DNA from: Rheinheimera hassiensis
GTDB taxonomy: Bacteria; Pseudomonadota; Gammaproteobacteria; Enterobacterales; Alteromonadaceae
Direction of reading: 5' to 3'
Length of the DNA: 64,000 bases
Assembly (NCBI RefSeq): GCF_022436675.1
Contig: NZ_JAKUJZ010000012.1
Location: 1 to 64,000 of the forward strand
A program made the translations under genes and the position numbers. Of this stretch, positions 1 through 64,000 are shown one piece after another (position 1 is the stretch's first letter; each line of letters starts with the position of its first letter). Below the pieces are notes generated by a model. It saw only the letters and a list, made by a program, of their open reading frames with translations. It was not told the origin of the DNA and searched no databases.

Positions 1-46
1 ACCGAAATTAGGATGACACTATATTTTCAATGACTGAATTTTATTA

Positions 47-76
47 TGTGGGGTGAAACTTTATTTTCACCCCACA
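47..76 (-). terminator. Stem-loop downstream of glmS
   Basis: A perfect 12-bp stem (47-58 with 65-76) with a 6-base loop lies 25 bp past the glmS stop. There is no clean T-run on the minus strand (ATAATAAAATT follows), so this is either a weak terminator or an mRNA 3' stabilising hairpin. Confidence 0.55.
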
Positions 77-100
77 GCCTTAATATTCTTAACGCTACAT

Positions 101-1930
101 TTATTCCACCGTCACACTCTTCGCCAAATTACGTGGCTGGTCTACGTCGGTGCCTTTGATAATGGCGACGTAGTAGCTGAGTAACTGCAGTGGCAGGGTG
201 TAGACGATGGGTGCCAGGATGTCGGCGACGTGCGGTACGTTGATTACCCGCATGGTGGCGTCAGACTGGAATTTAGCATCGGCGTCGGCGAATACGTACA
301 GAATACCGCCACGGGCGCGCACTTCTTCAACGTTCGATTTTAGTTTTTCCAGCAGGTCGTTATTCGGTGCCACCACAATAATTGGCATCTGGGCGTCAAT
401 CAGCGCCAGCGGGCCGTGTTTTAACTCGCCAGCGGCGTAGGCTTCAGCGTGGATGTACGAAATTTCTTTTAGCTTTAATGCGCCTTCCATTGCGATGGGG
501 TATTGATCGCCACGGCCTAAAAACAGCGCGTGGTGTTTATCGGCAAACTCTTCAGCCAGGGCTTCAATTTGTGGCGCCAGCGTAAGGGCTTGTTCCAGCT
601 TGCCAGGTAAGCTTTTCAGCGCTTCGGTCAGCTCGCGCTGCTGCGCGGCAGTTAAGCCGTTATATTTGCCAATCGCCAGCGTTAACATGGCCAAGCCTAC
701 CAACTGCGTGGTAAAGGCTTTGGTTGAGGCTACGCCGATTTCGGCGCCGGCGCGGGTCATAAAGGCCAGATCAGATTCGCGTACCAGTGATGAACCGGCC
801 ACGTTACAAATGGTTAAGCTACCAACATAACCGGCTTCTTTGGCCAGCCGCAAAGCGGCTAAGGTATCGGCCGTTTCGCCAGACTGGGAAATACTTACCA
901 GTAAGCTGTTTGGCTGCACGAACGATTTGCGGTAACGGAATTCAGAAGCAATTTCAACGTTGCAGGAGATACCACCTAACGATTCTAACCAGTAGCGCGC
1001 GACCATTCCGGAGTGATAGCTGGTACCACAGGCGACAATTTGTACGTGTTTTACTTTTTTGAACAGCTCGGCCGCGCCGTTGCCGAAGGTTTCGTCCAGT
1101 ACAGAATCACTGCTTAAGCGGCCTTCCAATGTGTTGTTGATGGCGTTTGGCTGTTCGTAAATTTCTTTTAGCATAAAGTGGCGGTACTGGCCTTTGTCAC
1201 CGGCGTCGTAACTAACGTTAGACTCATGCACTTCGCGCTCAATCGCGTTGCCGTTGCTATCGAAAATACGCACGCTGTGGCGGGTAATTTCAGCTACATC
1301 GCCTTCTTCAAGGAAGATAAAACGGCGCGTTACCGGCAACAGTGCCAGCTGATCAGAAGCAATAAAATTCTCGCCAATACCTAAGCCAATTACCAGCGGG
1401 CTGCCTGAGCGGGCAACAACAACGCGGCTAGCGTCGGTTTTATCCATTAACACCGTGCCGTAAGCGCCGTGCAGCTGCTTAACCGATTTTTGTACTGCGG
1501 CTAACAGGCTAGCGGCGCTTTTTAGTTCTTCTTCCACTAAATGCGCGATAACTTCGGTGTCGGTGTCGGAGGTAAATACATAGCCTTTGGCTTGTAAGGC
1601 TTCGCGCAACGGTGCGTGGTTTTCAATAATGCCGTTGTGCACTACGGTAATATTGCTGGAAACATGCGGGTGGGCGTTACGTTCGCTTGGCTCGCCATGC
1701 GTTGCCCAGCGCGTGTGGGCGATACCGGTGCCGCCGGTTACCGGGGCAGCAGCTACGGCGTCGGCCAGTTCTTTTACTTTACCCAGGCGGCGCAGCCGGG
1801 TTAACTCGCCGGAGCTGTTTACCACGGCCACACCGGCTGAATCATAACCCCGGTATTCCAGACGGCGCAGGCCTTCAACCAAAATATCCACTACATCACG
1901 TTGCGCTACAGCGCCGACTATTCCACACAT
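101..1930 (-). CDS. glmS: Glutamine--fructose-6-phosphate aminotransferase (isomerising)
   Basis: GlmS converts fructose-6-phosphate and glutamine to glucosamine-6-phosphate, the entry step to UDP-GlcNAc for peptidoglycan and LPS, in the cytosol. The 609-residue length matches the family. The N-terminal class II glutaminase begins MCGIVGA with the nucleophile Cys2 exposed after Met removal; two SIS isomerase domains follow (SQSGETADT near residue 350, [21 protein letters not shown] near 470-490), and the conserved C-terminal tail [13 protein letters not shown] is intact. It lies 56 bp downstream of glmR in the same direction. The arrangement glmS-glmR with glmU and atpC nearby is the one known from Pseudomonas aeruginosa. 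Certain call. Confidence 0.98.
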
Positions 1931-1986
1931 AATTATTCTCCGGAAAGCTTAAATATTATAACGTTACGTTAAGGTGTGGCGGTGAA

Positions 1987-2754
1987 TCAGGCCTGAACCC
2001 GTATTACCTTAACACCCTGTTGTTCAATTTTTTTGGCATCGGCTAACGATAAGCCTTCATCAGTAATCAGCACTTTTATCATCGCCCAGGGCAGTTCAAG
2101 GTTATGAATTTTGCGCCCCAGCTTATCGGATTCAAGCATTACAATAACTTCGCGCGCCACTTCTGCCATTACCCGGCTTAAGCTGTATAACTCGTTATAG
2201 GTGGTGGTGCCACGGGCTAAATCTATGCCGTCGGCACCAATAAATAACTGGTCAAAATCATAGTTGCGCAGCATTTGTTCTGCCAACTGGCCTTGAAAAG
2301 CTTCGGATTGCGGATCCCAGGTGCCGCCTGTCATTAACAGCGTTGGCTCGTTTTCCAGCTCACGCAGGGTATTGGCAATGGCCAGTGAGTTTGTCATTAC
2401 CACTAAGCCACGTTTTGCCGCCAGCTCGGGCAATAACGCGGCGGTAGTGCGACCGCTGTCGATAATAATGCGGTAGTGATCTTTAATCAGGCTGGCGGCC
2501 GCTTTAGCAATGGCCAGCTTTCGCTTTGAAACTTTCTCTAAGCTGGAGTCACTAACAAAATCCTGCGGCACCGGCACGGCACCGCCATAACGGCGCAACA
2601 GCAAACCGGCTTGCTCCAACACGGTTAAGTCTTTACGAATAGTCACTTCAGAGGTATTAAACTGCCCGGCCAGCTGCTCAACCGACAATTCGCCCTGTTG
2701 CTGCAACTGACTAACAATAAGATGCCGCCGTTGTTGGGTGTTACGTTTGTTCAT
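1987..2754 (-). CDS. glmR: DeoR-family transcriptional regulator next to glmS (GlmR-like)
   Basis: Cytosolic sugar-phosphate-responsive regulator of 255 residues. An N-terminal DeoR winged helix-turn-helix (about residues 5-60, with the LSVEQLAGQFNTSEVTIRKDL region) is followed by the DeoR C-terminal sensor domain (about 75-235; DSGRTTAALLPEL and FIGADGIDL motifs). It sits directly upstream of and co-directional with glmS, as P. aeruginosa GlmR does, which suggests control of amino-sugar synthesis; that target is inferred from synteny. An inverted CTTTCG/CGAAAG pair just upstream of the start (about 2757-2783) could be an autoregulatory operator. The ATG start is the first residue of a normal DeoR N-terminus. 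Confidence 0.85.
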   Translation of the reverse strand: MNKRNTQQRRHLIVSQLQQQGELSVEQLAGQFNTSEVTIRKDLTVLEQAGLLLRRYGGAVPVPQDFVSDSSLEKVSKRKLAIAKAAASLIKDHYRIIIDSGRTTAALLPELAAKRGLVVMTNSLAIANTLRELENEPTLLMTGGTWDPQSEAFQGQLAEQMLRNYDFDQLFIGADGIDLARGTTTYNELYSLSRVMAEVAREVIVMLESDKLGRKIHNLELPWAMIKVLITDEGLSLADAKKIEQQGVKVIRVQA

Positions 2755-2848
2755 TTCTTTCGCTTAAGTTTCAAAACGAAAGATATTTTACTGGCTATTG
2801 CGGCTTTTGCAAGCAAAACGTTGCGATATCCATTTGCTGCAATTATTT

Positions 2849-2889
2849 AATGAGAACCATTTGCATTTGAGAATTAGTCGTATTATAGT
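2849..2889 (+). promoter_or_regulatory. Fur box overlapping a sigma-70 promoter
   Basis: AATGAGAAC-C-ATTTGCATT at 2849-2867 matches 14 of 18 defined positions of the Fur palindrome AATGATAAT-N-ATTATCATT. It overlaps a -35 TTGCAT (2861-2866) that is separated by 17 bp from a -10 TATAGT (2884-2889). Fur-Fe2+ binding here would block the promoter, so transcription to the right should be iron-repressed. Predicted transcript start is about 2896. Confidence 0.7.
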
Positions 2890-2895
2890 TTGCAG

Positions 2896-3000
2896 CGTTC
2901 AGGGATGAAGGTAGTTCCGGGCCCCGGATGGGCTTCTCTGGTCGTTGTTTTACTTGTCTTGCACGTTAAGGGGTGGGTTTTGCCACCCCTGTTTTTCTTT
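2896..3000 (+). ncRNA. Candidate Fur-controlled small RNA or attenuated leader
   Basis: The Fur-box promoter would begin a transcript at about 2896, and a strong intrinsic terminator ends it at about 2997, giving an RNA of about 105 nt that stops just before the next gene's ribosome site (GAGG at 3002-3005). The internal segment contains GGA-bearing loops (GCCC-CGGAT-GGGC). Alternatives are a leader with conditional read-through into the flavoreductase gene, or a 32-codon hydrophobic ORF (2905-3003) that overlaps the terminator and has poor Shine-Dalgarno spacing. I do not recognise an RyhB core. Confidence 0.45.
2969..2997 (+). terminator. Intrinsic terminator in front of the flavoreductase gene
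   Basis: AGGGGTGG (2969-2976), loop GTTTTG, CCACCCCT (2983-2990), then a T-rich tract GTTTTTCTTTT. It is placed between a promoter and a gene start only 12 bp further on. Confidence 0.75.
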
Positions 3001-3009
3001 TGAGGCTTT

Positions 3010-4806
3010 ATGTTGCAGCGCTGGCAAACCAAGCTGGAGTGGTTGAATTTAGTATTATTGCTAATGTTGCCGCTGTACCACCTTTATTCTGCCGATACCT
3101 TGCAACCGGGTAGCCTGGCATTACTTTACCTGTTTAATCTAGCGGCTCTTATCGCCAGTTTCTGCCTCAGGCCTTACTCTGCTGCAGTAAAAAAACTGCC
3201 GGCGTCTGCCTGGCTGGAGCAACATTTACTGCTGACGTTAATTATTACGCTGTTGTGCTGGTTTTATCTGCCGCAAGCGCCTTTTATTCAGCCCCAAGCG
3301 CAGTGGTTATGGCTGAGCACCCAACTAAGCATTATGGGTTTACTGCTACGGCTATGCTGGGCAGTAAAAAAGCAACCCTTAGCCCCTGCTGCCAGCGGGC
3401 AAAACTGGCTGGTGGGCTATGCCAGCCAGTCTGGTATGGCGCAACAACTGGCACAAAGTAGCGCCAGGCAGCTGCAGCAGGCAGGCTTTAGCGTTGCGCT
3501 GGCAGAGTTGAACCAGCTAACCCAGCAGCAGCTAAACCAATATCAGAAAGCGCTTTTTGTGGTAAGCACTTATGGCGAAGGTGAAGCGCCTGACAATGCC
3601 AGCCAGTTTTTTCAGCTGGCGCAGCAATGGCAAAGCTCGTTAGATCAGTTGCAGTTTGCCGTATTAGCACTGGGCGATCGCAGCTATCAGCAGTTTTGTG
3701 CCTTTGGCCACTGGTTGCAGCAGTGGCTGCATAGCCGTGAAGCAAAAGCGCTACAACCACTGCTGGAGCTGGACAGCTCTGAGCGGCAAAGCGCGGCCTT
3801 AACACAGTGGCAGCAGCTGCTTACCGGCTTTACAGCACCCTTAACAGCACAACAAGCGCCAACAATAGATACCGGCGCTACCTGGCTGCAGGCCAGCCTT
3901 AGCAGCCGTTATATTGCCAACCCGGCCAGCACCGGCTTGCCTTGCTATATTGTTAAGCTGCAAGCACCAGCCGGCACTCAGTGGCTAGCTGGCGACATTG
4001 TTGATATTCAACCGGAAAACAGCAAATGCAACGTAGCCCTGTGGCTAACACGACATTTAGTTAATGGCTGCCAGGCCGTGCATTATCATGGCCGGCATAT
4101 TCCGCTATGCTGGGCATTAGCCGAGCTGCAACTGGACAAAGTGCAACCACCGGCCAACGGCGAATCGTTAGCCCAATGGCTGACAGCACAGCCCAAGCTG
4201 CCACTACGTAGCTATTCTATCGCGTCGGTACCCGGCGAGGGCCCGATAACCTTACTGGTGCGCCAGGTGCAATATAATAACGGTGCTTTGGGTATTGGCT
4301 CTGGCTGGCTAACGGCCTGGGCGATGGAGCAGCAACCGGTGCAAATTCGCCTGCGTAGCCATAACCAGTTTCATTTACCGGCTGATAGCAGTAACACTCC
4401 GCTTATTTTTATCGCCAATGGTACCGGCATTGCCGGCATTCGTGCCTTGCTGGCGCAGCGCGTTGCCCTGGGCCAACGACAAAACTGGCTATTGTTTGGC
4501 GAGCGCAAACAACAAAGTGACTTTTTCTTTGCCCGCGATATTCAGCAGTGGCAGCAGCAGGGTTTTATCAGCCATTGCAGCCTGGCATTTTCGCAAGACC
4601 AGGCCGAAAAGCGCTATGTGCAGCATGTGCTGGCAGAGCAGCAGCAACAGTTACGGCAATGGCTGGCGCAGGGCGCGGCTATTTATGTGTGTGGCAGCCT
4701 GCACGGCATGGGTGAAGCCGTGCATGAGGTACTACAACAGGTGGTTGGCGAGGCCGGCTTAGCGCAGCTTAAACAACAAGGCCGCTACCGGCGCGATCTG
4801 TATTAA
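3010..4806 (+). CDS. Membrane-anchored flavodoxin/ferredoxin-reductase-type flavoprotein
   Basis: Predicted to pass electrons from NAD(P)H through FAD and FMN, as in sulfite-reductase flavoprotein (CysJ)-like enzymes. The 598-residue protein starts with four membrane segments (about 11-27, 35-53, 71-88, 98-117), then a flavodoxin domain (about 132-270; YASQSGMAQQ, STYGEGEAPDN, LALGDRSYQQFC), then an FNR-like FAD/NAD(P) module (RSYSIAS near 400, FIANGTGIAG near 467, YVCGS and the C-terminal RYRRDLY). The upstream Fur box suggests an iron role such as ferric reduction, which is an inference. The ATG at 3010 follows GAGG with 4-bp spacing. The gene converges with the next gene with a 4-bp overlap of stop codons. 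It is not in a cysteine operon, so CysJ itself is unlikely. Confidence 0.85.
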   Translation: MLQRWQTKLEWLNLVLLLMLPLYHLYSADTLQPGSLALLYLFNLAALIASFCLRPYSAAVKKLPASAWLEQHLLLTLIITLLCWFYLPQAPFIQPQAQWLWLSTQLSIMGLLLRLCWAVKKQPLAPAASGQNWLVGYASQSGMAQQLAQSSARQLQQAGFSVALAELNQLTQQQLNQYQKALFVVSTYGEGEAPDNASQFFQLAQQWQSSLDQLQFAVLALGDRSYQQFCAFGHWLQQWLHSREAKALQPLLELDSSERQSAALTQWQQLLTGFTAPLTAQQAPTIDTGATWLQASLSSRYIANPASTGLPCYIVKLQAPAGTQWLAGDIVDIQPENSKCNVALWLTRHLVNGCQAVHYHGRHIPLCWALAELQLDKVQPPANGESLAQWLTAQPKLPLRSYSIASVPGEGPITLLVRQVQYNNGALGIGSGWLTAWAMEQQPVQIRLRSHNQFHLPADSSNTPLIFIANGTGIAGIRALLAQRVALGQRQNWLLFGERKQQSDFFFARDIQQWQQQGFISHCSLAFSQDQAEKRYVQHVLAEQQQQLRQWLAQGAAIYVCGSLHGMGEAVHEVLQQVVGEAGLAQLKQQGRYRRDLY

Positions 4807-5363
4807 TTTTTACCCGGTGTAAAACTGATGCGGCCGCTTTGCACGGCCATATTTACCGGCACCGCGGTAAGTATTTTAACGGTAGGGTTAGATGTATCCA
4901 GTTTGTAAACCGGGTTCGCTGCCAGATAGCTGTTAACTAACTGCAATAACTCATTGGTTACCGGCGCCAGATTACCGCGATAACCGGCAGCTTCAATCTG
5001 TGAGCCCAGCAACTTAACCGAGCGCAGATATACTGCTTTCTCTGTACCATCATAATAAGGCACGCCTTCTACCTGCAGTTGCATATTGGCCGGATAACTT
5101 AAGCCAAACAATGACAACGCAGCAGTGGCGGCGGTATTAACCCGTATCACCTCAGAGTTATCCGGGCCTATTTCCACCTGCATGCTTTCTACCTGCATCT
5201 TTAGCGGAATACCTGCCACATTGGCCTGGCGGGTTAGTTTGGGTATTTGCTGGCGCAACAGTTGCTCTAAGTCTGTCTCCGTAACGTTATACGCCGACAT
5301 TTGCTGCAACTGGCTACACGCCGCCACTAACGTCATTATGATTAACAGCATTATCTTGCGCAT
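4803..5363 (-). CDS. DUF1439 (YceB-like) lipoprotein
   Basis: A 186-residue predicted lipoprotein with a signal peptide ending in a lipobox (VAAC, acylated Cys16). The remainder fits the DUF1439/YceB family of periplasm-facing lipoproteins of unknown function: a basic-hydrophobic N-terminus (TETDLEQLL), then beta-rich lipid-binding-like segments (MQLQVEGVPYYDG, KAVYLRSVKLL). It is transcribed towards the flavoreductase gene and overlaps its end by 4 bp. No function should be assumed. Confidence 0.8.
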   Translation of the reverse strand: MRKIMLLIIMTLVAACSQLQQMSAYNVTETDLEQLLRQQIPKLTRQANVAGIPLKMQVESMQVEIGPDNSEVIRVNTAATAALSLFGLSYPANMQLQVEGVPYYDGTEKAVYLRSVKLLGSQIEAAGYRGNLAPVTNELLQLVNSYLAANPVYKLDTSNPTVKILTAVPVNMAVQSGRISFTPGKN

Positions 5364-5460
5364 GTTTCCCTTTCCTTATGTACTATCCAGTCTGAATTGA
5401 GCTTAGTTTAACACGGCAATAAGATAACGCTTAGTGACTGACTTTTACCTGAATATAAGT

Positions 5461-5476
5461 TGCTCCACGTGAAACA
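5461..5476. promoter_or_regulatory. parS centromere site (left)
   Basis: TGCTCCACGTGAAACA matches the ParB-binding consensus TGTTTCACGTGAAACA at 14 of 16 positions including the central CACGTG. It lies in the gap between the DUF1439 gene and the symporter, about 14 kb from oriC. ParB is encoded at 15.5-16.3 kb. Confidence 0.8.
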
Positions 5477-5568
5477 CAGCCGACCAGCTAAGCAAGGCCA
5501 GCCAGTTTAAGTTGTGATATGCTTTGGCGCGTTCACCGGGAACCTGTATAACATAACGAGAAACAACC

Positions 5569-6708
5569 ATGTCCTTGATCCTTAAACTGATTGCCGGCAT
5601 TATGCTGGGTATGTTGTGTGGCTTGTATGCACCACATTGGCTAACACAACTATTAATTACCTTTAAAGGCCTGTTTGGCGAACTGTTGTTCTTCACCGTG
5701 CCGCTACTTATCCTGTTTTTTATTACCAGCGGAATTGCAGCTTTACCGCGAAATTCCGGCAAGTTACTTAGCCGCACGCTGGGTTTTGCCTACTTGTCTA
5801 CCGTCATTGCGGGCACCTTAGCGTTTTTGGTTGCCAGTGTAGTAGTACCTATGCTAACCAGCGCAAATACTGCTGCCGCGCCAACCGAAGTGACGCATTT
5901 AACCGCTTTTATCGAAATGGATATTCCTCCGGCAATCAGTGTAATGACAGCCTTAGCACTGGCATTTATTTTTGGTTTAGGTATTGCAGCAACACAAGCC
6001 CAGCAATTAAGACAGTTATCGGATCAAGGCCGTGATGTTATTCAGCTAATGCTGGAAAAAGTCATTATTCCACTGCTGCCGCTGTATATCGCGGGTGAGT
6101 TCGCACAAATGGCGGCAGCCGGTACCGTATTTACCACACTAAAAACGTTCGGCATCATACTGGTGCTGGCGGTTGTCATGCACTGGTGCTGGATTATTAC
6201 GCTATACACTATTGCTGGCATTAAAGCCGGTAAGTCGCCTTTTGCCTTAATTAAAACCATGATGCCGGCCTATTTTACAGCACTGGGCACCATGTCGAGC
6301 GCGGCAACCATTCCGGTTTCACTACAAGCCACTAAAGCCAATGGCGTAAAACCGGATGTGGCTAACTTTACCGTACCACTGTGCGCAACCATTCATTTAT
6401 CCGGCTCTACCATTACTATCGTTACCTGCGCCATGGCCGTTGTCACCATGGTAAACGGCCTCGAAATGCCGTCGTTATTAACTGTACTGCCGTTTATCTT
6501 TATGTTGGGCGTAGTAATGCTGGCCGCACCTGGCGTACCCGGCGGTGCGGTAATGTCTGCGGTTGGTCTGTTAGGTTCAATGTTGGGCTTTGGCGAAGCA
6601 GCAATTGCACTAATGATTGCCCTGTACATGGCGCAAGACAGCTTTGGTACCGCCTGTAATGTGACCGGCGACGGTGCTATTGCGGTGTTGGTGGATAAGG
6701 CAGAGTAA
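5569..6708 (+). CDS. Dicarboxylate/amino acid:cation symporter (DAACS family)
   Basis: Inner-membrane secondary transporter of 379 residues, at the short end for glutamate/dicarboxylate symporters. Repeated hydrophobic segments run throughout, and the family's two re-entrant-loop regions are visible: the serine-rich TALGTMSSAATIPVS (about 238-252) and, in TM7/TM8, the ATIHLSGSTITI (about 269-280) and QDSFGTACNVTGDG (about 352-366) motifs that line the substrate and Na+ sites. The substrate (dicarboxylate, glutamate, serine/threonine) cannot be told from sequence. ATG at 5569 follows a weak ribosome site. It is a single-gene unit ending in a bidirectional terminator. Confidence 0.9.
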   Translation: MSLILKLIAGIMLGMLCGLYAPHWLTQLLITFKGLFGELLFFTVPLLILFFITSGIAALPRNSGKLLSRTLGFAYLSTVIAGTLAFLVASVVVPMLTSANTAAAPTEVTHLTAFIEMDIPPAISVMTALALAFIFGLGIAATQAQQLRQLSDQGRDVIQLMLEKVIIPLLPLYIAGEFAQMAAAGTVFTTLKTFGIILVLAVVMHWCWIITLYTIAGIKAGKSPFALIKTMMPAYFTALGTMSSAATIPVSLQATKANGVKPDVANFTVPLCATIHLSGSTITIVTCAMAVVTMVNGLEMPSLLTVLPFIFMLGVVMLAAPGVPGGAVMSAVGLLGSMLGFGEAAIALMIALYMAQDSFGTACNVTGDGAIAVLVDKAE

Positions 6709-6726
6709 ACGGTATCAGATTGCGCA

Positions 6727-6821
6727 GGTTGGAATCCCGATTTGGGCGTCACAGAGTGTCTGAGCCCTGCCGCAGGCATAAGAGCGAGTTGCTGTGACGA
6801 GCCAAAGCGGGAGCTGTAACC
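6727..6821. repeat. Imperfect 95-bp palindrome between the symporter and glmU
   Basis: Arms 6735-6754 and 6792-6812 (TCCCGATTTGG... against a TCCCGCTTTGG... complement, both ending CGTCACAG) pair at about 18 of 20 positions. An outer GGTT/AACC pair (6727-6730, 6818-6821) extends the structure. No protein-coding potential. It may be a REP-type intergenic palindrome or an RNA structure. Confidence 0.6.
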
Positions 6822-6845
6822 GAAGCCCCGTAGTATTACTGATAT

Positions 6846-6873
6846 AAAACAGCCCGCAAATGCGGGCTGTTTT
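6846..6873. terminator. Bidirectional terminator between the symporter and glmU
   Basis: AAAACAGCCCGCA (6846-6858), 2-base loop, TGCGGGCTGTTTT (6861-6873): a perfect 13-bp stem with A/T tracts on both sides, serving the convergent symporter and glmU transcripts. Confidence 0.85.
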
Positions 6874-6880
6874 ATTTAGG

Positions 6881-8245
6881 TTACTTTTTAATTTTCACCG
6901 GCCGTTGCCAATCGCTGATATGCCGCTGCTTAGCGCGCGCCACCACCAACTCACCATCGGCAGCATCACGCGTTAACACCGAGCCAGCACCCACAGTAGC
7001 ATTAACGCCCACTGTTACCGGCGCGACTAAAGCACTGTTCGAACCGATAAAGGCACCGTCTTTAATGGTGGTAACAAACTTATTCGCACCATCATAGTTA
7101 CAGGTAATAGTACCAGCACCCACGTTTACCTTCGCGCCTATTACTGCATCACCCAGATAGGTCAGGTGGTTCGCTTTAGACCCTTTACCTAAAGTGGTTT
7201 TTTTCATTTCAACAAAGTTGCCGACATGACTGTCATCCAGCATCACGCTATCCGGCCTCAGGCGGGCAAAAGGGCCTACCGAACAATCGCTGCCGACAGT
7301 AGCCTTTTCAATCATTGAATTTGGTTTAATCTCAGTGTTATCGCCGATAACGCAGTCTTTTAAAATACAGTTTGCGCCAACAGTCACGCCCTTGCCCAGC
7401 ACCACGGTGCCTTCGAAGATCACATTGATATCAATCATCACATCATTACCCACCTCAACCGTGCCGCGGATATCAAGCCTGGCCGGGTCGCGTAAATTCG
7501 CCCCTGATAGCATCAGCTCTTCGGCTTTACGCAGCTGATAGGCGCGCTCTAGTGCTGCCAATTGCACACGGTTATTGGCACCTTCTACTTCCATCGGGTT
7601 TTGCGGCTGCGCAGTGGCAATTTCTACACCTTCACCGTGCGCCATCGCAATCACATCAGTTAAGTAATATTCACCCTGGGCATTACTGTTGGATAACCGA
7701 CCCAGCCAGCTTTTCAACTGCTTGCCCGGCAACGCCATAATGCCACTGTTTACTTCATTAATTAACAGCTGCTCAGCGCTGGCATCTTTTTGCTCGACAA
7801 TACCGGTTACCTTAGCGTTTTCACGCACGATACGGCCATAGCCGCTCGGGTTGGCTAAGTTCACCGTTAAAATGGCCAGGCCATTAGCCGGCTTTACCGC
7901 CAGCAACTGCTGTAAGGTCTCTAAACGGGTAAGTGGTACATCACCATATAGCACCAGTACAGTGTCATCATCGGCAATATTCGGTATCGCCTGCGCCACC
8001 GCATGGCCGGTGCCCAACTGCTCAGCCTGTAATACCCAGTGCAATGGCTGATCGCTAAGACCTGCTTTTAGCGCATCAGCACCGTAACCATACACCAACT
8101 GTGGTTTCGCTGAGCCCAAGGCGCGGGCAGTATCAATTACATGTTGAACCATCGGCCGCTCAGCCACTTTATGCAGCACCTTAGGTAAATCTGATTTCAT
8201 CCTTGTGCCTTTACCGGCCGCCAGAATCACTACATTTAATGCCAT
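6881..8245 (-). CDS. glmU: Bifunctional UDP-N-acetylglucosamine diphosphorylase / glucosamine-1-phosphate N-acetyltransferase
   Basis: GlmU acetylates glucosamine-1-phosphate and then adds UMP to give UDP-GlcNAc, completing the path begun by GlmS. The N-terminal pyrophosphorylase domain begins [14 protein letters not shown]. The C-terminal half is a left-handed beta-helix acyltransferase with hexapeptide repeats (for example [32 protein letters not shown]). I set the start at the ATG at 8245 ([11 protein letters not shown], 454 residues), the family's usual N-terminus, instead of an upstream in-frame ATG that would add nine unconserved residues. It follows the atp operon in the same direction but is separated from it by a terminator. 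Confidence 0.97.
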
Positions 8246-8355
8246 AAAAGAATCCCTGTAATCATGCTTCATCGATAGTGTGGTTATTCTAATAGATAAC
8301 GCAGCAGATTACAGGGCCAGGGTGAAGTTTTGCTGAACCCCCTGAGCAAAACCAA

Positions 8356-8384
8356 TAAAAAAGCCACCCTAAGGTGGCTTTTTA
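8356..8384 (-). terminator. atp operon terminator
   Basis: AAAAAGCCACC, 3-base loop, AGGTGGCTTTTT just after the atpC stop. The A/T tracts on both sides make it usable from either direction. Confidence 0.85.
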
Positions 8385-8401
8385 TATTTCGGAACCCGAA
8401 C

Positions 8402-8818
8402 TTATTTTTTGCGCATTTTTTGAATAATACGCAGCTGTGCAATGGCTTCAGCCAGTTGCGCGGCAGCTTCAGCATAATTGAAATCTGCGCCAGCGTGTTG
8501 CATCGCTTCTTCGGCACGTTTTTGTGCGTCTAAAGCGGCTTGCTCATCTAAGTCTTCGCCGCGTACCGCGACATCGGCCAGTACGGTGATGGTATCGGGC
8601 TGTACTTCAAGTACACCACCGGCTACGTATATCACGTGTTCTTCGCCAAATTGTTTCACGATACGGACCATGCCAGGTTTCAGGGTGGTCAGTAACGGGG
8701 CGTGGAAAGGTAAAATACCTAACTCGCCCTCACTGCCTGTGACCTGCACGGATTCGACAAGGCCAGAGAAAATTTTCTCTTCGGCACTTACTACATCCAG
8801 TTGCACTGTCATCGCCAT
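8402..8818 (-). CDS. atpC: ATP synthase F1 epsilon subunit
   Basis: Part of the central stalk of F1 and an inhibitor of ATP hydrolysis. 138 residues: N-terminal beta-sandwich ([28 protein letters not shown]) and C-terminal helical hairpin ([16 protein letters not shown] to the end). Last gene of the atp operon, 23 bp after atpD, followed by the operon terminator. Confidence 0.97.
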
Positions 8819-8841
8819 CTCCGCTCTCCTAAAGCCTGAAC

Positions 8842-10236
<1,395 letters not shown>

Positions 10237-10260
10237 TCAAATTTCTCAAAACTGTTTACC

Positions 10261-11124
10261 TTAGCCTACAGCTGCCGCACCTGCGACGATCTCGCTAAGC
10301 TCCTGGGTAATCGCGGCCTGACGTGCTTTGTTATAAACAAGCTTCAGGTCGTCCATCAGGTTACCGGCGTTGTCGGTTGCAGCCTTCATGGCTACCATCC
10401 GCGCAGCGTGCTCACTGGCAGAGTTCTCTACCACGCCCTGATAAACTTGCGATTCGACGAAACGGTCTAACAACATATCGATGATAGGTTGTGGGTCCGG
10501 CTCGTACAGGTAATCCCAGTTATGCTCTTTTTGTGCAATGTCTGCTTTTGGCAAAGGTAAGAGTTGATCGATCACTGGCTCTTGTTTCATGGTATTGACA
10601 AACTTGTTGTACACCAGAAATAAGCGGTCAATCCGGCCTTCGTTAAATGCATTAAGCATCACTTTTACCGAACCAAGCACATCAGCCAAACGTGGTACGT
10701 CACCTGAACCCGCCTGTTGCGCGACTACCTTACCACCGAAACGCTTAAAGAACGTTGTAGCCTTATTACCGATAACGGCAAACTGGGCATCAACGCCTTT
10801 GTCTTTCCAGCTTTTCAGCGCAAGGGCAACTTTCTTAAACTCGTTGGTATTCAGGCCACCGCAAAGACCACGATCAGTAGAAATGATAATGTAACCAACC
10901 CGTTTTACCTCACGCTCCGCTAAATACGGATGGCGGTATTCCAGGCTGCCATTAGCAACGTTACCGATCACTTTGCGCATACCTTCAGCGTATGGGCGTG
11001 TTGCAGCTACACGGTCCTGCGCTTTGCGCATTTTGCTGACCGCAACTTTTTCCATAGCACTGGTGATCTTGCGAGTATTATTAATACTCCCGATCTTACT
11101 TTTTATCTCTTTACCACCGGCCAT
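10261..11124 (-). CDS. atpG: ATP synthase F1 gamma subunit
   Basis: Rotating shaft of F1. 287 residues with the conserved N-terminal helix ([24 protein letters not shown]), the central [11 protein letters not shown] motif, and the conserved C-terminal helix ([18 protein letters not shown]-like). Located between atpA and atpD as usual. Confidence 0.97.
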
Positions 11125-11176
11125 GACTGTATCTCCGATTCATTCAACGAATGGGGTGGCACGCCACCCGCATTGA

Positions 11177-12718
11177 TTACCAGCTCTGAGTTGCCTTGAA
11201 TTTATCAATAGCAGCTTTGAACGTAGACTCGATTTGGTCGTTGTAGTTACCGGTTTTGTCGATATCAGCCATCAGCTCAGCGTGTTCAGCTCGCATGAAA
11301 GCAATGATGCCGGCTTCAAAATCAAGGATTTTGGCCACATCTACGTCTTTCATAAAGCCTTTTTCGATAGCGAAAATAGACACACCCATATCGGCTACAG
11401 ACATCGGGCTGTACTGCAGCTGTTTCATCAGCTCAGTAACCTTTTGGCCGTGCTCTAACTGGGCGCGGGTCGCTTCGTCAAGATCAGACGCAAACTGGGC
11501 GAACGCCGCAAGTTCTGAGTACTGCGCTAACGCCAGACGAATACCACCACCTAATTTCTTGATGATCTTAGTTTGCGCTGCACCACCTACCCGCGATACC
11601 GAAATACCCGCGTTCACCGCAGGACGGATACCGGCGTTGAATAAGTCAGTTTCTAAGAAGATCTGACCATCAGTAATCGAAATTACGTTAGTAGGTACGA
11701 ACGCAGATACGTCGCCAGCCTGAGTTTCAATAATTGGCAGTGCGGTTAACGAACCGGTTTTACCTTTTACTTCACCGTTGGTGTATTTTTCTACGTAGTC
11801 GGCGTTAACGCGTGATGCGCGTTCCAGCAAACGAGAGTGTAAATAGAATACGTCACCCGGGTAAGCTTCACGGCCTGGTGGACGACGTAACAGTAACGAG
11901 ATTTGACGGTAAGCTACAGCTTGCTTAGACAAATCATCGTATACAATCAGCGCATCTTCACCGCGGTCACGGAAGTATTCGCCCATGGTACAGCCTGAGT
12001 ATGGTGCCAGGAACTGCAGTGCAGCCGCTTCTGATGCAGACGCTACCACAACGATAGTGTGCGCCAGGGCGCCGTGCTCTTCCAGCTTGCGTACTACGTT
12101 GGCGATAGTAGAGGCTTTTTGGCCTACAGCAACGTAGACACACTTAACGCCGGTGCCTTTCTGGTTGATGATAGCATCGATAGCCAGTGCCGTTTTACCG
12201 GTCTGACGGTCACCGATCAGCAACTCACGCTGACCACGACCGATAGGGATCATCGCATCAACCGACTTATAACCGGTTTGCATTGGCTGATCTACCGACT
12301 GACGTTCGATAACGCCAGGAGCGATTTTCTCTACCGGCTCAAAGCCAGCAGCTTCAATCGGACCTTTACCGTCGATAGGTGCACCTAAGGTGTTAACCAC
12401 ACGGCCTAATAACGCCGGGCCAACTGGTACTTCTAAAATACGGCCGGTGCTTTTTACTTTAGTGCCTTCGGTTAAGTCCGCGTACGGGCCCATAACTACA
12501 GCACCAACTGAGTTGCGCTCTAAGTTCAGCGCGATAGCGTAGCGATTGCCAGGAAGCTCAATCATCTCGCCTTGCATACAATCCGCAAGACCATTGATAC
12601 GAATAATACCGTCTGTTACCTGAACGATAGTACCTTCGTTACGAGCTTCACTGACCACTTCGAACTGAGCAATACGACTCTTGATCAGTTCTGATATTTC
12701 AGTGGAATTCAGTTGCAT
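11177..12718 (-). CDS. atpA: ATP synthase F1 alpha subunit
   Basis: Non-catalytic nucleotide-binding subunit of F1, 513 residues, the normal bacterial length. Walker A GDRQTGKT (about 169-176), the arginine finger region [10 protein letters not shown] (about 372-381), and the conserved N-terminus ([12 protein letters not shown]). The gene is 14 bp downstream of atpH and shows no anomalies. Confidence 0.98.
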
Positions 12719-12732
12719 TCTCTGTTCCCCAA

Positions 12733-13266
12733 TTATGACTGCAGCGCAGTTGCTAAGCGATCCAGCTTACCGCGGATCGAGCCATCAATAACCATGTCAC
12801 CTGCTTTGATCAGCATGCCGCCAACCACTGCAGGATCTTCGCTACAGTTCAATTTAACTTTGCGTGCCAAACGTTGCGATAATGCTGTGGCCAGCTTGTC
12901 TTGTTGTGCTTTGGAAAGCTTGGTAGCAGAAACCACAGTAACGTCGATTTCTTTTTCAAACTCAGCTTTAAGCGTAACAAAGGCAGCTAACACTTCAGGC
13001 AACGCCAACAAGCGATGATTTTCTGCCATCACTTTAATAAAGTTCTGGCCGTGCTCATTGAGTTGCTCACCACATACCTGAATAAACAGACCGGCCTGCT
13101 TATCAGCAGCGCCGTTGGCGCTTAAATAAGCGCCAACCTGGTCGTTCTTTGCTACTTCAGCAGCAAAGGCCAACATCTGTAGCCAGGCGTCTAACGCTTT
13201 TTGCTCAACCGCAAAATCGAAAGCCGCTTTGGCGTAAGGACGAGCAATATTAGTCAAATCAGACAT
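12733..13266 (-). CDS. atpH: ATP synthase F1 delta subunit
   Basis: Peripheral-stalk subunit joining F1 to the b subunits; 177 residues. It opens with the family's [12 protein letters not shown] signature and ends with the conserved [20 protein letters not shown] segment. 12 bp after atpF. Confidence 0.97.
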
Positions 13267-13278
13267 AGCTCTTCCTCA

Positions 13279-13749
13279 TTACAGTTCTTGAACCAGTTTT
13301 TCCAGAATGTCGCTGTGAGCAGCTTCATCAATAGACCGTTGCAGAATTTTTTCTGCGCCGGCTACCGCTAATGCAGCAACTTGCTTGCGCAGCTCTTCGC
13401 GTAAGCGATTACGCTCAGCTTCCAGTTCTGCTCTGCCAATGGCCAGAATGTTTTCACGTTCGGCGTTGGCTTTGTGCACGGCTTCATCCAGCATTTTGGC
13501 TTCGCGTTTTTTCGCTTGCTCAATAATGTCTGCTGCCTGCGCTTTAGCATCTTTTAACTGATCTTTGGCTTTGTCCTGAGCTAGTGCCAGGTCTTTTTCT
13601 GCCCGATCAGAAGCGGCTAAACCGTCAGCAATTTTCTTCTGGCGCGCTTCGATCGCATTGATCAACGGCGGCCAAACAAATTTCATACAGAACAGCACGA
13701 ACACCGCAAATGCGATTAATTCGCCGATCAGAGTGGCGTTTAAATTCAC
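13279..13749 (-). CDS. atpF: ATP synthase Fo b subunit
   Basis: Stator subunit of 156 residues: one N-terminal membrane helix ([25 protein letters not shown]) followed by a long charged, alanine-rich dimerising helix (residues about 30-150). Lies between atpE and atpH in standard order. Confidence 0.97.
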
Positions 13750-13798
13750 GACCGCTCCTCCTTAGTTAACAGTTGTTCGGAATAACACAAACCTTCAA

Positions 13799-14068
<270 letters not shown>

Positions 14069-14077
14069 TTAAAAAAA

Positions 14078-14941
<864 letters not shown>

Positions 14942-14952
14942 TCATCCCATTG

Positions 14953-15333
14953 TTAATGTTTAAAAAAAACTGGTGCTGTCCATTGTGCTAACAGCGTAAG
15001 CAGAAAACCGGTTAAAAATATCTCAGGTACCGGTTGTTGCTGCGTAAATACGACGGCCAAAAGCACAGCGGTTAATATTAATTTTAGTGACTGCCCCCGC
15101 ATAAAGGCTGCCAATACTGCATTTGCGTTATGTAATGCACTGTAACGAAACGCAAAAAACACAAATACACAATTTGGTATTACGGCAACCAAGCCACCTT
15201 TAAAGGCGGATTTGGCTGCTGCTGCATCGGCAGCTAAAAAAAAAGCCAGTGCGATAACCCCGGCTACTGCAAGCTGGCACAGTACCAGCTTATAAGCTGA
15301 TTTGCGCGCCAACGCCGCATTTTGATCAGTCAT
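14953..15333 (-). CDS. atpI: ATP synthase protein I
   Basis: Small inner-membrane protein (126 residues, four membrane segments) that assists c-ring/Mg2+ handling in other bacteria and is non-essential for ATP synthase. I place the start at the ATG at 15333 (MTDQNAALARKS) because a GGGGGA ribosome site lies just upstream of it; that same sequence would be inside the coding region if the in-frame ATG 21 bp further upstream were used. First gene of the atp operon. Confidence 0.9.
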   Translation of the reverse strand: MTDQNAALARKSAYKLVLCQLAVAGVIALAFFLAADAAAAKSAFKGGLVAVIPNCVFVFFAFRYSALHNANAVLAAFMRGQSLKLILTAVLLAVVFTQQQPVPEIFLTGFLLTLLAQWTAPVFFKH

Positions 15334-15383
15334 TGTTTGTCCCCCTGAAATCACCCGTGAAGGGGGTATGAAAAACTTGCGAA

Positions 15384-15411
15384 AGTATACTTATCTGCCT
15401 TTAATTTGCAA
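15384..15411 (-). promoter_or_regulatory. atp operon promoter
   Basis: On the minus strand TTGCAA (15406-15411) and TATACT (15384-15389) are separated by 16 bp, about 50 bp upstream of the atpI start and immediately after the parB terminator. Confidence 0.7.
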
Positions 15412-15412
15412 C

Positions 15413-15433
15413 AAAAAGCGGTGCAAGCACCGC
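15413..15433 (-). terminator. parB terminator
   Basis: GCGGTGC, AA loop, GCACCGC with a five-T run on the minus strand (15413-15417), 33 bp after the parB stop. It closes the mnmG-rsmG-parA-parB transcript. Confidence 0.85.
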
Positions 15434-15465
15434 GATAGTACAGATATCTGGTACATTTTGGTGCA

Positions 15466-16341
15466 TTAATGCTCAGCGACGTTCAACTTATTTATAATAC
15501 CGTCTAACTCATCCAGACTACTGTAAGCAATTTCCAGCTTACCTTTGCCTTTGTTGTTGTAACTTATCTGCACTGGTGCAGCAAAACGCTCGCTTAAGCG
15601 TTGCTCCAGCGCCAGTACATCCGGATCACGCGGTTTTTCTGCTACTGCAGGTTTAGGTTCTAAAATCCGTCGTACTAAATTCTCAGTTTCGCGCACCGTA
15701 AGCTGTTTTGCTGCCACTAAACGCGCCGCATCAGATTGCTCAGCATCTTTTAATGCCAATAAGGCCCGGGCATGGCCCATTTCAATATCGCCGTGCTCGA
15801 GCAACAGCTTTACATCATCATTTAACTGATTAAGGCGCAATAAATTGGTGACCGAAGCACGGGATTTACCCACAGCATCGGCCACTTGCTGGTGGGTCAA
15901 AGCAAATTCAGTCAGTAAGCGATCCAGCGCCACCGCTTCTTCCATCGCGTTTAAATCTTCGCGCTGAATATTTTCAATCAGTGCAATAGCGACAGCGGCT
16001 TCGTCCGGTACATCTTTAACAATACAGGGTACTTCAGCCAGCTGAGCTAACTGGCTGGCACGCCAACGCCGTTCACCGGCGATAATTTCGAACTTATCTT
16101 GTGCCAGTGGCCGCACTACTATTGGCTGAATAATACCCTGAGCGCGGATAGAACTGGCTAAATCTTCCAGTGCTTCCTGCGACATATCTTTACGTGGCTG
16201 GTATTTGCCCGGCACCAGAAACTCAACCGGCAGCTGTTGCAGCGCGCTGGCTGTAGTCGTGGCGGTATCACTGTTACTGGTTCTGTTGGACGTAAGTAAG
16301 GCATCCAGACCCCGGCCCAGGCCGCGTTTCTTTACCGACAT
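15466..16341 (-). CDS. parB: Chromosome partitioning protein ParB
   Basis: Binds parS sites, spreads on DNA and loads SMC for origin segregation. 291 residues: N-terminal KRGLGRGLDALL motif for ParA contact; ParB/Srx CTPase domain with the GERRWRAS motif (about 90-97) and ENIQRED (about 122-128); central HTH (LTHQQVADAVGKSRASVTNLLRL); C-terminal dimerisation domain ending in the IAYSSLDELDGIINKL region. Three parS-like sites are present in this window. 30 bp downstream of parA. Confidence 0.97.
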   Translation of the reverse strand: MSVKKRGLGRGLDALLTSNRTSNSDTATTTASALQQLPVEFLVPGKYQPRKDMSQEALEDLASSIRAQGIIQPIVVRPLAQDKFEIIAGERRWRASQLAQLAEVPCIVKDVPDEAAVAIALIENIQREDLNAMEEAVALDRLLTEFALTHQQVADAVGKSRASVTNLLRLNQLNDDVKLLLEHGDIEMGHARALLALKDAEQSDAARLVAAKQLTVRETENLVRRILEPKPAVAEKPRDPDVLALEQRLSERFAAPVQISYNNKGKGKLEIAYSSLDELDGIINKLNVAEH

Positions 16342-16370
16342 GCTAAATAGCTTCCCTAAAATTATTCAGA

Positions 16371-17165
16371 TCAGACAGAGGTAGTGCTGTTAACCGTTTT
16401 TTTATCAGCCCGGCGTAGCATTTCGCCCGCCAACGCCAGATACGCTTTAGCCCCGGTTGAGCTTTTATCGTAATACATTACCGGTGCACCAAAACTGGGC
16501 GCTTCAGCCAACCTTACATTGCGCGGAATCACCGCGCGGTAAACCTTGTCACCAAAATGTTGTTTTAACTGTTCCGAAACATCATTTGCCAGACGATTGC
16601 GCGGATCGTACATGGTTCTTAATATACCTTCGATCTTTAACTCAGGATTAACCGCAGCAGCAAGCTGATTAATGGTATCAACCAACGCCGTTAAGCCTTC
16701 CAGCGCAAAGTATTCGCACTGCATCGGTACAAGCACGGTATCAGCAGCGGCCATGGCATTTACAGTAAGCATATTCAGTGACGGTGGGCAGTCGATAAAA
16801 ATAAAGTCGTAACTGTTGCGGTAATCTTTCAGCGCGTTGCGCAAACGCAGTTCTCGGGCAAACACATTCATTAAACGCACTTCTGCGGCGGTAAGATCAG
16901 AGTTTGCCGCAACCAGGTGATAACCACCGGCGGTTTCTTTTACCAGTACGTCAACCAGCGGTTTTTCATCAACCAGTAAATCATAGGCGGTGGCCGGCAG
17001 GCTATATTTATCTACGCCGCTGCCCATGGTGGCATTGCCTTGCGGATCAAGATCGATCAATAGCACCTTGCGCTTGGTCGCAGCCAGTGAGGCAGCCAGA
17101 TTCACTGCCGTAGTGGTTTTACCAACACCACCTTTCTGATTAGCTATTGCGATCACTTTCGCCAC
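16371..17165 (-). CDS. parA: Chromosome partitioning ATPase ParA (Soj type)
   Basis: Walker-type ATPase that drives ParB-parS segregation. 264 residues with the deviant Walker A KGGVGKTT (about 11-18), Walker A' LLIDLDPQGNAT (about 35-46), and Walker B FIFIDCPPSL. Short, lacking an N-terminal HTH, so the chromosomal class (type Ib-like), which also fits its place beside rsmG and oriC. Confidence 0.97.
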   Translation of the reverse strand: MAKVIAIANQKGGVGKTTTAVNLAASLAATKRKVLLIDLDPQGNATMGSGVDKYSLPATAYDLLVDEKPLVDVLVKETAGGYHLVAANSDLTAAEVRLMNVFARELRLRNALKDYRNSYDFIFIDCPPSLNMLTVNAMAAADTVLVPMQCEYFALEGLTALVDTINQLAAAVNPELKIEGILRTMYDPRNRLANDVSEQLKQHFGDKVYRAVIPRNVRLAEAPSFGAPVMYYDKSSTGAKAYLALAGEMLRRADKKTVNSTTSV

Positions 17166-17184
17166 AAGATGTCCTCGTTATCAG

Positions 17185-17802
17185 TTAGCAGGGGTTCAGT
17201 ATTACCAAATGCCGTTGTGCTTGCAACTGCGGTACAACAAGAGGCTGAACGGAGGCTACTTTAACAAAATCGGGCAAAGCTGCAATTTCTTCTTGTACTG
17301 CAGCACCTTTCATGGCGAAAAAGCAACCGTTTGTCGCGGGTAAATGCCGACACCAGCTGAGCATATCATTGATTGAAGCAAATGCCCGGCTTATTACACC
17401 ATCGTAGCCTTGTTCGGGCTGATGTTCTTCAACCCGGCTTTGCAACGGCTGAATATTAGCCAGTTTCAGCTGTAATTTAACCTGATTTAAAAACCGGATA
17501 CGTTTGCCCAGACTATCTAGCAGGGTAAAGTGTTTATCCGGGTAATAAATAGCCAGCAACACGCCTGGTAACCCTGGGCCTGTACCCACATCGATAAAGC
17601 GCTCACCGGTTAAAAACGGTGCAACCACTAAACTGTCCATTACGTGCTTGATCAGCATTTCTTCAGGGTTACGCACTGAAGTCAGGTTATAAGCACTGTT
17701 CCATTTATCCAGTAACTGCACATAAGCGACACATTGTTGCAACTGCTGTTCAGACAGCGTCAGGCTGGTTTGCGCTACCAGCACCCTAAGTTTTTCTAAC
17801 AT
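17185..17802 (-). CDS. rsmG: 16S rRNA (guanine-527-N7)-methyltransferase
   Basis: SAM-dependent methyltransferase of 16S rRNA G527. 205 residues with the SAM motif [17 protein letters not shown] (about 65-81), preceded by the family's [20 protein letters not shown] segment. Between mnmG (18 bp gap) and parA. Confidence 0.97.
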
Positions 17803-17820
17803 CGTGATCCTTAAGCTGGC

Positions 17821-19710
17821 TTAGGCTGATTTTCGCAGTAACCCTTGTTTTTTTAAGTAAACCAGCAGTAATGATATCGCCGCCGGAGTAATACCGGAAA
17901 TACGCGATGCCTGGCCGACAGTTTGCGGCTGAGTCTGATTTAGCTTAACGATTACCTCGTTAGATAAACCTCTAACTTGTTTATAATCAAACTGTTGTGG
18001 TAACAAAGTTTGCTCGTTGCGCTGCTGTTTCGCAATTTCATCTTGTTGACGGTGAATATAACCTTCGTATTTGATCTGAATTTCTACCTGCTCAGCAGCG
18101 ACAGGATCTGCCAGGCCTGGGCCCAGATCAGCTATTTGCATCAGATCAACGTAATTAATCTCTGGCCGGCGTACCAGTTCTTCCAGGCTGGCCTCTTTGC
18201 TTAACGGGGTTTTAACTAACGCATTAACGGCTGTCAGCGCAGCATGTTGCGGGTGGATCCAGCTTTGTTTTAACCGCTGCCGTTCCAGCGCAATTCGTTC
18301 CATTTTTTCGTTAAATGCGGCCCAGCGTGCATCATCAACCAGGCCAAGTTCACGGCCTTTTTCCGTTAAGCGTGAATCGGCATTATCTTCGCGCAACATC
18401 AGACGGTATTCAGCACGGCTGGTAAACATGCGGTATGGCTCTTTGGTGCCCATAGTGGTTAAGTCGTCCACCAATACGCCAAGGTAAGCTTGTTCACGCC
18501 CTGGTGACCAGCTGTCTTTATCCTGGCTAAACAGCGACGCATTTAGCCCTGCCAATAAGCCCTGAGCACCGGCTTCTTCGTAACCTGTGGTGCCGTTAAT
18601 CTGGCCGGCAAAAAACAGGCCTTTAATAAATTTGGTTTCCAGGCTGTTTTTCAGATCGCGTGGGTCAAAAAAGTCATATTCAATGGCGTAGCCTGGCCGG
18701 GTGATATGTGCATTTTCCATACCTTTAATTGAGCGCACTATGCTCAGCTGGACATCAAACGGCAGGCTGGTTGATATGCCGTTCGGATACACTTCATGTG
18801 TGGTTAAGCCTTCCGGCTCGATAAAGATCTGATGCTTGTCTTTATCGGCAAAGCGCATAATTTTATCTTCAATTGACGGACAATAGCGTGGGCCAATACC
18901 TTCAATTACTCCTGTGTACATGGGTGATCTGTCCAGATTATTGCGGATCACATCATGGGTGTTTTCATTGGTGTAGGTTATATAACAGGGTATTTGTATT
19001 GGATGATCAGCCTGTTTGCCCATAAACGAAAACACCGGAGTAGGGTTATCACCTGGCTGTGGCTGCATCAGTGAAAAATCTATCGTCCGGGCATCAATAC
19101 GTGGTGGCGTGCCTGTTTTTAAACGATCTACCCGAAATGGCAACTCACGTAAACGTTTTGCCAGTGCGATAGACGGCGGATCGCCTGCTCTGCCGCCTGA
19201 ATGGCTCTGTAAACCAATATGAATTTGGCCACCCAAAAAGGTGCCAACGGTAAGTACTACAGATTTAGCCTTAAACTTTAACCCCATCTGGGTTACTACG
19301 CCGCTAACCTGATCGTTTTCAACCATCAGATCATCACAGGCTTGCTGAAAAATACTTAAATTTGGCTGGTTTTCCAGCATTGTACGAATGGCAGCACGGT
19401 ACAACTGTCGGTCAGCTTGTGCTCTGGTGGCTCTTACCGCCGGGCCTTTAGAGCTGTTTAAAGTGCGAAACTGAATACCACCTTTGTCAGCTGCTATTGC
19501 CATAGCACCGCCTAACGCATCGATTTCTTTAACCAGATGACCTTTGCCAATGCCACCAATAGCCGGATTGCAGGACATTTGTCCTAAGGTTTCAACATTG
19601 TGGGTTAGCAATAATGTTTTACGGCCCATGCGTGCAGCTGCCAGAGCGGCTTCGGTGCCTGCATGGCCACCGCCTACAACGATAACGTCGAATGTCTCTT
19701 GGTACAGCAT
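17821..19710 (-). CDS. mnmG: tRNA uridine-5-carboxymethylaminomethyl modification enzyme, FAD subunit
   Basis: Works with MnmE (encoded at 32.6-34.0 kb here) to install cmnm5U at the tRNA wobble position. 629 residues: FAD-binding [21 protein letters not shown] at the N-terminus, the [22 protein letters not shown] signature (about 47-68), and the C-terminal MnmE/tRNA-binding helical domain. First gene leftward from oriC, as in E. coli gidA. Confidence 0.98.
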
Positions 19711-19800
19711 AGTTGCCTCAGTATCTGGTTAATCTGTGAAAGTGTTTAAGGGGCGCTATTGTAGCGCGATCCAGGTGTAAGTGGAATGCTGTACCGGGCT

Positions 19801-20100
19801 TAGGATCTTCTAAATTAAATAAGATCTTTTTAGAGATCTTTTTATTATTTTTACTACTAAGGAGCCGGTTTTCAGTGCATAAGCGGATCTTTATAAGAAT
19901 GATCAGAAGCTTACTAAGGATCAGATCCTGTGATCAAGCTAGGATCTGTTGCGGTTGAACCGGTGATCAAAATGGCACTTTATCCACATGTCAGAAAAAT
20001 ATTTTTTTTATATTTAGGATAAATACAGCTTAATAACCGGTTTTACCTATACTTATGCACAGAGTGATTTATTAAATTGTAATTTTGTTGATAACTTGGG
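19801..20100. other. oriC: Chromosomal replication origin oriC (between mnmG and mioC)
   Basis: The 580-bp gene-free stretch 19711-20291 looks like E. coli oriC. The mnmG side has AT-rich 13-mer-like repeats with GATC (GATC at 19804, 19823, 19835, each followed by T-rich tracts). Many GATC sites follow to about 19970. DnaA boxes: TTATCCACA at 19980-19988 (perfect), TTATGCACA at 20053-20061, TTATCAACA on the minus strand at 20086-20094, and TTATGCACT (minus) at 19874-19882. Gene order and orientation (mnmG away from, mioC towards the origin) are those of E. coli. Exact borders are uncertain. Confidence 0.9.
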
Positions 20101-20267
20101 TGTAACTGGATCCTAACGCTTAAAATGCTTTTATCATGGCTTTATCATGCTGATATCAAGACTGTTTGTTAGATTGCCGTTAAGGTAACCACAAGTTGGT
20201 TTTATTGCTGAGGCCAACCTGGGAGAGACTAACGTTATCCTGTTCTTCCTGAGATATACTTGTGTTT

Positions 20268-20293
20268 GCGGGTGCTTGCCACCCGCTTTTTTT
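20268..20293 (+). terminator. Plus-strand intrinsic terminator with no annotated gene in front
   Basis: GCGGGTG (20268-20274), loop CTTGC, CACCCGC (20280-20286), then seven T. The U-tract is on the plus strand, so it would end rightward transcripts coming from the origin side, yet mioC on its right is on the minus strand. A 5' stem GTTGG/CCAAC lies at about 20195-20218, so a short RNA from the origin flank is possible. Confidence 0.65.
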
Positions 20294-20729
20294 ATTGCAG
20301 CGTTTTAATAAAGTCAGGTAGCCAGCGCAGGGCATGTTCCTCTGGTAGTTCGGCATCCTGGGCATCAATTTGCAGTGGCATTAACAAGCATTTTGCCTGC
20401 TGCGTATCTAGTAAACTCGCTATTTTTTCGCCAGCCAGACAAAAAGTATCGTAGGCAGAGTCACCTAAAGTGATCACGGCATAAGAAAGTGTGGTAAGAT
20501 CACGCCGATCTTGTGCTAATTGATCCGCAAAGGGTTGAATATTATCAGGCAGATCTCCTGCGCCATAGGTGGATGTGATCACTAACCAAACCCCGGAAGG
20601 GTTAAGGTGATCCAGTTCGGGTTTCAGATGAAGTGTTGCTTCATAGCCCGCTTGTACCAGTGTTTCAGCAACTTGTTCTGCCACATATTCCGCTGCGCCC
20701 ATTTGGCTGCCAACGAGGATGTCTATCAT
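20292..20729 (-). CDS. mioC: FMN-binding flavodoxin-like protein MioC
   Basis: Short-chain flavodoxin of 145 residues with the FMN phosphate loop (VGSQMGAAEYVAEQVAETL) and flavin-contact loops (STYGAGDLPDN, TLGDSAYDTFC). E. coli MioC sits in the same place and supports biotin synthase; its transcription towards oriC affects initiation in E. coli. Same orientation here. Confidence 0.9.
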   Translation of the reverse strand: MIDILVGSQMGAAEYVAEQVAETLVQAGYEATLHLKPELDHLNPSGVWLVITSTYGAGDLPDNIQPFADQLAQDRRDLTTLSYAVITLGDSAYDTFCLAGEKIASLLDTQQAKCLLMPLQIDAQDAELPEEHALRWLPDFIKTLQ

Positions 20730-20891
20730 GATATGCCTCTTGTCATAAAAATGTTTGGCTATACTACTGGAATAAAATCAGTTAAAGCTATGCTTTGGTC
20801 TGATTTACGTGCTTTTACTGCTCTGCAGGCTAAGTAAAAGCAACAATAGCACTACCACTACGCCTGCGTGTTATTGAGGTTTAAACAACGT

Positions 20892-22670
20892 ATGTCTGAC
20901 ACTGTGTCATTTTCCCAGCTAATGCTGCCTGAAGCTATTGTTCGTGCTGTTACTGAACTTGGCTATGAAACGCCGTCGCCTATCCAGGCTGCTGCTATCC
21001 CCAAACTATTAGCTGGCGAGGATGTATTAGGCCAGGCGCAAACCGGTACCGGTAAAACCGGTGCTTTCGCGCTGCCTTTATTAGCACGGCTTGACCCTGC
21101 GCAAAACGATCCACAAATTCTGGTTCTGGCGCCAACCCGTGAGCTGGCGATTCAGGTTGCTGAAGCCTTCCAGGCTTATGCCCGTTATATGCCGGCTTTT
21201 CATGTTCTGCCGTTATACGGTGGCCAAAGCTACACTAACCAGCTTAAATCACTAAAACGTGGCTCTCAGGTTATCGTGGGTACACCTGGCCGTATTCTCG
21301 ATCACTTAGACCGTGGTACTTTAAAGCTGGATAAGTTGCGCGCTATCGTGCTGGATGAAGCTGACGAAATGCTGCGTATGGGCTTTATCGACGACGTGCA
21401 AACTATTATGGATGCTACGCCGCCGGGCCGTCAGGTCGCCATGTTCTCAGCCACTATGCCTGCGCCTATCCGTGCTATTGCTCAGAAGCATTTAAAAAAT
21501 GCTGAAGAAATTAAAATTGCCTCTAAAACCAGTACCGTTGAGCGTATTACCCAACGTTATGTGATGTTAGATGGTAACCAGAAGCTGGATGCGTTAACCC
21601 GTCTACTGGAAGGCGAAGAGTACGATGCCACTATCGTGTTCGTGCGCACCAAAAGCGCCACTGAAGAAATTGCCGAAAAACTGGGCGCACGCGGTTATGC
21701 CGTGGCCTGCTTAAACGGTGATATGAATCAGGCACACCGTGAACTGACCATTCGTAAAATGAAAGCTAACCAGCTGGATATTATTGTGGCAACTGACGTT
21801 GCCGCCCGTGGTTTAGACGTAGAGCGTATCAGCCTGGTAGTAAACTACGACATTCCTTACGACAGTGAAGCCTATGTCCACCGTATTGGCCGTACCGGTC
21901 GCGCCGGTCGTGAAGGTAAAGCGATTTTATTCGTGTCACCACGTGAGCGCCGTTTACTGCGTACTATTGAACATGCTACCAAACAGCCAATTGAGCAGAT
22001 GTCACTGCCTACCGGCCGTGTGATTGAACAGCGTCGTATAGAATCGTTCCGTGAACAGTTAGCGCAAACCATTGAAACTCAGGATTTAAGCTTCTTCCAA
22101 ACGTTAATTAACGATTGGCGCGAGAAGATTGAAACTACAGAAAATGATCTGGCTGCGGCTTTACTGTTTTTAGCGCAGAAAGACCAGCCGTTAAACGTTG
22201 CCAGCCAGTTCCCGGAAATCCGCGAGCCGCATGCCCGTGGCGAGCGTGAAGAACGTCCACGCCGTGAGCGCTCAGATCGCCCTGAACGCAGTGGTGAGCG
22301 TCCGGATCGTGGCCCACGTGTTAAGCGTGAAATGAAAGGCGATTACCAGACTTACCGTATTGAAGTAGGTAAAGAGCACGGTGTGCGTGCAGGTGATATC
22401 GTTGGTGCAATTGCCAACGAAGCCAATATCGACAGCCAGTTTATCGGTAATATTAAGCTGTTTGATCATTTCAGCACTGTAGAGTTGCCGGCAACTATTC
22501 CGAATGAAATTTTCCAGCACCTGAAAAAGGTGTATGTGCGTAAGCAAAAGCTGAATATCACCGTAGACAGCGGCGCGACAGCTGCGCCAGCAGGCGAGCG
22601 TCGTCCGTCAAACGGCCCTGGCCCACGCCCTGGTGCTGCGCCACGTGCGCCACGTAAACCGCGTGATTAA
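20892..22670 (+). CDS. deaD: DEAD-box ATP-dependent RNA helicase DeaD/CsdA
   Basis: Cold-shock and ribosome-assembly RNA helicase. 592 residues from the ATG at 20892 (MSDTVSFSQL); the in-frame TTG 24 bp upstream adds residues not typical for the family. Motifs: Q-motif GYETPSPIQ, Walker A AQTGTGKT, DEAD (VLDEADEML), SAT, and HRIGRTGRAGR. The C-terminal DbpA-type RNA-binding domain (YRIEVGKEHGVRAGDIVGAI) follows an Arg/Glu-rich linker, and an Arg/Pro-rich tail ends the protein. That layout separates DeaD from RhlE/RhlB. Confidence 0.95.
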   Translation: MSDTVSFSQLMLPEAIVRAVTELGYETPSPIQAAAIPKLLAGEDVLGQAQTGTGKTGAFALPLLARLDPAQNDPQILVLAPTRELAIQVAEAFQAYARYMPAFHVLPLYGGQSYTNQLKSLKRGSQVIVGTPGRILDHLDRGTLKLDKLRAIVLDEADEMLRMGFIDDVQTIMDATPPGRQVAMFSATMPAPIRAIAQKHLKNAEEIKIASKTSTVERITQRYVMLDGNQKLDALTRLLEGEEYDATIVFVRTKSATEEIAEKLGARGYAVACLNGDMNQAHRELTIRKMKANQLDIIVATDVAARGLDVERISLVVNYDIPYDSEAYVHRIGRTGRAGREGKAILFVSPRERRLLRTIEHATKQPIEQMSLPTGRVIEQRRIESFREQLAQTIETQDLSFFQTLINDWREKIETTENDLAAALLFLAQKDQPLNVASQFPEIREPHARGEREERPRRERSDRPERSGERPDRGPRVKREMKGDYQTYRIEVGKEHGVRAGDIVGAIANEANIDSQFIGNIKLFDHFSTVELPATIPNEIFQHLKKVYVRKQKLNITVDSGATAAPAGERRPSNGPGPRPGAAPRAPRKPRD

Positions 22671-22687
22671 GTTTTACCCTGTGTGAT

Positions 22688-22713
22688 AAAACCCTGCCGC
22701 GGCAGGGTTTTTT
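22688..22713 (+). terminator. deaD terminator
   Basis: AAACCCTGCC and GGCAGGGTTTTTT form a GC-rich palindrome about 20 bp after the deaD stop. Confidence 0.85.
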
Positions 22714-22825
22714 ATTGGCGACAGATTAACCACTGCACGTGTTAAACAGTGCTTGTTTGCCAGGCTGAAGTTTCTTATTGTAGAAGGCTTGCTTAACATC
22801 CTGAAAAATAACAGAGCAGCTGACT

Positions 22826-25321
22826 ATGCCAAGCGTTTCATCCCGCTTTACTTTACCGCCGTTACCCTTACTTAGTTTGCTGGCGACATTGCTGTGTAGC
22901 AGCGTTGTCAACGCAGATGCTATTCGTCAAACCAAAGGTGACTTTGAAGATAAGTTTCGTCAGTTAGACGAAGTATTGCCAACGCCTAACGTATATCGCA
23001 ATGCGGCCGGTGAACCGGGCCAGCAATACTGGCAGCAACAGGTTAACTATAAAATGGACGTGGAGCTGGATGAAACCGCGCGCCGGCTCAGTGCTAAACA
23101 GCAAATAAGTTATAAAAATAATTCACCGTACAGTTTGAAGTACCTTTGGCTGCACTTGGATCAGAACATCTTTAAAAACGATTCAATGGCCGAAATGAGC
23201 ACCGACTTTGGTGGTATTGGCCGGCGTGGCCCTGCCACGTCGATTGGCGATGGTGACATTACTGCGCGCTTAAGTTTGGAAGAGCTGCGCCGGCAACAGT
23301 TTATGGCTGACAATGAGCTGGGCTTTGTTATCAGCAACGTAAAAAGCAGCAGCGGCAAAGCCTTACCGGTTACACTGGTGGGCACTTTGATGCGCATCGA
23401 TTTGGATAAGCCGTTAAAACCGGGCCAATCGGCAGATTTCAGCCTCGATTTTGCCTTTAATATTGTAGAGGAAGATGCGGTATCGGCACGCTCCGGTTAT
23501 GAGCACTTCCCCAAAGATGCCCGTGAAGGTGGCAACGATATTTTCTTATTGGCGCAGTGGTTTCCGCGTTTAGTGGCTTATACCGATTATGAAGCCTGGA
23601 CCAATAAAGAGTTTTTAGGTCGTGGTGAGTTTACCTTGGAGTTTGGTGATTATGATGTCCGGTTAACGGTACCAAGCGACCATATTGTATCGTCCACCGG
23701 CGAGCTGCAAAACAGCAGCAAAGTGTTAACTAAAGAGCAATTAGCCCGACTGGAACAAGCTAAAACGGCGAAACGACCGGTGTTCGTGGTTACTGAAGCG
23801 GAAGCGCTGGAAAACGAGAAAGCCGGTACAGAGCAAAGCAAAACCTGGCATTTTAAAGCAAAAAATGTGCGCGATTTTGCCTGGGCTTCATCGCGTAAAT
23901 TTATCTGGGACGCCAAAGGTTATCAACAAGGTGGCACTGAGCAGCCGTTTGTGATGGCGATGTCGTTTTACCCCAAAGAAGGCGGTGAGTTGTGGCAGAA
24001 GTATTCCACCGAAGCCATAGTACATACGATGGAAGTGTATTCACGCTTCTCGTTTGATTACCCGTATCCGGTAGCGCAATCGGTAAATGGTCCGGTTGGC
24101 GGCATGGAATATCCGATGATCACCTTTAACGGCCCGCGCACTAAGTTGCAGGACGATGGCAGCCGCACATACTCGCAAGCCGAAAAACGCTTTTTAATCG
24201 GGGTGGTGATCCATGAAGTAGGCCATATTTACTTCCCGATGGTGGTGAATTCCGACGAGCGGCAGTGGACCTGGATGGATGAAGGCTTAAACAGCTTTTT
24301 AGACGGTGTTGCCGGTCGCGAGTGGGACCCGACTATTCCGTGGGGCGTAGAGCCGCGTGACGTTGTCGACTATATGAAATCCGACGTCCAGGTGCCGATT
24401 ATGACGCAGTCTGACAGCGTATTAAAGCTGGGCCCCAATGCTTACACCAAACCGGCTGCTGCGCTGAATATCCTGCGCGAAGTGATTTTAGGTCGCGAAC
24501 TGTTCGATTTTGCCTTTAAAGAATACGCTACACGCTGGAAGTTTAAGCGGCCAACACCGGCAGACTTTTTCCGTACTATGGAAGAGGCCAGCGGCGTTGA
24601 TCTGGACTGGTTTTGGCGTGGCTGGTTTTACAGCACCGATCATGTTGATATTTCACTGGATAAAGTGTTTCAGCTGCGTTTAGACAGCAAGAACCCGGAC
24701 ATTGATTTCGAGCGCCAGCGCCAACAGGAGCTGGATAAACCGATGCCGCTGTTTGTTGAGCGTAACAAAGCGCAAGGCAAAGTGCTGTGGATTGATAAAA
24801 ACCAGGATGTGCGCGACTTTTACGATGACAACGACCGTTTTACCGTTACCAACAAAGAGCGCAATACCTATAATAAATTTCTGCATGAGTTAGAGCCGTG
24901 GGAGCGCAAAGCGTTTGAGCGTGCAGTGGCAGAAGATAAAAATTACTACGTACTCCAGTTTAGCAATAAGGGCGGTTTGGTAATGCCGATTTTGCTGCAG
25001 CTGAACTATGCCGACGGCAGCAGCGAGCAGCAGTATATTCCGGCCGAGATTTGGCGCCGTAGCCCCAAGGCAGTGAATAAACTTATTGTTACGGCCAAAG
25101 ATAAAGTGCTGCAGGACGTAGTAGTCGATCCGAGGTGGGAAACCGCCGATGTCGATATTGAAAACAACTTCTACCCGCGGCGGATTATTCCGTCACGCAT
25201 TGAAGCTTATAAAGCCGACAAGAGCAAAGCAAAAGTCAGCCGCGATATTATGCAGGACAGCAAAACCGAATTGAAAGATCTGGCGAAAAAGCCAGAAGAC
25301 GGACAAAAGGATAATAATTGA
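22826..25321 (+). CDS. M1-family metallopeptidase, secreted
   Basis: Zinc aminopeptidase-like protein of 831 residues with a signal peptide (hydrophobic stretch about 12-28, likely cleavage after VNA). Zinc site HEVGH at 463-467 with the third ligand Glu486, giving HExxH-x18-E as in M1. The substrate-binding exopeptidase motif reads GGMEY (425-429) where classical aminopeptidase N has GxMEN. A beta-sandwich-like N-terminus and a charged C-terminus (KDKVLQDVVVDPRWETADVD) are present. It overlaps the next gene's start by one base, so the two are co-translated. Exact substrate unknown. Confidence 0.9.
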   Translation: MPSVSSRFTLPPLPLLSLLATLLCSSVVNADAIRQTKGDFEDKFRQLDEVLPTPNVYRNAAGEPGQQYWQQQVNYKMDVELDETARRLSAKQQISYKNNSPYSLKYLWLHLDQNIFKNDSMAEMSTDFGGIGRRGPATSIGDGDITARLSLEELRRQQFMADNELGFVISNVKSSSGKALPVTLVGTLMRIDLDKPLKPGQSADFSLDFAFNIVEEDAVSARSGYEHFPKDAREGGNDIFLLAQWFPRLVAYTDYEAWTNKEFLGRGEFTLEFGDYDVRLTVPSDHIVSSTGELQNSSKVLTKEQLARLEQAKTAKRPVFVVTEAEALENEKAGTEQSKTWHFKAKNVRDFAWASSRKFIWDAKGYQQGGTEQPFVMAMSFYPKEGGELWQKYSTEAIVHTMEVYSRFSFDYPYPVAQSVNGPVGGMEYPMITFNGPRTKLQDDGSRTYSQAEKRFLIGVVIHEVGHIYFPMVVNSDERQWTWMDEGLNSFLDGVAGREWDPTIPWGVEPRDVVDYMKSDVQVPIMTQSDSVLKLGPNAYTKPAAALNILREVILGRELFDFAFKEYATRWKFKRPTPADFFRTMEEASGVDLDWFWRGWFYSTDHVDISLDKVFQLRLDSKNPDIDFERQRQQELDKPMPLFVERNKAQGKVLWIDKNQDVRDFYDDNDRFTVTNKERNTYNKFLHELEPWERKAFERAVAEDKNYYVLQFSNKGGLVMPILLQLNYADGSSEQQYIPAEIWRRSPKAVNKLIVTAKDKVLQDVVVDPRWETADVDIENNFYPRRIIPSRIEAYKADKSKAKVSRDIMQDSKTELKDLAKKPEDGQKDNN

Positions 25322-25809
25322 TGCGTAGGCTGTTAGCCTTGTTGTTAATGGCTGGCGTTTGCGGCCAGTTAGCGGCACATGAAATGAAAACAGCACTGAC
25401 TAAGGTGCTGTTTAATCAACGCAGCGGCAATATCGAGGTGATGCACCGCTTTTATGTGCACGATGCTGAACACGGCGTAAAGCAATTGTTTGATGAAGGC
25501 GCTGACTTACTCAACAGCGAGCAAACTCAACACACCTTCAGCCGCTATGTTAGCGAGCATTTTGCGTTAACCTCTCTAAGCGGCGACGCCATCAACCTGA
25601 CGTTGATTGGCGGACAACTGGAGGGCCGGTTTTTCTGGGTGTATCAGGAAGCGGCTATGCCGACCGGGTTAGACGGTTTGCGGATTAAACACAACGCCTT
25701 GCAGGCATTGTGGCCAGCGCAGGTGAACACGGTAAACGTTGAAGGCCGTGGTGAGGTAAAAAGCCTGAGCTTTGACAATAAAACCGGCTGGCAGCAGCTA
25801 AGTTTTTAG
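25321..25809 (+). CDS. DUF6702-type exported protein
   Basis: 162-residue protein with a signal peptide (MRRLLALLLMAGVCGQLAAHE, probable cleavage after LAA) and the HEMKTALTKVLFN... opening typical of DUF6702 proteins. Start taken at the ATG at 25321, which shares its A with the TGA of the M1 peptidase gene. The pair looks like a two-gene operon. Function unknown. Confidence 0.75.
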   Translation: MRRLLALLLMAGVCGQLAAHEMKTALTKVLFNQRSGNIEVMHRFYVHDAEHGVKQLFDEGADLLNSEQTQHTFSRYVSEHFALTSLSGDAINLTLIGGQLEGRFFWVYQEAAMPTGLDGLRIKHNALQALWPAQVNTVNVEGRGEVKSLSFDNKTGWQQLSF

Positions 25810-25875
25810 CCTTGGCTTTAAAAGTAACCGGCCAGGCGCCATATATCAGCCGGTAGACAAAATCTGGAGCTGAGC

Positions 25876-26298
25876 ATGATTATCGCCTGTTCGAATTGTA
25901 ATGGCTTAAATCGTTTGCCGGCAGAGAAGCCGGCACTTGAAGCGCGTTGTGGCAAATGCAAACAGCCATTGTTTAGCGGTGAGCCGCTTGAGCTTACTGC
26001 GGCTAATTTTAGTGCCCACGCCCATAAAAGTGAGCTGCCGTTGGTGGCTGATTTTTGGGCCAGCTGGTGCGGCCCGTGCCAGAGTTTTGCGCCGGTTTTC
26101 AGTCAGGCTGCACGTGAGCTGGAGCCGCATTTTCGCTTTGGTAAAATCAATACTGAGCAACAGCAGCAGTTGGCGACGCAGTTCAATATCCGTTCTATTC
26201 CTACCTTAATGCTGTTTAAACAGGGTAAGGTTGTGGCACAGCAAGCGGGTGCTCTACCCAAGCAAGCCTTTTATCAATGGTTATCACAGTATAAGTAA
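25876..26298 (+). CDS. trxC: Thioredoxin 2 (TrxC)
   Basis: Cytosolic disulfide reductase with an N-terminal zinc finger: CSNC (5-8) and CGKC (25-28) supply the four Zn ligands. Thioredoxin fold with active site WCGPC (about 63-67) and the cis-Pro motif SIPTLMLF. 140 residues, normal for TrxC. Confidence 0.95.
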   Translation: MIIACSNCNGLNRLPAEKPALEARCGKCKQPLFSGEPLELTAANFSAHAHKSELPLVADFWASWCGPCQSFAPVFSQAARELEPHFRFGKINTEQQQQLATQFNIRSIPTLMLFKQGKVVAQQAGALPKQAFYQWLSQYK

Positions 26299-26324
26299 GT
26301 ATTCACTCGCATTTCGGAGGCTTT

Positions 26325-26816
26325 ATGACATCACAGGTTTTTACGCTCAGCAGTCCGGACGTTAAAGAAGGCCATTTTATGGCCACAGATCACGAGTTTG
26401 ATGGCTTTGGCTGCAATGGCAAAAATATATCGCCTGAGCTTAACTGGACTAACGCCCCGGCCGGTACTAAAAGCTTCGCCGTTACCGTATTTGACCCGGA
26501 TGCGCCTACTTGCTCGGGTTTCTGGCACTGGTTGGTAACCGATATTCCGCAGGACGCTAAAGGTTTAGCCCGTGGCGCCGGTAAAGGCAGCCTGCCAACG
26601 GGCAGCCGCAGTTTTAACAATGATTATGGCAGTAAAGACTTTGGCGGCGCTTGCCCGCCGGAAGGTCATGGTATGCACCGTTATCAATTTACCGTGTGGG
26701 CCTTACCCGAAGAAGCACTGCCGGCCGCTGATGGCGCCAGCTCTGCGGTGGTTGGTTTTATGTTAAATGCTATGGCGCTGGGTAAAGCCACGTTAACGGC
26801 AACCTATGCCCGTTAA
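26325..26816 (+). CDS. YbhB/YbcL family Raf kinase inhibitor-like protein
   Basis: PEBP-fold protein of 163 residues with FTLSSPDVKEGHFM, the NISPELNWTNAP and FDPDAPTCSGFWHWLVTDIP ligand-pocket motifs and GKNDYGSKDFGGACPPEGHGMHRY-type signature (here split by local differences). The bacterial role is unclear. GGAGG ribosome site just ahead of the ATG. Confidence 0.92.
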   Translation: MTSQVFTLSSPDVKEGHFMATDHEFDGFGCNGKNISPELNWTNAPAGTKSFAVTVFDPDAPTCSGFWHWLVTDIPQDAKGLARGAGKGSLPTGSRSFNNDYGSKDFGGACPPEGHGMHRYQFTVWALPEEALPAADGASSAVVGFMLNAMALGKATLTATYAR

Positions 26817-26840
26817 TCATTAAAAAAGGTACATCAGACT

Positions 26841-26866
26841 AAGGCCGCATACCGCGGCCTTTTTTC
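26841..26866 (+). terminator. Terminator after the YbhB-like gene
   Basis: AAGGCCGC, short loop, GCGGCCTTTTTT, 25 bp after the stop codon. Confidence 0.85.
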
Positions 26867-26927
26867 TTACGCTAAGCTAAGGTTTTCGCCTTGCGGGGTT
26901 AGTACTCTGACAACCACAGCTAATATT

Positions 26928-28109
26928 ATGCCGCAACGTTTCTATGTGTTGCTAGCCGGGTTTTTCAGCCAGTTACTTTGCCTGGGTGTGGCCCGCTTTG
27001 CCTATACCCCGCTGTTGCCATTAATGCAGCAGCAAAATGTGCTGGATGACGCCAGTGGTGGTTATCTGGCTGCGGTTAACTATCTGGGTTATATGGCCGG
27101 GGCTTTGCTGGCGGCCAGCCTGAGTAATCTTAAACTAAAAGATACCCTGTACCGGCTTGGCTTAATTTTAGCGGTGCTGAGCACTCTTGGCATGGCGTTA
27201 ACCGATAACGTTTGGCTGTGGTCGTTCTGGCGCTTTGTGGCGGGCTTAAGCAGCGCTTGTTCCATGCTGATTGCCTCTGGCCTGATTATGCATTGGCTGT
27301 TAAGCCACAAACAACGGGCTGAACTGGGCATCCACTTTGCCGGCTTAGGCTTTGGTATTGCACTTGCTGCGGTATTGGTAGAGCTGATGCTAAGCCTGCA
27401 GCTGGACTGGCGCACCCAGTGGCAGTATTTAGCCTTGTTCGGCGTGTTACTGGCCATTCCGGCCTGGCGCTGGTTACCAAAGCCGCTACAAACAACTTTA
27501 ACCAGACAGGCTGGCATGGCCGACACGCCACCGGAGAAACGTTTTATCCGCCTAATGCTAGCCAGTTATTTTTGCGCCGGTTATGGCTATGTTATCAGTG
27601 CTACTTTTATCGTTACCATTGTCGAGCGTATGCCGGGTTTAAGCGGCAGCGGTAATCTGAGTTTTATCGTTTTAGGTTTAGCAGCAGCACCGGCGGTATT
27701 GTTGTGGGATTTAATTGCGCGTAAAACCGGCTACCTGAAAGCTATTATGCTGGCGTTGTTGGCACAAAGCGCCGCTATTTTACTGCCGCTATGGTTTAGC
27801 TCGTTAACGGCAGTATTGCTAAGCGCGGCCTTATTTGGCGCGACCTTTGTCGGGGTGGTTAGTTTAGTGCTAACCATGGCAGGGCGCTTGTATCCGAGTA
27901 AACCGGCGAAATTAATGGGCAAGATGACCCTGGCCTACGGTAGTGCACAGGTAATAGCACCGGCCCTGACCGGTTATCTGGCTGAAATAACAGGCCAGTA
28001 CGATATTGGCCTGTATCTGGCCGCCGGCTTTGTTACGTTAGGTGCGCTGCTGATAGCGGTGTTGATAGCAACGGACAATACTTCACAGCAGCTAGATGTC
28101 TTGCCTTAG
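26928..28109 (+). CDS. YbfB/YjiJ family MFS transporter
   Basis: Inner-membrane major-facilitator protein of 393 residues with about 12 hydrophobic segments. The N-terminus (GVARFAYTPLLPLM near residue 22-35, then YLAAVNYLGYMAGAL) is the signature of the YbfB/YjiJ branch. Substrate unknown. The stop codon lies 8 bp before the left direct repeat of the accessory island, so this is the last core gene on this side. Confidence 0.9.
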   Translation: MPQRFYVLLAGFFSQLLCLGVARFAYTPLLPLMQQQNVLDDASGGYLAAVNYLGYMAGALLAASLSNLKLKDTLYRLGLILAVLSTLGMALTDNVWLWSFWRFVAGLSSACSMLIASGLIMHWLLSHKQRAELGIHFAGLGFGIALAAVLVELMLSLQLDWRTQWQYLALFGVLLAIPAWRWLPKPLQTTLTRQAGMADTPPEKRFIRLMLASYFCAGYGYVISATFIVTIVERMPGLSGSGNLSFIVLGLAAAPAVLLWDLIARKTGYLKAIMLALLAQSAAILLPLWFSSLTAVLLSAALFGATFVGVVSLVLTMAGRLYPSKPAKLMGKMTLAYGSAQVIAPALTGYLAEITGQYDIGLYLAAGFVTLGALLIAVLIATDNTSQQLDVLP

Positions 28110-28117
28110 CTAATTGA

Positions 28118-28127
28118 CTATACAAAA
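28118..28127. repeat. Left direct repeat (att-like) of the island
   Basis: CTATACAAAA, 8 bp after the MFS stop codon, identical to 10 bp inside the mnmE terminal codons at the other end of the island. Confidence 0.55.
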
Positions 28128-28393
28128 AATTATTTAAATAAATCAGTAATATGCTTGTATCTTGATGGCCAATAAGAGGGGGGCATGTCGGAACAAAATA
28201 AATCGTATCGTAAAGAGTACTTGCTTTACTCATAGGGTAATTAAACAAATATGCTAATCATAAACTACTTTATGATCTTTAGATTTGGGTTTGGATAAGA
28301 TAGCCTTAAAATCTTTAATAATTTGTTGTCAATTTATGTTGGTTTGCCTAAATTAGACTAGTCATAAGAATTGTGTATAGCTCGAGGGATCGT
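28128..28393 (+). other. AT-rich upstream region of the island protease gene
   Basis: No clear gene. It holds one tiny ORF (28185-28235, 16 codons, hydrophilic) preceded by a strong GAGGGGGG ribosome-site-like tract. No convincing promoter or inverted repeat was seen. Confidence 0.4.
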
Positions 28394-29269
28394 ATGAGTT
28401 CATTAGATTCGCACGTTGGAATTGTTCTGAATCAGTATGCAACTAGGCTGGAAACCGAATTCGAAAGTAATATATTTTCCTATTATGGGCAAATTCACCC
28501 TAATTTTCTTAGCCACTTTCGAGATAGATTTGAGGCATTTGTTCAGCAGAAATCATCTACAAACGTTAAAAAAGACACTGTCTCGTTTGTTATTAATACG
28601 CCTGGTGGCTCAGCTGAAATGGTTGAGAAAATGTCCGAAATTATCAGATATCATTTCAAAGAAGTTCATTTTATCGTTCCTGATACAGCTATGTCGGCCG
28701 GCACAATCCTTTGTATGTCAGGGGACAAAATTTTTATGGATTATTCCTCTTCTTTAGGCCCTATAGATCCCCAAATTCAGACTGCTGATGGAAAGTTCGT
28801 TCCAGCACTTGGATACCTGGACAAAATCGAAGAAATGATCGCCAAAGATCGAAACAATCAGTTGTCAAATGCTGAGTTTGCACTGTTTCAGAGCCAAGAT
28901 TTAGCAGAACTCAGAAAATACGAACAAGCGAGGGATTTGACCAAGGAGCTATTAACAAAATGGCTAGTCGAATTTAAATTCAAAGATTGGAATGTCCATA
29001 GAACCGACCGTGCTAAGGTTGGGAAAGAGGTGACGATTGCCGAGAAAAGAGAAAGAGCTGAGGAAATTGCTCGATTACTGGGGAATAACGGTCATTGGAA
29101 TAGTCATGGGAGAATGATAAGCTTGACTAAGTTAAGGAACGAACTCCGATTAGAAATTGAGGATTATACAGACCAGCTGGATCGTAGAAACATGATTAGA
29201 GCGTATAACGATTTATTAACTGATTATGTGCAGAGGAATCGGATACCTGTGTACATGCATCATTGTTAG
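28394..29269 (+). CDS. SDH-family Clp-fold serine protease
   Basis: Protein of 291 residues related to the serine dehydrogenase proteinase (SDH/SppA-ClpP crotonase-fold) family. Visible signature elements: INTPGGSAEM (oxyanion region), PDTAMSAGTIL with the probable nucleophile Ser in MSAGT, and SSLGPIDPQI. The C-terminal half is helical and charged. Start set at the ATG at 28394, which has GAGG 7 bp upstream, in place of the GTG at 28373. It is followed after 13 bp by a small gene. AT-rich, unlike the flanking core genes. The protein substrate is unknown; a membrane anchor was not seen. Confidence 0.85.
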   Translation: MSSLDSHVGIVLNQYATRLETEFESNIFSYYGQIHPNFLSHFRDRFEAFVQQKSSTNVKKDTVSFVINTPGGSAEMVEKMSEIIRYHFKEVHFIVPDTAMSAGTILCMSGDKIFMDYSSSLGPIDPQIQTADGKFVPALGYLDKIEEMIAKDRNNQLSNAEFALFQSQDLAELRKYEQARDLTKELLTKWLVEFKFKDWNVHRTDRAKVGKEVTIAEKRERAEEIARLLGNNGHWNSHGRMISLTKLRNELRLEIEDYTDQLDRRNMIRAYNDLLTDYVQRNRIPVYMHHC

Positions 29270-29282
29270 AACAGGAGTTATT

Positions 29283-29462
29283 ATGACCTTAGAAGACAAA
29301 GTTCGAGTATTGCAAGACAGGGGCCCTAAGTTCTCGAGTGAACAAGAGCGAAAACAATTCGAAGAAAAAATGCAGTATATACAAGAGCTTAAAGATAAAG
29401 GCTTAGTTAGGAAACGTACTTATAACCTTGCTATGTCTGGCACGCTTTGTAATACATATTAG
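29283..29462 (+). CDS. Small charged helical protein paired with the protease
   Basis: 59 residues, Lys/Glu-rich and predicted mainly helical (SSEQERKQFEEKMQYIQELKD). ATG at 29283 follows AGGAG with 5-bp spacing, so it is very likely translated; upstream in-frame ATG lacks such a site. The 13-bp gap to the protease gene makes an operon likely; it may be an adaptor, inhibitor or substrate of the protease (inference from position only). Confidence 0.65.
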   Translation: MTLEDKVRVLQDRGPKFSSEQERKQFEEKMQYIQELKDKGLVRKRTYNLAMSGTLCNTY

Positions 29463-29483
29463 TTAATATCCCGCCTACTTAAG

Positions 29484-29514
29484 TTACAGTGTTGCTTTGA
29501 TAGCAACACTGTAA
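29484..29514. terminator. Stem-loop between the two convergent island operons
   Basis: TTACAGTGTTGCT (29484-29496), 5-base loop, AGCAACACTGTAA (29502-29514): perfect 13-bp stem placed where the protease operon meets the three-gene operon. No long T-run, so its strength is uncertain. Confidence 0.6.
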
Positions 29515-29555
29515 CAATGTTGTTTGCTTTGAATCTTAATTGAGGGACGACTCGA

Positions 29556-30242
29556 CTAGGGTAAACACGGTTCCAGAGACTCTCTCAGTTGTTTGGCAAA
29601 AAACGTTGTAGAACTTGTTGAGAACTTACATGACCCAGTCTTTGTGAGCTCTCCATTGGCGCTAACACCGTTTTCAAATTCTATTTTGAATTTTAATGAA
29701 TCTAATTTATATGTTTTGCCGTCAAGAAGAGCTTCTAGATCTCGCCTCACATCAGTTGTACCTTTAACATTTATTTTTGCCAAGCAATCGAACTTGGTAC
29801 GGACTCCATAGCAAGAGATATTATCTATAGTGAGTATGCAATTTCTACTCTCTATCTCTGAAATCCACTTTTCTATATCGAAATTGATATCCGCAACTAC
29901 GACACCTAGTCCAACCATTGATCTGATTTCATTAATGAATTTTCTTAGGGAGCGGGGCGGATCAGTTATGCTTAGGAGTTTCGATTTGCTATTCCATGCA
30001 AATTTGCAGATGTAATAGACGGTGCTTTGACTTTGTATTTTGTTCCCCATTGGGTCTTCTATGTATACGTTTTCTATAGTTTTTTCTATATATTTACCAG
30101 TTAGTGATTCACTGTTGGAAGAACTTAATAAGAAGCCTCGGCCTGACTTTTCAGAATACTGATTTGCCAGCATTAAACTGGATAGCTCTCTCAACGAAAT
30201 TGGGAGTTCGGAATATAGCCATCTCGTGCTTATCATTTTCAT
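29556..30242 (-). CDS. Unknown island protein C (third gene of operon)
   Basis: 228 residues, no family recognised. Mixed alpha/beta with alternating hydrophobic segments (SLMLANQYS near 23, GLGVVVADINFDIEKW near 112-127, KFKIEFENGV) and a Ser/Thr-rich C-terminus. No membrane segment or signal peptide. Its ATG overlaps the stop of the upstream gene by 4 bp (ATGA), a mark of translational coupling. AT-rich codon use. Confidence 0.7.
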   Translation of the reverse strand: MKMISTRWLYSELPISLRELSSLMLANQYSEKSGRGFLLSSSNSESLTGKYIEKTIENVYIEDPMGNKIQSQSTVYYICKFAWNSKSKLLSITDPPRSLRKFINEIRSMVGLGVVVADINFDIEKWISEIESRNCILTIDNISCYGVRTKFDCLAKINVKGTTDVRRDLEALLDGKTYKLDSLKFKIEFENGVSANGELTKTGSCKFSTSSTTFFAKQLRESLEPCLP

Positions 30243-31324
30243 TCTTCCAATGAATTGATGACAGTTTTGTATGCTTGCTCCGCAGCTTCTCGAAGCAGCT
30301 TGTTCATCGTGTCGTTCTCTTTAGGTGTTGCCGCCCTTCTGGTTATATTGAAAGACTTCGTTCTTTCTTGAAAGTTATAAATTCCGCGAACCATGTATTT
30401 GAAGTCTGTACAGTCTGATGGAGAACCGAATTGTGTCTCGAACTCTACTTTGTCACCACCTTCAACTCCAGATATCCCAGTCCAAATTATTTTATATATG
30501 AAGAAACCTCGCTTGTGGAGTTGCTGGAACTCCTGAGAGTCAAGGACCCCTTCTCCAGCAAGCGCAGCTCTATTTATATATGAAGCTAACCTTGCTTCTC
30601 GTTCATCATCATCATCTTCACTCTCATCTTCGATCGTGTGGAATACGTCTACGCTGGTTACCGTATCAAATTTATACCCCGGCACGTTTCGCACAAGTAC
30701 ATCGAAAAATCTGCTTCGAGTCTCTGGTGATATGATGCTTGAAAGGTTAATACTGAACTCTTCAATCGTTTGACCATCCTGGAGCTGAGCGCTTAGTACT
30801 TGCTTTAGTCTAGAGGCGATATCTGCAGCTTTCTTAGTTGAAGGCATTTTTAACACTACGCCTTCATTAGTTTTTTCAATCTCGATATCACAGGTTTTTA
30901 CTGCACGTTGACGTAACTCAGTTTTTGAGAAATCAAGATCGACGTAAGTCACAGATAGCTTGGTTGTACCGTTTTTCTGAGTTAATTTAACGGAGTTATC
31001 AATTTCTATGTTTGACTTTACAGTCGTGCAAGCTTTTCTAACATCATCTTCGGTTACTTCAAATTTTAAGGTCGTATGTGTAGATTTTTCTTTCTTGTTC
31101 GGGTTTTCAAGTAGCTTGGTTAGCCAAATAAAATCATGATACCCAAAGTTCAGCGAAGTAATTCGCTCAATCAGCATGTCCTTTGGAGCATTTAAAGGAA
31201 AAAATATTCCTCTAGTTCTTAAAAATTTTAGTAGTTCTAATTGTGTTACTTTCTTGTGTTGCAAAGCATCAAAAATGTTCTTATCCGTTGGGATGTAGAT
31301 TGCTGGACCGGTAGCATTACTCAT
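30239..31324 (-). CDS. Unknown island protein B (second gene of operon), possible SAP-like N-terminus
   Basis: 361 residues, not recognised. The N-terminus (LELLKFLRTRGIFFPLNAPKDMLIERITSL, about 29-58, described in parts: LLKFLRTRGI then DMLIERI) has the helix-loop-helix spacing of SAP/HeH DNA-binding modules, a weak resemblance. A central beta-rich region follows, then an acidic run EDESEDDDDE near residue 233, and a C-terminal segment with FNITRRAATPKEND. It starts 8 bp inside the end of gene A and its end overlaps gene C by 4 bp, so A-B-C are one tightly coupled operon. Confidence 0.7.
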   Translation of the reverse strand: MSNATGPAIYIPTDKNIFDALQHKKVTQLELLKFLRTRGIFFPLNAPKDMLIERITSLNFGYHDFIWLTKLLENPNKKEKSTHTTLKFEVTEDDVRKACTTVKSNIEIDNSVKLTQKNGTTKLSVTYVDLDFSKTELRQRAVKTCDIEIEKTNEGVVLKMPSTKKAADIASRLKQVLSAQLQDGQTIEEFSINLSSIISPETRSRFFDVLVRNVPGYKFDTVTSVDVFHTIEDESEDDDDEREARLASYINRAALAGEGVLDSQEFQQLHKRGFFIYKIIWTGISGVEGGDKVEFETQFGSPSDCTDFKYMVRGIYNFQERTKSFNITRRAATPKENDTMNKLLREAAEQAYKTVINSLEE

Positions 31325-32297
31325 ACTGCATTCCTATCTCAATTTCACTGAACCTTGTCGTGAATTGCTTAATCTGGGCGCACTCAACGCGTGACATTTG
31401 TTTACGCCTAGCTTCATCCTCACCCCAGATTCTCATGTACTCAATTTTTGCTTTTTCGAAATTTGAGATAGCGAAATTAGAAGGGTTTACCAAGCGGACT
31501 CTTATTTTGTAATCACTCACGAGCATTTGATAGTGTGACATTGCATCAATCAAATAGATGAATTCTTCAATAGTTTCACCTGATGGATGGTAATAAATAA
31601 TAAAGCCATCTGAAATCATATCTTCAACTCCTCGATGTTTGATTATTAGCCAAGGAGCTGTAAGAGCTTCTATCGTAGCGGCTTTCTTCCATTCATCACC
31701 ATTTCGTCTAGACCGAACTAAGTCAGGGTAGAAAAACGTGTAGTTTTCAATGCTTGGGAGTAAGTCGTCTCCCTTTAACATTTTCAGATCACATACTATG
31801 TTCAGAAGTTTCTCTATGAGATCTGGCCCCATCAAAGTCAGGGAGCCGAATTCAGATATTGGGATTTTTTCAAAATCGATTGTATTTATATGATCTTGGA
31901 AATTTTTATCGAAATCGCCATCATGGTTATAGATAAAGAGAATTCCTGATACCTGATCAAATCCATCAGGTTTTATCAAATATAGTTTTTGCCAGTCTTC
32001 ACTGATATTTGCGCACTCTGTAGCAATAGCAAGTGACTTCAACGCCTTGGTAATAGATGTAACCTGGATTGACGATTTCGCATAACTCTTAAGATCAACG
32101 TTTTGATAGACTGTCATTCCTGAATACGGATCGTCATAGTAAAAAACTACATCGGAAGGATGGGTTTTTTTACCGTGGCTATCGGTAACACATTCCCAAT
32201 CAATATCACGTGGTCCGGATGAACTCCATTTAAAATACTTAAAAAGCTCATCAAAAACGAGCTTGGCCATTGTTTCGATATTTCCAGTCTCTGACAT
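31317..32297 (-). CDS. Unknown island protein A (first gene of operon), possible PD-(D/E)XK-type nuclease
   Basis: 326 residues, not assigned to a named family. The N-terminal 110 residues carry an arrangement seen in PD-(D/E)XK nucleases: a helix with a Glu (VFDELFKYFKW, about 14-24), then PSD-VVFYY (Asp48 region), then NVDLKSYAK (about 66-74) giving a D-x(n)-DxK pattern, followed by a long helix. A C-terminal region with YMRIWGEDEARRKQM follows. The nuclease idea rests on this pattern only. ATG at 32297 with GAGAG upstream; first gene of the A-B-C operon, transcribed from the gap next to mnmE. Confidence 0.65.
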   Translation of the reverse strand: MSETGNIETMAKLVFDELFKYFKWSSSGPRDIDWECVTDSHGKKTHPSDVVFYYDDPYSGMTVYQNVDLKSYAKSSIQVTSITKALKSLAIATECANISEDWQKLYLIKPDGFDQVSGILFIYNHDGDFDKNFQDHINTIDFEKIPISEFGSLTLMGPDLIEKLLNIVCDLKMLKGDDLLPSIENYTFFYPDLVRSRRNGDEWKKAATIEALTAPWLIIKHRGVEDMISDGFIIYYHPSGETIEEFIYLIDAMSHYQMLVSDYKIRVRLVNPSNFAISNFEKAKIEYMRIWGEDEARRKQMSRVECAQIKQFTTRFSEIEIGMQYE

Positions 32298-32607
32298 AAG
32301 ACACTCTCATTTAGCGAGTTGCTAATTCTGTTCGCATAGCCAAACTATTACGTGATGTGTCTAAATGCAATCCAAAGTTTAAAAAAGTAATTAAGAAAAT
32401 GTTTTGAATATAGAAGATCGCAGTCTGTTTACGCCGATCATCTTTTTTTAATAAAATTCCGAATTTCTCTGGGTACTAATGCAGTTATCCGGAACTTCCG
32501 GATAACTTAAAGCTGGAGCTATTACCTGAACGAACTGCTGAAATGGGCGTGTTTTAAGTGGTTGGATATATTTATAATTTTCTCTTATTGATCTTTCTTT
32601 TCGTGCT
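32298..32607. other. Gene-free island end next to mnmE
   Basis: 310 bp without a gene. It must contain the A-B-C operon promoter, though I see no clear -35/-10 pair. It holds a perfect 23-bp palindrome (32484-32506) and a plus-strand terminator-like GATCG/CGATC hairpin with seven T (about 32414-32449) that no present gene explains. Confidence 0.5.
32484..32506. promoter_or_regulatory. Perfect palindrome near the island edge
   Basis: GTTATCCGGAA-C-TTCCGGATAAC: 11-bp arms around a single base. No T-run follows on either strand, so an operator for a dimeric regulator or a recombination-associated site is more likely than a terminator. Confidence 0.5.
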
Positions 32608-33972
32608 TTATTTTCCTATACAAAACGAGCTGAAAATCTTACCCAGCAAATCATCAGAACTAAACTCGCCGGTTATTTCATTTAAGTGCTGCTGGGTTAG
32701 CCGCAGCTCTTCGGCGAGAATTTCGCCGGCGATATAGCTGTGCAGTTGCTCCTGGCCAATAGCAAGGTGCTCTGCGGCACGATCCAGTGCGTCTAAATGG
32801 CGGCGGCGGGCGAGAAAGCTGCCTTCGGTACTGGCGTCAAAGCCGATACATTGTTTTAAATGCTCGCGCAGCGCATCGATACCATCGCCGGTTTTGGCCG
32901 ACAAACGATACACGGGTGTATGACTATCAGTATCCGGAGTCATTGGTTCGCCGGTTAAATCGGCTTTATTGCGAATAACCGTTACACCCAAATTTGCCGG
33001 TAAGCGGTCGATAAAGTCGGGCCAGATATCGTGCGGGTCGGTGGCGTTGGTGGTGGTGCCGTCGACCATAAACAACACACGGTCGGCCTGCTCAATTTCT
33101 TTCCACGCCCGTTCTATACCAATTTGCTCCACCTGATCGGTAGCATCACGTAAACCGGCAGTGTCGATAATATGCAGCGGCATACCATCGATATGAATAT
33201 GCTCGCGCAGCACGTCGCGGGTGGTACCGGCTATTTCGGTCACTATAGCCGCTTCATGGCCGGCTAGGGCATTTAGCAGGCTGGATTTGCCGGCGTTAGG
33301 TCGTCCGGCTATTACTACCTTCATGCCTTCGCGCAAAATACTGCCCTGGGTCGCCTGCTTTTTTACGGTGGCCAGGTAGTCGATAATTTCAGCTAAATCG
33401 GCGGCGACTTTGCCGTCGGATAAAAAGTCGATTTCTTCATCAGGGAAATCTATCGCTGCTTCGACATACATGCGCAGGTGAATAACTTTTTCTACCAGTT
33501 GATGAATACGGTTCGAGAACTCGCCTTGCAGCGATTGCATGGCACTGCGTGCAGCTTGTTCGCTGCTGGCGTCAATTAAGTCGGCGATGGCTTCGGCCTG
33601 AGCTAAATCGAGCTTGTCGTTTAAAAAAGCGCGCTCTGAGAATTCGCCGGGGCGGGCAATACGGACATTCGGCTGGGCTAATACCTGTTTTAACAGCATA
33701 TCGAGTAATACCGGGCCGCCATGGCCTTGTAGCTCAAGTACATCTTCGCCGGTAAACGAATTTGGGCCGGGGAAGAGCAGGGCAATGCCTTGATCCAGCA
33801 CCTTGGCTTGGCCATCAAAAAACGGTAAGTACTCAGCGTAGCGCGGTTTAGGCAGTTTGTGCAGGATAGCCTGAGCTACGGCTTTGGTGTCGGGGCCGGA
33901 GATGCGGATAATACCAACACCGGCGCGGCCGGGGGCGGTGGCTAAAGCGGCGATGGTGTCGGTAGTAAACAT
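32608..33972 (-). CDS. mnmE: tRNA uridine-5-carboxymethylaminomethyl modification GTPase
   Basis: Partner of MnmG in wobble-uridine modification. 454 residues: N-terminal tetrahydrofolate-binding domain ([21 protein letters not shown]), G domain with GRPNAGKSS (about 223-231), GTTRD and DTAGLRD switches and NKAD, and the intact C-terminal FCIGK with the functional Cys. The last codons double as the right border repeat of the island, so the island leaves the protein unaltered. Confidence 0.98.
32616..32625. repeat. Right direct repeat (att-like) of the island, inside mnmE
   Basis: CTATACAAAA; complement of the codons for the conserved C-terminal F-C-I of MnmE. Second copy of the repeat at 28118-28127. 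Confidence 0.55.
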
Positions 33973-33990
33973 GCTGTTGCCTCTTAATAG

Positions 33991-34020
33991 AAAAAGCCTG
34001 TCAGCACAAGGCGACAGGCC
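33991..34020 (-). terminator. Terminator between yidC and mnmE
   Basis: On the minus strand GCCTGTC, 10-base loop, GACAGGC, then five T (33991-33995). It ends only about 19 bp ahead of the mnmE start, so mnmE expression depends on read-through or a nearby promoter. Confidence 0.7.
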
Positions 34021-34035
34021 ATTGGTATTGTTCAG

Positions 34036-34145
34036 GGTATGAACCGGGAAATTCCTGCTTCGCCGCCTTCGACAGTACGTCCTTGTACTGTCTCAGCCTG
34101 CGCGGCATCCCTGCCGCTGCTACGCAGGAACACCCGGTTCACACC
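34036..34145. repeat. 110-bp compound inverted repeat between mnmE and yidC
   Basis: Outer arms GAACCGGGAAATTCCTGC (34041-34058) and GCAGGAACACCCGGTTC (34124-34140) enclose two further perfect hairpins: GACAGTAC-gtcctt-GTACTGTC (34071-34092) and CGGCA-TCCC-TGCCG (about 34101-34115). A multi-hairpin, non-coding unit of the kind seen in REPIN/MITE-like intergenic elements. Confidence 0.7.
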
Positions 34146-34159
34146 TCATGGTATTTCAA

Positions 34160-35797
34160 TCAAGCTTTTTTAGTATGTAAGCCTTTCTTTTCCATACCAC
34201 GGTAGATATACAGCATCTGTGCCAGTGAAATCAGGTTACTAACAAACCAGTACAGTACCAGGCCACTTGGAAACCACAGGAAGAATACTGAGAACGCCAC
34301 CGGCATCCACATCATGATCTTCTGCTGCATTGGGTCAGTTACCTGCATCGGCGTTAGCTTTTGCATTAAGAACATGCTGGCACCAAACAACACTGGTAAT
34401 ACATAGTAGGGGTCAAGCGCGGATAAATCGTCAATCCACAACATAAACGGTGCATGACGCAGCTCAACACTTTCAACAAATACCCAGTACAGCGCAAGGA
34501 AAATTGGCATCTGGATAATCATCGGCAAGCAGCCACCCATAGGGTTAACTTTTTCTTTGCGATACAGTTCCATCATCGCCGGCCCCATTTTCTGCCGGTC
34601 GTCTTTATAGCGTGCTTGCAGCTCTTCAATTTTTGGCTTTAAGTTACGCATTTTCGCCATTGACTCGTACTGCACTTTAGTTAGCGGGTACATCGCGCCT
34701 TTAACGATAATGGTGATGCAGATAATGGCCAGGCCCCAGTTTACTACAAAGCCCTGGATGGTCGTCAGTAACCAGAACAACGGTTTAGAGAGAAACCACA
34801 GAAAGCCATAATCTACTGTTAAATCTAAACCACTGGCTAACTTTTCCAGGTTGTCCTGATTTTTCGGACCTGCGTAAAAGGTGCTACCTAAGGTGGCTTC
34901 AGCGCCTGGCTCAATATTGACTACCGGGCCTTTAGTGCCAATAACACCCTGCCCGTTACGTACCATACTGTATAACTGGTTATCAGCTTGCTGATCGGGT
35001 ACCCAGGCAGATACAAAATAGTGCTCTAACATGGCCACCCAGCCACCTACTGTAGCTTCAAGCAGGTTTTTATCTGTCATGTCGTCAAATTTGTACTTGG
35101 TGTAACGTGTTGATGACGTACCATAAGCGCCGCCACGGTAAATTGGCATCATCATGCTGCTGCTTTCACCGTTATCGATAGTTTGCACCAGGTGCTGATA
35201 CGGCTGCACGGTTTTAACTTCGCCGCTTTGGTTTTGGATAAAATATTCTACCCGGACATCATATTGGCCAGCGGTAAAGGTAAAGCGTTTTTCAATTTGC
35301 AGGCCGTTGTGGTTAAACAGCAAAGGCACTACCAGCTCGGTTGCACCTTCGGCCAGCGTGTAACTGTTTTGTGCGCTGCTATATACCGGGCGCGCGTTAC
35401 GGCTGTCGTCCGGGCCGTCGCGGCCAATCAGGCCACTTTGGGCTACGTACTCAAAACCGGGCAGGCGGCGCATTAATGGGTAAGCATCACCGGCACCTTT
35501 ATTCAGTTCGAACGCGGGCAATTGCAGGTCAACAATATCACCGCCACGGCTGTCAATGCTCAGCTGCAGTACGTCAGTATTAATGCGGATAGTACGTGCC
35601 GCTGCTGCCACTGCGGTAGCCGGTTGTTCGGCATCGGCGGTGGTTAGCTGTAAATCAGCAGAACTGCTGCCAGAAGTTTGGCTTTGCTGCGTTACCGGGG
35701 CGACTGGTTTTGGCGCAGTGTCAATATTCCACTGTTGCCAAAGTAAAAAACTGACCAGTGCCAGGCCAATAACTAATAAACTACGTTGTGATTCCAT
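34160..35797 (-). CDS. yidC: Membrane protein insertase YidC
   Basis: Inner-membrane insertase/chaperone, 545 residues. N-terminal membrane anchor (LLVIGLALVSFLLWQQW), large periplasmic beta domain (about 60-340), then the conserved five-helix core with the positively charged groove: NWGLAIICITIIVKGAMYPLT (about 350-370), QMPIFLALYWVF, and FLWFPSGLVLYWFVSN. Standard place between mnmE and yidD. Confidence 0.98.
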   Translation of the reverse strand: MESQRSLLVIGLALVSFLLWQQWNIDTAPKPVAPVTQQSQTSGSSSADLQLTTADAEQPATAVAAAARTIRINTDVLQLSIDSRGGDIVDLQLPAFELNKGAGDAYPLMRRLPGFEYVAQSGLIGRDGPDDSRNARPVYSSAQNSYTLAEGATELVVPLLFNHNGLQIEKRFTFTAGQYDVRVEYFIQNQSGEVKTVQPYQHLVQTIDNGESSSMMMPIYRGGAYGTSSTRYTKYKFDDMTDKNLLEATVGGWVAMLEHYFVSAWVPDQQADNQLYSMVRNGQGVIGTKGPVVNIEPGAEATLGSTFYAGPKNQDNLEKLASGLDLTVDYGFLWFLSKPLFWLLTTIQGFVVNWGLAIICITIIVKGAMYPLTKVQYESMAKMRNLKPKIEELQARYKDDRQKMGPAMMELYRKEKVNPMGGCLPMIIQMPIFLALYWVFVESVELRHAPFMLWIDDLSALDPYYVLPVLFGASMFLMQKLTPMQVTDPMQQKIMMWMPVAFSVFFLWFPSGLVLYWFVSNLISLAQMLYIYRGMEKKGLHTKKA

Positions 35798-35800
35798 GGC

Positions 35801-36064
35801 TTAGCTTTTCTCATTGTGCTTTTCAGGAACAGGATCATCACCGCCTGCATGTAAGGGGTGACATTTTAATAAACGTTTCGCCGCTAACCAACTGCCTTTT
35901 AGTATGCCAAAGCGTTCTATCGCAGTAATAGCGTAATGTGAACAAGTCGGATGAAAACGGCAGCTGGGTCCGAATAGTGGGCTAATCAGTCTCTGGTAAC
36001 CGCGCAGCAGCGTTAACGCTATGCTGACAGCGAAGCGGTGTACTGGCGAGCGATCTTGCGCCAT
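35801..36064 (-). CDS. yidD: Membrane protein insertion efficiency factor YidD
   Basis: 87-residue amphipathic protein aiding YidC-dependent insertion. Conserved core [23 protein letters not shown]. It overlaps the end of rnpA by 46 bp in another frame and is followed after 3 bp by yidC, the normal compact arrangement. Confidence 0.95.
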
Positions 36065-36387
36065 AACTTTTCCAGTTGCCTCTGTAACTCATCATTAGCC
36101 GTATTGCTAATATCACCTTTTACCATCAGCACCAAATCGACACCAGGCAACTCATGTTGATGCAAACGAAAGCTGTTACGCACACAGCGCTTAATGCGAT
36201 TGCGTTGCACGGCTAATTTAACACGTTTTTTTGCGATAGTAAGGCCTAATCGGGGATGAGGCAGATGATTGGCTTTTGCCAAGATGGTGAACAGCGGGGA
36301 AGAAACCCGAAAAGGAAGTTGGAAAACGTTATCGAATTGACCGGGAGTTAACAGTCGTAACTCCCTGCCGAATTTCAAGCTGACCAC
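36019..36387 (-). CDS. rnpA: Ribonuclease P protein component
   Basis: Basic protein cofactor of RNase P for tRNA 5' maturation. 122 residues with the RNR signature ([15 protein letters not shown], about 60-74) and N-terminal [15 protein letters not shown]. The start is a GTG at 36387; no nearby ATG fits. Operon rpmH-rnpA-yidD. Confidence 0.95.
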
Positions 36388-36405
36388 GCAGCGGTTAACA
36401 GCTAA

Positions 36406-36543
36406 TTAAGCTGATAAACGCTGACGGCCTTTAGCACGACGACGCGCTAATACCTGACGACCACCTTTGGTAGCCATACGTGCACGGAAACCGTGGTTAC
36501 GCTTGCGCTTTAATACGCTTGGTTGAAAAGTTCTTTTACTCAT
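36406..36543 (-). CDS. rpmH: 50S ribosomal protein L34
   Basis: 45 residues, strongly basic, starting [20 protein letters not shown] and ending GRQRLSA: the complete L34 sequence pattern. 18 bp ahead of rnpA; first gene of the rpmH-rnpA-yidD-yidC set, divergent from dnaA. Confidence 0.98.
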
Positions 36544-36979
36544 AATTTCATCCGTCCGGTCGAAATATTTACTAAAGGTTTCTGTGTTTTAGTAAATATA
36601 CCAAAACGCAGCTGACAAAAATGAGCGCGAATTTTAAGTAGTCTGCAGCTTAAAGTCAATCTGATCCTGTGTTTTATTGCACGGCGATCAACTCAGATCC
36701 TGTTTTCACTAAAGTTTTCCACAGGCAGGCCTATGCTAACTGAATAAAGTGTGAGTTATTTTACTTTTAGTTTAAATTCTTCGGGCAAAAAGCAGTGGTA
36801 TTATGAAAAGGTATAAGAGAATTTATGTTATATAAAACATTTAGTTATGGCTAATTGCGCTGGCAATGCGTTAATTTACAAAAGTCAATATTGAAGTTGT
36901 GGATAAGATAGTACCATAATGTGCGCTTCGTTAACTTACGCCAGCCTTTTTAATCATAATAACTAAGGCTTCAGGAGAT
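36544..36979. promoter_or_regulatory. rpmH-dnaA divergent control region with DnaA boxes
   Basis: 436 bp without a gene. DnaA boxes: TTTTCCACA at 36715-36723 and a perfect TTATCCACA (minus strand) at 36898-36906, about 75 bp ahead of dnaA. Several GATC sites are present. This fits autoregulation of dnaA; too few boxes and no 13-mer array compared with the mnmG-mioC region, so I do not call a second origin. Confidence 0.7.
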
Positions 36980-38353
36980 ATGGTGTATCAGTCCGTTTGG
37001 CAAAATTGCCTGCAAGCGCTGCAAGCCGAATTGCCCGCGCAGCATTTCAGCATGTGGATCCGCCCGCTGCAAGCTGACAGTTCTGACACAGGGCTAACCT
37101 TGTACGCACCCAACCGCTTTGTGCTGGATTGGGTACGCGAGAAGTACCTGAACCGGATCATGGAGCTGATCCACGATTACTGTGGCGATGACGCGCCACG
37201 GCTGAAGTTTGACGTAGGTTCCAGCCAGAGTAATAAAGCGCGTTCAAATACTCCGGCGCCGGCCTTAGCGGCTGTGCCCCAGGCCGCGCCTGTGCAAAGA
37301 GAAGCGCCCGAGCCCGCACCGAAAACTATTGTTACCAGTAATGTACGCGCCAACTACACCTTTACTAACTTTGTTGAAGGTAAATCTAACCAATTGGCGC
37401 GAGCTGCTGCCAGCCAGGTGGCCGATAACCCCGGCACAGCTTATAACCCGCTATTTATTTACGGTGGTACCGGTTTAGGTAAAACTCACTTATTGCATGC
37501 AGTAGGTAATGGCATACTGGCAAAAAAGCCGGATGCTAAAGTGATTTATATGCACTCTGAACGCTTTGTACAGGATATGGTAAAAGCGTTACAAAACAAT
37601 GCTATAGAAGAGTTTAAACGCTATTATCGTTCGGTAGATGCGCTACTTATCGATGATATTCAGTTTTTTGCTAATAAAGAGCGCTCGCAGGAAGAGTTTT
37701 TCCATACCTTTAATGCGCTGCTTGAAGGCAACCAGCAAATTATTCTTACCAGCGATCGTTACCCGAAAGAAATTGACGGCGTAGAAGACCGGTTAAAATC
37801 GCGTTTTGGTTGGGGCCTGACCATTGCCATTGAACCGCCAGAGCTGGAAACCCGGGTGGCTATTTTGATGCGTAAAGCGCACGAAAACCAAATTCGCCTG
37901 CCCGAAGAAGTGGCATTTTTTATTGCCAAGCGGTTACGCTCTAACGTGCGCGAACTTGAAGGCGCGTTAAACCGCGTTATTGCTAACGCCAATTTTACTG
38001 GCCGGCCTATTACTATCGACTTTGTCCGTGAAGCACTGCGCGATTTACTCGCGCTGCAGGATAAGTTAGTTACCATCGAAAACATCCAGAAAACCGTTGC
38101 CGAATACTATAAAATCCGCGTTGCCGATCTATTGTCTAAACGCCGCTCGCGCTCGGTAGCCCGGCCGCGGCAAATGGCGATGGCGTTGTCAAAAGAGCTG
38201 ACCAACCACAGTTTGCCGGAAATTGGCGATGCTTTTGGCGGTCGCGATCACACTACAGTGCTGCATGCCTGTCGTAAAATCGAGTCGCTAAAAGAAGAAA
38301 CGCACGAAATAAAAGAAGACTTCCAGAATTTAATCCGTACTTTGTCATCGTAA
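36980..38353 (+). CDS. dnaA: Chromosomal replication initiator DnaA
   Basis: Binds DnaA boxes and opens oriC. About 457 residues: N-terminal DnaB/DiaA-interaction domain ([22 protein letters not shown]), variable Pro/Ala linker (about 85-125), AAA+ domain with Walker [10 protein letters not shown] (about 161-169), Walker B LLIDDIQF, and the C-terminal box-binding helix-turn-helix with [15 protein letters not shown]. The start is ambiguous by one codon: AGGAG is 2 bp from the ATG at 36980 but 5 bp from the GTG at 36983, so the GTG may be used. Confidence 0.98.
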
Positions 38354-38365
38354 AGGGACTTGGTC

Positions 38366-39469
38366 ATGCAATTTACTATCAACAGAGACGCCTTACTTAA
38401 GCCATTACAAATGGTGTCTGGCGCTATAGAGCGCCGCCATACGCTGCCTATTTTATCTAACGTATTACTGGAAGTAACCGAAGCAAGCTTGTCACTTACC
38501 GGTACTGATTTAGAAGTAGAGCTGGTTGCCACTACCGATGCCCTTAGTGTACAAAGCCCCGGCCGTATTACCGTGCCAGCAAAAAAGCTGTTGGATATTT
38601 GCCGCAGCCTGCCGGAAGGTTCTGATATTCGCGTACAACTGCAGGGTGATAATTGCATTCTTACCTGCGGGAAAACCAAGTTCACTTTATCTACCTTAAG
38701 CGCGTCTGAGTATCCTAACCTGGAAAGCTGGCAGGGTGAGGTAGACATTCAGCTAACACGGATGCAGTTGCGCAAGTTGCTCGACGACACTGCGTTTTCT
38801 ATGGCGAATCAGGATGTACGTTATTACTTAAACGGCTTGCTGTTTGAAGTAGATAACGGCGCGGTAAAAGCGGTAGCGACTGACGGCCACCGTTTAGCAT
38901 TAAGTGGCCTTGATTTACCGGGCCTGACGGCGCAACAAAAGCAAATTATTATTCCGCGTAAAGGCGTGCTTGAAGTGATGCGCTTGCTGGCCAGCGATGA
39001 TCAGCTGATTACTTTGAGCCTGGGCCAAAACCATATTCGCCTGACAGACAGCAACTATGTGTTTAGCAGTAAGCTGATTGATGGCCGCTTCCCCGATTAC
39101 CGCCGCGTATTGCCGCGTAACAGCAATAAGCTGGTTACGGCGCATCGCAGTGTATTAAAAGATGCCTGCACCCGGGCGTCTATTTTATCTAACGAAAAAT
39201 ACCGCGGTGTACGTTTTACGCTAACCAGTGGCGAGCTGCAAATTGTGGCGAACAACCCCGAGCACGAGCAGGCCGAAGAAATTATTGAAGTAGAATACCA
39301 GGGCGACAACCTGGAAATTGGTTTTAATGTCGGCTACCTGCTGGATGTACTCAATACCTTAGCCACCGATTTAGTGGTGCTGCACCTGAACGATGCTAAC
39401 TCCAGTGCACTGGTAGAGGGCGTTGGCAATATTGGTGCATCTTACGTTGTTATGCCAATGCGCCTGTAA
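38366..39469 (+). CDS. dnaN: DNA polymerase III beta sliding clamp
   Basis: Processivity clamp, 367 residues in three repeated clamp domains, beginning MQFTINRDALLKPLQMV and ending in the MPMRL C-terminal arch characteristic of the family. Start at the ATG at 38366; the TTG two codons upstream would give a non-standard N-terminus. 12 bp after dnaA. Confidence 0.98.
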   Translation: MQFTINRDALLKPLQMVSGAIERRHTLPILSNVLLEVTEASLSLTGTDLEVELVATTDALSVQSPGRITVPAKKLLDICRSLPEGSDIRVQLQGDNCILTCGKTKFTLSTLSASEYPNLESWQGEVDIQLTRMQLRKLLDDTAFSMANQDVRYYLNGLLFEVDNGAVKAVATDGHRLALSGLDLPGLTAQQKQIIIPRKGVLEVMRLLASDDQLITLSLGQNHIRLTDSNYVFSSKLIDGRFPDYRRVLPRNSNKLVTAHRSVLKDACTRASILSNEKYRGVRFTLTSGELQIVANNPEHEQAEEIIEVEYQGDNLEIGFNVGYLLDVLNTLATDLVVLHLNDANSSALVEGVGNIGASYVVMPMRL

Positions 39470-39471
39470 CG

Positions 39472-42991
<3,520 letters not shown>

Positions 42992-43005
42992 TCTGATGTA
43001 CGATT

Positions 43006-43033
43006 AAAAAACGGGCCTACGGGCCCGTTTTTA
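43006..43033. terminator. Terminator shared by gyrB and the convergent regulator gene
   Basis: ACGGGCC (43011-43017), TACG, GGCCCGT (43022-43028) flanked by A-rich and T-rich tracts; reaches into the last codon of the convergent regulator gene. Confidence 0.8.
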
Positions 43034-43579
43034 TTTGTGAGCTGCAATATTCTCCGGTTCGGCATAGTAATAACCGACACCATACATAGTGTGGATGAAG
43101 CGTAGTTTGGGGTAGAGCTGGCGGTGTTTGGCGCGTAGTTTGCGGATATGGCAATCTATAGTGCGCTCGCAAATATCTGCATAATCGGTATAGCTGCTGT
43201 CCATCAGGTGGCTGCGGCTAAATACCTGCCTGGGGTGGGTTGCCATTAACTGATGAAACTTAAATTCCAGTTTAGTTAGCTTTACCGATTGCTGCGGCGA
43301 GCTTAGCGTAAAGCGCAGGGTGTCTATAATTAGCAGTGGCGGTGGTTGCGGGCTGGCAGGTTCAATAATAGGGCTAGCCGGGCCTGCCAGGGCTTTTAAA
43401 TGCGAGCTTAAGTCGCCAAGTACGCCGTTTAATTCGGTGATCTGTGCAGCCATACGCTGATAGAGATCTGGCGGAATATCAGATTTACGCACCTGTTGTT
43501 CCAGCAGCGATACCAGCAAAAACGCTTTCTGTGAAAGTTGTACACCTTCATGATTGTCCGTTTTATCTGTCACTGTCAT
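43031..43579 (-). CDS. OmpR-type winged-helix transcriptional regulator without receiver domain
   Basis: 182 residues. The C-terminal 95 residues are a Trans_reg_C winged helix (VKLTKLEFKFHQLMATHP, RSHLMDSSY, CERTIDCHIRKLRAKH, IHTMYGVGYYYA). The N-terminus is a helical segment without the Asp-phosphorylation site of a receiver, so it is a stand-alone DNA-binding regulator. Start at the ATG at 43579, supported by GGGAGG 5 bp upstream; the alternative start six codons earlier has no such site. Divergent from the flagellar ring genes, 150 bp away, so it may control them (inference). Confidence 0.8.
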   Translation of the reverse strand: MTVTDKTDNHEGVQLSQKAFLLVSLLEQQVRKSDIPPDLYQRMAAQITELNGVLGDLSSHLKALAGPASPIIEPASPQPPPLLIIDTLRFTLSSPQQSVKLTKLEFKFHQLMATHPRQVFSRSHLMDSSYTDYADICERTIDCHIRKLRAKHRQLYPKLRFIHTMYGVGYYYAEPENIAAHK

Positions 43580-43729
43580 CGCACCTCCCGAAAACAATAC
43601 TATGAATGAAAACTGAATAATGTGAAGGGTATTTTACCTTTATTAACGCTTTTCCCTGATCCTTCCATAGTTTTTCCACATTGTTTCGCTAACCTGATAC
43701 TGGCTGAATACGGCTGGGTTAAGGTAATA

Positions 43730-44488
43730 ATGGCTATGAACAAATATCTTGTTTGCTTACTGCTAAGCATAAATACACTAACAGCGTGTTCATCTTTTGA
43801 TGATGCGGCCCCGCCAGCTGGCCTGGAAGACAGGGTACGGCCGGACGCGGGTTTACCGGTGTCGAAACTGGACAAGCCAGACCCGGATGACCCTTACTAC
43901 GCCGCACTGGAACCCGAGCCTGAAGTGATGCCGCTAAAAAGAAATGGCTCCTTGTTTAACCCCGACCGGTTGCACAGTTTGTATGTTGAGCGCTCGCACT
44001 TTAAAGCTGGCGATATAGTGTCGGTGCAATTGTCGGAGTCGACCCGCGCGACCAAAAAGGGTAATACCGAGCTGCAGAAAAGCTCTGACTACAACCTCGA
44101 CCCGATCCAGATCCCCGGTGGTAACCTGCGAATTGCCGGTAAAGAAGTAAACCTGGGCCTAAGCCAGGACCAACGCTTTAAAGGTGACGGTTCTGCCAGC
44201 CAAAGTAACGACTTTGAAGGTGAGCTAACGGTAACGGTAATGCGGGTGCTGAATAACGATAACCTGCTGGTGCGTGGCGATAAATGGATGCTTATTAATA
44301 ACGGTAAAGAATTCATAAGGTTAACCGGAATTATCCGGGCAAAAGATGTCGATAAAGATAACAAAATTAAATCGACTAAAATTGCTAACGCCCGCATTGA
44401 ATATTCCGGTACCGGCGCCCTGGCTGACAGCCAGCGTCTGGGCTGGTTAACTGAAAAACTGAATAACCCTGAGCTATGGCCATTTTAA
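43730..44488 (+). CDS. flgH: Flagellar L-ring protein FlgH
   Basis: Outer-membrane lipoprotein ring around the flagellar rod. About 252 residues from the ATG at 43730 (AAGG 5 bp upstream). Signal peptide with lipobox LTAC (Cys20); an acidic-proline spacer; then the FlgH domain (GSLFNPDRLHSLY, FKAGDIVSVQLSESTRATKKG, FEGELTVTVMRVLNNDNLLVRGDKWM, IIRAKDVDKDNKI). It lies outside any flgB-L operon, here next to gyrB, so it is probably a second or relocated copy. Followed by flgP with a 13-bp overlap. Confidence 0.85.
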   Translation: MAMNKYLVCLLLSINTLTACSSFDDAAPPAGLEDRVRPDAGLPVSKLDKPDPDDPYYAALEPEPEVMPLKRNGSLFNPDRLHSLYVERSHFKAGDIVSVQLSESTRATKKGNTELQKSSDYNLDPIQIPGGNLRIAGKEVNLGLSQDQRFKGDGSASQSNDFEGELTVTVMRVLNNDNLLVRGDKWMLINNGKEFIRLTGIIRAKDVDKDNKIKSTKIANARIEYSGTGALADSQRLGWLTEKLNNPELWPF

Positions 44489-44934
44489 ACCTGCGCCTGC
44501 TGCTGGTAGTAGCGCTGGCGCTGCTTAGCGGCTGCAGCTATGAGCGCACTATAAGATATACGCTGGAGCCGCCAGAGCAGCGGCTGATCCTGGAAGCTAC
44601 CGGCTATGCGGTGGTGGAGTCGCAGCCCGGCGTTAGCTATGAAGATAAGTTACTGGTGGCTATGGCGGCGTCGCGCCAGGATGCGTACCGCCAACTGGCA
44701 GAACAGCTTTACGGCAAAAGGTTAACGGCCAGCTCAAGCGCTGAGCAGTCGGTGCTGCTTGAGGATACTGTACAAAGCCAGGTGCAGGGCGTAATAAAAG
44801 GTGCTGAGCTGGTTGAAGCGACGGTAGACGGCAAGCTGTATGTAACCCGGCTAAAACTGGACACGGCTAATTTAATTACACTGCCGCAGGCTAGTCTAAC
44901 CCCGGCCAGCCCCCGGCAGAAGTGGTGGCGCTGA
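44476..44934 (+). CDS. flgP: FlgP-like flagellar lipoprotein (LPP20 family)
   Basis: 152 residues with a lipobox LSGC (Cys20). The mature part (SRQDAYRQLAEQLYGKRL, then VQGVIKGAELVEATVDGKLYVTRLKL) fits the LPP20/FlgP family that builds the outer-membrane H ring or basal disk around polar sheathed motors of Vibrio and relatives. It sits between flgH and flgT, overlapping both. Confidence 0.75.
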   Translation: MAILNLRLLLVVALALLSGCSYERTIRYTLEPPEQRLILEATGYAVVESQPGVSYEDKLLVAMAASRQDAYRQLAEQLYGKRLTASSSAEQSVLLEDTVQSQVQGVIKGAELVEATVDGKLYVTRLKLDTANLITLPQASLTPASPRQKWWR

Positions 44935-46103
44935 TGACAATATTACGCCTGACACTGGCAGCGTTACTGACATTTAATGTACAGGCCGAATGGTACAGCG
45001 GTAGCGGTACGGCGGTTATTTTTGATGATAACCGCCAGCTGGCACGGCAACAGGCGGCGAAACAGGCGCTGCGTAATGTACTGCTACAGGGCGATGTATC
45101 GCTCGCTGCGTTGCAGTTGTATCGTCAGGAAGATCTGGCCGAAGAGTTATTTGCCCTGCATTCGTCTGTGCCGGTATCACAAATTGTTATTCAGGAAGAG
45201 CATGAGCGCGACGGCCAGCTGTCAATTACGTTAAAAGCCGACGTCTGGCCGCAGGCAAATCTGTGTGATGATCGCAGCATAGCCAAGGCACTGGTGTTAA
45301 CGCCATTTAGTTTGTCGGCCGGGGCAACGCAGGTTGCGCTGGGCAATAATGCACTGAATACAGAAATAAACCGCCGTTTTACTACGGCGGTGCAGCGCAG
45401 CCCGGCTGATTTTCTGGTTAAAGCCATAACCGCCGAGCCACTGTTTGCCCCCGAGCAGTATCAGCAGGGCCCGGCGCAGCAGCAACTGCGTAATATGGCG
45501 GAATCATCACAGGCACAATTTATTGTCGCAGGAAGGCTGCGTAATTTATCGTTTGGCCGTCAGCAGGCCGGCTTGCTAAAAAAAGAACGCTGGGTTCGCC
45601 AGTTTGCGCTGGAAGTCAGCGTGCTTGATGGCGTTAGTGGCCGGCCAATTCAAAGCCAGATTTACCAAACGCGCACCTTATGGCCGTTTGCTATGACCAC
45701 AGAGCTAGATCCGGCCAGCGATCAGCTGTGGCGCTCTGATTTTGGCATCGAGCTGCAAAGGTTAATCAATGAAGCAGTGGATGATATTGCGGTAGCGCTT
45801 AGTTGTGTGCGTGTTAAGGCTCAGGTTATCCGGGTGACAGGCAGTAGCATTACTATCAGCGTTGGCAGCAGGCAGGGGATAAAGCCGGGCGATACCTTTA
45901 GCCTGCTGCATAGCGACAGCTTTACTGATAGCTGGGGGAACAGCTACGCCGTAACGGCTGAAAATGACAGCCAACTTGAAGTGGTACGGGTGTATCCGGA
46001 CCATGCAGAAACACGGGCGGTTAAATCTCATTATCTGGCTCCGGTGCAGGTGCGGGATCAGGTGCAACTAGACAGTGTGAGGGAGAGACAATATGCAAAT
46101 TAA
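44934..46103 (+). CDS. flgT: Flagellar assembly protein FlgT
   Basis: Periplasmic H-ring protein that supports motor-stator (MotX/Y) and outer-ring assembly in Vibrio. 389 residues with a signal peptide ending VQA|EW (about residue 18) and the family layout: N-terminal domain (ARQQAAKQALRNVLLQGDVSL), middle domain (SSQAQFIVAGRLRNLSFG), and C-terminal domain (GSSITISVGSRQGIKPGDTFSL). Start at the ATG at 44934, which shares ATGA with the flgP stop; an upstream GTG exists. Confidence 0.8.
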   Translation: MTILRLTLAALLTFNVQAEWYSGSGTAVIFDDNRQLARQQAAKQALRNVLLQGDVSLAALQLYRQEDLAEELFALHSSVPVSQIVIQEEHERDGQLSITLKADVWPQANLCDDRSIAKALVLTPFSLSAGATQVALGNNALNTEINRRFTTAVQRSPADFLVKAITAEPLFAPEQYQQGPAQQQLRNMAESSQAQFIVAGRLRNLSFGRQQAGLLKKERWVRQFALEVSVLDGVSGRPIQSQIYQTRTLWPFAMTTELDPASDQLWRSDFGIELQRLINEAVDDIAVALSCVRVKAQVIRVTGSSITISVGSRQGIKPGDTFSLLHSDSFTDSWGNSYAVTAENDSQLEVVRVYPDHAETRAVKSHYLAPVQVRDQVQLDSVRERQYAN

Positions 46104-46758
46104 CAGCAATATGTTTAGCACCATGACAGACTGGTTAAGTGACGGCACAGCAGAAAGCGATAACAATGCTGGCTTTATGCAAACACTGAACTCTGCGCTG
46201 GACCCCAATAACGAAAACGCAGAGCAGCAAGCAACGCAGCTGGTAAGCATGCTGAGCGGACAAGACGACACAGCATCTGCGATGAAGGGTTCTGACGCTA
46301 TGTTTGCCGCCCTGACACAAAATATGATGCAAAGCATGGTGCAGGCAGCGCTGGCGCCGACACCTGAACAAGCTGCTGCAACGGCAGCAGAAGCGGCAGA
46401 TCCTGCCGCAACAGCCTTTGCTGATGGCAGTTCACCTGGCCTGGGCGATGCGCTGGATATTATTAACCCGCTGCAACATATTCCACTGGTAAGCCAGTAT
46501 TACCGCGACTGGACCGGCGATGATATGGGCTATATTTCACAGGTGGCCGGTGGTGCGCTGTGGGGCGGTAGCCTGGGGGTAGCCACTTCTTTTGTTAATC
46601 TCGGCCTGACCAGCGTGATGGGTAAAAGCCCAGCACAGTATATGCAGCAGTTTTTTACAGCTGATGAAGCCGCCACTGCCAGCCCGGGCAATGTAGCAGC
46701 AAGCGCGCCATCGCCAACTCCGAAGCCAGCACCGGCCCTGCGCCCGGCCAGCAGTTAA
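46093..46758 (+). CDS. Unknown protein downstream of flgT
   Basis: 221 residues; its start overlaps the flgT end by 11 bp, so it belongs to the same transcript. Low-complexity Met/Asn/Gln/Ala-rich N-terminal half, then a segment NPLQHIPLVSQYYRDWTGDDMGYISQ followed by a Gly-rich hydrophobic stretch (VAGGALWGGSLGVATSFVNL), and a Pro/Ala tail. I recall similar NPLQHIP motifs in uncharacterised proteins but can name no function. A role in the flagellar motor is suggested only by position. Confidence 0.7.
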   Translation: MQINSNMFSTMTDWLSDGTAESDNNAGFMQTLNSALDPNNENAEQQATQLVSMLSGQDDTASAMKGSDAMFAALTQNMMQSMVQAALAPTPEQAAATAAEAADPAATAFADGSSPGLGDALDIINPLQHIPLVSQYYRDWTGDDMGYISQVAGGALWGGSLGVATSFVNLGLTSVMGKSPAQYMQQFFTADEAATASPGNVAASAPSPTPKPAPALRPASS

Positions 46759-46777
46759 CCGCGTTTGATTTTCCCGT

Positions 46778-46800
46778 TTGGGGGCCATTGCGGCCCCCAA
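46778..46800 (+). terminator. GC-rich stem-loop after the flagellar ring operon
   Basis: TTGGGGGCC, 5-base loop, GGCCCCCAA. No T-run follows, so its role as a terminator is uncertain. Confidence 0.45.
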
Positions 46801-46917
46801 TCCTGCAATAACTGCAACCGGGCCGCTAACATTTTTGCCAAAAGCCGGTTCTGACCCTACAGATCACTGCCACAACCAAGTATACTTTCCAGTCATTTTT
46901 TCAGTGAGTCACTACGC

Positions 46918-47838
46918 ATGCATAAGTACGATATTAAAACCTTCCAGGGGTTAATACTGGCCTTACAGGATTACTGGGCGCGGCAGGGCTGTGTATTGGT
47001 ACAGCCACTGGATCTGGAAGTAGGTGCTGGTACTTTCCACCCTATGACCTTTTTACGCTCACTGGGGCCGGAACCGACCAACGTGGCCTATGTGCAACCT
47101 TGCCGTCGGCCCACAGACGGCCGCTACGGCGAAAACCCGAACCGGTTGCAGCATTACTATCAGTTTCAGGTAATTTTAAAGCCGTCACCGGATAATATTC
47201 AGGAGCTGTATTTAGGCTCGTTACGTGAACTGGGTATTGATACCCTGGTGCACGATATCCGCTTTGTTGAAGACAACTGGGAATCGCCGACACTGGGCGC
47301 CTGGGGTCTGGGCTGGGAAGTCTGGTTAAACGGTATGGAAGTCACCCAGTTTACTTACTTCCAGCAGGTAGGGGGCTTAGAGTGCCGCCCGGTTACCGGC
47401 GAAATTACCTACGGTTTAGAGCGCCTGGCGATGTATATCCAGGGCGTCGATTCTATTTACGATCTGGTCTGGACCGACGGCCCGCTCGGCCGGGTAACCT
47501 ATGGCGATGTGTTCCATCAGAATGAAGTTGAGCAAAGTACCTATAACTTTGAGCACGCTGATGTTGCCGCGTTGTTTAGCTACTTTGATCAGTGCGAAAA
47601 AGAAAGCCAGTACTTAATTGAGCAAGGCCTGGCTTTACCTGCCTACGAGAAAGTAATGAAGGCCTCGCACGCTTTTAATATGCTTGATGCCCGCCATGCT
47701 ATTTCGGTAACCGAGCGCCAGCGCTATATTCTGCGGGTGCGGGCACTGGCTAAAGCCTGTGCTGAAGCCTATTACGCTACGCGTGAGAAGCTGGGTTTCC
47801 CACTATGTAACAACCAGCGCAGCAAGCAGGAGGCATAA
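46918..47838 (+). CDS. glyQ: Glycyl-tRNA synthetase alpha subunit
   Basis: Class II tRNA synthetase of the alpha2beta2 type, 306 residues. Begins with [19 protein letters not shown] and contains [17 protein letters not shown] and [21 protein letters not shown] in parts. Stop overlaps the glyS start by one base (TAATG). Confidence 0.98.
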
Positions 47839-49895
47839 TGAGCGTGCAAGATTTTTTTGTTGAAATTGGCACCGAAGAGCTGCCACCCAAGTCGTTAAAA
47901 ACGCTGGCCAGCGCCTTTGCCGACAACCTGAGCGCCGAACTGGCCAAACTGGAATTAAGCCACGCCGACGTGCTTTGGTACGCTGCACCACGCCGTTTAG
48001 CGGTGCGCATTAATGGCTTAGCCGCGCAGCAGGCTGATAAAGTTGTCGAAAAGCGCGGCCCTGCTATTGCCTCCGCCTTTGACGCTGACGGCAAGCCTAC
48101 TAAAGCCGCTCAGGGCTGGGCTGCCGGTTGTGGTATTACCGTAGAGCAGGCGGAAAAGCTGGAAACCGATAAAGGCGCCTGGCTGTTGCATAAAGCCAAA
48201 GTGGTTGGCGCAGCAACGGTAACCTTACTGCCGGAAGTAGTGCAGCTGGCATTGGCCAAATTGCCGATTGCCAAACCGATGCGTTGGGGCAACTCTACCG
48301 CTGAGTTTATCCGCCCGGTACATACCATTATCATGTTGTACGGCAAAGATGTAGTACCGGCGACTATTCTGGGCCGCGTCAGTGGCAACCAGACCCATGG
48401 CCATCGCTTTCATGCACCGGAAAAAGTCGCTGTTAACCATGCGGATGACTACCTGGCCACCCTGCGTAAAGCCTTTGTGGTGGCAGATTTTGCTGAACGT
48501 AAGGCCTTTATCGCTGCAGAAGTAGCAAAAACTGCTGCCGGACTTAACGGCAAAGCGCTGATGGACGATGCTTTACTGGAAGAGGTTACCGCCCTGGTCG
48601 AATGGCCGGTGGTGTTAGTGGGCAGCTTCGAGCAAAGCTTTCTGCAGGTGCCGGCAGAGCCATTAATTTCTACCATGAAAGATAACCAGAAGTACTTCCC
48701 GTTGCTGGACCAAAACGACAAGCTGCTGAATAAGTTTATTTTTGTCGCCAACATTGCCAGTAAAGACCCGCAGCAGATTATTTCCGGCAACGAAAAAGTA
48801 GTACGGCCGCGCTTGTCTGACGCGCAGTTCTTCTTTAACACCGACCGCAAGCAAAAGCTGGAACAGCGCTTAGATAGTTTAAAAACGGTGTTATTCCAGC
48901 AGCAGCTGGGCACCCTGGCAGAAAAGTCAGAGCGTATCAGTAAAGTCGCCGGCTTTGTCGCCGCGAAAATTGGCGCCGAGCAAGCCGCCGCTGAGCGTGC
49001 CGGTTTACTGTCTAAAGCAGACTTAATGACTAATATGGTTGGCGAGTTTCCTGAAGTACAGGGCATTATGGGCATGCACTATGCCCGGTTGGATGGCGAA
49101 GGTGAAGCCGTAGCGCTGGCCTTGAATGAACAGTATATGCCGCGTTTTGCCGGCGATCAGCTGCCCAGCCGGTTAGAAGGTGCAGCAGTCGCCATTGCCG
49201 ATAAGCTGGATACCTTAGTGGGTATTTTCGGTATCGGCCAGGCGCCGAAAGGCGATAAAGACCCCTTTGCACTGCGCCGTGCCGCAATTGGTGCACTGCG
49301 CATTATGGTAGAAAAACAGCTGCCGCTGGATCTGGTGGACATTATCGCCTTTAGCCAACAAACCTTCGGTAGCAAGCTGAGTAACGCCAAAGTGGCAGAA
49401 GAAGTACTCGACTTTATGCTCGGCCGTTTCCGCGCCTGGTATGAAGCTGAAGGTTATAGCGTTGATGTGATCCAGGCCGTATTAGCGCGTCGGCCGACGA
49501 ACCCGGCGGACTTTGACCGTCGTGTTAAGGCGGTAGCAGAGTTTGGTAAGCTCGACGCTGCTGCAGCCTTAGCCGCCGCTAATAAGCGGGTAGCCAATAT
49601 ACTGGCCAAAGTAGAGGGTGATATTGCCACTACGGTAAATACCGCTTTGCTGCAAGAGGAAGCTGAGCAAGCCCTGCATAGCGCTATAGTGGCGGAGCAA
49701 GCCTATCAGGCCAGCCAGCACAGCTATGCCGAAGGCCTGGCGCACCTGGCCTCAATGCGTGATGTTATCGATCAGTTCTTTGACAAGGTAATGGTAAATG
49801 CTGATGACGCCGCCGTGCGGGCCAACCGCCAGGCGCTGTTAAAGCAATTACGCGAGTTGTTTTTGCAAGTAGCCGATATTTCCGTACTGCAATAA
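47838..49895 (+). CDS. glyS: Glycyl-tRNA synthetase beta subunit
   Basis: 685 residues; tRNA-binding/catalytic-accessory beta subunit: N-terminal [15 protein letters not shown], the NRFHAP-like HRFHAPE motif, [10 protein letters not shown], and a C-terminal anticodon-binding helical domain ending [11 protein letters not shown]. Translationally coupled to glyQ. Confidence 0.98.
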
Positions 49896-49914
49896 TGCAT
49901 TGAAGTAATTACAG

Positions 49915-49940
49915 AAAAGCCAGCTAAATGCTGGCTTTTT
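49915..49940 (+). terminator. glyQS terminator
   Basis: AAAAGCCAGC, TAAAT, GCTGGCTTTTTG, 20 bp after the glyS stop. Confidence 0.88.
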
Positions 49941-49990
49941 GTTAGAAAAATTAGCAACATGACATCATGTTAAATGCAGGAAATCACATC

Positions 49991-50749
49991 ATGTCAGACA
50001 AGGCAGCCCCAACGAGCAAGGTGTCATACCACAGTTTGCATAAATATATATTGGAAAACCGGCGCTACTTCCATTCTTTACAGCAATTCTGCCGCAACCA
50101 TCCCTCTATTCTGATTACATTACTATACCTGTTGTTGAGCTTGTCAGGCATTGTGCAAATGGTAGCGCTATTTCGCCATTTTAACTTTGATATTCTGCCT
50201 TATCTTGATCTTAGCGATTATGTTCTGGCCGGAGTAACGTTTTATCAACCGTTATTTCTGATGATCGCCGGCCTGTTGCTTGGGGCCTTGTTTTACTACA
50301 TACACTTGCGTTTACTAAAGCGGTTGCGGTACCGACGCTGGAGTCGGGGGCGTGTTGTGAAAAACGGTTTACTGGCTAAACTGTACTTTCCCCGGCCGCA
50401 ACTTACGATCCCGGTAGTATTATTAATTTTTACCGTTTCATATGCGTGGTCGCAAGGTAATCGCACGGCAGCACATTTACTTCATAATACTGCTGCAGAA
50501 CTGCAGGTGCAGTTAATTTATCCGATGCCTTTTACCACAACCCCTCTGGCAGTAAATAATACGAGGTTAATAGCAAGAACATATAACTATATGTTTTTAC
50601 TTAAAGATCAAAAACTACTGGTTGTGCCGAATGCCAATATAGCGGCTATCAGCCCGGTTCCTGAAGTGGCAGAAGTTAAACAAGAGCCTGAAACTGCCGA
50701 ACCGGTAATATTGCCGGAGCCAACCCGGCCAGAGGCTGACGGGCAATAA
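49991..50749 (+). CDS. Unknown multi-pass membrane protein
   Basis: 252 residues from the ATG at 49991 (AGGAAA 8 bp upstream favours it over an ATG 24 bp earlier). Three membrane segments (about 41-60, 84-105, 140-157) with a basic loop RLRYRRWSRGR between the second and third, then a soluble tail with Pro/Glu-rich end. No family recognised. It sits head-on to the diguanylate cyclase gene with a 1-bp gap, and after the glyQS terminator. Confidence 0.7.
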   Translation: MSDKAAPTSKVSYHSLHKYILENRRYFHSLQQFCRNHPSILITLLYLLLSLSGIVQMVALFRHFNFDILPYLDLSDYVLAGVTFYQPLFLMIAGLLLGALFYYIHLRLLKRLRYRRWSRGRVVKNGLLAKLYFPRPQLTIPVVLLIFTVSYAWSQGNRTAAHLLHNTAAELQVQLIYPMPFTTTPLAVNNTRLIARTYNYMFLLKDQKLLVVPNANIAAISPVPEVAEVKQEPETAEPVILPEPTRPEADGQ

Positions 50750-50750
50750 G

Positions 50751-51803
50751 TCAGTTCACCTGATTACGGCCATTGCGTTTAGACAGGTACATTTGCTGAT
50801 CGGCCAGTTTAACTGCGTCCTGAAAGCTGTCTGGGCTATCGCACAGTGCTACGCCAAAGCTGGCGCTGACTTTATACTCAGCATTGTTAGCCAACAACCG
50901 GCTACTGCCAAGCTGTTGGCGGATTTTCTCTGCTACCAAAAAGGCATCAGCGCGGCTGGTATGCGGTAAAATCAACAGAAATTCTTCGCCACCGGTGCGG
51001 CTGGCTATATCCTGTTGTCGCAGATTACGACGAAATAACGCTGCCACTGCTTTTAAAACTTCATCACCGACATCGTGGCCAAAGCGATCATTGAGCTGCT
51101 TAAAATGGTCAATGTCGCACATAATCAGCGCCATTGGTAAAAACTGCCTTGGTTGCTGTGCCAGACTTGGCAGCAGGCTTGAATCAATAAAGCGGCGGTT
51201 GGCTAATCCGGTTAATGAGTCGGTATTGGCTTGTATTTCTTTGCTTTGTTGCAGTAGGTCCATCGCCTGGTGGCTACGCTCACGGTAATGTTCGTTAATC
51301 CAGCATACAGCAATAACAATCAGCAAAGAGGCAATAAAACGGCTGGCTTCAGCGTCTTTGTACTGCGCCAGAATAAGTTCGGGTATAAACAACATAATGC
51401 ATAACGCTACTAACATCAGGGCGTTACTCAGCAGGGCATTGCGCACGCCAAGTAAACCAAACAAAATGGCCGGAAACGGAAATACCCAATACAGCGCAGT
51501 ATTATTAAAGCCGCCCTGATATACCAGGCTGAGCACAAAACTACCTACCAGCACCGCTTCAACGATACAAGCACGTTCAAGGTTACGGCTAAAATGAAAC
51601 AGCAAAATATTCAGCAGAAATGCCAGCCCGGTACCAAACAGAATAATGGGCAGTAATATTTGTTCAGCATTAATATTTTTAACGCCATACACAAACATGA
51701 TAGCGCTGGTGATATAGCTGACAAAAGCCAGAATATAATGCCGTCTGCGTGCATCAATGTTCTGTGCTTGTTTAGTGTAATTTCTGTTCAGTGATGCTTG
51801 CAA
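50751..51803 (-). CDS. Diguanylate cyclase (membrane-bound GGDEF protein)
   Basis: Makes c-di-GMP from GTP at the inner membrane. 350 residues: five to six membrane segments in the first 175 residues, then a GGDEF domain with GGEEF (active variant) near residue 270 preceded by an RxxD inhibitory site (RQQD, five residues before), and DIDHFKQLNDRFGHDVGDEVL. The start is a TTG at 51803: AGAGG lies 7 bp upstream and no ATG fits in frame until inside the first membrane segment. Confidence 0.9.
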   Translation of the reverse strand: MQASLNRNYTKQAQNIDARRRHYILAFVSYITSAIMFVYGVKNINAEQILLPIILFGTGLAFLLNILLFHFSRNLERACIVEAVLVGSFVLSLVYQGGFNNTALYWVFPFPAILFGLLGVRNALLSNALMLVALCIMLFIPELILAQYKDAEASRFIASLLIVIAVCWINEHYRERSHQAMDLLQQSKEIQANTDSLTGLANRRFIDSSLLPSLAQQPRQFLPMALIMCDIDHFKQLNDRFGHDVGDEVLKAVAALFRRNLRQQDIASRTGGEEFLLILPHTSRADAFLVAEKIRQQLGSSRLLANNAEYKVSASFGVALCDSPDSFQDAVKLADQQMYLSKRNGRNQVN

Positions 51804-52024
51804 CTACAGCCTCTGACTTCTGGTTTATATATATGATGCTAGCACAAATTTTCGCCAGTCAAGCAGCCAAATACGGCAGAGCACTGCAGAGAATATAAGC
51901 CGGCACGAACTGCATACAAAGTGCTGTTAATAATTTACCGGGGAAGGTGTTTTTGCGGGTGTTAACATTACATGCTGGTTACGCAAGTGTGATGGAGTAC
52001 TCTGTTAGCGGTAAAAGAGTTTTT

Positions 52025-52062
52025 TGCCCCAATCCGGTGCTTGTTTGCACTATTGCAAAGCA
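52025..52062 (+). promoter_or_regulatory. NtrC-like binding sites upstream of nirB
   Basis: TGCCCC-N5-GGTGCT (52025-52041, 10 of 12 consensus bases) and TGCACT-N5-AAAGCA (52046-52062, 9 of 12) compared with TGCACY-N5-GGTGCA. They lie about 118 and 97 bp ahead of the predicted start, the usual enhancer distance. Confidence 0.6.
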
Positions 52063-52124
52063 ATCTAAAGTCCACTCGTTAAACGCAACTGTATTATTTT
52101 AAGTAAAATCAATCATATAAAAGC

Positions 52125-52140
52125 TGGCATTCTTTGTGCT
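52125..52140 (+). promoter_or_regulatory. Sigma-54 promoter of nirBD-cobA
   Basis: TGGCAT-N5-GTGCT: GG (52126-52127) and GC (52138-52139) are exactly 12 bp apart as required for -24/-12 recognition. Predicted start about 52150. Confidence 0.75.
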
Positions 52141-52149
52141 TTGCTTGTA

Positions 52150-52284
52150 TGAGAGTTTGATCAGCAACACCAACACGGTTTGGTGTTAAAACAATTTGAA
52201 TTGAAGTGCCAAGCGTTGCTTGGCACGGGCAACGAAGCCCAGGATCTGGCCACCTTTTTTGGTGGTTCAGGCCTGGGTTTTTTT
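52150..52284 (+). promoter_or_regulatory. nirB leader with two stem-loops and an attenuator terminator (NasR target)
   Basis: Stem-loop 1: AACACCAA, 6-base loop, TTGGTGTT (52166-52187). Stem-loop 2: GTGCCAAGC, GTT, GCTTGGCAC (52206-52226). Terminator: CCCAGG with inner CCACC/GGTGG, CCTGGG then seven T (52238-52284). This is the order described for the Klebsiella nasF leader, where NasR with nitrate or nitrite prevents termination; NasR is encoded at 59.2 kb. The loops do not match the ANTAR hexaloop consensus at every base. Confidence 0.8.
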
Positions 52285-52338
52285 ATGGGCAAAATTTACT
52301 GGCAGTAATGGGGCGGTAAATGCCTTAAGGACTTAATA

Positions 52339-54900
52339 ATGCAGCAGACCAAACAGATTCTGGTGATCGGCAATGGCATGGTAGGGCACCATTTTGTTGA
52401 GCAATTACGTGCTAAAGATCCGCTGGTGCAAATTACTGTGCTTTGTGGTGAAGCGCAGCTGGCGTACGACAGGGTGCATTTATCCGGCTATTTCAGCGGC
52501 ACCAGTGCAGAGCAACTGGCGTTAACGACAGAAGAAGCCTACAAGGCGTCTGGTATCCAATACCGCTTAAATTGCTGGGTGGAACAAATTAACCGCGAGC
52601 AGCAATTGGTTGTAACCAGCCATGGCGGGCAGTTTTATTACGACGAGCTGGTGTTTGCTACTGGTTCTTACGCTTTTGTGCCGCCTATTCCGGGTAATGA
52701 CCAGCCGCATTGTCTGGTGTACCGCACTTTGCAGGATTTAGATGCAATAGCGCAAAGCGCTGCGCTCAGCAAAGTTGGGGTGGTGATAGGCGGTGGTTTG
52801 CTCGGGCTGGAAGCAGCAAATGCGCTAAAACAACTCGGCTTACAAACTCATGTGGTGGAGTTTGCACCACAGTTAATGGCTGTGCAGTTGGATCAGGCCG
52901 GTGGCCAGATGTTAAGCCAGAAAATTACCGAGCTGGGTGTGCAGGTGCATACCGGCAAAGCCACTCAGGCGATAGTGGCTGGCGCAGAGTGCCGTTATCA
53001 GCTGAAGTTTGCTGATGGTGAATGCTTAGAGGCAGACTTAGTGCTGTTTTCTGCCGGTATCCGGCCTTATGACCAGTTGGCGCGCAGCTGCGGTTTAGCT
53101 GTCGGCGAACGGGGTGGCATAGTCGTTAACGATCAGTGTCAGACGTCTGACCCACATATTTATGCCATAGGTGAATGTGCCTTGTGGCAGCAAAAGATTT
53201 TTGGTTTGGTGGCACCCGGTTATCAGATGGCGCGTGTGGTGGTAAGCCAACTGACAGCTGGCGGGCTGAGTTTTAGCGGCGCTGATATGAGCACCAAGCT
53301 AAAGCTGCTGGGTGTGGAAGTGGGTTCTATTGGCGATGCCCATGCCAGAACGCCTGGCGCGTTAAGTTATGTGTTTACCGATCCGCGCGCTCAGGTGTAT
53401 AAAAAAATGGTCGTCAGTAAAGACGGTAAACGTCTGCTGGGTGCTGTGCTGGTGGGCGATACCAGTAACTACGACAGCCTGCTGCAATATGCCTTAAACG
53501 ATATGTTGCTGCCCAAACAGCCGGAGCAACTGATTTTACCTGCCACATCGGGTGCACCCTTAGCAGCTTTAACTTTGCCCAACAGCGCCACCATTTGTTC
53601 CTGCCATAACGTCGCTAAAAGCGACATAGTGGCGGCGATGGACGGTGGTAGTTGTGATTTAGCCGGCATTAAAAGCTGCACTAAGGCCAGTACAGGTTGT
53701 GGCGGTTGTACTGCTTTGCTGAAGTCAGTGGTGGACGATGAGCTGAAAAGCCGTGGCGTTGAGGTGAAAAATCATCTGTGTGAACACTTTGCTTATTCCC
53801 GGCAGGAATTGCTGCATTTAGTTCAGGTGGGCGGTATTAAAACCTTTGCTGAACTGCTGAGCCGCCACGGTCAGGGGCTGGGCTGTGATATCTGTAAGCC
53901 GACAGTGGGCTCTATTCTGGCGTCGAGCTGGAATGATTATGTGCTGAAAAAGCCTCATGTAGGTTTGCAGGATACCAACGATACCTTCCTGGCCAATATG
54001 CAAAAAGACGGTTCCTATTCGGTGGTGCCCCGCATTGCCGGTGGCGAAATTACCGCTGAAAAATTGCTGGTGATAGGCCAGGTAGCGTTAGATTTTAACC
54101 TCTACACCAAAATTACCGGTGGTCAGCGTATCGACCTATTTGGCGCCCGTTTAGAGCAGTTACCTGCCATTTGGCAACGTTTGGTCGATGCGGGTTTTGA
54201 GACAGGCCATGCCTATGGCAAGTCGCTGCGTACCGTCAAATCTTGTGTTGGCAGCACTTGGTGTCGTTATGGCGTACAGGATAGTGTTGGTCAGGCCATA
54301 GCTATTGAAAACCGCTACAAAGGTTTACGTGCACCCCACAAAATTAAAATGGCAGTGTCGGGTTGCACCCGCGAATGTGCTGAGGCGCAAAGCAAAGACA
54401 TCGGCATTATTGCCACTGAAAATGGCTGGAACCTGTATGTCTGCGGTAACGGCGGTATGAGACCACGCCACGCCGACTTATTTGCTACCGATCTTGATAC
54501 CGACACTTTAATCCGCTACATAGACCGCATTCTGATGTTGTATATCCGCACTGCCGACCGTTTGCAGCGCACGTCAGTCTGGATGGAAAAGCTGGATGGG
54601 GGGCTGGATTATCTGCGTAAAGTTATTATCGACGACGAGCTGGGTTTAGCGGCAGAGCTGGAAAACCAGATGGCAGCCTTAGTGAATACTTATGCCTGTG
54701 AATGGAAAGCCACGCTGGACGACCCCCAAGCGCTGAAACGTTTCCGCCAGTTTGTAAACAGCCCGGATGCAGATGAAAACATCGTTTTTGTTGAAGAACG
54801 TGCGCAAATTCGCCCGGCTACGGCAGAAGAAAAACGTCAGTGGCAACAACAAATTCCCGTAACAGAAATCGCTGTCAAAGCTTTAGCAGAGGAGAACTAA
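52339..54900 (+). CDS. nirB: Assimilatory NAD(P)H nitrite reductase large subunit
   Basis: Reduces nitrite to ammonium with siroheme, 4Fe-4S and FAD cofactors. 853 residues: N-terminal FAD/NAD domain (GNGMVGHHFVEQL, VIGGGLLGLEAANALKQLG), 2Fe-2S BFD-like domain with CSCH near residue 419 and C-x-GCGGC, then the siroheme domains with CVGSTWCRYG and SGCTRECAEAQSKDIG supplying the cluster-siroheme Cys ligands. AAGGA ribosome site. Followed after 1 bp by nirD. Confidence 0.96.
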   Translation: MQQTKQILVIGNGMVGHHFVEQLRAKDPLVQITVLCGEAQLAYDRVHLSGYFSGTSAEQLALTTEEAYKASGIQYRLNCWVEQINREQQLVVTSHGGQFYYDELVFATGSYAFVPPIPGNDQPHCLVYRTLQDLDAIAQSAALSKVGVVIGGGLLGLEAANALKQLGLQTHVVEFAPQLMAVQLDQAGGQMLSQKITELGVQVHTGKATQAIVAGAECRYQLKFADGECLEADLVLFSAGIRPYDQLARSCGLAVGERGGIVVNDQCQTSDPHIYAIGECALWQQKIFGLVAPGYQMARVVVSQLTAGGLSFSGADMSTKLKLLGVEVGSIGDAHARTPGALSYVFTDPRAQVYKKMVVSKDGKRLLGAVLVGDTSNYDSLLQYALNDMLLPKQPEQLILPATSGAPLAALTLPNSATICSCHNVAKSDIVAAMDGGSCDLAGIKSCTKASTGCGGCTALLKSVVDDELKSRGVEVKNHLCEHFAYSRQELLHLVQVGGIKTFAELLSRHGQGLGCDICKPTVGSILASSWNDYVLKKPHVGLQDTNDTFLANMQKDGSYSVVPRIAGGEITAEKLLVIGQVALDFNLYTKITGGQRIDLFGARLEQLPAIWQRLVDAGFETGHAYGKSLRTVKSCVGSTWCRYGVQDSVGQAIAIENRYKGLRAPHKIKMAVSGCTRECAEAQSKDIGIIATENGWNLYVCGNGGMRPRHADLFATDLDTDTLIRYIDRILMLYIRTADRLQRTSVWMEKLDGGLDYLRKVIIDDELGLAAELENQMAALVNTYACEWKATLDDPQALKRFRQFVNSPDADENIVFVEERAQIRPATAEEKRQWQQQIPVTEIAVKALAEEN

Positions 54901-54901
54901 C

Positions 54902-55261
54902 ATGGCCTGGGCGGATATTTGTGCTTTTGAAGATTTAGTCGAAAACAGCGGCATCTGCGCTTTGCTCAATGGCCAGCAGGTTGCGGTGTTTTTGCTGGCG
55001 CCTAGTGATGAACCGCAGGTTTATGCTGTGGGAAATTACGATCCGCTCGGTAACGCTAATGTGCTGTCGAGAGGGATTTTAGGTTCTATAGGTGAGCAAA
55101 TAGTGGTCGCTTCACCTTTGTATAAACAGCATTTTAGCCTGACCACAGGCCAGTGTTTAGAACAACCTGATGTAGTGATCCCGGTGTATCGGGTGAAGCT
55201 GCAACAGGGCAGGGTGTGGCTGAATGCCGGACAACAAAATCAACAGGCATCAGCCGCCTGA
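54902..55261 (+). CDS. nirD: Nitrite reductase small subunit
   Basis: 119-residue Rieske-fold subunit that pairs with NirB; no Rieske Cys/His ligands, normal for NirD. Core QVAVFLLAPSDEPQVYAVGNYDPLGNA is family-typical in parts. Starts 1 bp after nirB. Confidence 0.93.
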   Translation: MAWADICAFEDLVENSGICALLNGQQVAVFLLAPSDEPQVYAVGNYDPLGNANVLSRGILGSIGEQIVVASPLYKQHFSLTTGQCLEQPDVVIPVYRVKLQQGRVWLNAGQQNQQASAA

Positions 55262-55328
55262 TTAACAACCCGATATAAAGGGTTGGCTAAAAGGGCAAAG
55301 GACAAGGTTAACTAGAAAGGTAAACATA

Positions 55329-56198
55329 ATGAGTGTGATGAGCTACTTTTTACGTTCGCCGCTAAGCCGTTCTGTGGTGTCCGGCTGGAACTGGCGCAGC
55401 GCGAAAGCAGAACTACAACAGCCCGATAGCAATGGCCGGGTAGTGCTGATAGGTGCCGGGCCAGGCGATCCTGAACTGTTAACAGTGAAAGCCCTGCGTT
55501 TATTGCAACAGGCAGATGTACTGTTGTTTGACAGTTTAGTGTCGGCTGAACTATTAGCCATAGCGCCACGGCGTTGCAAAAAGGTGTTTGTCGGCAAAAG
55601 AGCCGGCCGCCATGCTATGCCACAGCAAGACATAAACCAATTGTTGGTAAAGTACGGCCAGCAAGGTGGTTTAGTGGTGCGGCTAAAAGGTGGCGACCCG
55701 GCGATTTTTGGCCGGATATCAGAAGAAACTGCAGCGTTGCAACAAGCCGGAATTGCCTTTGCGATAGTGCCGGGCGTGACCAGCGCCTGCGCCGCTTCGG
55801 CCTATTGTGGTATTCCGCTGACCGCCCGCGGCAGTGCCACGTCAGTGCAGTTTTTAACCGCGCAGTTTGCCGACCCGACCAAACAGCCGGACTGGTCTGG
55901 TTATCAGTACAGAGTCAATGGCTCTAACCCCACGCTGGTGGTCTACATGGGCTTAAACCGTTTGCAGCAATTGTGTGCTGGTTTAGTGTCTGTCGGCTGG
56001 CCGGACAATACCGCTATAGCGCTGCTGGATCAGGTCAGTACAGCCCAGCAACAGCAACTGCAGGGTACGCTGGCTGATATTGGCCAGCGTTTAGCGGCCA
56101 ATCCGCTATGCGGCCCGACATTGATTGTGATTGGCGAGGTACTACACCAACGTATGACAGTTGATTTAAGCTTACTGCAGGCCAAGGCTGTTGCTTAG
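55329..56198 (+). CDS. cobA: Uroporphyrinogen-III C-methyltransferase (siroheme synthesis)
   Basis: SAM-dependent enzyme making precorrin-2 for siroheme of NirB. 289 residues: an N-terminal extension of about 35 residues, then the family motifs VVLIGAGPGDPELLTVKALR (about 38-57), VRLKGGDPAIFGR, and VPGVTSACAASAY with ARGSATSVQFLT. Last gene of nirB-nirD-cobA; its end overlaps the convergent kinase gene by 27 bp. Confidence 0.95.
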   Translation: MSVMSYFLRSPLSRSVVSGWNWRSAKAELQQPDSNGRVVLIGAGPGDPELLTVKALRLLQQADVLLFDSLVSAELLAIAPRRCKKVFVGKRAGRHAMPQQDINQLLVKYGQQGGLVVRLKGGDPAIFGRISEETAALQQAGIAFAIVPGVTSACAASAYCGIPLTARGSATSVQFLTAQFADPTKQPDWSGYQYRVNGSNPTLVVYMGLNRLQQLCAGLVSVGWPDNTAIALLDQVSTAQQQQLQGTLADIGQRLAANPLCGPTLIVIGEVLHQRMTVDLSLLQAKAVA

Positions 56199-57872
56199 TT
56201 TGCCAGCAGCCACAAGATCACCAGGCATTGCAGCAAGCAGCAGCTTTGCCAGAACCACAGCGGATGCAGCCTGAAACTTCGCATTGGGATGGCGTAAATC
56301 ATATAAAAACTCAGACAAGGCCTGATAACGCAGGCTGGGATCAGGCTGCAGGGCTTTTTCCAGTGTCCGGTCCAGCCAGGCGGGTTGCTCACTGTCGGCG
56401 GATAACACAGACTGATACTGTAGTTTTTTCTGCGCTTTTAAACTTCTGCGTCGGGCAACCTCAGGCCCGTAAGGAAAGCGCCCCGACAGCAACTGATAGG
56501 TTAATACAGCTAGTGAGTACAGATCTGAGCGCTCACTGCCTGGCGCACCTAAAAAATACTCAGGTGCACAATATAAGGCAGTGCCGGGAATATCGCCGGC
56601 TACTTCGTCATCTGGTTGTAAACCGGCCAGCCGTGCAGCACCAAAGTCGATAATTTTAACGCTGCCCTGTGGCGTAACCATGATATTTTCCGGTCGTAAA
56701 TCCTGATGCAATATTTCGCTGCGGTGCAAAGCCTGTAAGCCTTTGCCAATTTGCTCTGTAAGCGTACGTATTTGTTCCAGAGTGGCTTTGGGGTGGTCGA
56801 GTTGCCATTGGCGCAGGGTTTGGCCATCGATATATTCAAATAGTGTATACAGCGCTGTGCGTGGCCTGTTGATACTGGCCGGGCGCATTATATAAGCACT
56901 GTTAACCCGTTTTGCTATCCACTCTTCGCGTAGCAGCCGCTCCAGATAATCGGGCTGTTCGGCTAAATCAATCGACGGTGCTTTTAACACCATCAGTTGG
57001 TCTGTTTCGCTGTCCTGCACCAGATACACATGGCTGCGGCTACTTTGTTGCAGTGGCCGTATCATCTGCAGGCCGTCCAGTGTATCGCCTTGTTGCAATA
57101 GCGGTGGCAAAGGCAATTGCTGATCGACACAAGCCGGTAAACTGCTATCTGCCGCCAAGGTGTTAATACGCACCAGTTGCAGCGTAATATTGTCTTTGCT
57201 GCCAGCGGCTAAAGCGGCGTCTGCCAGTTGCTGAGCCAGCGCGGATAAATCTGCTTGTTCTGGCCCAAGTAACGCCATTAGTTGCGGCTGTGGTAACACT
57301 TCAAATAAGCCATCTGTCGCCAGCAGAAATATATCACCTGCCAGCAATGGCAGGCTATGGTAATCGGGTTCCAGCACTGCGCCGGCTCCAAGCGCCTGGC
57401 TTAAAAAACTGCTTCTGCCACGCCATACCCGGTGATCCCGCGTCAGTTGTTCCAGTTGCCGGTTACGCCACAGATAAATCCGGCTGTCACCCACATGCAG
57501 AAAATGCGCATGGCGTTGCTTTAGGATCAGCGCACTAAAAGTGCAGACATAACCTTTGTCCGGATCGGCAGCAAAAGGGCCATTGCGGTTTTGTGCATAT
57601 AACCAGTTATGGCTGGCCTTTAACACCTGTAAGGCGGCATGCGGCACCGACCAGGCATCGCTGGTACAGTAGTAGTCGCTGAGAAAGCTTTTCACCGCGG
57701 TTTCGCTGGCAATCTGGCTAACGGTACTGGTGCTTATACCATCGGCCACCGCCAGCACTATGCCTTTGTTACTCAGCTGTGGTTCTGTGGGCAGGCAAGC
57801 GCCAAACCAATCCTGGTTCAGTGTTTTGCAACCTGCACTACTGTACTGGCCGATGGATACTTGCAACGACAT
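56172..57872 (-). CDS. Bifunctional PP2C-type protein phosphatase / Ser-Thr protein kinase
   Basis: 566 residues in one chain. N-terminal PP2C domain (about 5-235) with VADGIST, DGLFEVLP and SKDNIT metal-site motifs. A C-terminal protein kinase (about 265-530) has catalytic LHQDLRPENIM (HxDxxxxN), IDFGAARL (DFG) and ALYCAPE (APE); the Gly-rich loop is weak (QQSSRSHVYL) though the VLK lysine is present. A hydrophobic C-terminus may anchor it. The same fusion type lies beside nirBD and nitrate/nitrite transport genes in Pseudomonas. Start at the ATG at 57872, just after the channel gene's stop. Confidence 0.85.
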   Translation of the reverse strand: MSLQVSIGQYSSAGCKTLNQDWFGACLPTEPQLSNKGIVLAVADGISTSTVSQIASETAVKSFLSDYYCTSDAWSVPHAALQVLKASHNWLYAQNRNGPFAADPDKGYVCTFSALILKQRHAHFLHVGDSRIYLWRNRQLEQLTRDHRVWRGRSSFLSQALGAGAVLEPDYHSLPLLAGDIFLLATDGLFEVLPQPQLMALLGPEQADLSALAQQLADAALAAGSKDNITLQLVRINTLAADSSLPACVDQQLPLPPLLQQGDTLDGLQMIRPLQQSSRSHVYLVQDSETDQLMVLKAPSIDLAEQPDYLERLLREEWIAKRVNSAYIMRPASINRPRTALYTLFEYIDGQTLRQWQLDHPKATLEQIRTLTEQIGKGLQALHRSEILHQDLRPENIMVTPQGSVKIIDFGAARLAGLQPDDEVAGDIPGTALYCAPEYFLGAPGSERSDLYSLAVLTYQLLSGRFPYGPEVARRRSLKAQKKLQYQSVLSADSEQPAWLDRTLEKALQPDPSLRYQALSEFLYDLRHPNAKFQAASAVVLAKLLLAAMPGDLVAAGKLSNSLGLQ

Positions 57873-57874
57873 GG

Positions 57875-58729
57875 TCAAACTTTGGCCAGATCTGCAGTGT
57901 TGCGGCTTGCTGCGGTGGTCACCAGATTACGTTTAGGCGCAGTTTTATAGTGCGTGCTGTACAGCGTCAGGCCGGTAAAAGCCAAACCGCCAACCAGATT
58001 GCCCAGCGCCGTGGGTATTTCGTTCCAGATCATATAATCCATAATAGAAAAATCACCGCCCATCATCATGGCGAAAGGGAATAAAAACATATTCACCACT
58101 GAGTGCTCAAAACCCATAAAAAAGAACAGCATAATCGGCATCCACATGGCAATGACTTTGCCACTGACATGGGTAGAGATCATAGCGCCAACCACGCCCA
58201 TCGACACCATCCAGTTACATAACATGCCGCGCAGAAAAATGGTTAGCCAGCCCACTGTTCCGTGTTCGGCATAACCCAAAGTGCGTGCCTCACCGACTCC
58301 GGCCAGTTTCTGGCCTACGGCGTCGGGCTCTAAATGAAAGCCCATGGTTAAAATAAACGCCATCATGGCTGCCACTGTTAAAGCGCCAACAAAGTTACCT
58401 ATAAATACCAGCCCCCAGTTGCGTAGTACCCCCTTTACCGTAACGCCGGGGCGGCGGTCCAGTAAGGCCAGCGGTGTCAGTACAAAAACACCGGTCAGCA
58501 AATCAAACCCCATCAGGTACAACATAATAAAACCAACCGGGAACAACATAGAGCCAACTAAAAAAGAGCCCGTATGCACAGCAACGGTTACCGCAAACAC
58601 CGCTGCTAACGCCAGAATTGCCCCCGCCATATAAGAGCGGATCAGTGTATCGCGGGTAGACATAAAAATTTTCGATTCGCCGGCATCGACCATTTTGGTC
58701 ACAAACTCGGCTGGAACTAAATAAGCCAT
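57875..58729 (-). CDS. Formate/nitrite transporter family channel (probable nitrite uptake)
   Basis: FNT-family inner-membrane pentameric channel of 284 residues with six membrane segments and the family signature near GNFVGALTVAAMM and a FLFPFAMMMGGDFS-type C-terminal motif. The NirC/FocA question is settled towards nitrite by the surrounding nirBD, NasR and matching leader. It overlaps the kinase gene start region by a few bases, so the two form an operon. Confidence 0.9.
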   Translation of the reverse strand: MAYLVPAEFVTKMVDAGESKIFMSTRDTLIRSYMAGAILALAAVFAVTVAVHTGSFLVGSMLFPVGFIMLYLMGFDLLTGVFVLTPLALLDRRPGVTVKGVLRNWGLVFIGNFVGALTVAAMMAFILTMGFHLEPDAVGQKLAGVGEARTLGYAEHGTVGWLTIFLRGMLCNWMVSMGVVGAMISTHVSGKVIAMWMPIMLFFFMGFEHSVVNMFLFPFAMMMGGDFSIMDYMIWNEIPTALGNLVGGLAFTGLTLYSTHYKTAPKRNLVTTAASRNTADLAKV

Positions 58730-58783
58730 AGGTTCACCTTTTTCCGTTATGTGTAGTTATTCAGCTGCTGTTTTTTGCACAAC

Positions 58784-58880
58784 AAAAAAGGCGTCCGGAT
58801 CATGCTGTGTTATCAGCTGATCACGGGACGCCTTTGTCCTGAAACTGTTTTCTGTCCGGAGGTGCTTAACACCTCTGTCG
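58784..58880 (-). promoter_or_regulatory. Leader of the nitrite channel gene with stem-loop and attenuator terminator
   Basis: On the minus strand: a stem GAGGTG/CACCTC (58859-58875), then a terminator GGCGTCC (58790-58796) pairing with GGACGCC (58826-58832) with an internal GATCA/TGATC pair and six T after it. It ends 54 bp before the channel start, the same spacing as in the nirB leader. Second NasR-controlled leader (inference). Confidence 0.7.
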
Positions 58881-58890
58881 CATTTAACTA

Positions 58891-58906
58891 GGCAACTTTG
58901 ATGCCA
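58891..58906 (-). promoter_or_regulatory. Sigma-54 promoter of the nitrite channel-kinase operon
   Basis: Minus strand TGGCAT-CAAAG-TTGCC, matching TGGCAC-N5-TTGCW with the GG and GC 12 bp apart. Predicted start about 58880. Confidence 0.8.
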
Positions 58907-59012
58907 GCCTGAAATTTTCGCTTAATCGTCTAATTTGTCTTGGTTTTTAATAATATGCCTTTGCAGTGGCGGCAGTACTAAGGGCTATAGTTGTGCATAG
59001 TAGCGCATTTTT

Positions 59013-59029
59013 TGCACTGATTTGGGGCG
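59013..59029. promoter_or_regulatory. NtrC-like site between the channel gene and nasR
   Basis: TGCACT-GATTT-GGGGCG, 10 of 12 defined bases of the NtrC consensus, about 140 bp upstream of the channel promoter start, a typical enhancer position. Confidence 0.55.
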
Positions 59030-59167
59030 CTTGCCGTTATTGGTGTTGTTATTAGCAGGCGCTTATTCAGGTTAAAACGCAGCACTGGCAGCAGCTGGCA
59101 TAGCCGGAAGGTGGGTATGGAACGAGCATTGCTAGACCTTAGCACTAGAAACTTTATTGTGTGATGT

Positions 59168-60454
59168 ATGAACCCTTCCACCGCGCAGTTTTTGCTGGCC
59201 GCGAAACAGGCAGAAATAAAAGCCCTGTTGCAGCTTTCGGCTAACTGTCAGCTGGTAACCAGCATTAGCGAACTGGTGCATCAGCTGCAGCGCGAGCGGG
59301 GCATCAGCAATATTTTTCTCGCTTCAGGCTGTGAGCTGTTTGCCCGCCAACGCCAGCAGCAATTGCAGCACAGTATAACGGCAGAGCAACAATTACGTGC
59401 CGCGCTGGAGCAGCATTACTTACACGCGGCACAGCCATGCAGCAGTAGCCGTTTACTCAGTGATATTTGTCTGGCCTTGCAGGGCATGGATCATCTGGCT
59501 GAACTGCGCGAACAAATACACCAGCAAAAAATAACCCCCTTACAAGCCACCGAAGCCTATAGCCGCTTGATTGCCGCCTGGCTGGCAGTGGTGTTGGAGT
59601 CGGCTGATCTGGCCTGTGACGCCAGCATTACCCGCGTGCTGGTTACCTTGTTTAACTTACTGCAAACCAAAGAGTATGCCGGCCAGGAAAGGGCATGGGG
59701 TGCAATGGGTTTTGCCTCGGGCCAGGTGAGTACTGAATTGGCCGAGCGTTTATTATTACTGCAGCAGGCACAGCAACACAGCGCTGCTGTATTTCTGGAA
59801 TTTGCCAGCAGCGCACAACAGCAGCAGTGGCACCTGCTGGAGCAAAGCAGTGCAGCTAAACAGCTGCAACAACTGAGAACTATGTTGCAGCAACTGCCTG
59901 GCACGACAACGCTGGTGCCGGCAGTCAGTGATCTTTGGTATCAGTTTGCTACCGATCGTATGGACGCCATGCACCAGTTAATGGCATTACTGACAGCTGA
60001 TTTACAGCAACTTACCGCTGCTACAGTAACTGCCGCTCAACAGCAGTTGCAGCAGCACCGGCACAAGCTAACCGAGCTGACAGCCTTGCCAGGCAGTTCA
60101 GGATTAACTCTATTAATCGACCCCAGCATGCCGGGTTTATATGGCGCCTCGGTTTTACCGCAAACTACTAACGAACACAGCATAAAAGCCCCCAGCCGCT
60201 CGTTCTATCAGTTGCTGTCGGAACAAGGGCAGCATATCCGCCAGATGCATACTGAACTAACCGATGTGCGCCGGGCTATTGGCGAGCAAAAACTGATAAA
60301 TCGCGCCAAGTTGTTATTAATGCAATATAAAAAACTAACAGAAGAGCAAGCTTACCGCCAGCTGCAGCAAAGCGCGATGCAGCAACAGTGTAAAATAGCC
60401 GACGTCGCCGCCGCAGTGGTTAATGCTTTGCATAAAGCAAAAGAACAGAATTAG
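59168..60454 (+). CDS. nasR: Nitrate/nitrite-responsive antiterminator NasR
   Basis: RNA-binding regulator that senses nitrate or nitrite through an N-terminal NIT domain and prevents leader termination through a C-terminal ANTAR domain. 428 residues: NIT region (about 30-280), starting with LVHQLQRERGISNIFLASG and including the family's LLQTKEYAGQERAWG segment; ANTAR (about 345-425) with IGEQKLINRAKLLLMQYKKLTEEQAYRQL. Divergent from the nitrite channel gene. Matches the Klebsiella nasR-nasF system in domain order and leader targets. Confidence 0.88.
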   Translation: MNPSTAQFLLAAKQAEIKALLQLSANCQLVTSISELVHQLQRERGISNIFLASGCELFARQRQQQLQHSITAEQQLRAALEQHYLHAAQPCSSSRLLSDICLALQGMDHLAELREQIHQQKITPLQATEAYSRLIAAWLAVVLESADLACDASITRVLVTLFNLLQTKEYAGQERAWGAMGFASGQVSTELAERLLLLQQAQQHSAAVFLEFASSAQQQQWHLLEQSSAAKQLQQLRTMLQQLPGTTTLVPAVSDLWYQFATDRMDAMHQLMALLTADLQQLTAATVTAAQQQLQQHRHKLTELTALPGSSGLTLLIDPSMPGLYGASVLPQTTNEHSIKAPSRSFYQLLSEQGQHIRQMHTELTDVRRAIGEQKLINRAKLLLMQYKKLTEEQAYRQLQQSAMQQQCKIADVAAAVVNALHKAKEQN

Positions 60455-60751
60455 CGAGTAACCGATAAAGCGGTTTAGCTTTTATCATACCGTCACAACC
60501 GGCCCGAAAGTGTCAATAACACTCTGCTCAGAAAAGTTACGGCCACGAGCGCTCTGCTGCAAACGTCTACAGCGTCTACGAAAAGTTCGCTAAATTGCAC
60601 CTTTTGTGTTTTAATTGTGTTAATTTAAATTAAACATATTGGTGTTTGTCTGTGTTAACTTTAGATGCTAGATCCTTATCAGTCTGTATTCAAGCGCTGC
60701 AAGCGGCAATTACACACAGTGACTTTTTGTCACAGCCAGCCACTGCTTAAG
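60455..60751. other. Gene-free stretch after nasR
   Basis: About 300 bp. Contains a weak AACCG/CGGTT hairpin near the nasR end and an AT-rich tract before the next gene; nothing else recognised. Confidence 0.4.
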
Positions 60752-61198
60752 ATGAACACGGCGGCTATTTCATTACAACCTCTGGTATCAGATCGCGCTG
60801 ATGCCGTTCCCGTAGCGGAAATTTGGCTGGCTGGCGCTACCACCGCCAAACTGATCGGCGGGGCAGTGCTTGAGGCTGCTTTTCATTGTGAACATGGCTA
60901 TCTGCTGTTTGTTACTGATGATATTCCTTTTGAAGACACACTTAGCATTTACCTGATGGACCAGGATTTTCAGGTATTGGACAGTGTTAATATTGGTGTG
61001 GCGTATTCTACCGGTAACTTCCATTTACTACGTGAACCGTCAGCACGTGAAGTGCAGTTCAGTTTTATTGGCGGCTATAACTGGCGCCTTACTTTATTAG
61101 CTACTCCGGAATTTTGCCTGCCGTTATTTAACGAGCCTGCCGGTGTGCGTCGCAAGCCCAGCTTTAAGCGTTGGTTTAAGCTAAGTTACTCGCGTTAA
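60752..61198 (+). CDS. Unknown protein
   Basis: 148 residues from the ATG at 60752, beta-rich by eye (HCEHGYLLFVTDDIPFEDTLSIYLMDQ, FSFIGGYNWRLTLL), C-terminus basic. No family recognised, no signal peptide. The start is uncertain: an in-frame ATG at 60665 would add 29 residues, and neither site has a clear ribosome site. Monocistronic. Confidence 0.6.
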   Translation: MNTAAISLQPLVSDRADAVPVAEIWLAGATTAKLIGGAVLEAAFHCEHGYLLFVTDDIPFEDTLSIYLMDQDFQVLDSVNIGVAYSTGNFHLLREPSAREVQFSFIGGYNWRLTLLATPEFCLPLFNEPAGVRRKPSFKRWFKLSYSR

Positions 61199-61289
61199 AA
61201 ATTATTGCCGTTCCCTGTTTTATCTACTAAGTTAGTAACTTGCAGCCGCCTAAGAGCGGTAAAGGACTGAATAACAGGGAAGCTCATCA

Positions 61290-61595
61290 TTGAAGAAGCT
61301 GCTGCTTATTGCACTGGTCGCCTTTGGTGCCTGGAATCACTATCAAAAACAAAGCACAGCAGAACCCGTCGTTGAAAGCGTGCCGAAAGTGTTACCCGAT
61401 TACACAGTACCAATTAACAAAGCCCGTGCTGTGGCTAATACGCCACAATTCCGTTGTGACGGCCGCCAACACTGCAGCCAGATGACATCTTATGACGAAG
61501 CAGTATTCTTTTTAAGAAACTGCCCGGATACCAAGATGGATGGCGATTACGACGGTATTCCTTGTGAGCAGCAATTCGGCAAAGGCCGTTATTAA
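61290..61595 (+). CDS. Excalibur calcium-binding domain protein, exported
   Basis: 101 residues: short N-terminal hydrophobic anchor ([13 protein letters not shown]), then an excalibur domain with [12 protein letters not shown] and the calcium motif [10 protein letters not shown] (D-x-D-x-D-G-x2-CE). The start is a TTG at 61290 with AGGGA about 9 bp upstream; no ATG fits. Convergent with tusA, stop codons overlapping by 4 bp. Confidence 0.8.
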
Positions 61596-61840
61596 CCACT
61601 AACCTTCTTTACCACATACCGGTAGGGTAATTCATCGGTATCACTGCTCACTAACTCATGATCCATAAAGCGGCAAAATGCCGGTATATCGCGGGTGGTG
61701 GCGGGATCGTCGGCAATAATCAATAAAGTTTCACCCACCTGCATTTTGCGAATTTGCAGCCGTATCATCATTACCGGCTCGGGGCAGCGCATTCCCAAGG
61801 CGTCCAGGGTGTGATTTGCGCTGCTGAATAACTGTTCCAT
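61592..61840 (-). CDS. tusA: Sulfur carrier protein TusA
   Basis: 82-residue sulfur-transfer protein for tRNA thiolation and cofactor synthesis, with the CPxP motif carrying the persulfide Cys ([11 protein letters not shown], Cys19) and the [13 protein letters not shown] loop. It overlaps the excalibur gene by 4 bp in convergent orientation. Confidence 0.93.
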
Positions 61841-62091
61841 CTATACTCCGGTATAAAATCTTTGCTTTGTCTGTGCAGCTTCGGGCATTCCTGCCCTTCA
61901 GCCGTGCGGCCCGGCTCTGCCGTACGCCGGCGTTCCATACGCCAGCTGTTGCCGCATTCGCTGTGCTCGTGGGTCTGTGGCTGCGCCAGCGAGATTTGCG
62001 CCTAAGTCTGTATACTAATAAATAAGGGCCGTAAAAACGGCCCTTATTCTATGCGATTGTGTTTGTTGCTGCCAGCTTATGGCCGCTCAAA
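61841..62091. other. Gene-free stretch between tusA and fadA
   Basis: 250 bp with a GC-rich, hairpin-prone segment (about 61880-62000, for example GGGCA-TTCC-TGCCC) that I could not assign, followed by the fadBA terminator. Confidence 0.4.
62021..62048 (-). terminator. fadBA terminator
   Basis: AATAAGGGCCGT (62021-62032), AAAA, ACGGCCCTTATT (62037-62048): perfect 12-bp stem with a T-rich flank on the minus strand. Confidence 0.8.

Positions 62092-64000
<1,909 letters not shown>

Follow-up and report, generated by a model that had tools for sequence, protein, structure and literature searches.

The three overlapping genes A, B and C found in the window (a 64,000-nucleotide stretch of a Rheinheimera hassiensis contig) are, by their PADLOC matches, a member of the known anti-phage system 3HP (Rst_3HP). 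This copy of 3HP resides at the 3' end of mnmE, as cargo of a small insertion. We consider it probable that A is a nuclease switched on by a DNA-gripping partner, B, possibly in concert with C.

The operon and its identification as 3HP

The minus strand of the window contains three ORFs that overlap at both junctions, by 8 bp between A and B (31317–31324) and by 4 bp between B and C (30239–30242). A check of the ORF coordinates confirmed the positions, lengths and overlaps given in the original prediction:

31317–32297, minus strand: A, 326 aa, Hp1 of 3HP (PADLOC Hp1, E-value 5.3e-73; phrog_7059, E-value 1.9e-102)
30239–31324, minus strand: B, 361 aa, Hp2 of 3HP (PADLOC Hp2, E-value 2.2e-61; phrog_6531, E-value 4.9e-88)
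29556–30242, minus strand: C, 228 aa, Hp3 of 3HP (PADLOC Hp3, E-value 1e-15; phrog_5850, E-value 1.5e-35)

A and B match Hp1 and Hp2 over nearly their whole length and C matches Hp3 over residues 16–188, the gene order is the same, and both the window copy and the reference system have a mobile setting. A Vibrio phage record annotates the same trio as Rst_3HP__Hp1/2/3. Near-full-length relatives of A were found in genomes, phages and plasmids, with relatives of B and C adjoining them, which indicates that all three ORFs are genes and not chance reading frames. Of 125 loci, 122 keep the order A-B-C on one strand, and the remaining three run into contig ends; the recurrence of the trio elsewhere, on which the original prediction had made its case depend, is thus borne out. 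The carriers are unrelated to each other (P2-like phages, filamentous phages, plasmids and a chromosomal insertion) and hold the genes in accessory positions. The 102 viral loci correspond to 83 distinct contigs, as 19 of the loci lie on contigs already counted. Among 5426 complete E. coli genomes, 18 have a 3HP match (13 records at 99% or above, 5 at 80–90%), and in one of the ten E. coli rows listed a gene of the trio carries the RefSeq name PD-(D/E)XK nuclease domain protein. The window Hp1 is 58–62% identical to copies from Shewanella, Marinomonas, Vibrio, Photobacterium, Salinivibrio and one metagenome bin, and 38% identical to that of a Klebsiella P2-like phage.

The overlaps had been taken as the sign of a fixed stoichiometric unit. 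Their lengths differ among the relatives: with spacing measured from the start codon of each gene closest to the upstream stop, and hence biased toward short distances, A and B are separated by anything from an 11-base overlap to an 11-base gap in the 121 plus-strand loci, and B and C by a 41-base overlap to a 14-base gap in 120 of these, the exception being locus L080 with 1320 bases from B to C. The overlaps are therefore evidence for co-transcription rather than for fixed stoichiometry.

The system is named in the paper describing DefenseFinder, and Rousset et al. 2022 (PMC9122126) took three genes out of a P2-phage hotspot in E. coli, cloned them and observed protection against phage P1; as we read that paper, the system is 3HP. 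In the passage concerned, P1 is the sole phage named as blocked, the panel comprising eight phages, and the three proteins are described as having no clear domains. A table in one survey enters the mechanism of 3HP as unknown, and a literature search for 3HP and phage returned no mechanism paper, judged by title, among the matches listed. The proposal that A-B-C is a defence module is thus upheld through its relatives. The proposal that it is a new system of unrecognised proteins fails, as the trio already has a name, models in PADLOC (Hp1–Hp3) and, for a relative, a phage assay (PMC9122126).

The insertion at the 3' end of mnmE

The 3' end of mnmE carries an insertion of 4.5 kb that holds A-B-C and two further genes; this insertion was not found in the 16 same-genus regions that we compared:

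28118–28127: direct repeat CTATACAAAA, left end of the insertion
28373–29269, plus strand: SDH-type Clp-fold serine protease, a passenger (Pfam SDH_protease, E-value 1.4e-14, above the cut-off)
32616–32625: direct repeat CTATACAAAA, right end of the insertion, within the final codons of mnmE
32608–33972, minus strand: mnmE, the host gene, with its 3' end as the integration site

Because the insertion terminates at the mnmE 3' end, the earlier placement of the island at a known hotspot is correct. This chromosomal site differs from the P2 hotspot of the cloned system. The protease and the ORF at 29226–29462 were rejected as parts of the 3HP module, since tblastn found no match to either (E-value 1e-3) in 149 loci, including the 3HP loci. 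Outside its own genome the protease has only partial, weak matches, in 7 of 197 genomes. An Avs1c match of ORF 29226 scored far below the cut-off.

Protein A is a predicted nuclease

The original prediction pointed to an N-terminal D...DxK pattern in A resembling that of PD-(D/E)XK nucleases. The pattern corresponds to D49...D68-L-K70, and these residues, along with E3, are invariant in all 44 aligned Hp1 sequences, as are C36, H46 and C95. The motif is present in 86 of 88 distinct Hp1 sequences, the two others (L114 and L115) being pieces cut by contig starts from which the motif region is missing.

The fold gives weaker support. Our AlphaFold2 model of A has a pLDDT of 87.7, with residues 1–3, including E3, below 50. 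In Foldseek searches against the PDB no match reached an E-value below 0.001; the highest probabilities among the 50 rows listed were those of Cap4 (0.82), FokI (0.77), MspJI (0.60) and Can2 (0.57), all PD-(D/E)XK enzymes. Such enzymes make up 12 of the 50 rows, with TM-scores of at most 0.27 and poor superposition. Sequence profiles of A, B and C found no solved relative at a credible E-value, and a glutaredoxin match of A lay far below the cut-off.

When the Foldseek rows are sorted by E-value, the top is occupied mostly by APOBEC3 deaminases, which account for 27 of the 50 rows listed. Together with the invariant C36, H46 and C95 this could suggest that A is a zinc-dependent deaminase and not a nuclease. 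However, the APOBEC3 rows superpose with an rmsd of 6–18 Å (above 9 Å in 22 of 27), a TM-score of at most 0.27 and a probability of at most 0.54, and those within the first 17 rows with 14–18 Å and at most 0.25. Deaminases carry the motifs HxE and PCxxC; both are missing from the invariant columns of A, in which D49 and D68-L-K70 are found instead. We regard a deaminase as very improbable. The invariant catalytic-type residues, and more weakly the fold, support the prediction of A as a PD-(D/E)XK-type nuclease.

Homology to GAPS4

GAPS4 is a two-gene system, reportedly described by Mahata et al. in 2024. Aligned with hhalign, A matches GapS4a at 98.7% over 210 columns and B matches GapS4b at 97.5% over 335 columns, while the cross-controls gave 0.2% and 0.1%. 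For the GapS4b alignment we excluded locus L147, in which GapS4b is broken, and locus L148, with a weak GapS4b match and no recognised GapS4a-like ORF, was left out of both alignments. Other profile matches also back the relationship, and the score of B against the GapS4b model (NCBIfam NF047934) is 22.2 bits, below the cut-off of 300. Judged by these profile comparisons, A and B share ancestry with GapS4a and GapS4b. The two systems have in common a two-gene core of a nuclease and its partner, and A shares with GapS4a an E, a W, the motif C-x-H...H-[PG]-x-D, an x-x-K and a second C. A third subunit was not found in GAPS4: a profile search for Hp3 at E-values up to 10 gave none in any of the seven GAPS4 loci examined, whereas Hp3 accompanies 3HP in 122 of 125 loci.

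This kinship bears on how the system might protect the cell. GAPS4 was later reported to sense DNA ends and to cleave tRNA, and small systems composed of a nuclease and a sensor are often abortive. By this analogy 3HP could act by abortive infection, with B (and C) sensing phage DNA and A cutting host tRNA or the chromosome and thereby halting the cell instead of clearing phage DNA. However, the D-x-K typical of DNA-cutting PD-(D/E)XK enzymes is kept in A, the corresponding residues of GapS4a being S-x-K, so that the chemistry or the substrate may differ between the two enzymes. We view abortive infection as a serious candidate, if somewhat short of an even chance.

Protein B and a possible resemblance to CENP-N

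The AlphaFold2 model of B (pLDDT 88.7) has a helical N-terminal part (residues 14–72) followed by an alpha/beta domain that begins at residue 81, and in our own reading it may comprise two TBP-like halves after the helical N-terminus. The nine best PDB rows in the Foldseek search, all with a probability of 1.00, bear the title CENP-N or are chain N of inner-kinetochore complexes. CENP-N consists of a five-helix bundle (1–77) and a six-stranded sheet domain (78–212) straddling DNA, and the model of B is likewise first helical and then alpha/beta. The resemblance has limits: these rows have TM-scores of 0.20–0.36 and an rmsd of 8.5–15.5 Å, B has no sequence match to CENP-N/Chl4 or CENP-L/Iml3 (none to CENP-N at E-values up to 1), and it has no kinetochore function. 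The Hp2 and GapS4b profiles found nothing among PDB sequences at E-values up to 10. By title, the matches listed in literature searches linking CENP-N with TBP-like or bacterial proteins were kinetochore or unrelated work, and none of the listed matches joined kinetochores with anti-phage defence.

The model of B also weakly resembles RnlA, the toxin of RnlA-RnlB (Foldseek probabilities 0.85, 0.77 and 0.63). RnlA is a self-contained RNA-cutting toxin; unlike it, B has no recognisable nuclease motif. The original prediction had given B a SAP/HeH-like start, and the model does contain a helix-extended-helix segment at residues 28–56. We nevertheless rejected the SAP/HeH assignment, for which searches at E-values up to 1 gave no family match with Pfam, PADLOC, PHROGs or NCBIfam. 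DNA binding by B is instead suggested by its resemblance in fold to DNA-binding proteins, and B is a predicted DNA-gripping sensor. The acidic stretch noted earlier is present as a low-confidence loop (mean pLDDT 62–63 for residues 231–250).

Protein C

A crude secondary-structure estimate for C partly follows the pattern of B, apart from one ill-fitting helix. Testing for periodicity left the odds of the readings as before. Comparison of the Hp3 and Hp2 profiles gave 0.8%, which does not establish that B and C share an origin. One of 49 Hp3 members matched CENP-L (E-value 0.0074), plausibly by chance, and none of 10 Hp3 proteins scanned at E-values up to 10 did so (two of the 10 are also among the 49). 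Two other candidates were rejected: mTERF for the Hp3 profile, with matches spanning 40 positions at E-values of 0.07 and worse, and RepA for C, far below the cut-off.

In the record of the filamentous Pseudomonas phage 54-4, Hp1 is annotated as "nuclease related" and Hp3 as "RdgC-like exonuclease", and among viral structures B is matched best by a "recombination-associated protein" of a phage. The trio could accordingly be seen as a phage-borne module for recombination or DNA processing, composed of a nuclease and an RdgC-like protein, with a secondary anti-phage effect. We find this improbable: hhalign of Hp3 with 14 RdgC proteins gave 0.2%, on which ground we rejected RdgC kinship of C by sequence, the genes occupy accessory positions in unrelated carriers, and a cloned three-gene system fitting the description protected against P1 (PMC9122126).

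Proposed mechanism and implications

In the defence mechanism that we favour, A would be a metal-dependent PD-(D/E)XK nuclease, inactive or untargeted at rest. B would grip a feature of the incoming phage DNA, for example a DNA end, a replication-type fork or a site of recombination, and C may serve as a second subunit with a nucleic-acid-gripping or gating role. Once B has gripped DNA, A would cut nucleic acid, and this cut may either clear phage DNA or halt the cell.

The homology to GAPS4, combined with the catalytic map of A (E3, D49, D68, K70 and the shared Cys/His set), offers a direct mutational test of 3HP. More speculatively, and with rather little confidence, we suggest that 3HP and GAPS4 may form one nuclease-driven superfamily of phage-defence systems in which the DNA-gripping subunits, Hp2/GapS4b and in 3HP also Hp3, would have the fold and the pairing of the eukaryotic inner-kinetochore heterodimer of CENP-N and CENP-L, and that a part of the kinetochore possibly descends from a phage-defence DNA sensor or is kin to one. 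If the resemblance of B to CENP-N holds in a solved structure, B would be a prokaryotic counterpart of a DNA-gripping protein of the inner kinetochore.

Identity and carriers of the trio

The three overlapping ORFs are a new member of 3HP (Rst_3HP), a system that is already known:

31317–32297, minus strand, A (326 aa), Hp1 of 3HP
30239–31324, minus strand, B (361 aa), Hp2 of 3HP
29556–30242, minus strand, C (228 aa), Hp3 of 3HP

The original prediction, which proposed a new three-gene defence module with a nuclease-like A, was correct in its finding but not in its claim of novelty; all three ORFs lie where it placed them, with the overlaps of 8 and 4 bp that it described. PADLOC models identified A as Hp1 (E 5.3e-73), B as Hp2 (2.2e-61) and C as Hp3 (1e-15), and a homologous trio in the record of Vibrio phage 1F53_PE003 is annotated Rst_3HP__Hp1, Hp2 and Hp3. 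Each protein has a near-full-length match to a PHROGs family of unknown function, and none has any Pfam match over the cut-offs. From the name, the number of genes and the P2-like carriers we infer that the 3HP of the databases is the three-gene system of Rousset et al. 2022 (accessible text of PMC9122126). The DefenseFinder paper, in its accessible text, counts Rst_3HP with systems that are mostly prophage-encoded (PMC9090908).

Relatives of A in genomes, phage and plasmid records and viral contigs mark the three ORFs as genes. They show 58–62% identity in 8 genome contigs, and were found in 8 of 50,697 phage records, 21 of 72,556 plasmid records (with at least 80% of A covered in 6 of these 21) and 3 of 197 same-order genomes, own not counted; an alignment query retrieved 96 viral-contig stretches with A relatives, 80 of which were kept. 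Among complete E. coli genomes, 18 of 5,426 match the E. coli trio, with at least 80% of it covered in 17. The order A-B-C on one strand is preserved in 122 of 125 loci (23 from genomes, phages and plasmids and 102 viral-contig loci from 83 distinct contigs), a count of which C is the independent part, since the loci were found via A or B. The exceptions (L030, L066 and L085, the last still with a readable B) each reach a contig end. The carriers include P2-like phages, with the trio near the portal gene, conjugative, mobilizable and non-mobilizable plasmids, and filamentous Pseudomonas phages (L015, L016) that bear the whole trio as cargo, i.e. a predicted nuclease system aboard a single-stranded-DNA phage. 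In the 3HP copy of genome G023 (L025, one of the 122), a 1.7 kb insertion at 5139–6816, whose 509-residue open frame may encode a transposase, interrupts Hp2; in L080, 1320 bases (8061–9380) separate Hp2 (336 aa, below the usual length) from Hp3.

Insertion at the 3' end of mnmE

In this genus the content of the site at the 3' end of mnmE (32608) varies, and the mnmE 3' end is the attachment site of SGI1-type islands. The gene is present in all 31 genus genomes searched, own included, and its downstream region was compared in 16 of the 30 others, where 28.13–32.59 kb of the window had no blastn match at E 1e-10. The two ends on either side of the trio are 4.5 kb apart in the window, within ~15 bases or overlapping in L177, L178, L179 and L180, ~30 bases apart in L189, ~110 in L187, and 1.3–2.9 kb apart in eight regions (L175, L176, L181, L182, L183, L185, L188, L190); in L184 and L186 the left flank falls outside the compared stretch. 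The repeat CTATACAAAA is found at both ends of the insertion in the window (28118–28127 and 32616–32625), its right copy within the last mnmE codons, and by our reading of the letters the last MnmE residues are encoded identically in the window and in empty sites. A tyrosine integrase adjoins mnmE in both L184 and L186; among the listed ORFs of the window insertion no integrase gene was seen. According to a scan of 10 proteins from L182, L184 and L186, the cargo of L184 includes a multi-ubiquitin/E2 gene and a ThiF-JAB gene, that of L186 a pair made up of an ORC-CDC6-like and a PRTase-CE gene, and L182 carries an ordinary gene, for an aldo/keto reductase. The window insertion holds two further genes, facing the trio:

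28373–29269, plus strand, Clp-fold SDH-type serine protease gene
29226–29462, plus strand, small ORF overlapping the protease gene

The protease gene matches phrog_11747 (E 2.9e-59) and has only partial, weak matches in 7 of 197 genomes besides its own.

Hp1, a predicted nuclease

The 44 Hp1 sequences of alignment A4 (relatives thinned at 85% identity) share without exception E3, D49, D68, L69 and K70, along with W24, C36, H46, P47, C95 and N124. The AlphaFold2 model of A (pLDDT 87.7, pTM 0.87) is good save at the ends, with pLDDT <50 at residues 1–3, E3 included. It has an N-terminal helix (2–21), D49 between short strands 45–48 and 50–55, and D68–K70 within the next long strand (62–72), a layout compatible with the usual PD-(D/E)XK arrangement. 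Foldseek against the PDB returned nothing at E <0.001. By our own count, the best 50 rows comprise 12 chains of what we take to be PD-(D/E)XK enzymes (HamA, Cap4, two of FokI, MspJI, SduA, two of NucS, three of Can2, and AddAB; TM ≤0.27), to which the top four probabilities belong (0.82, 0.77, 0.60 and 0.57), and 27 APOBEC3 chains, which rank better by E-value with probability ≤0.54 and rmsd 6–18 Å. This result weakly supports, and does not prove, a PD-(D/E)XK fold for A.

Relation to GAPS4

The GapS4b model of NCBIfam matches B weakly (22 bits; cut-off 300), which led us to search for this family in 394 genomes of the order. Ten match at E 0.001, seven of them over the cut-off; the matches that fall short of it are those of the own genome, of the 3HP carrier G023 and of G334. 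In all seven an ORF of 312–333 aa, taken to be GapS4a, lies directly upstream of GapS4b. It shares the skeleton of Hp1 (an N-terminal E, G-W, C-x-H...H-G-x-D, x-x-K, then Cys), but has S-x-K where Hp1 has D-x-K. Profile comparison with hhalign aligned Hp1 with GapS4a (98.7%, E 2.3e-16, 210 columns) and Hp2 with GapS4b (97.5%, E 5.7e-12, 335 columns); in two cross-controls the values were 0.2% and 0.1%. Profile searches among the ORFs of these seven GAPS4 loci, a small search space, agree with this in part: the Hp1 profile found one of seven GapS4a (E 1.9e-17), the Hp2 profile two of seven GapS4b (E 1.6e-8 and 7.5e-7), and the Hp3 profile had no match at E up to 10. These comparisons show that 3HP joins a GAPS4-type pair to a third subunit. 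We found no published statement of this link, but our search also missed the GAPS4 literature itself, so it may have been published. The difference between D-x-K and S-x-K suggests that 3HP and GAPS4 may have different cutting targets. C36, a His near 41 (whose column alignment is not kept in all rows), H46 and C95 are common to Hp1 of the window and GapS4a (L141–L147), and could make up a metal site of structural role next to the nuclease motif.

Hp2 and Hp3

The model of B (pLDDT 88.7, pTM 0.78) consists of four helices (14–72) followed by two strand-and-helix runs, the first (81–179) beta-alpha-beta-beta-beta-beta-alpha, the second (188–360) of similar order plus an insertion; as modelled, the chain runs twice through the element order of a TBP half. 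In Foldseek against the PDB the best nine rows carry CENP-N in the title or represent chain N of inner-kinetochore complexes, with probability 1.00 in all and E <0.001 in seven, with TM only 0.20–0.36 and rmsd 8.5–15.5 Å. The tenth is Iml3 (yeast CENP-L, probability 0.96), and RnlA appears at 0.85; the single control, the A model run alike, gave no match under E 0.001. According to the accessible text of an eLife paper (PMC5777823), CENP-N residues 1–77 form a five-helix PYRIN-like bundle and 78–212 a six-stranded sheet between helices, with loops straddling DNA, and the second domain of CENP-L is related to that of CENP-N. The domain boundary of CENP-N coincides with that of the B model. Of the viral models, B matches best that of a phage recombination-associated protein (TM 0.38, rmsd 9.7 Å, probability 1.00). 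DUF4518 (PF15008) is matched by 15 of 46 Hp2 (alignment A6; best E 1.5e-5), and below cut-off by residues 15–70 of B.

For C, profile searches found no family and no solved relative, nor any relation to RdgC. Its secondary structure was estimated from the alignment by a method trained on A and B (0.66 and 0.68 when cross-tested): strand 5–15, helix 17–25, strands 38–41 and 49–51, helix 52–61, a mixed stretch 69–84 ending in a strand, strand 89–92 and helix 98–109 in the first half, and strand-helix-strand-strand-helix-strand-strand-strand-helix in 114–223, partly with short mixed stretches. The estimated helix 52–61 is out of keeping with a TBP half. Judged by hydrophobic periodicity, 49–61 and 69–84 look more like strands than helices; this test assigned 12 of 15 known A and B segments of our choosing correctly. 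Pfam CENP-L is matched by one of 49 Hp3 (E 0.0074, alone not significant with 49 scanned) and by none of ten scanned to E 10, two of which are also among the 49. That B and C are a CENP-N/CENP-L-like pair is offered as a suggestion only.

Proposed mode of action

We regard the identity of the system, its gene order, its mobile setting, the invariance of the motif and the homology of A and B to GAPS4 as established. In the mechanism that we favour, B would grip DNA, C would assist or gate, and A, the predicted nuclease, would cut; candidate triggers are ends, forks and recombination intermediates, and candidate substrates of A are phage DNA, host DNA and RNA. Two results deserve to be carried forward: the link between 3HP and GAPS4, and the likeness to CENP-N in the model of B.
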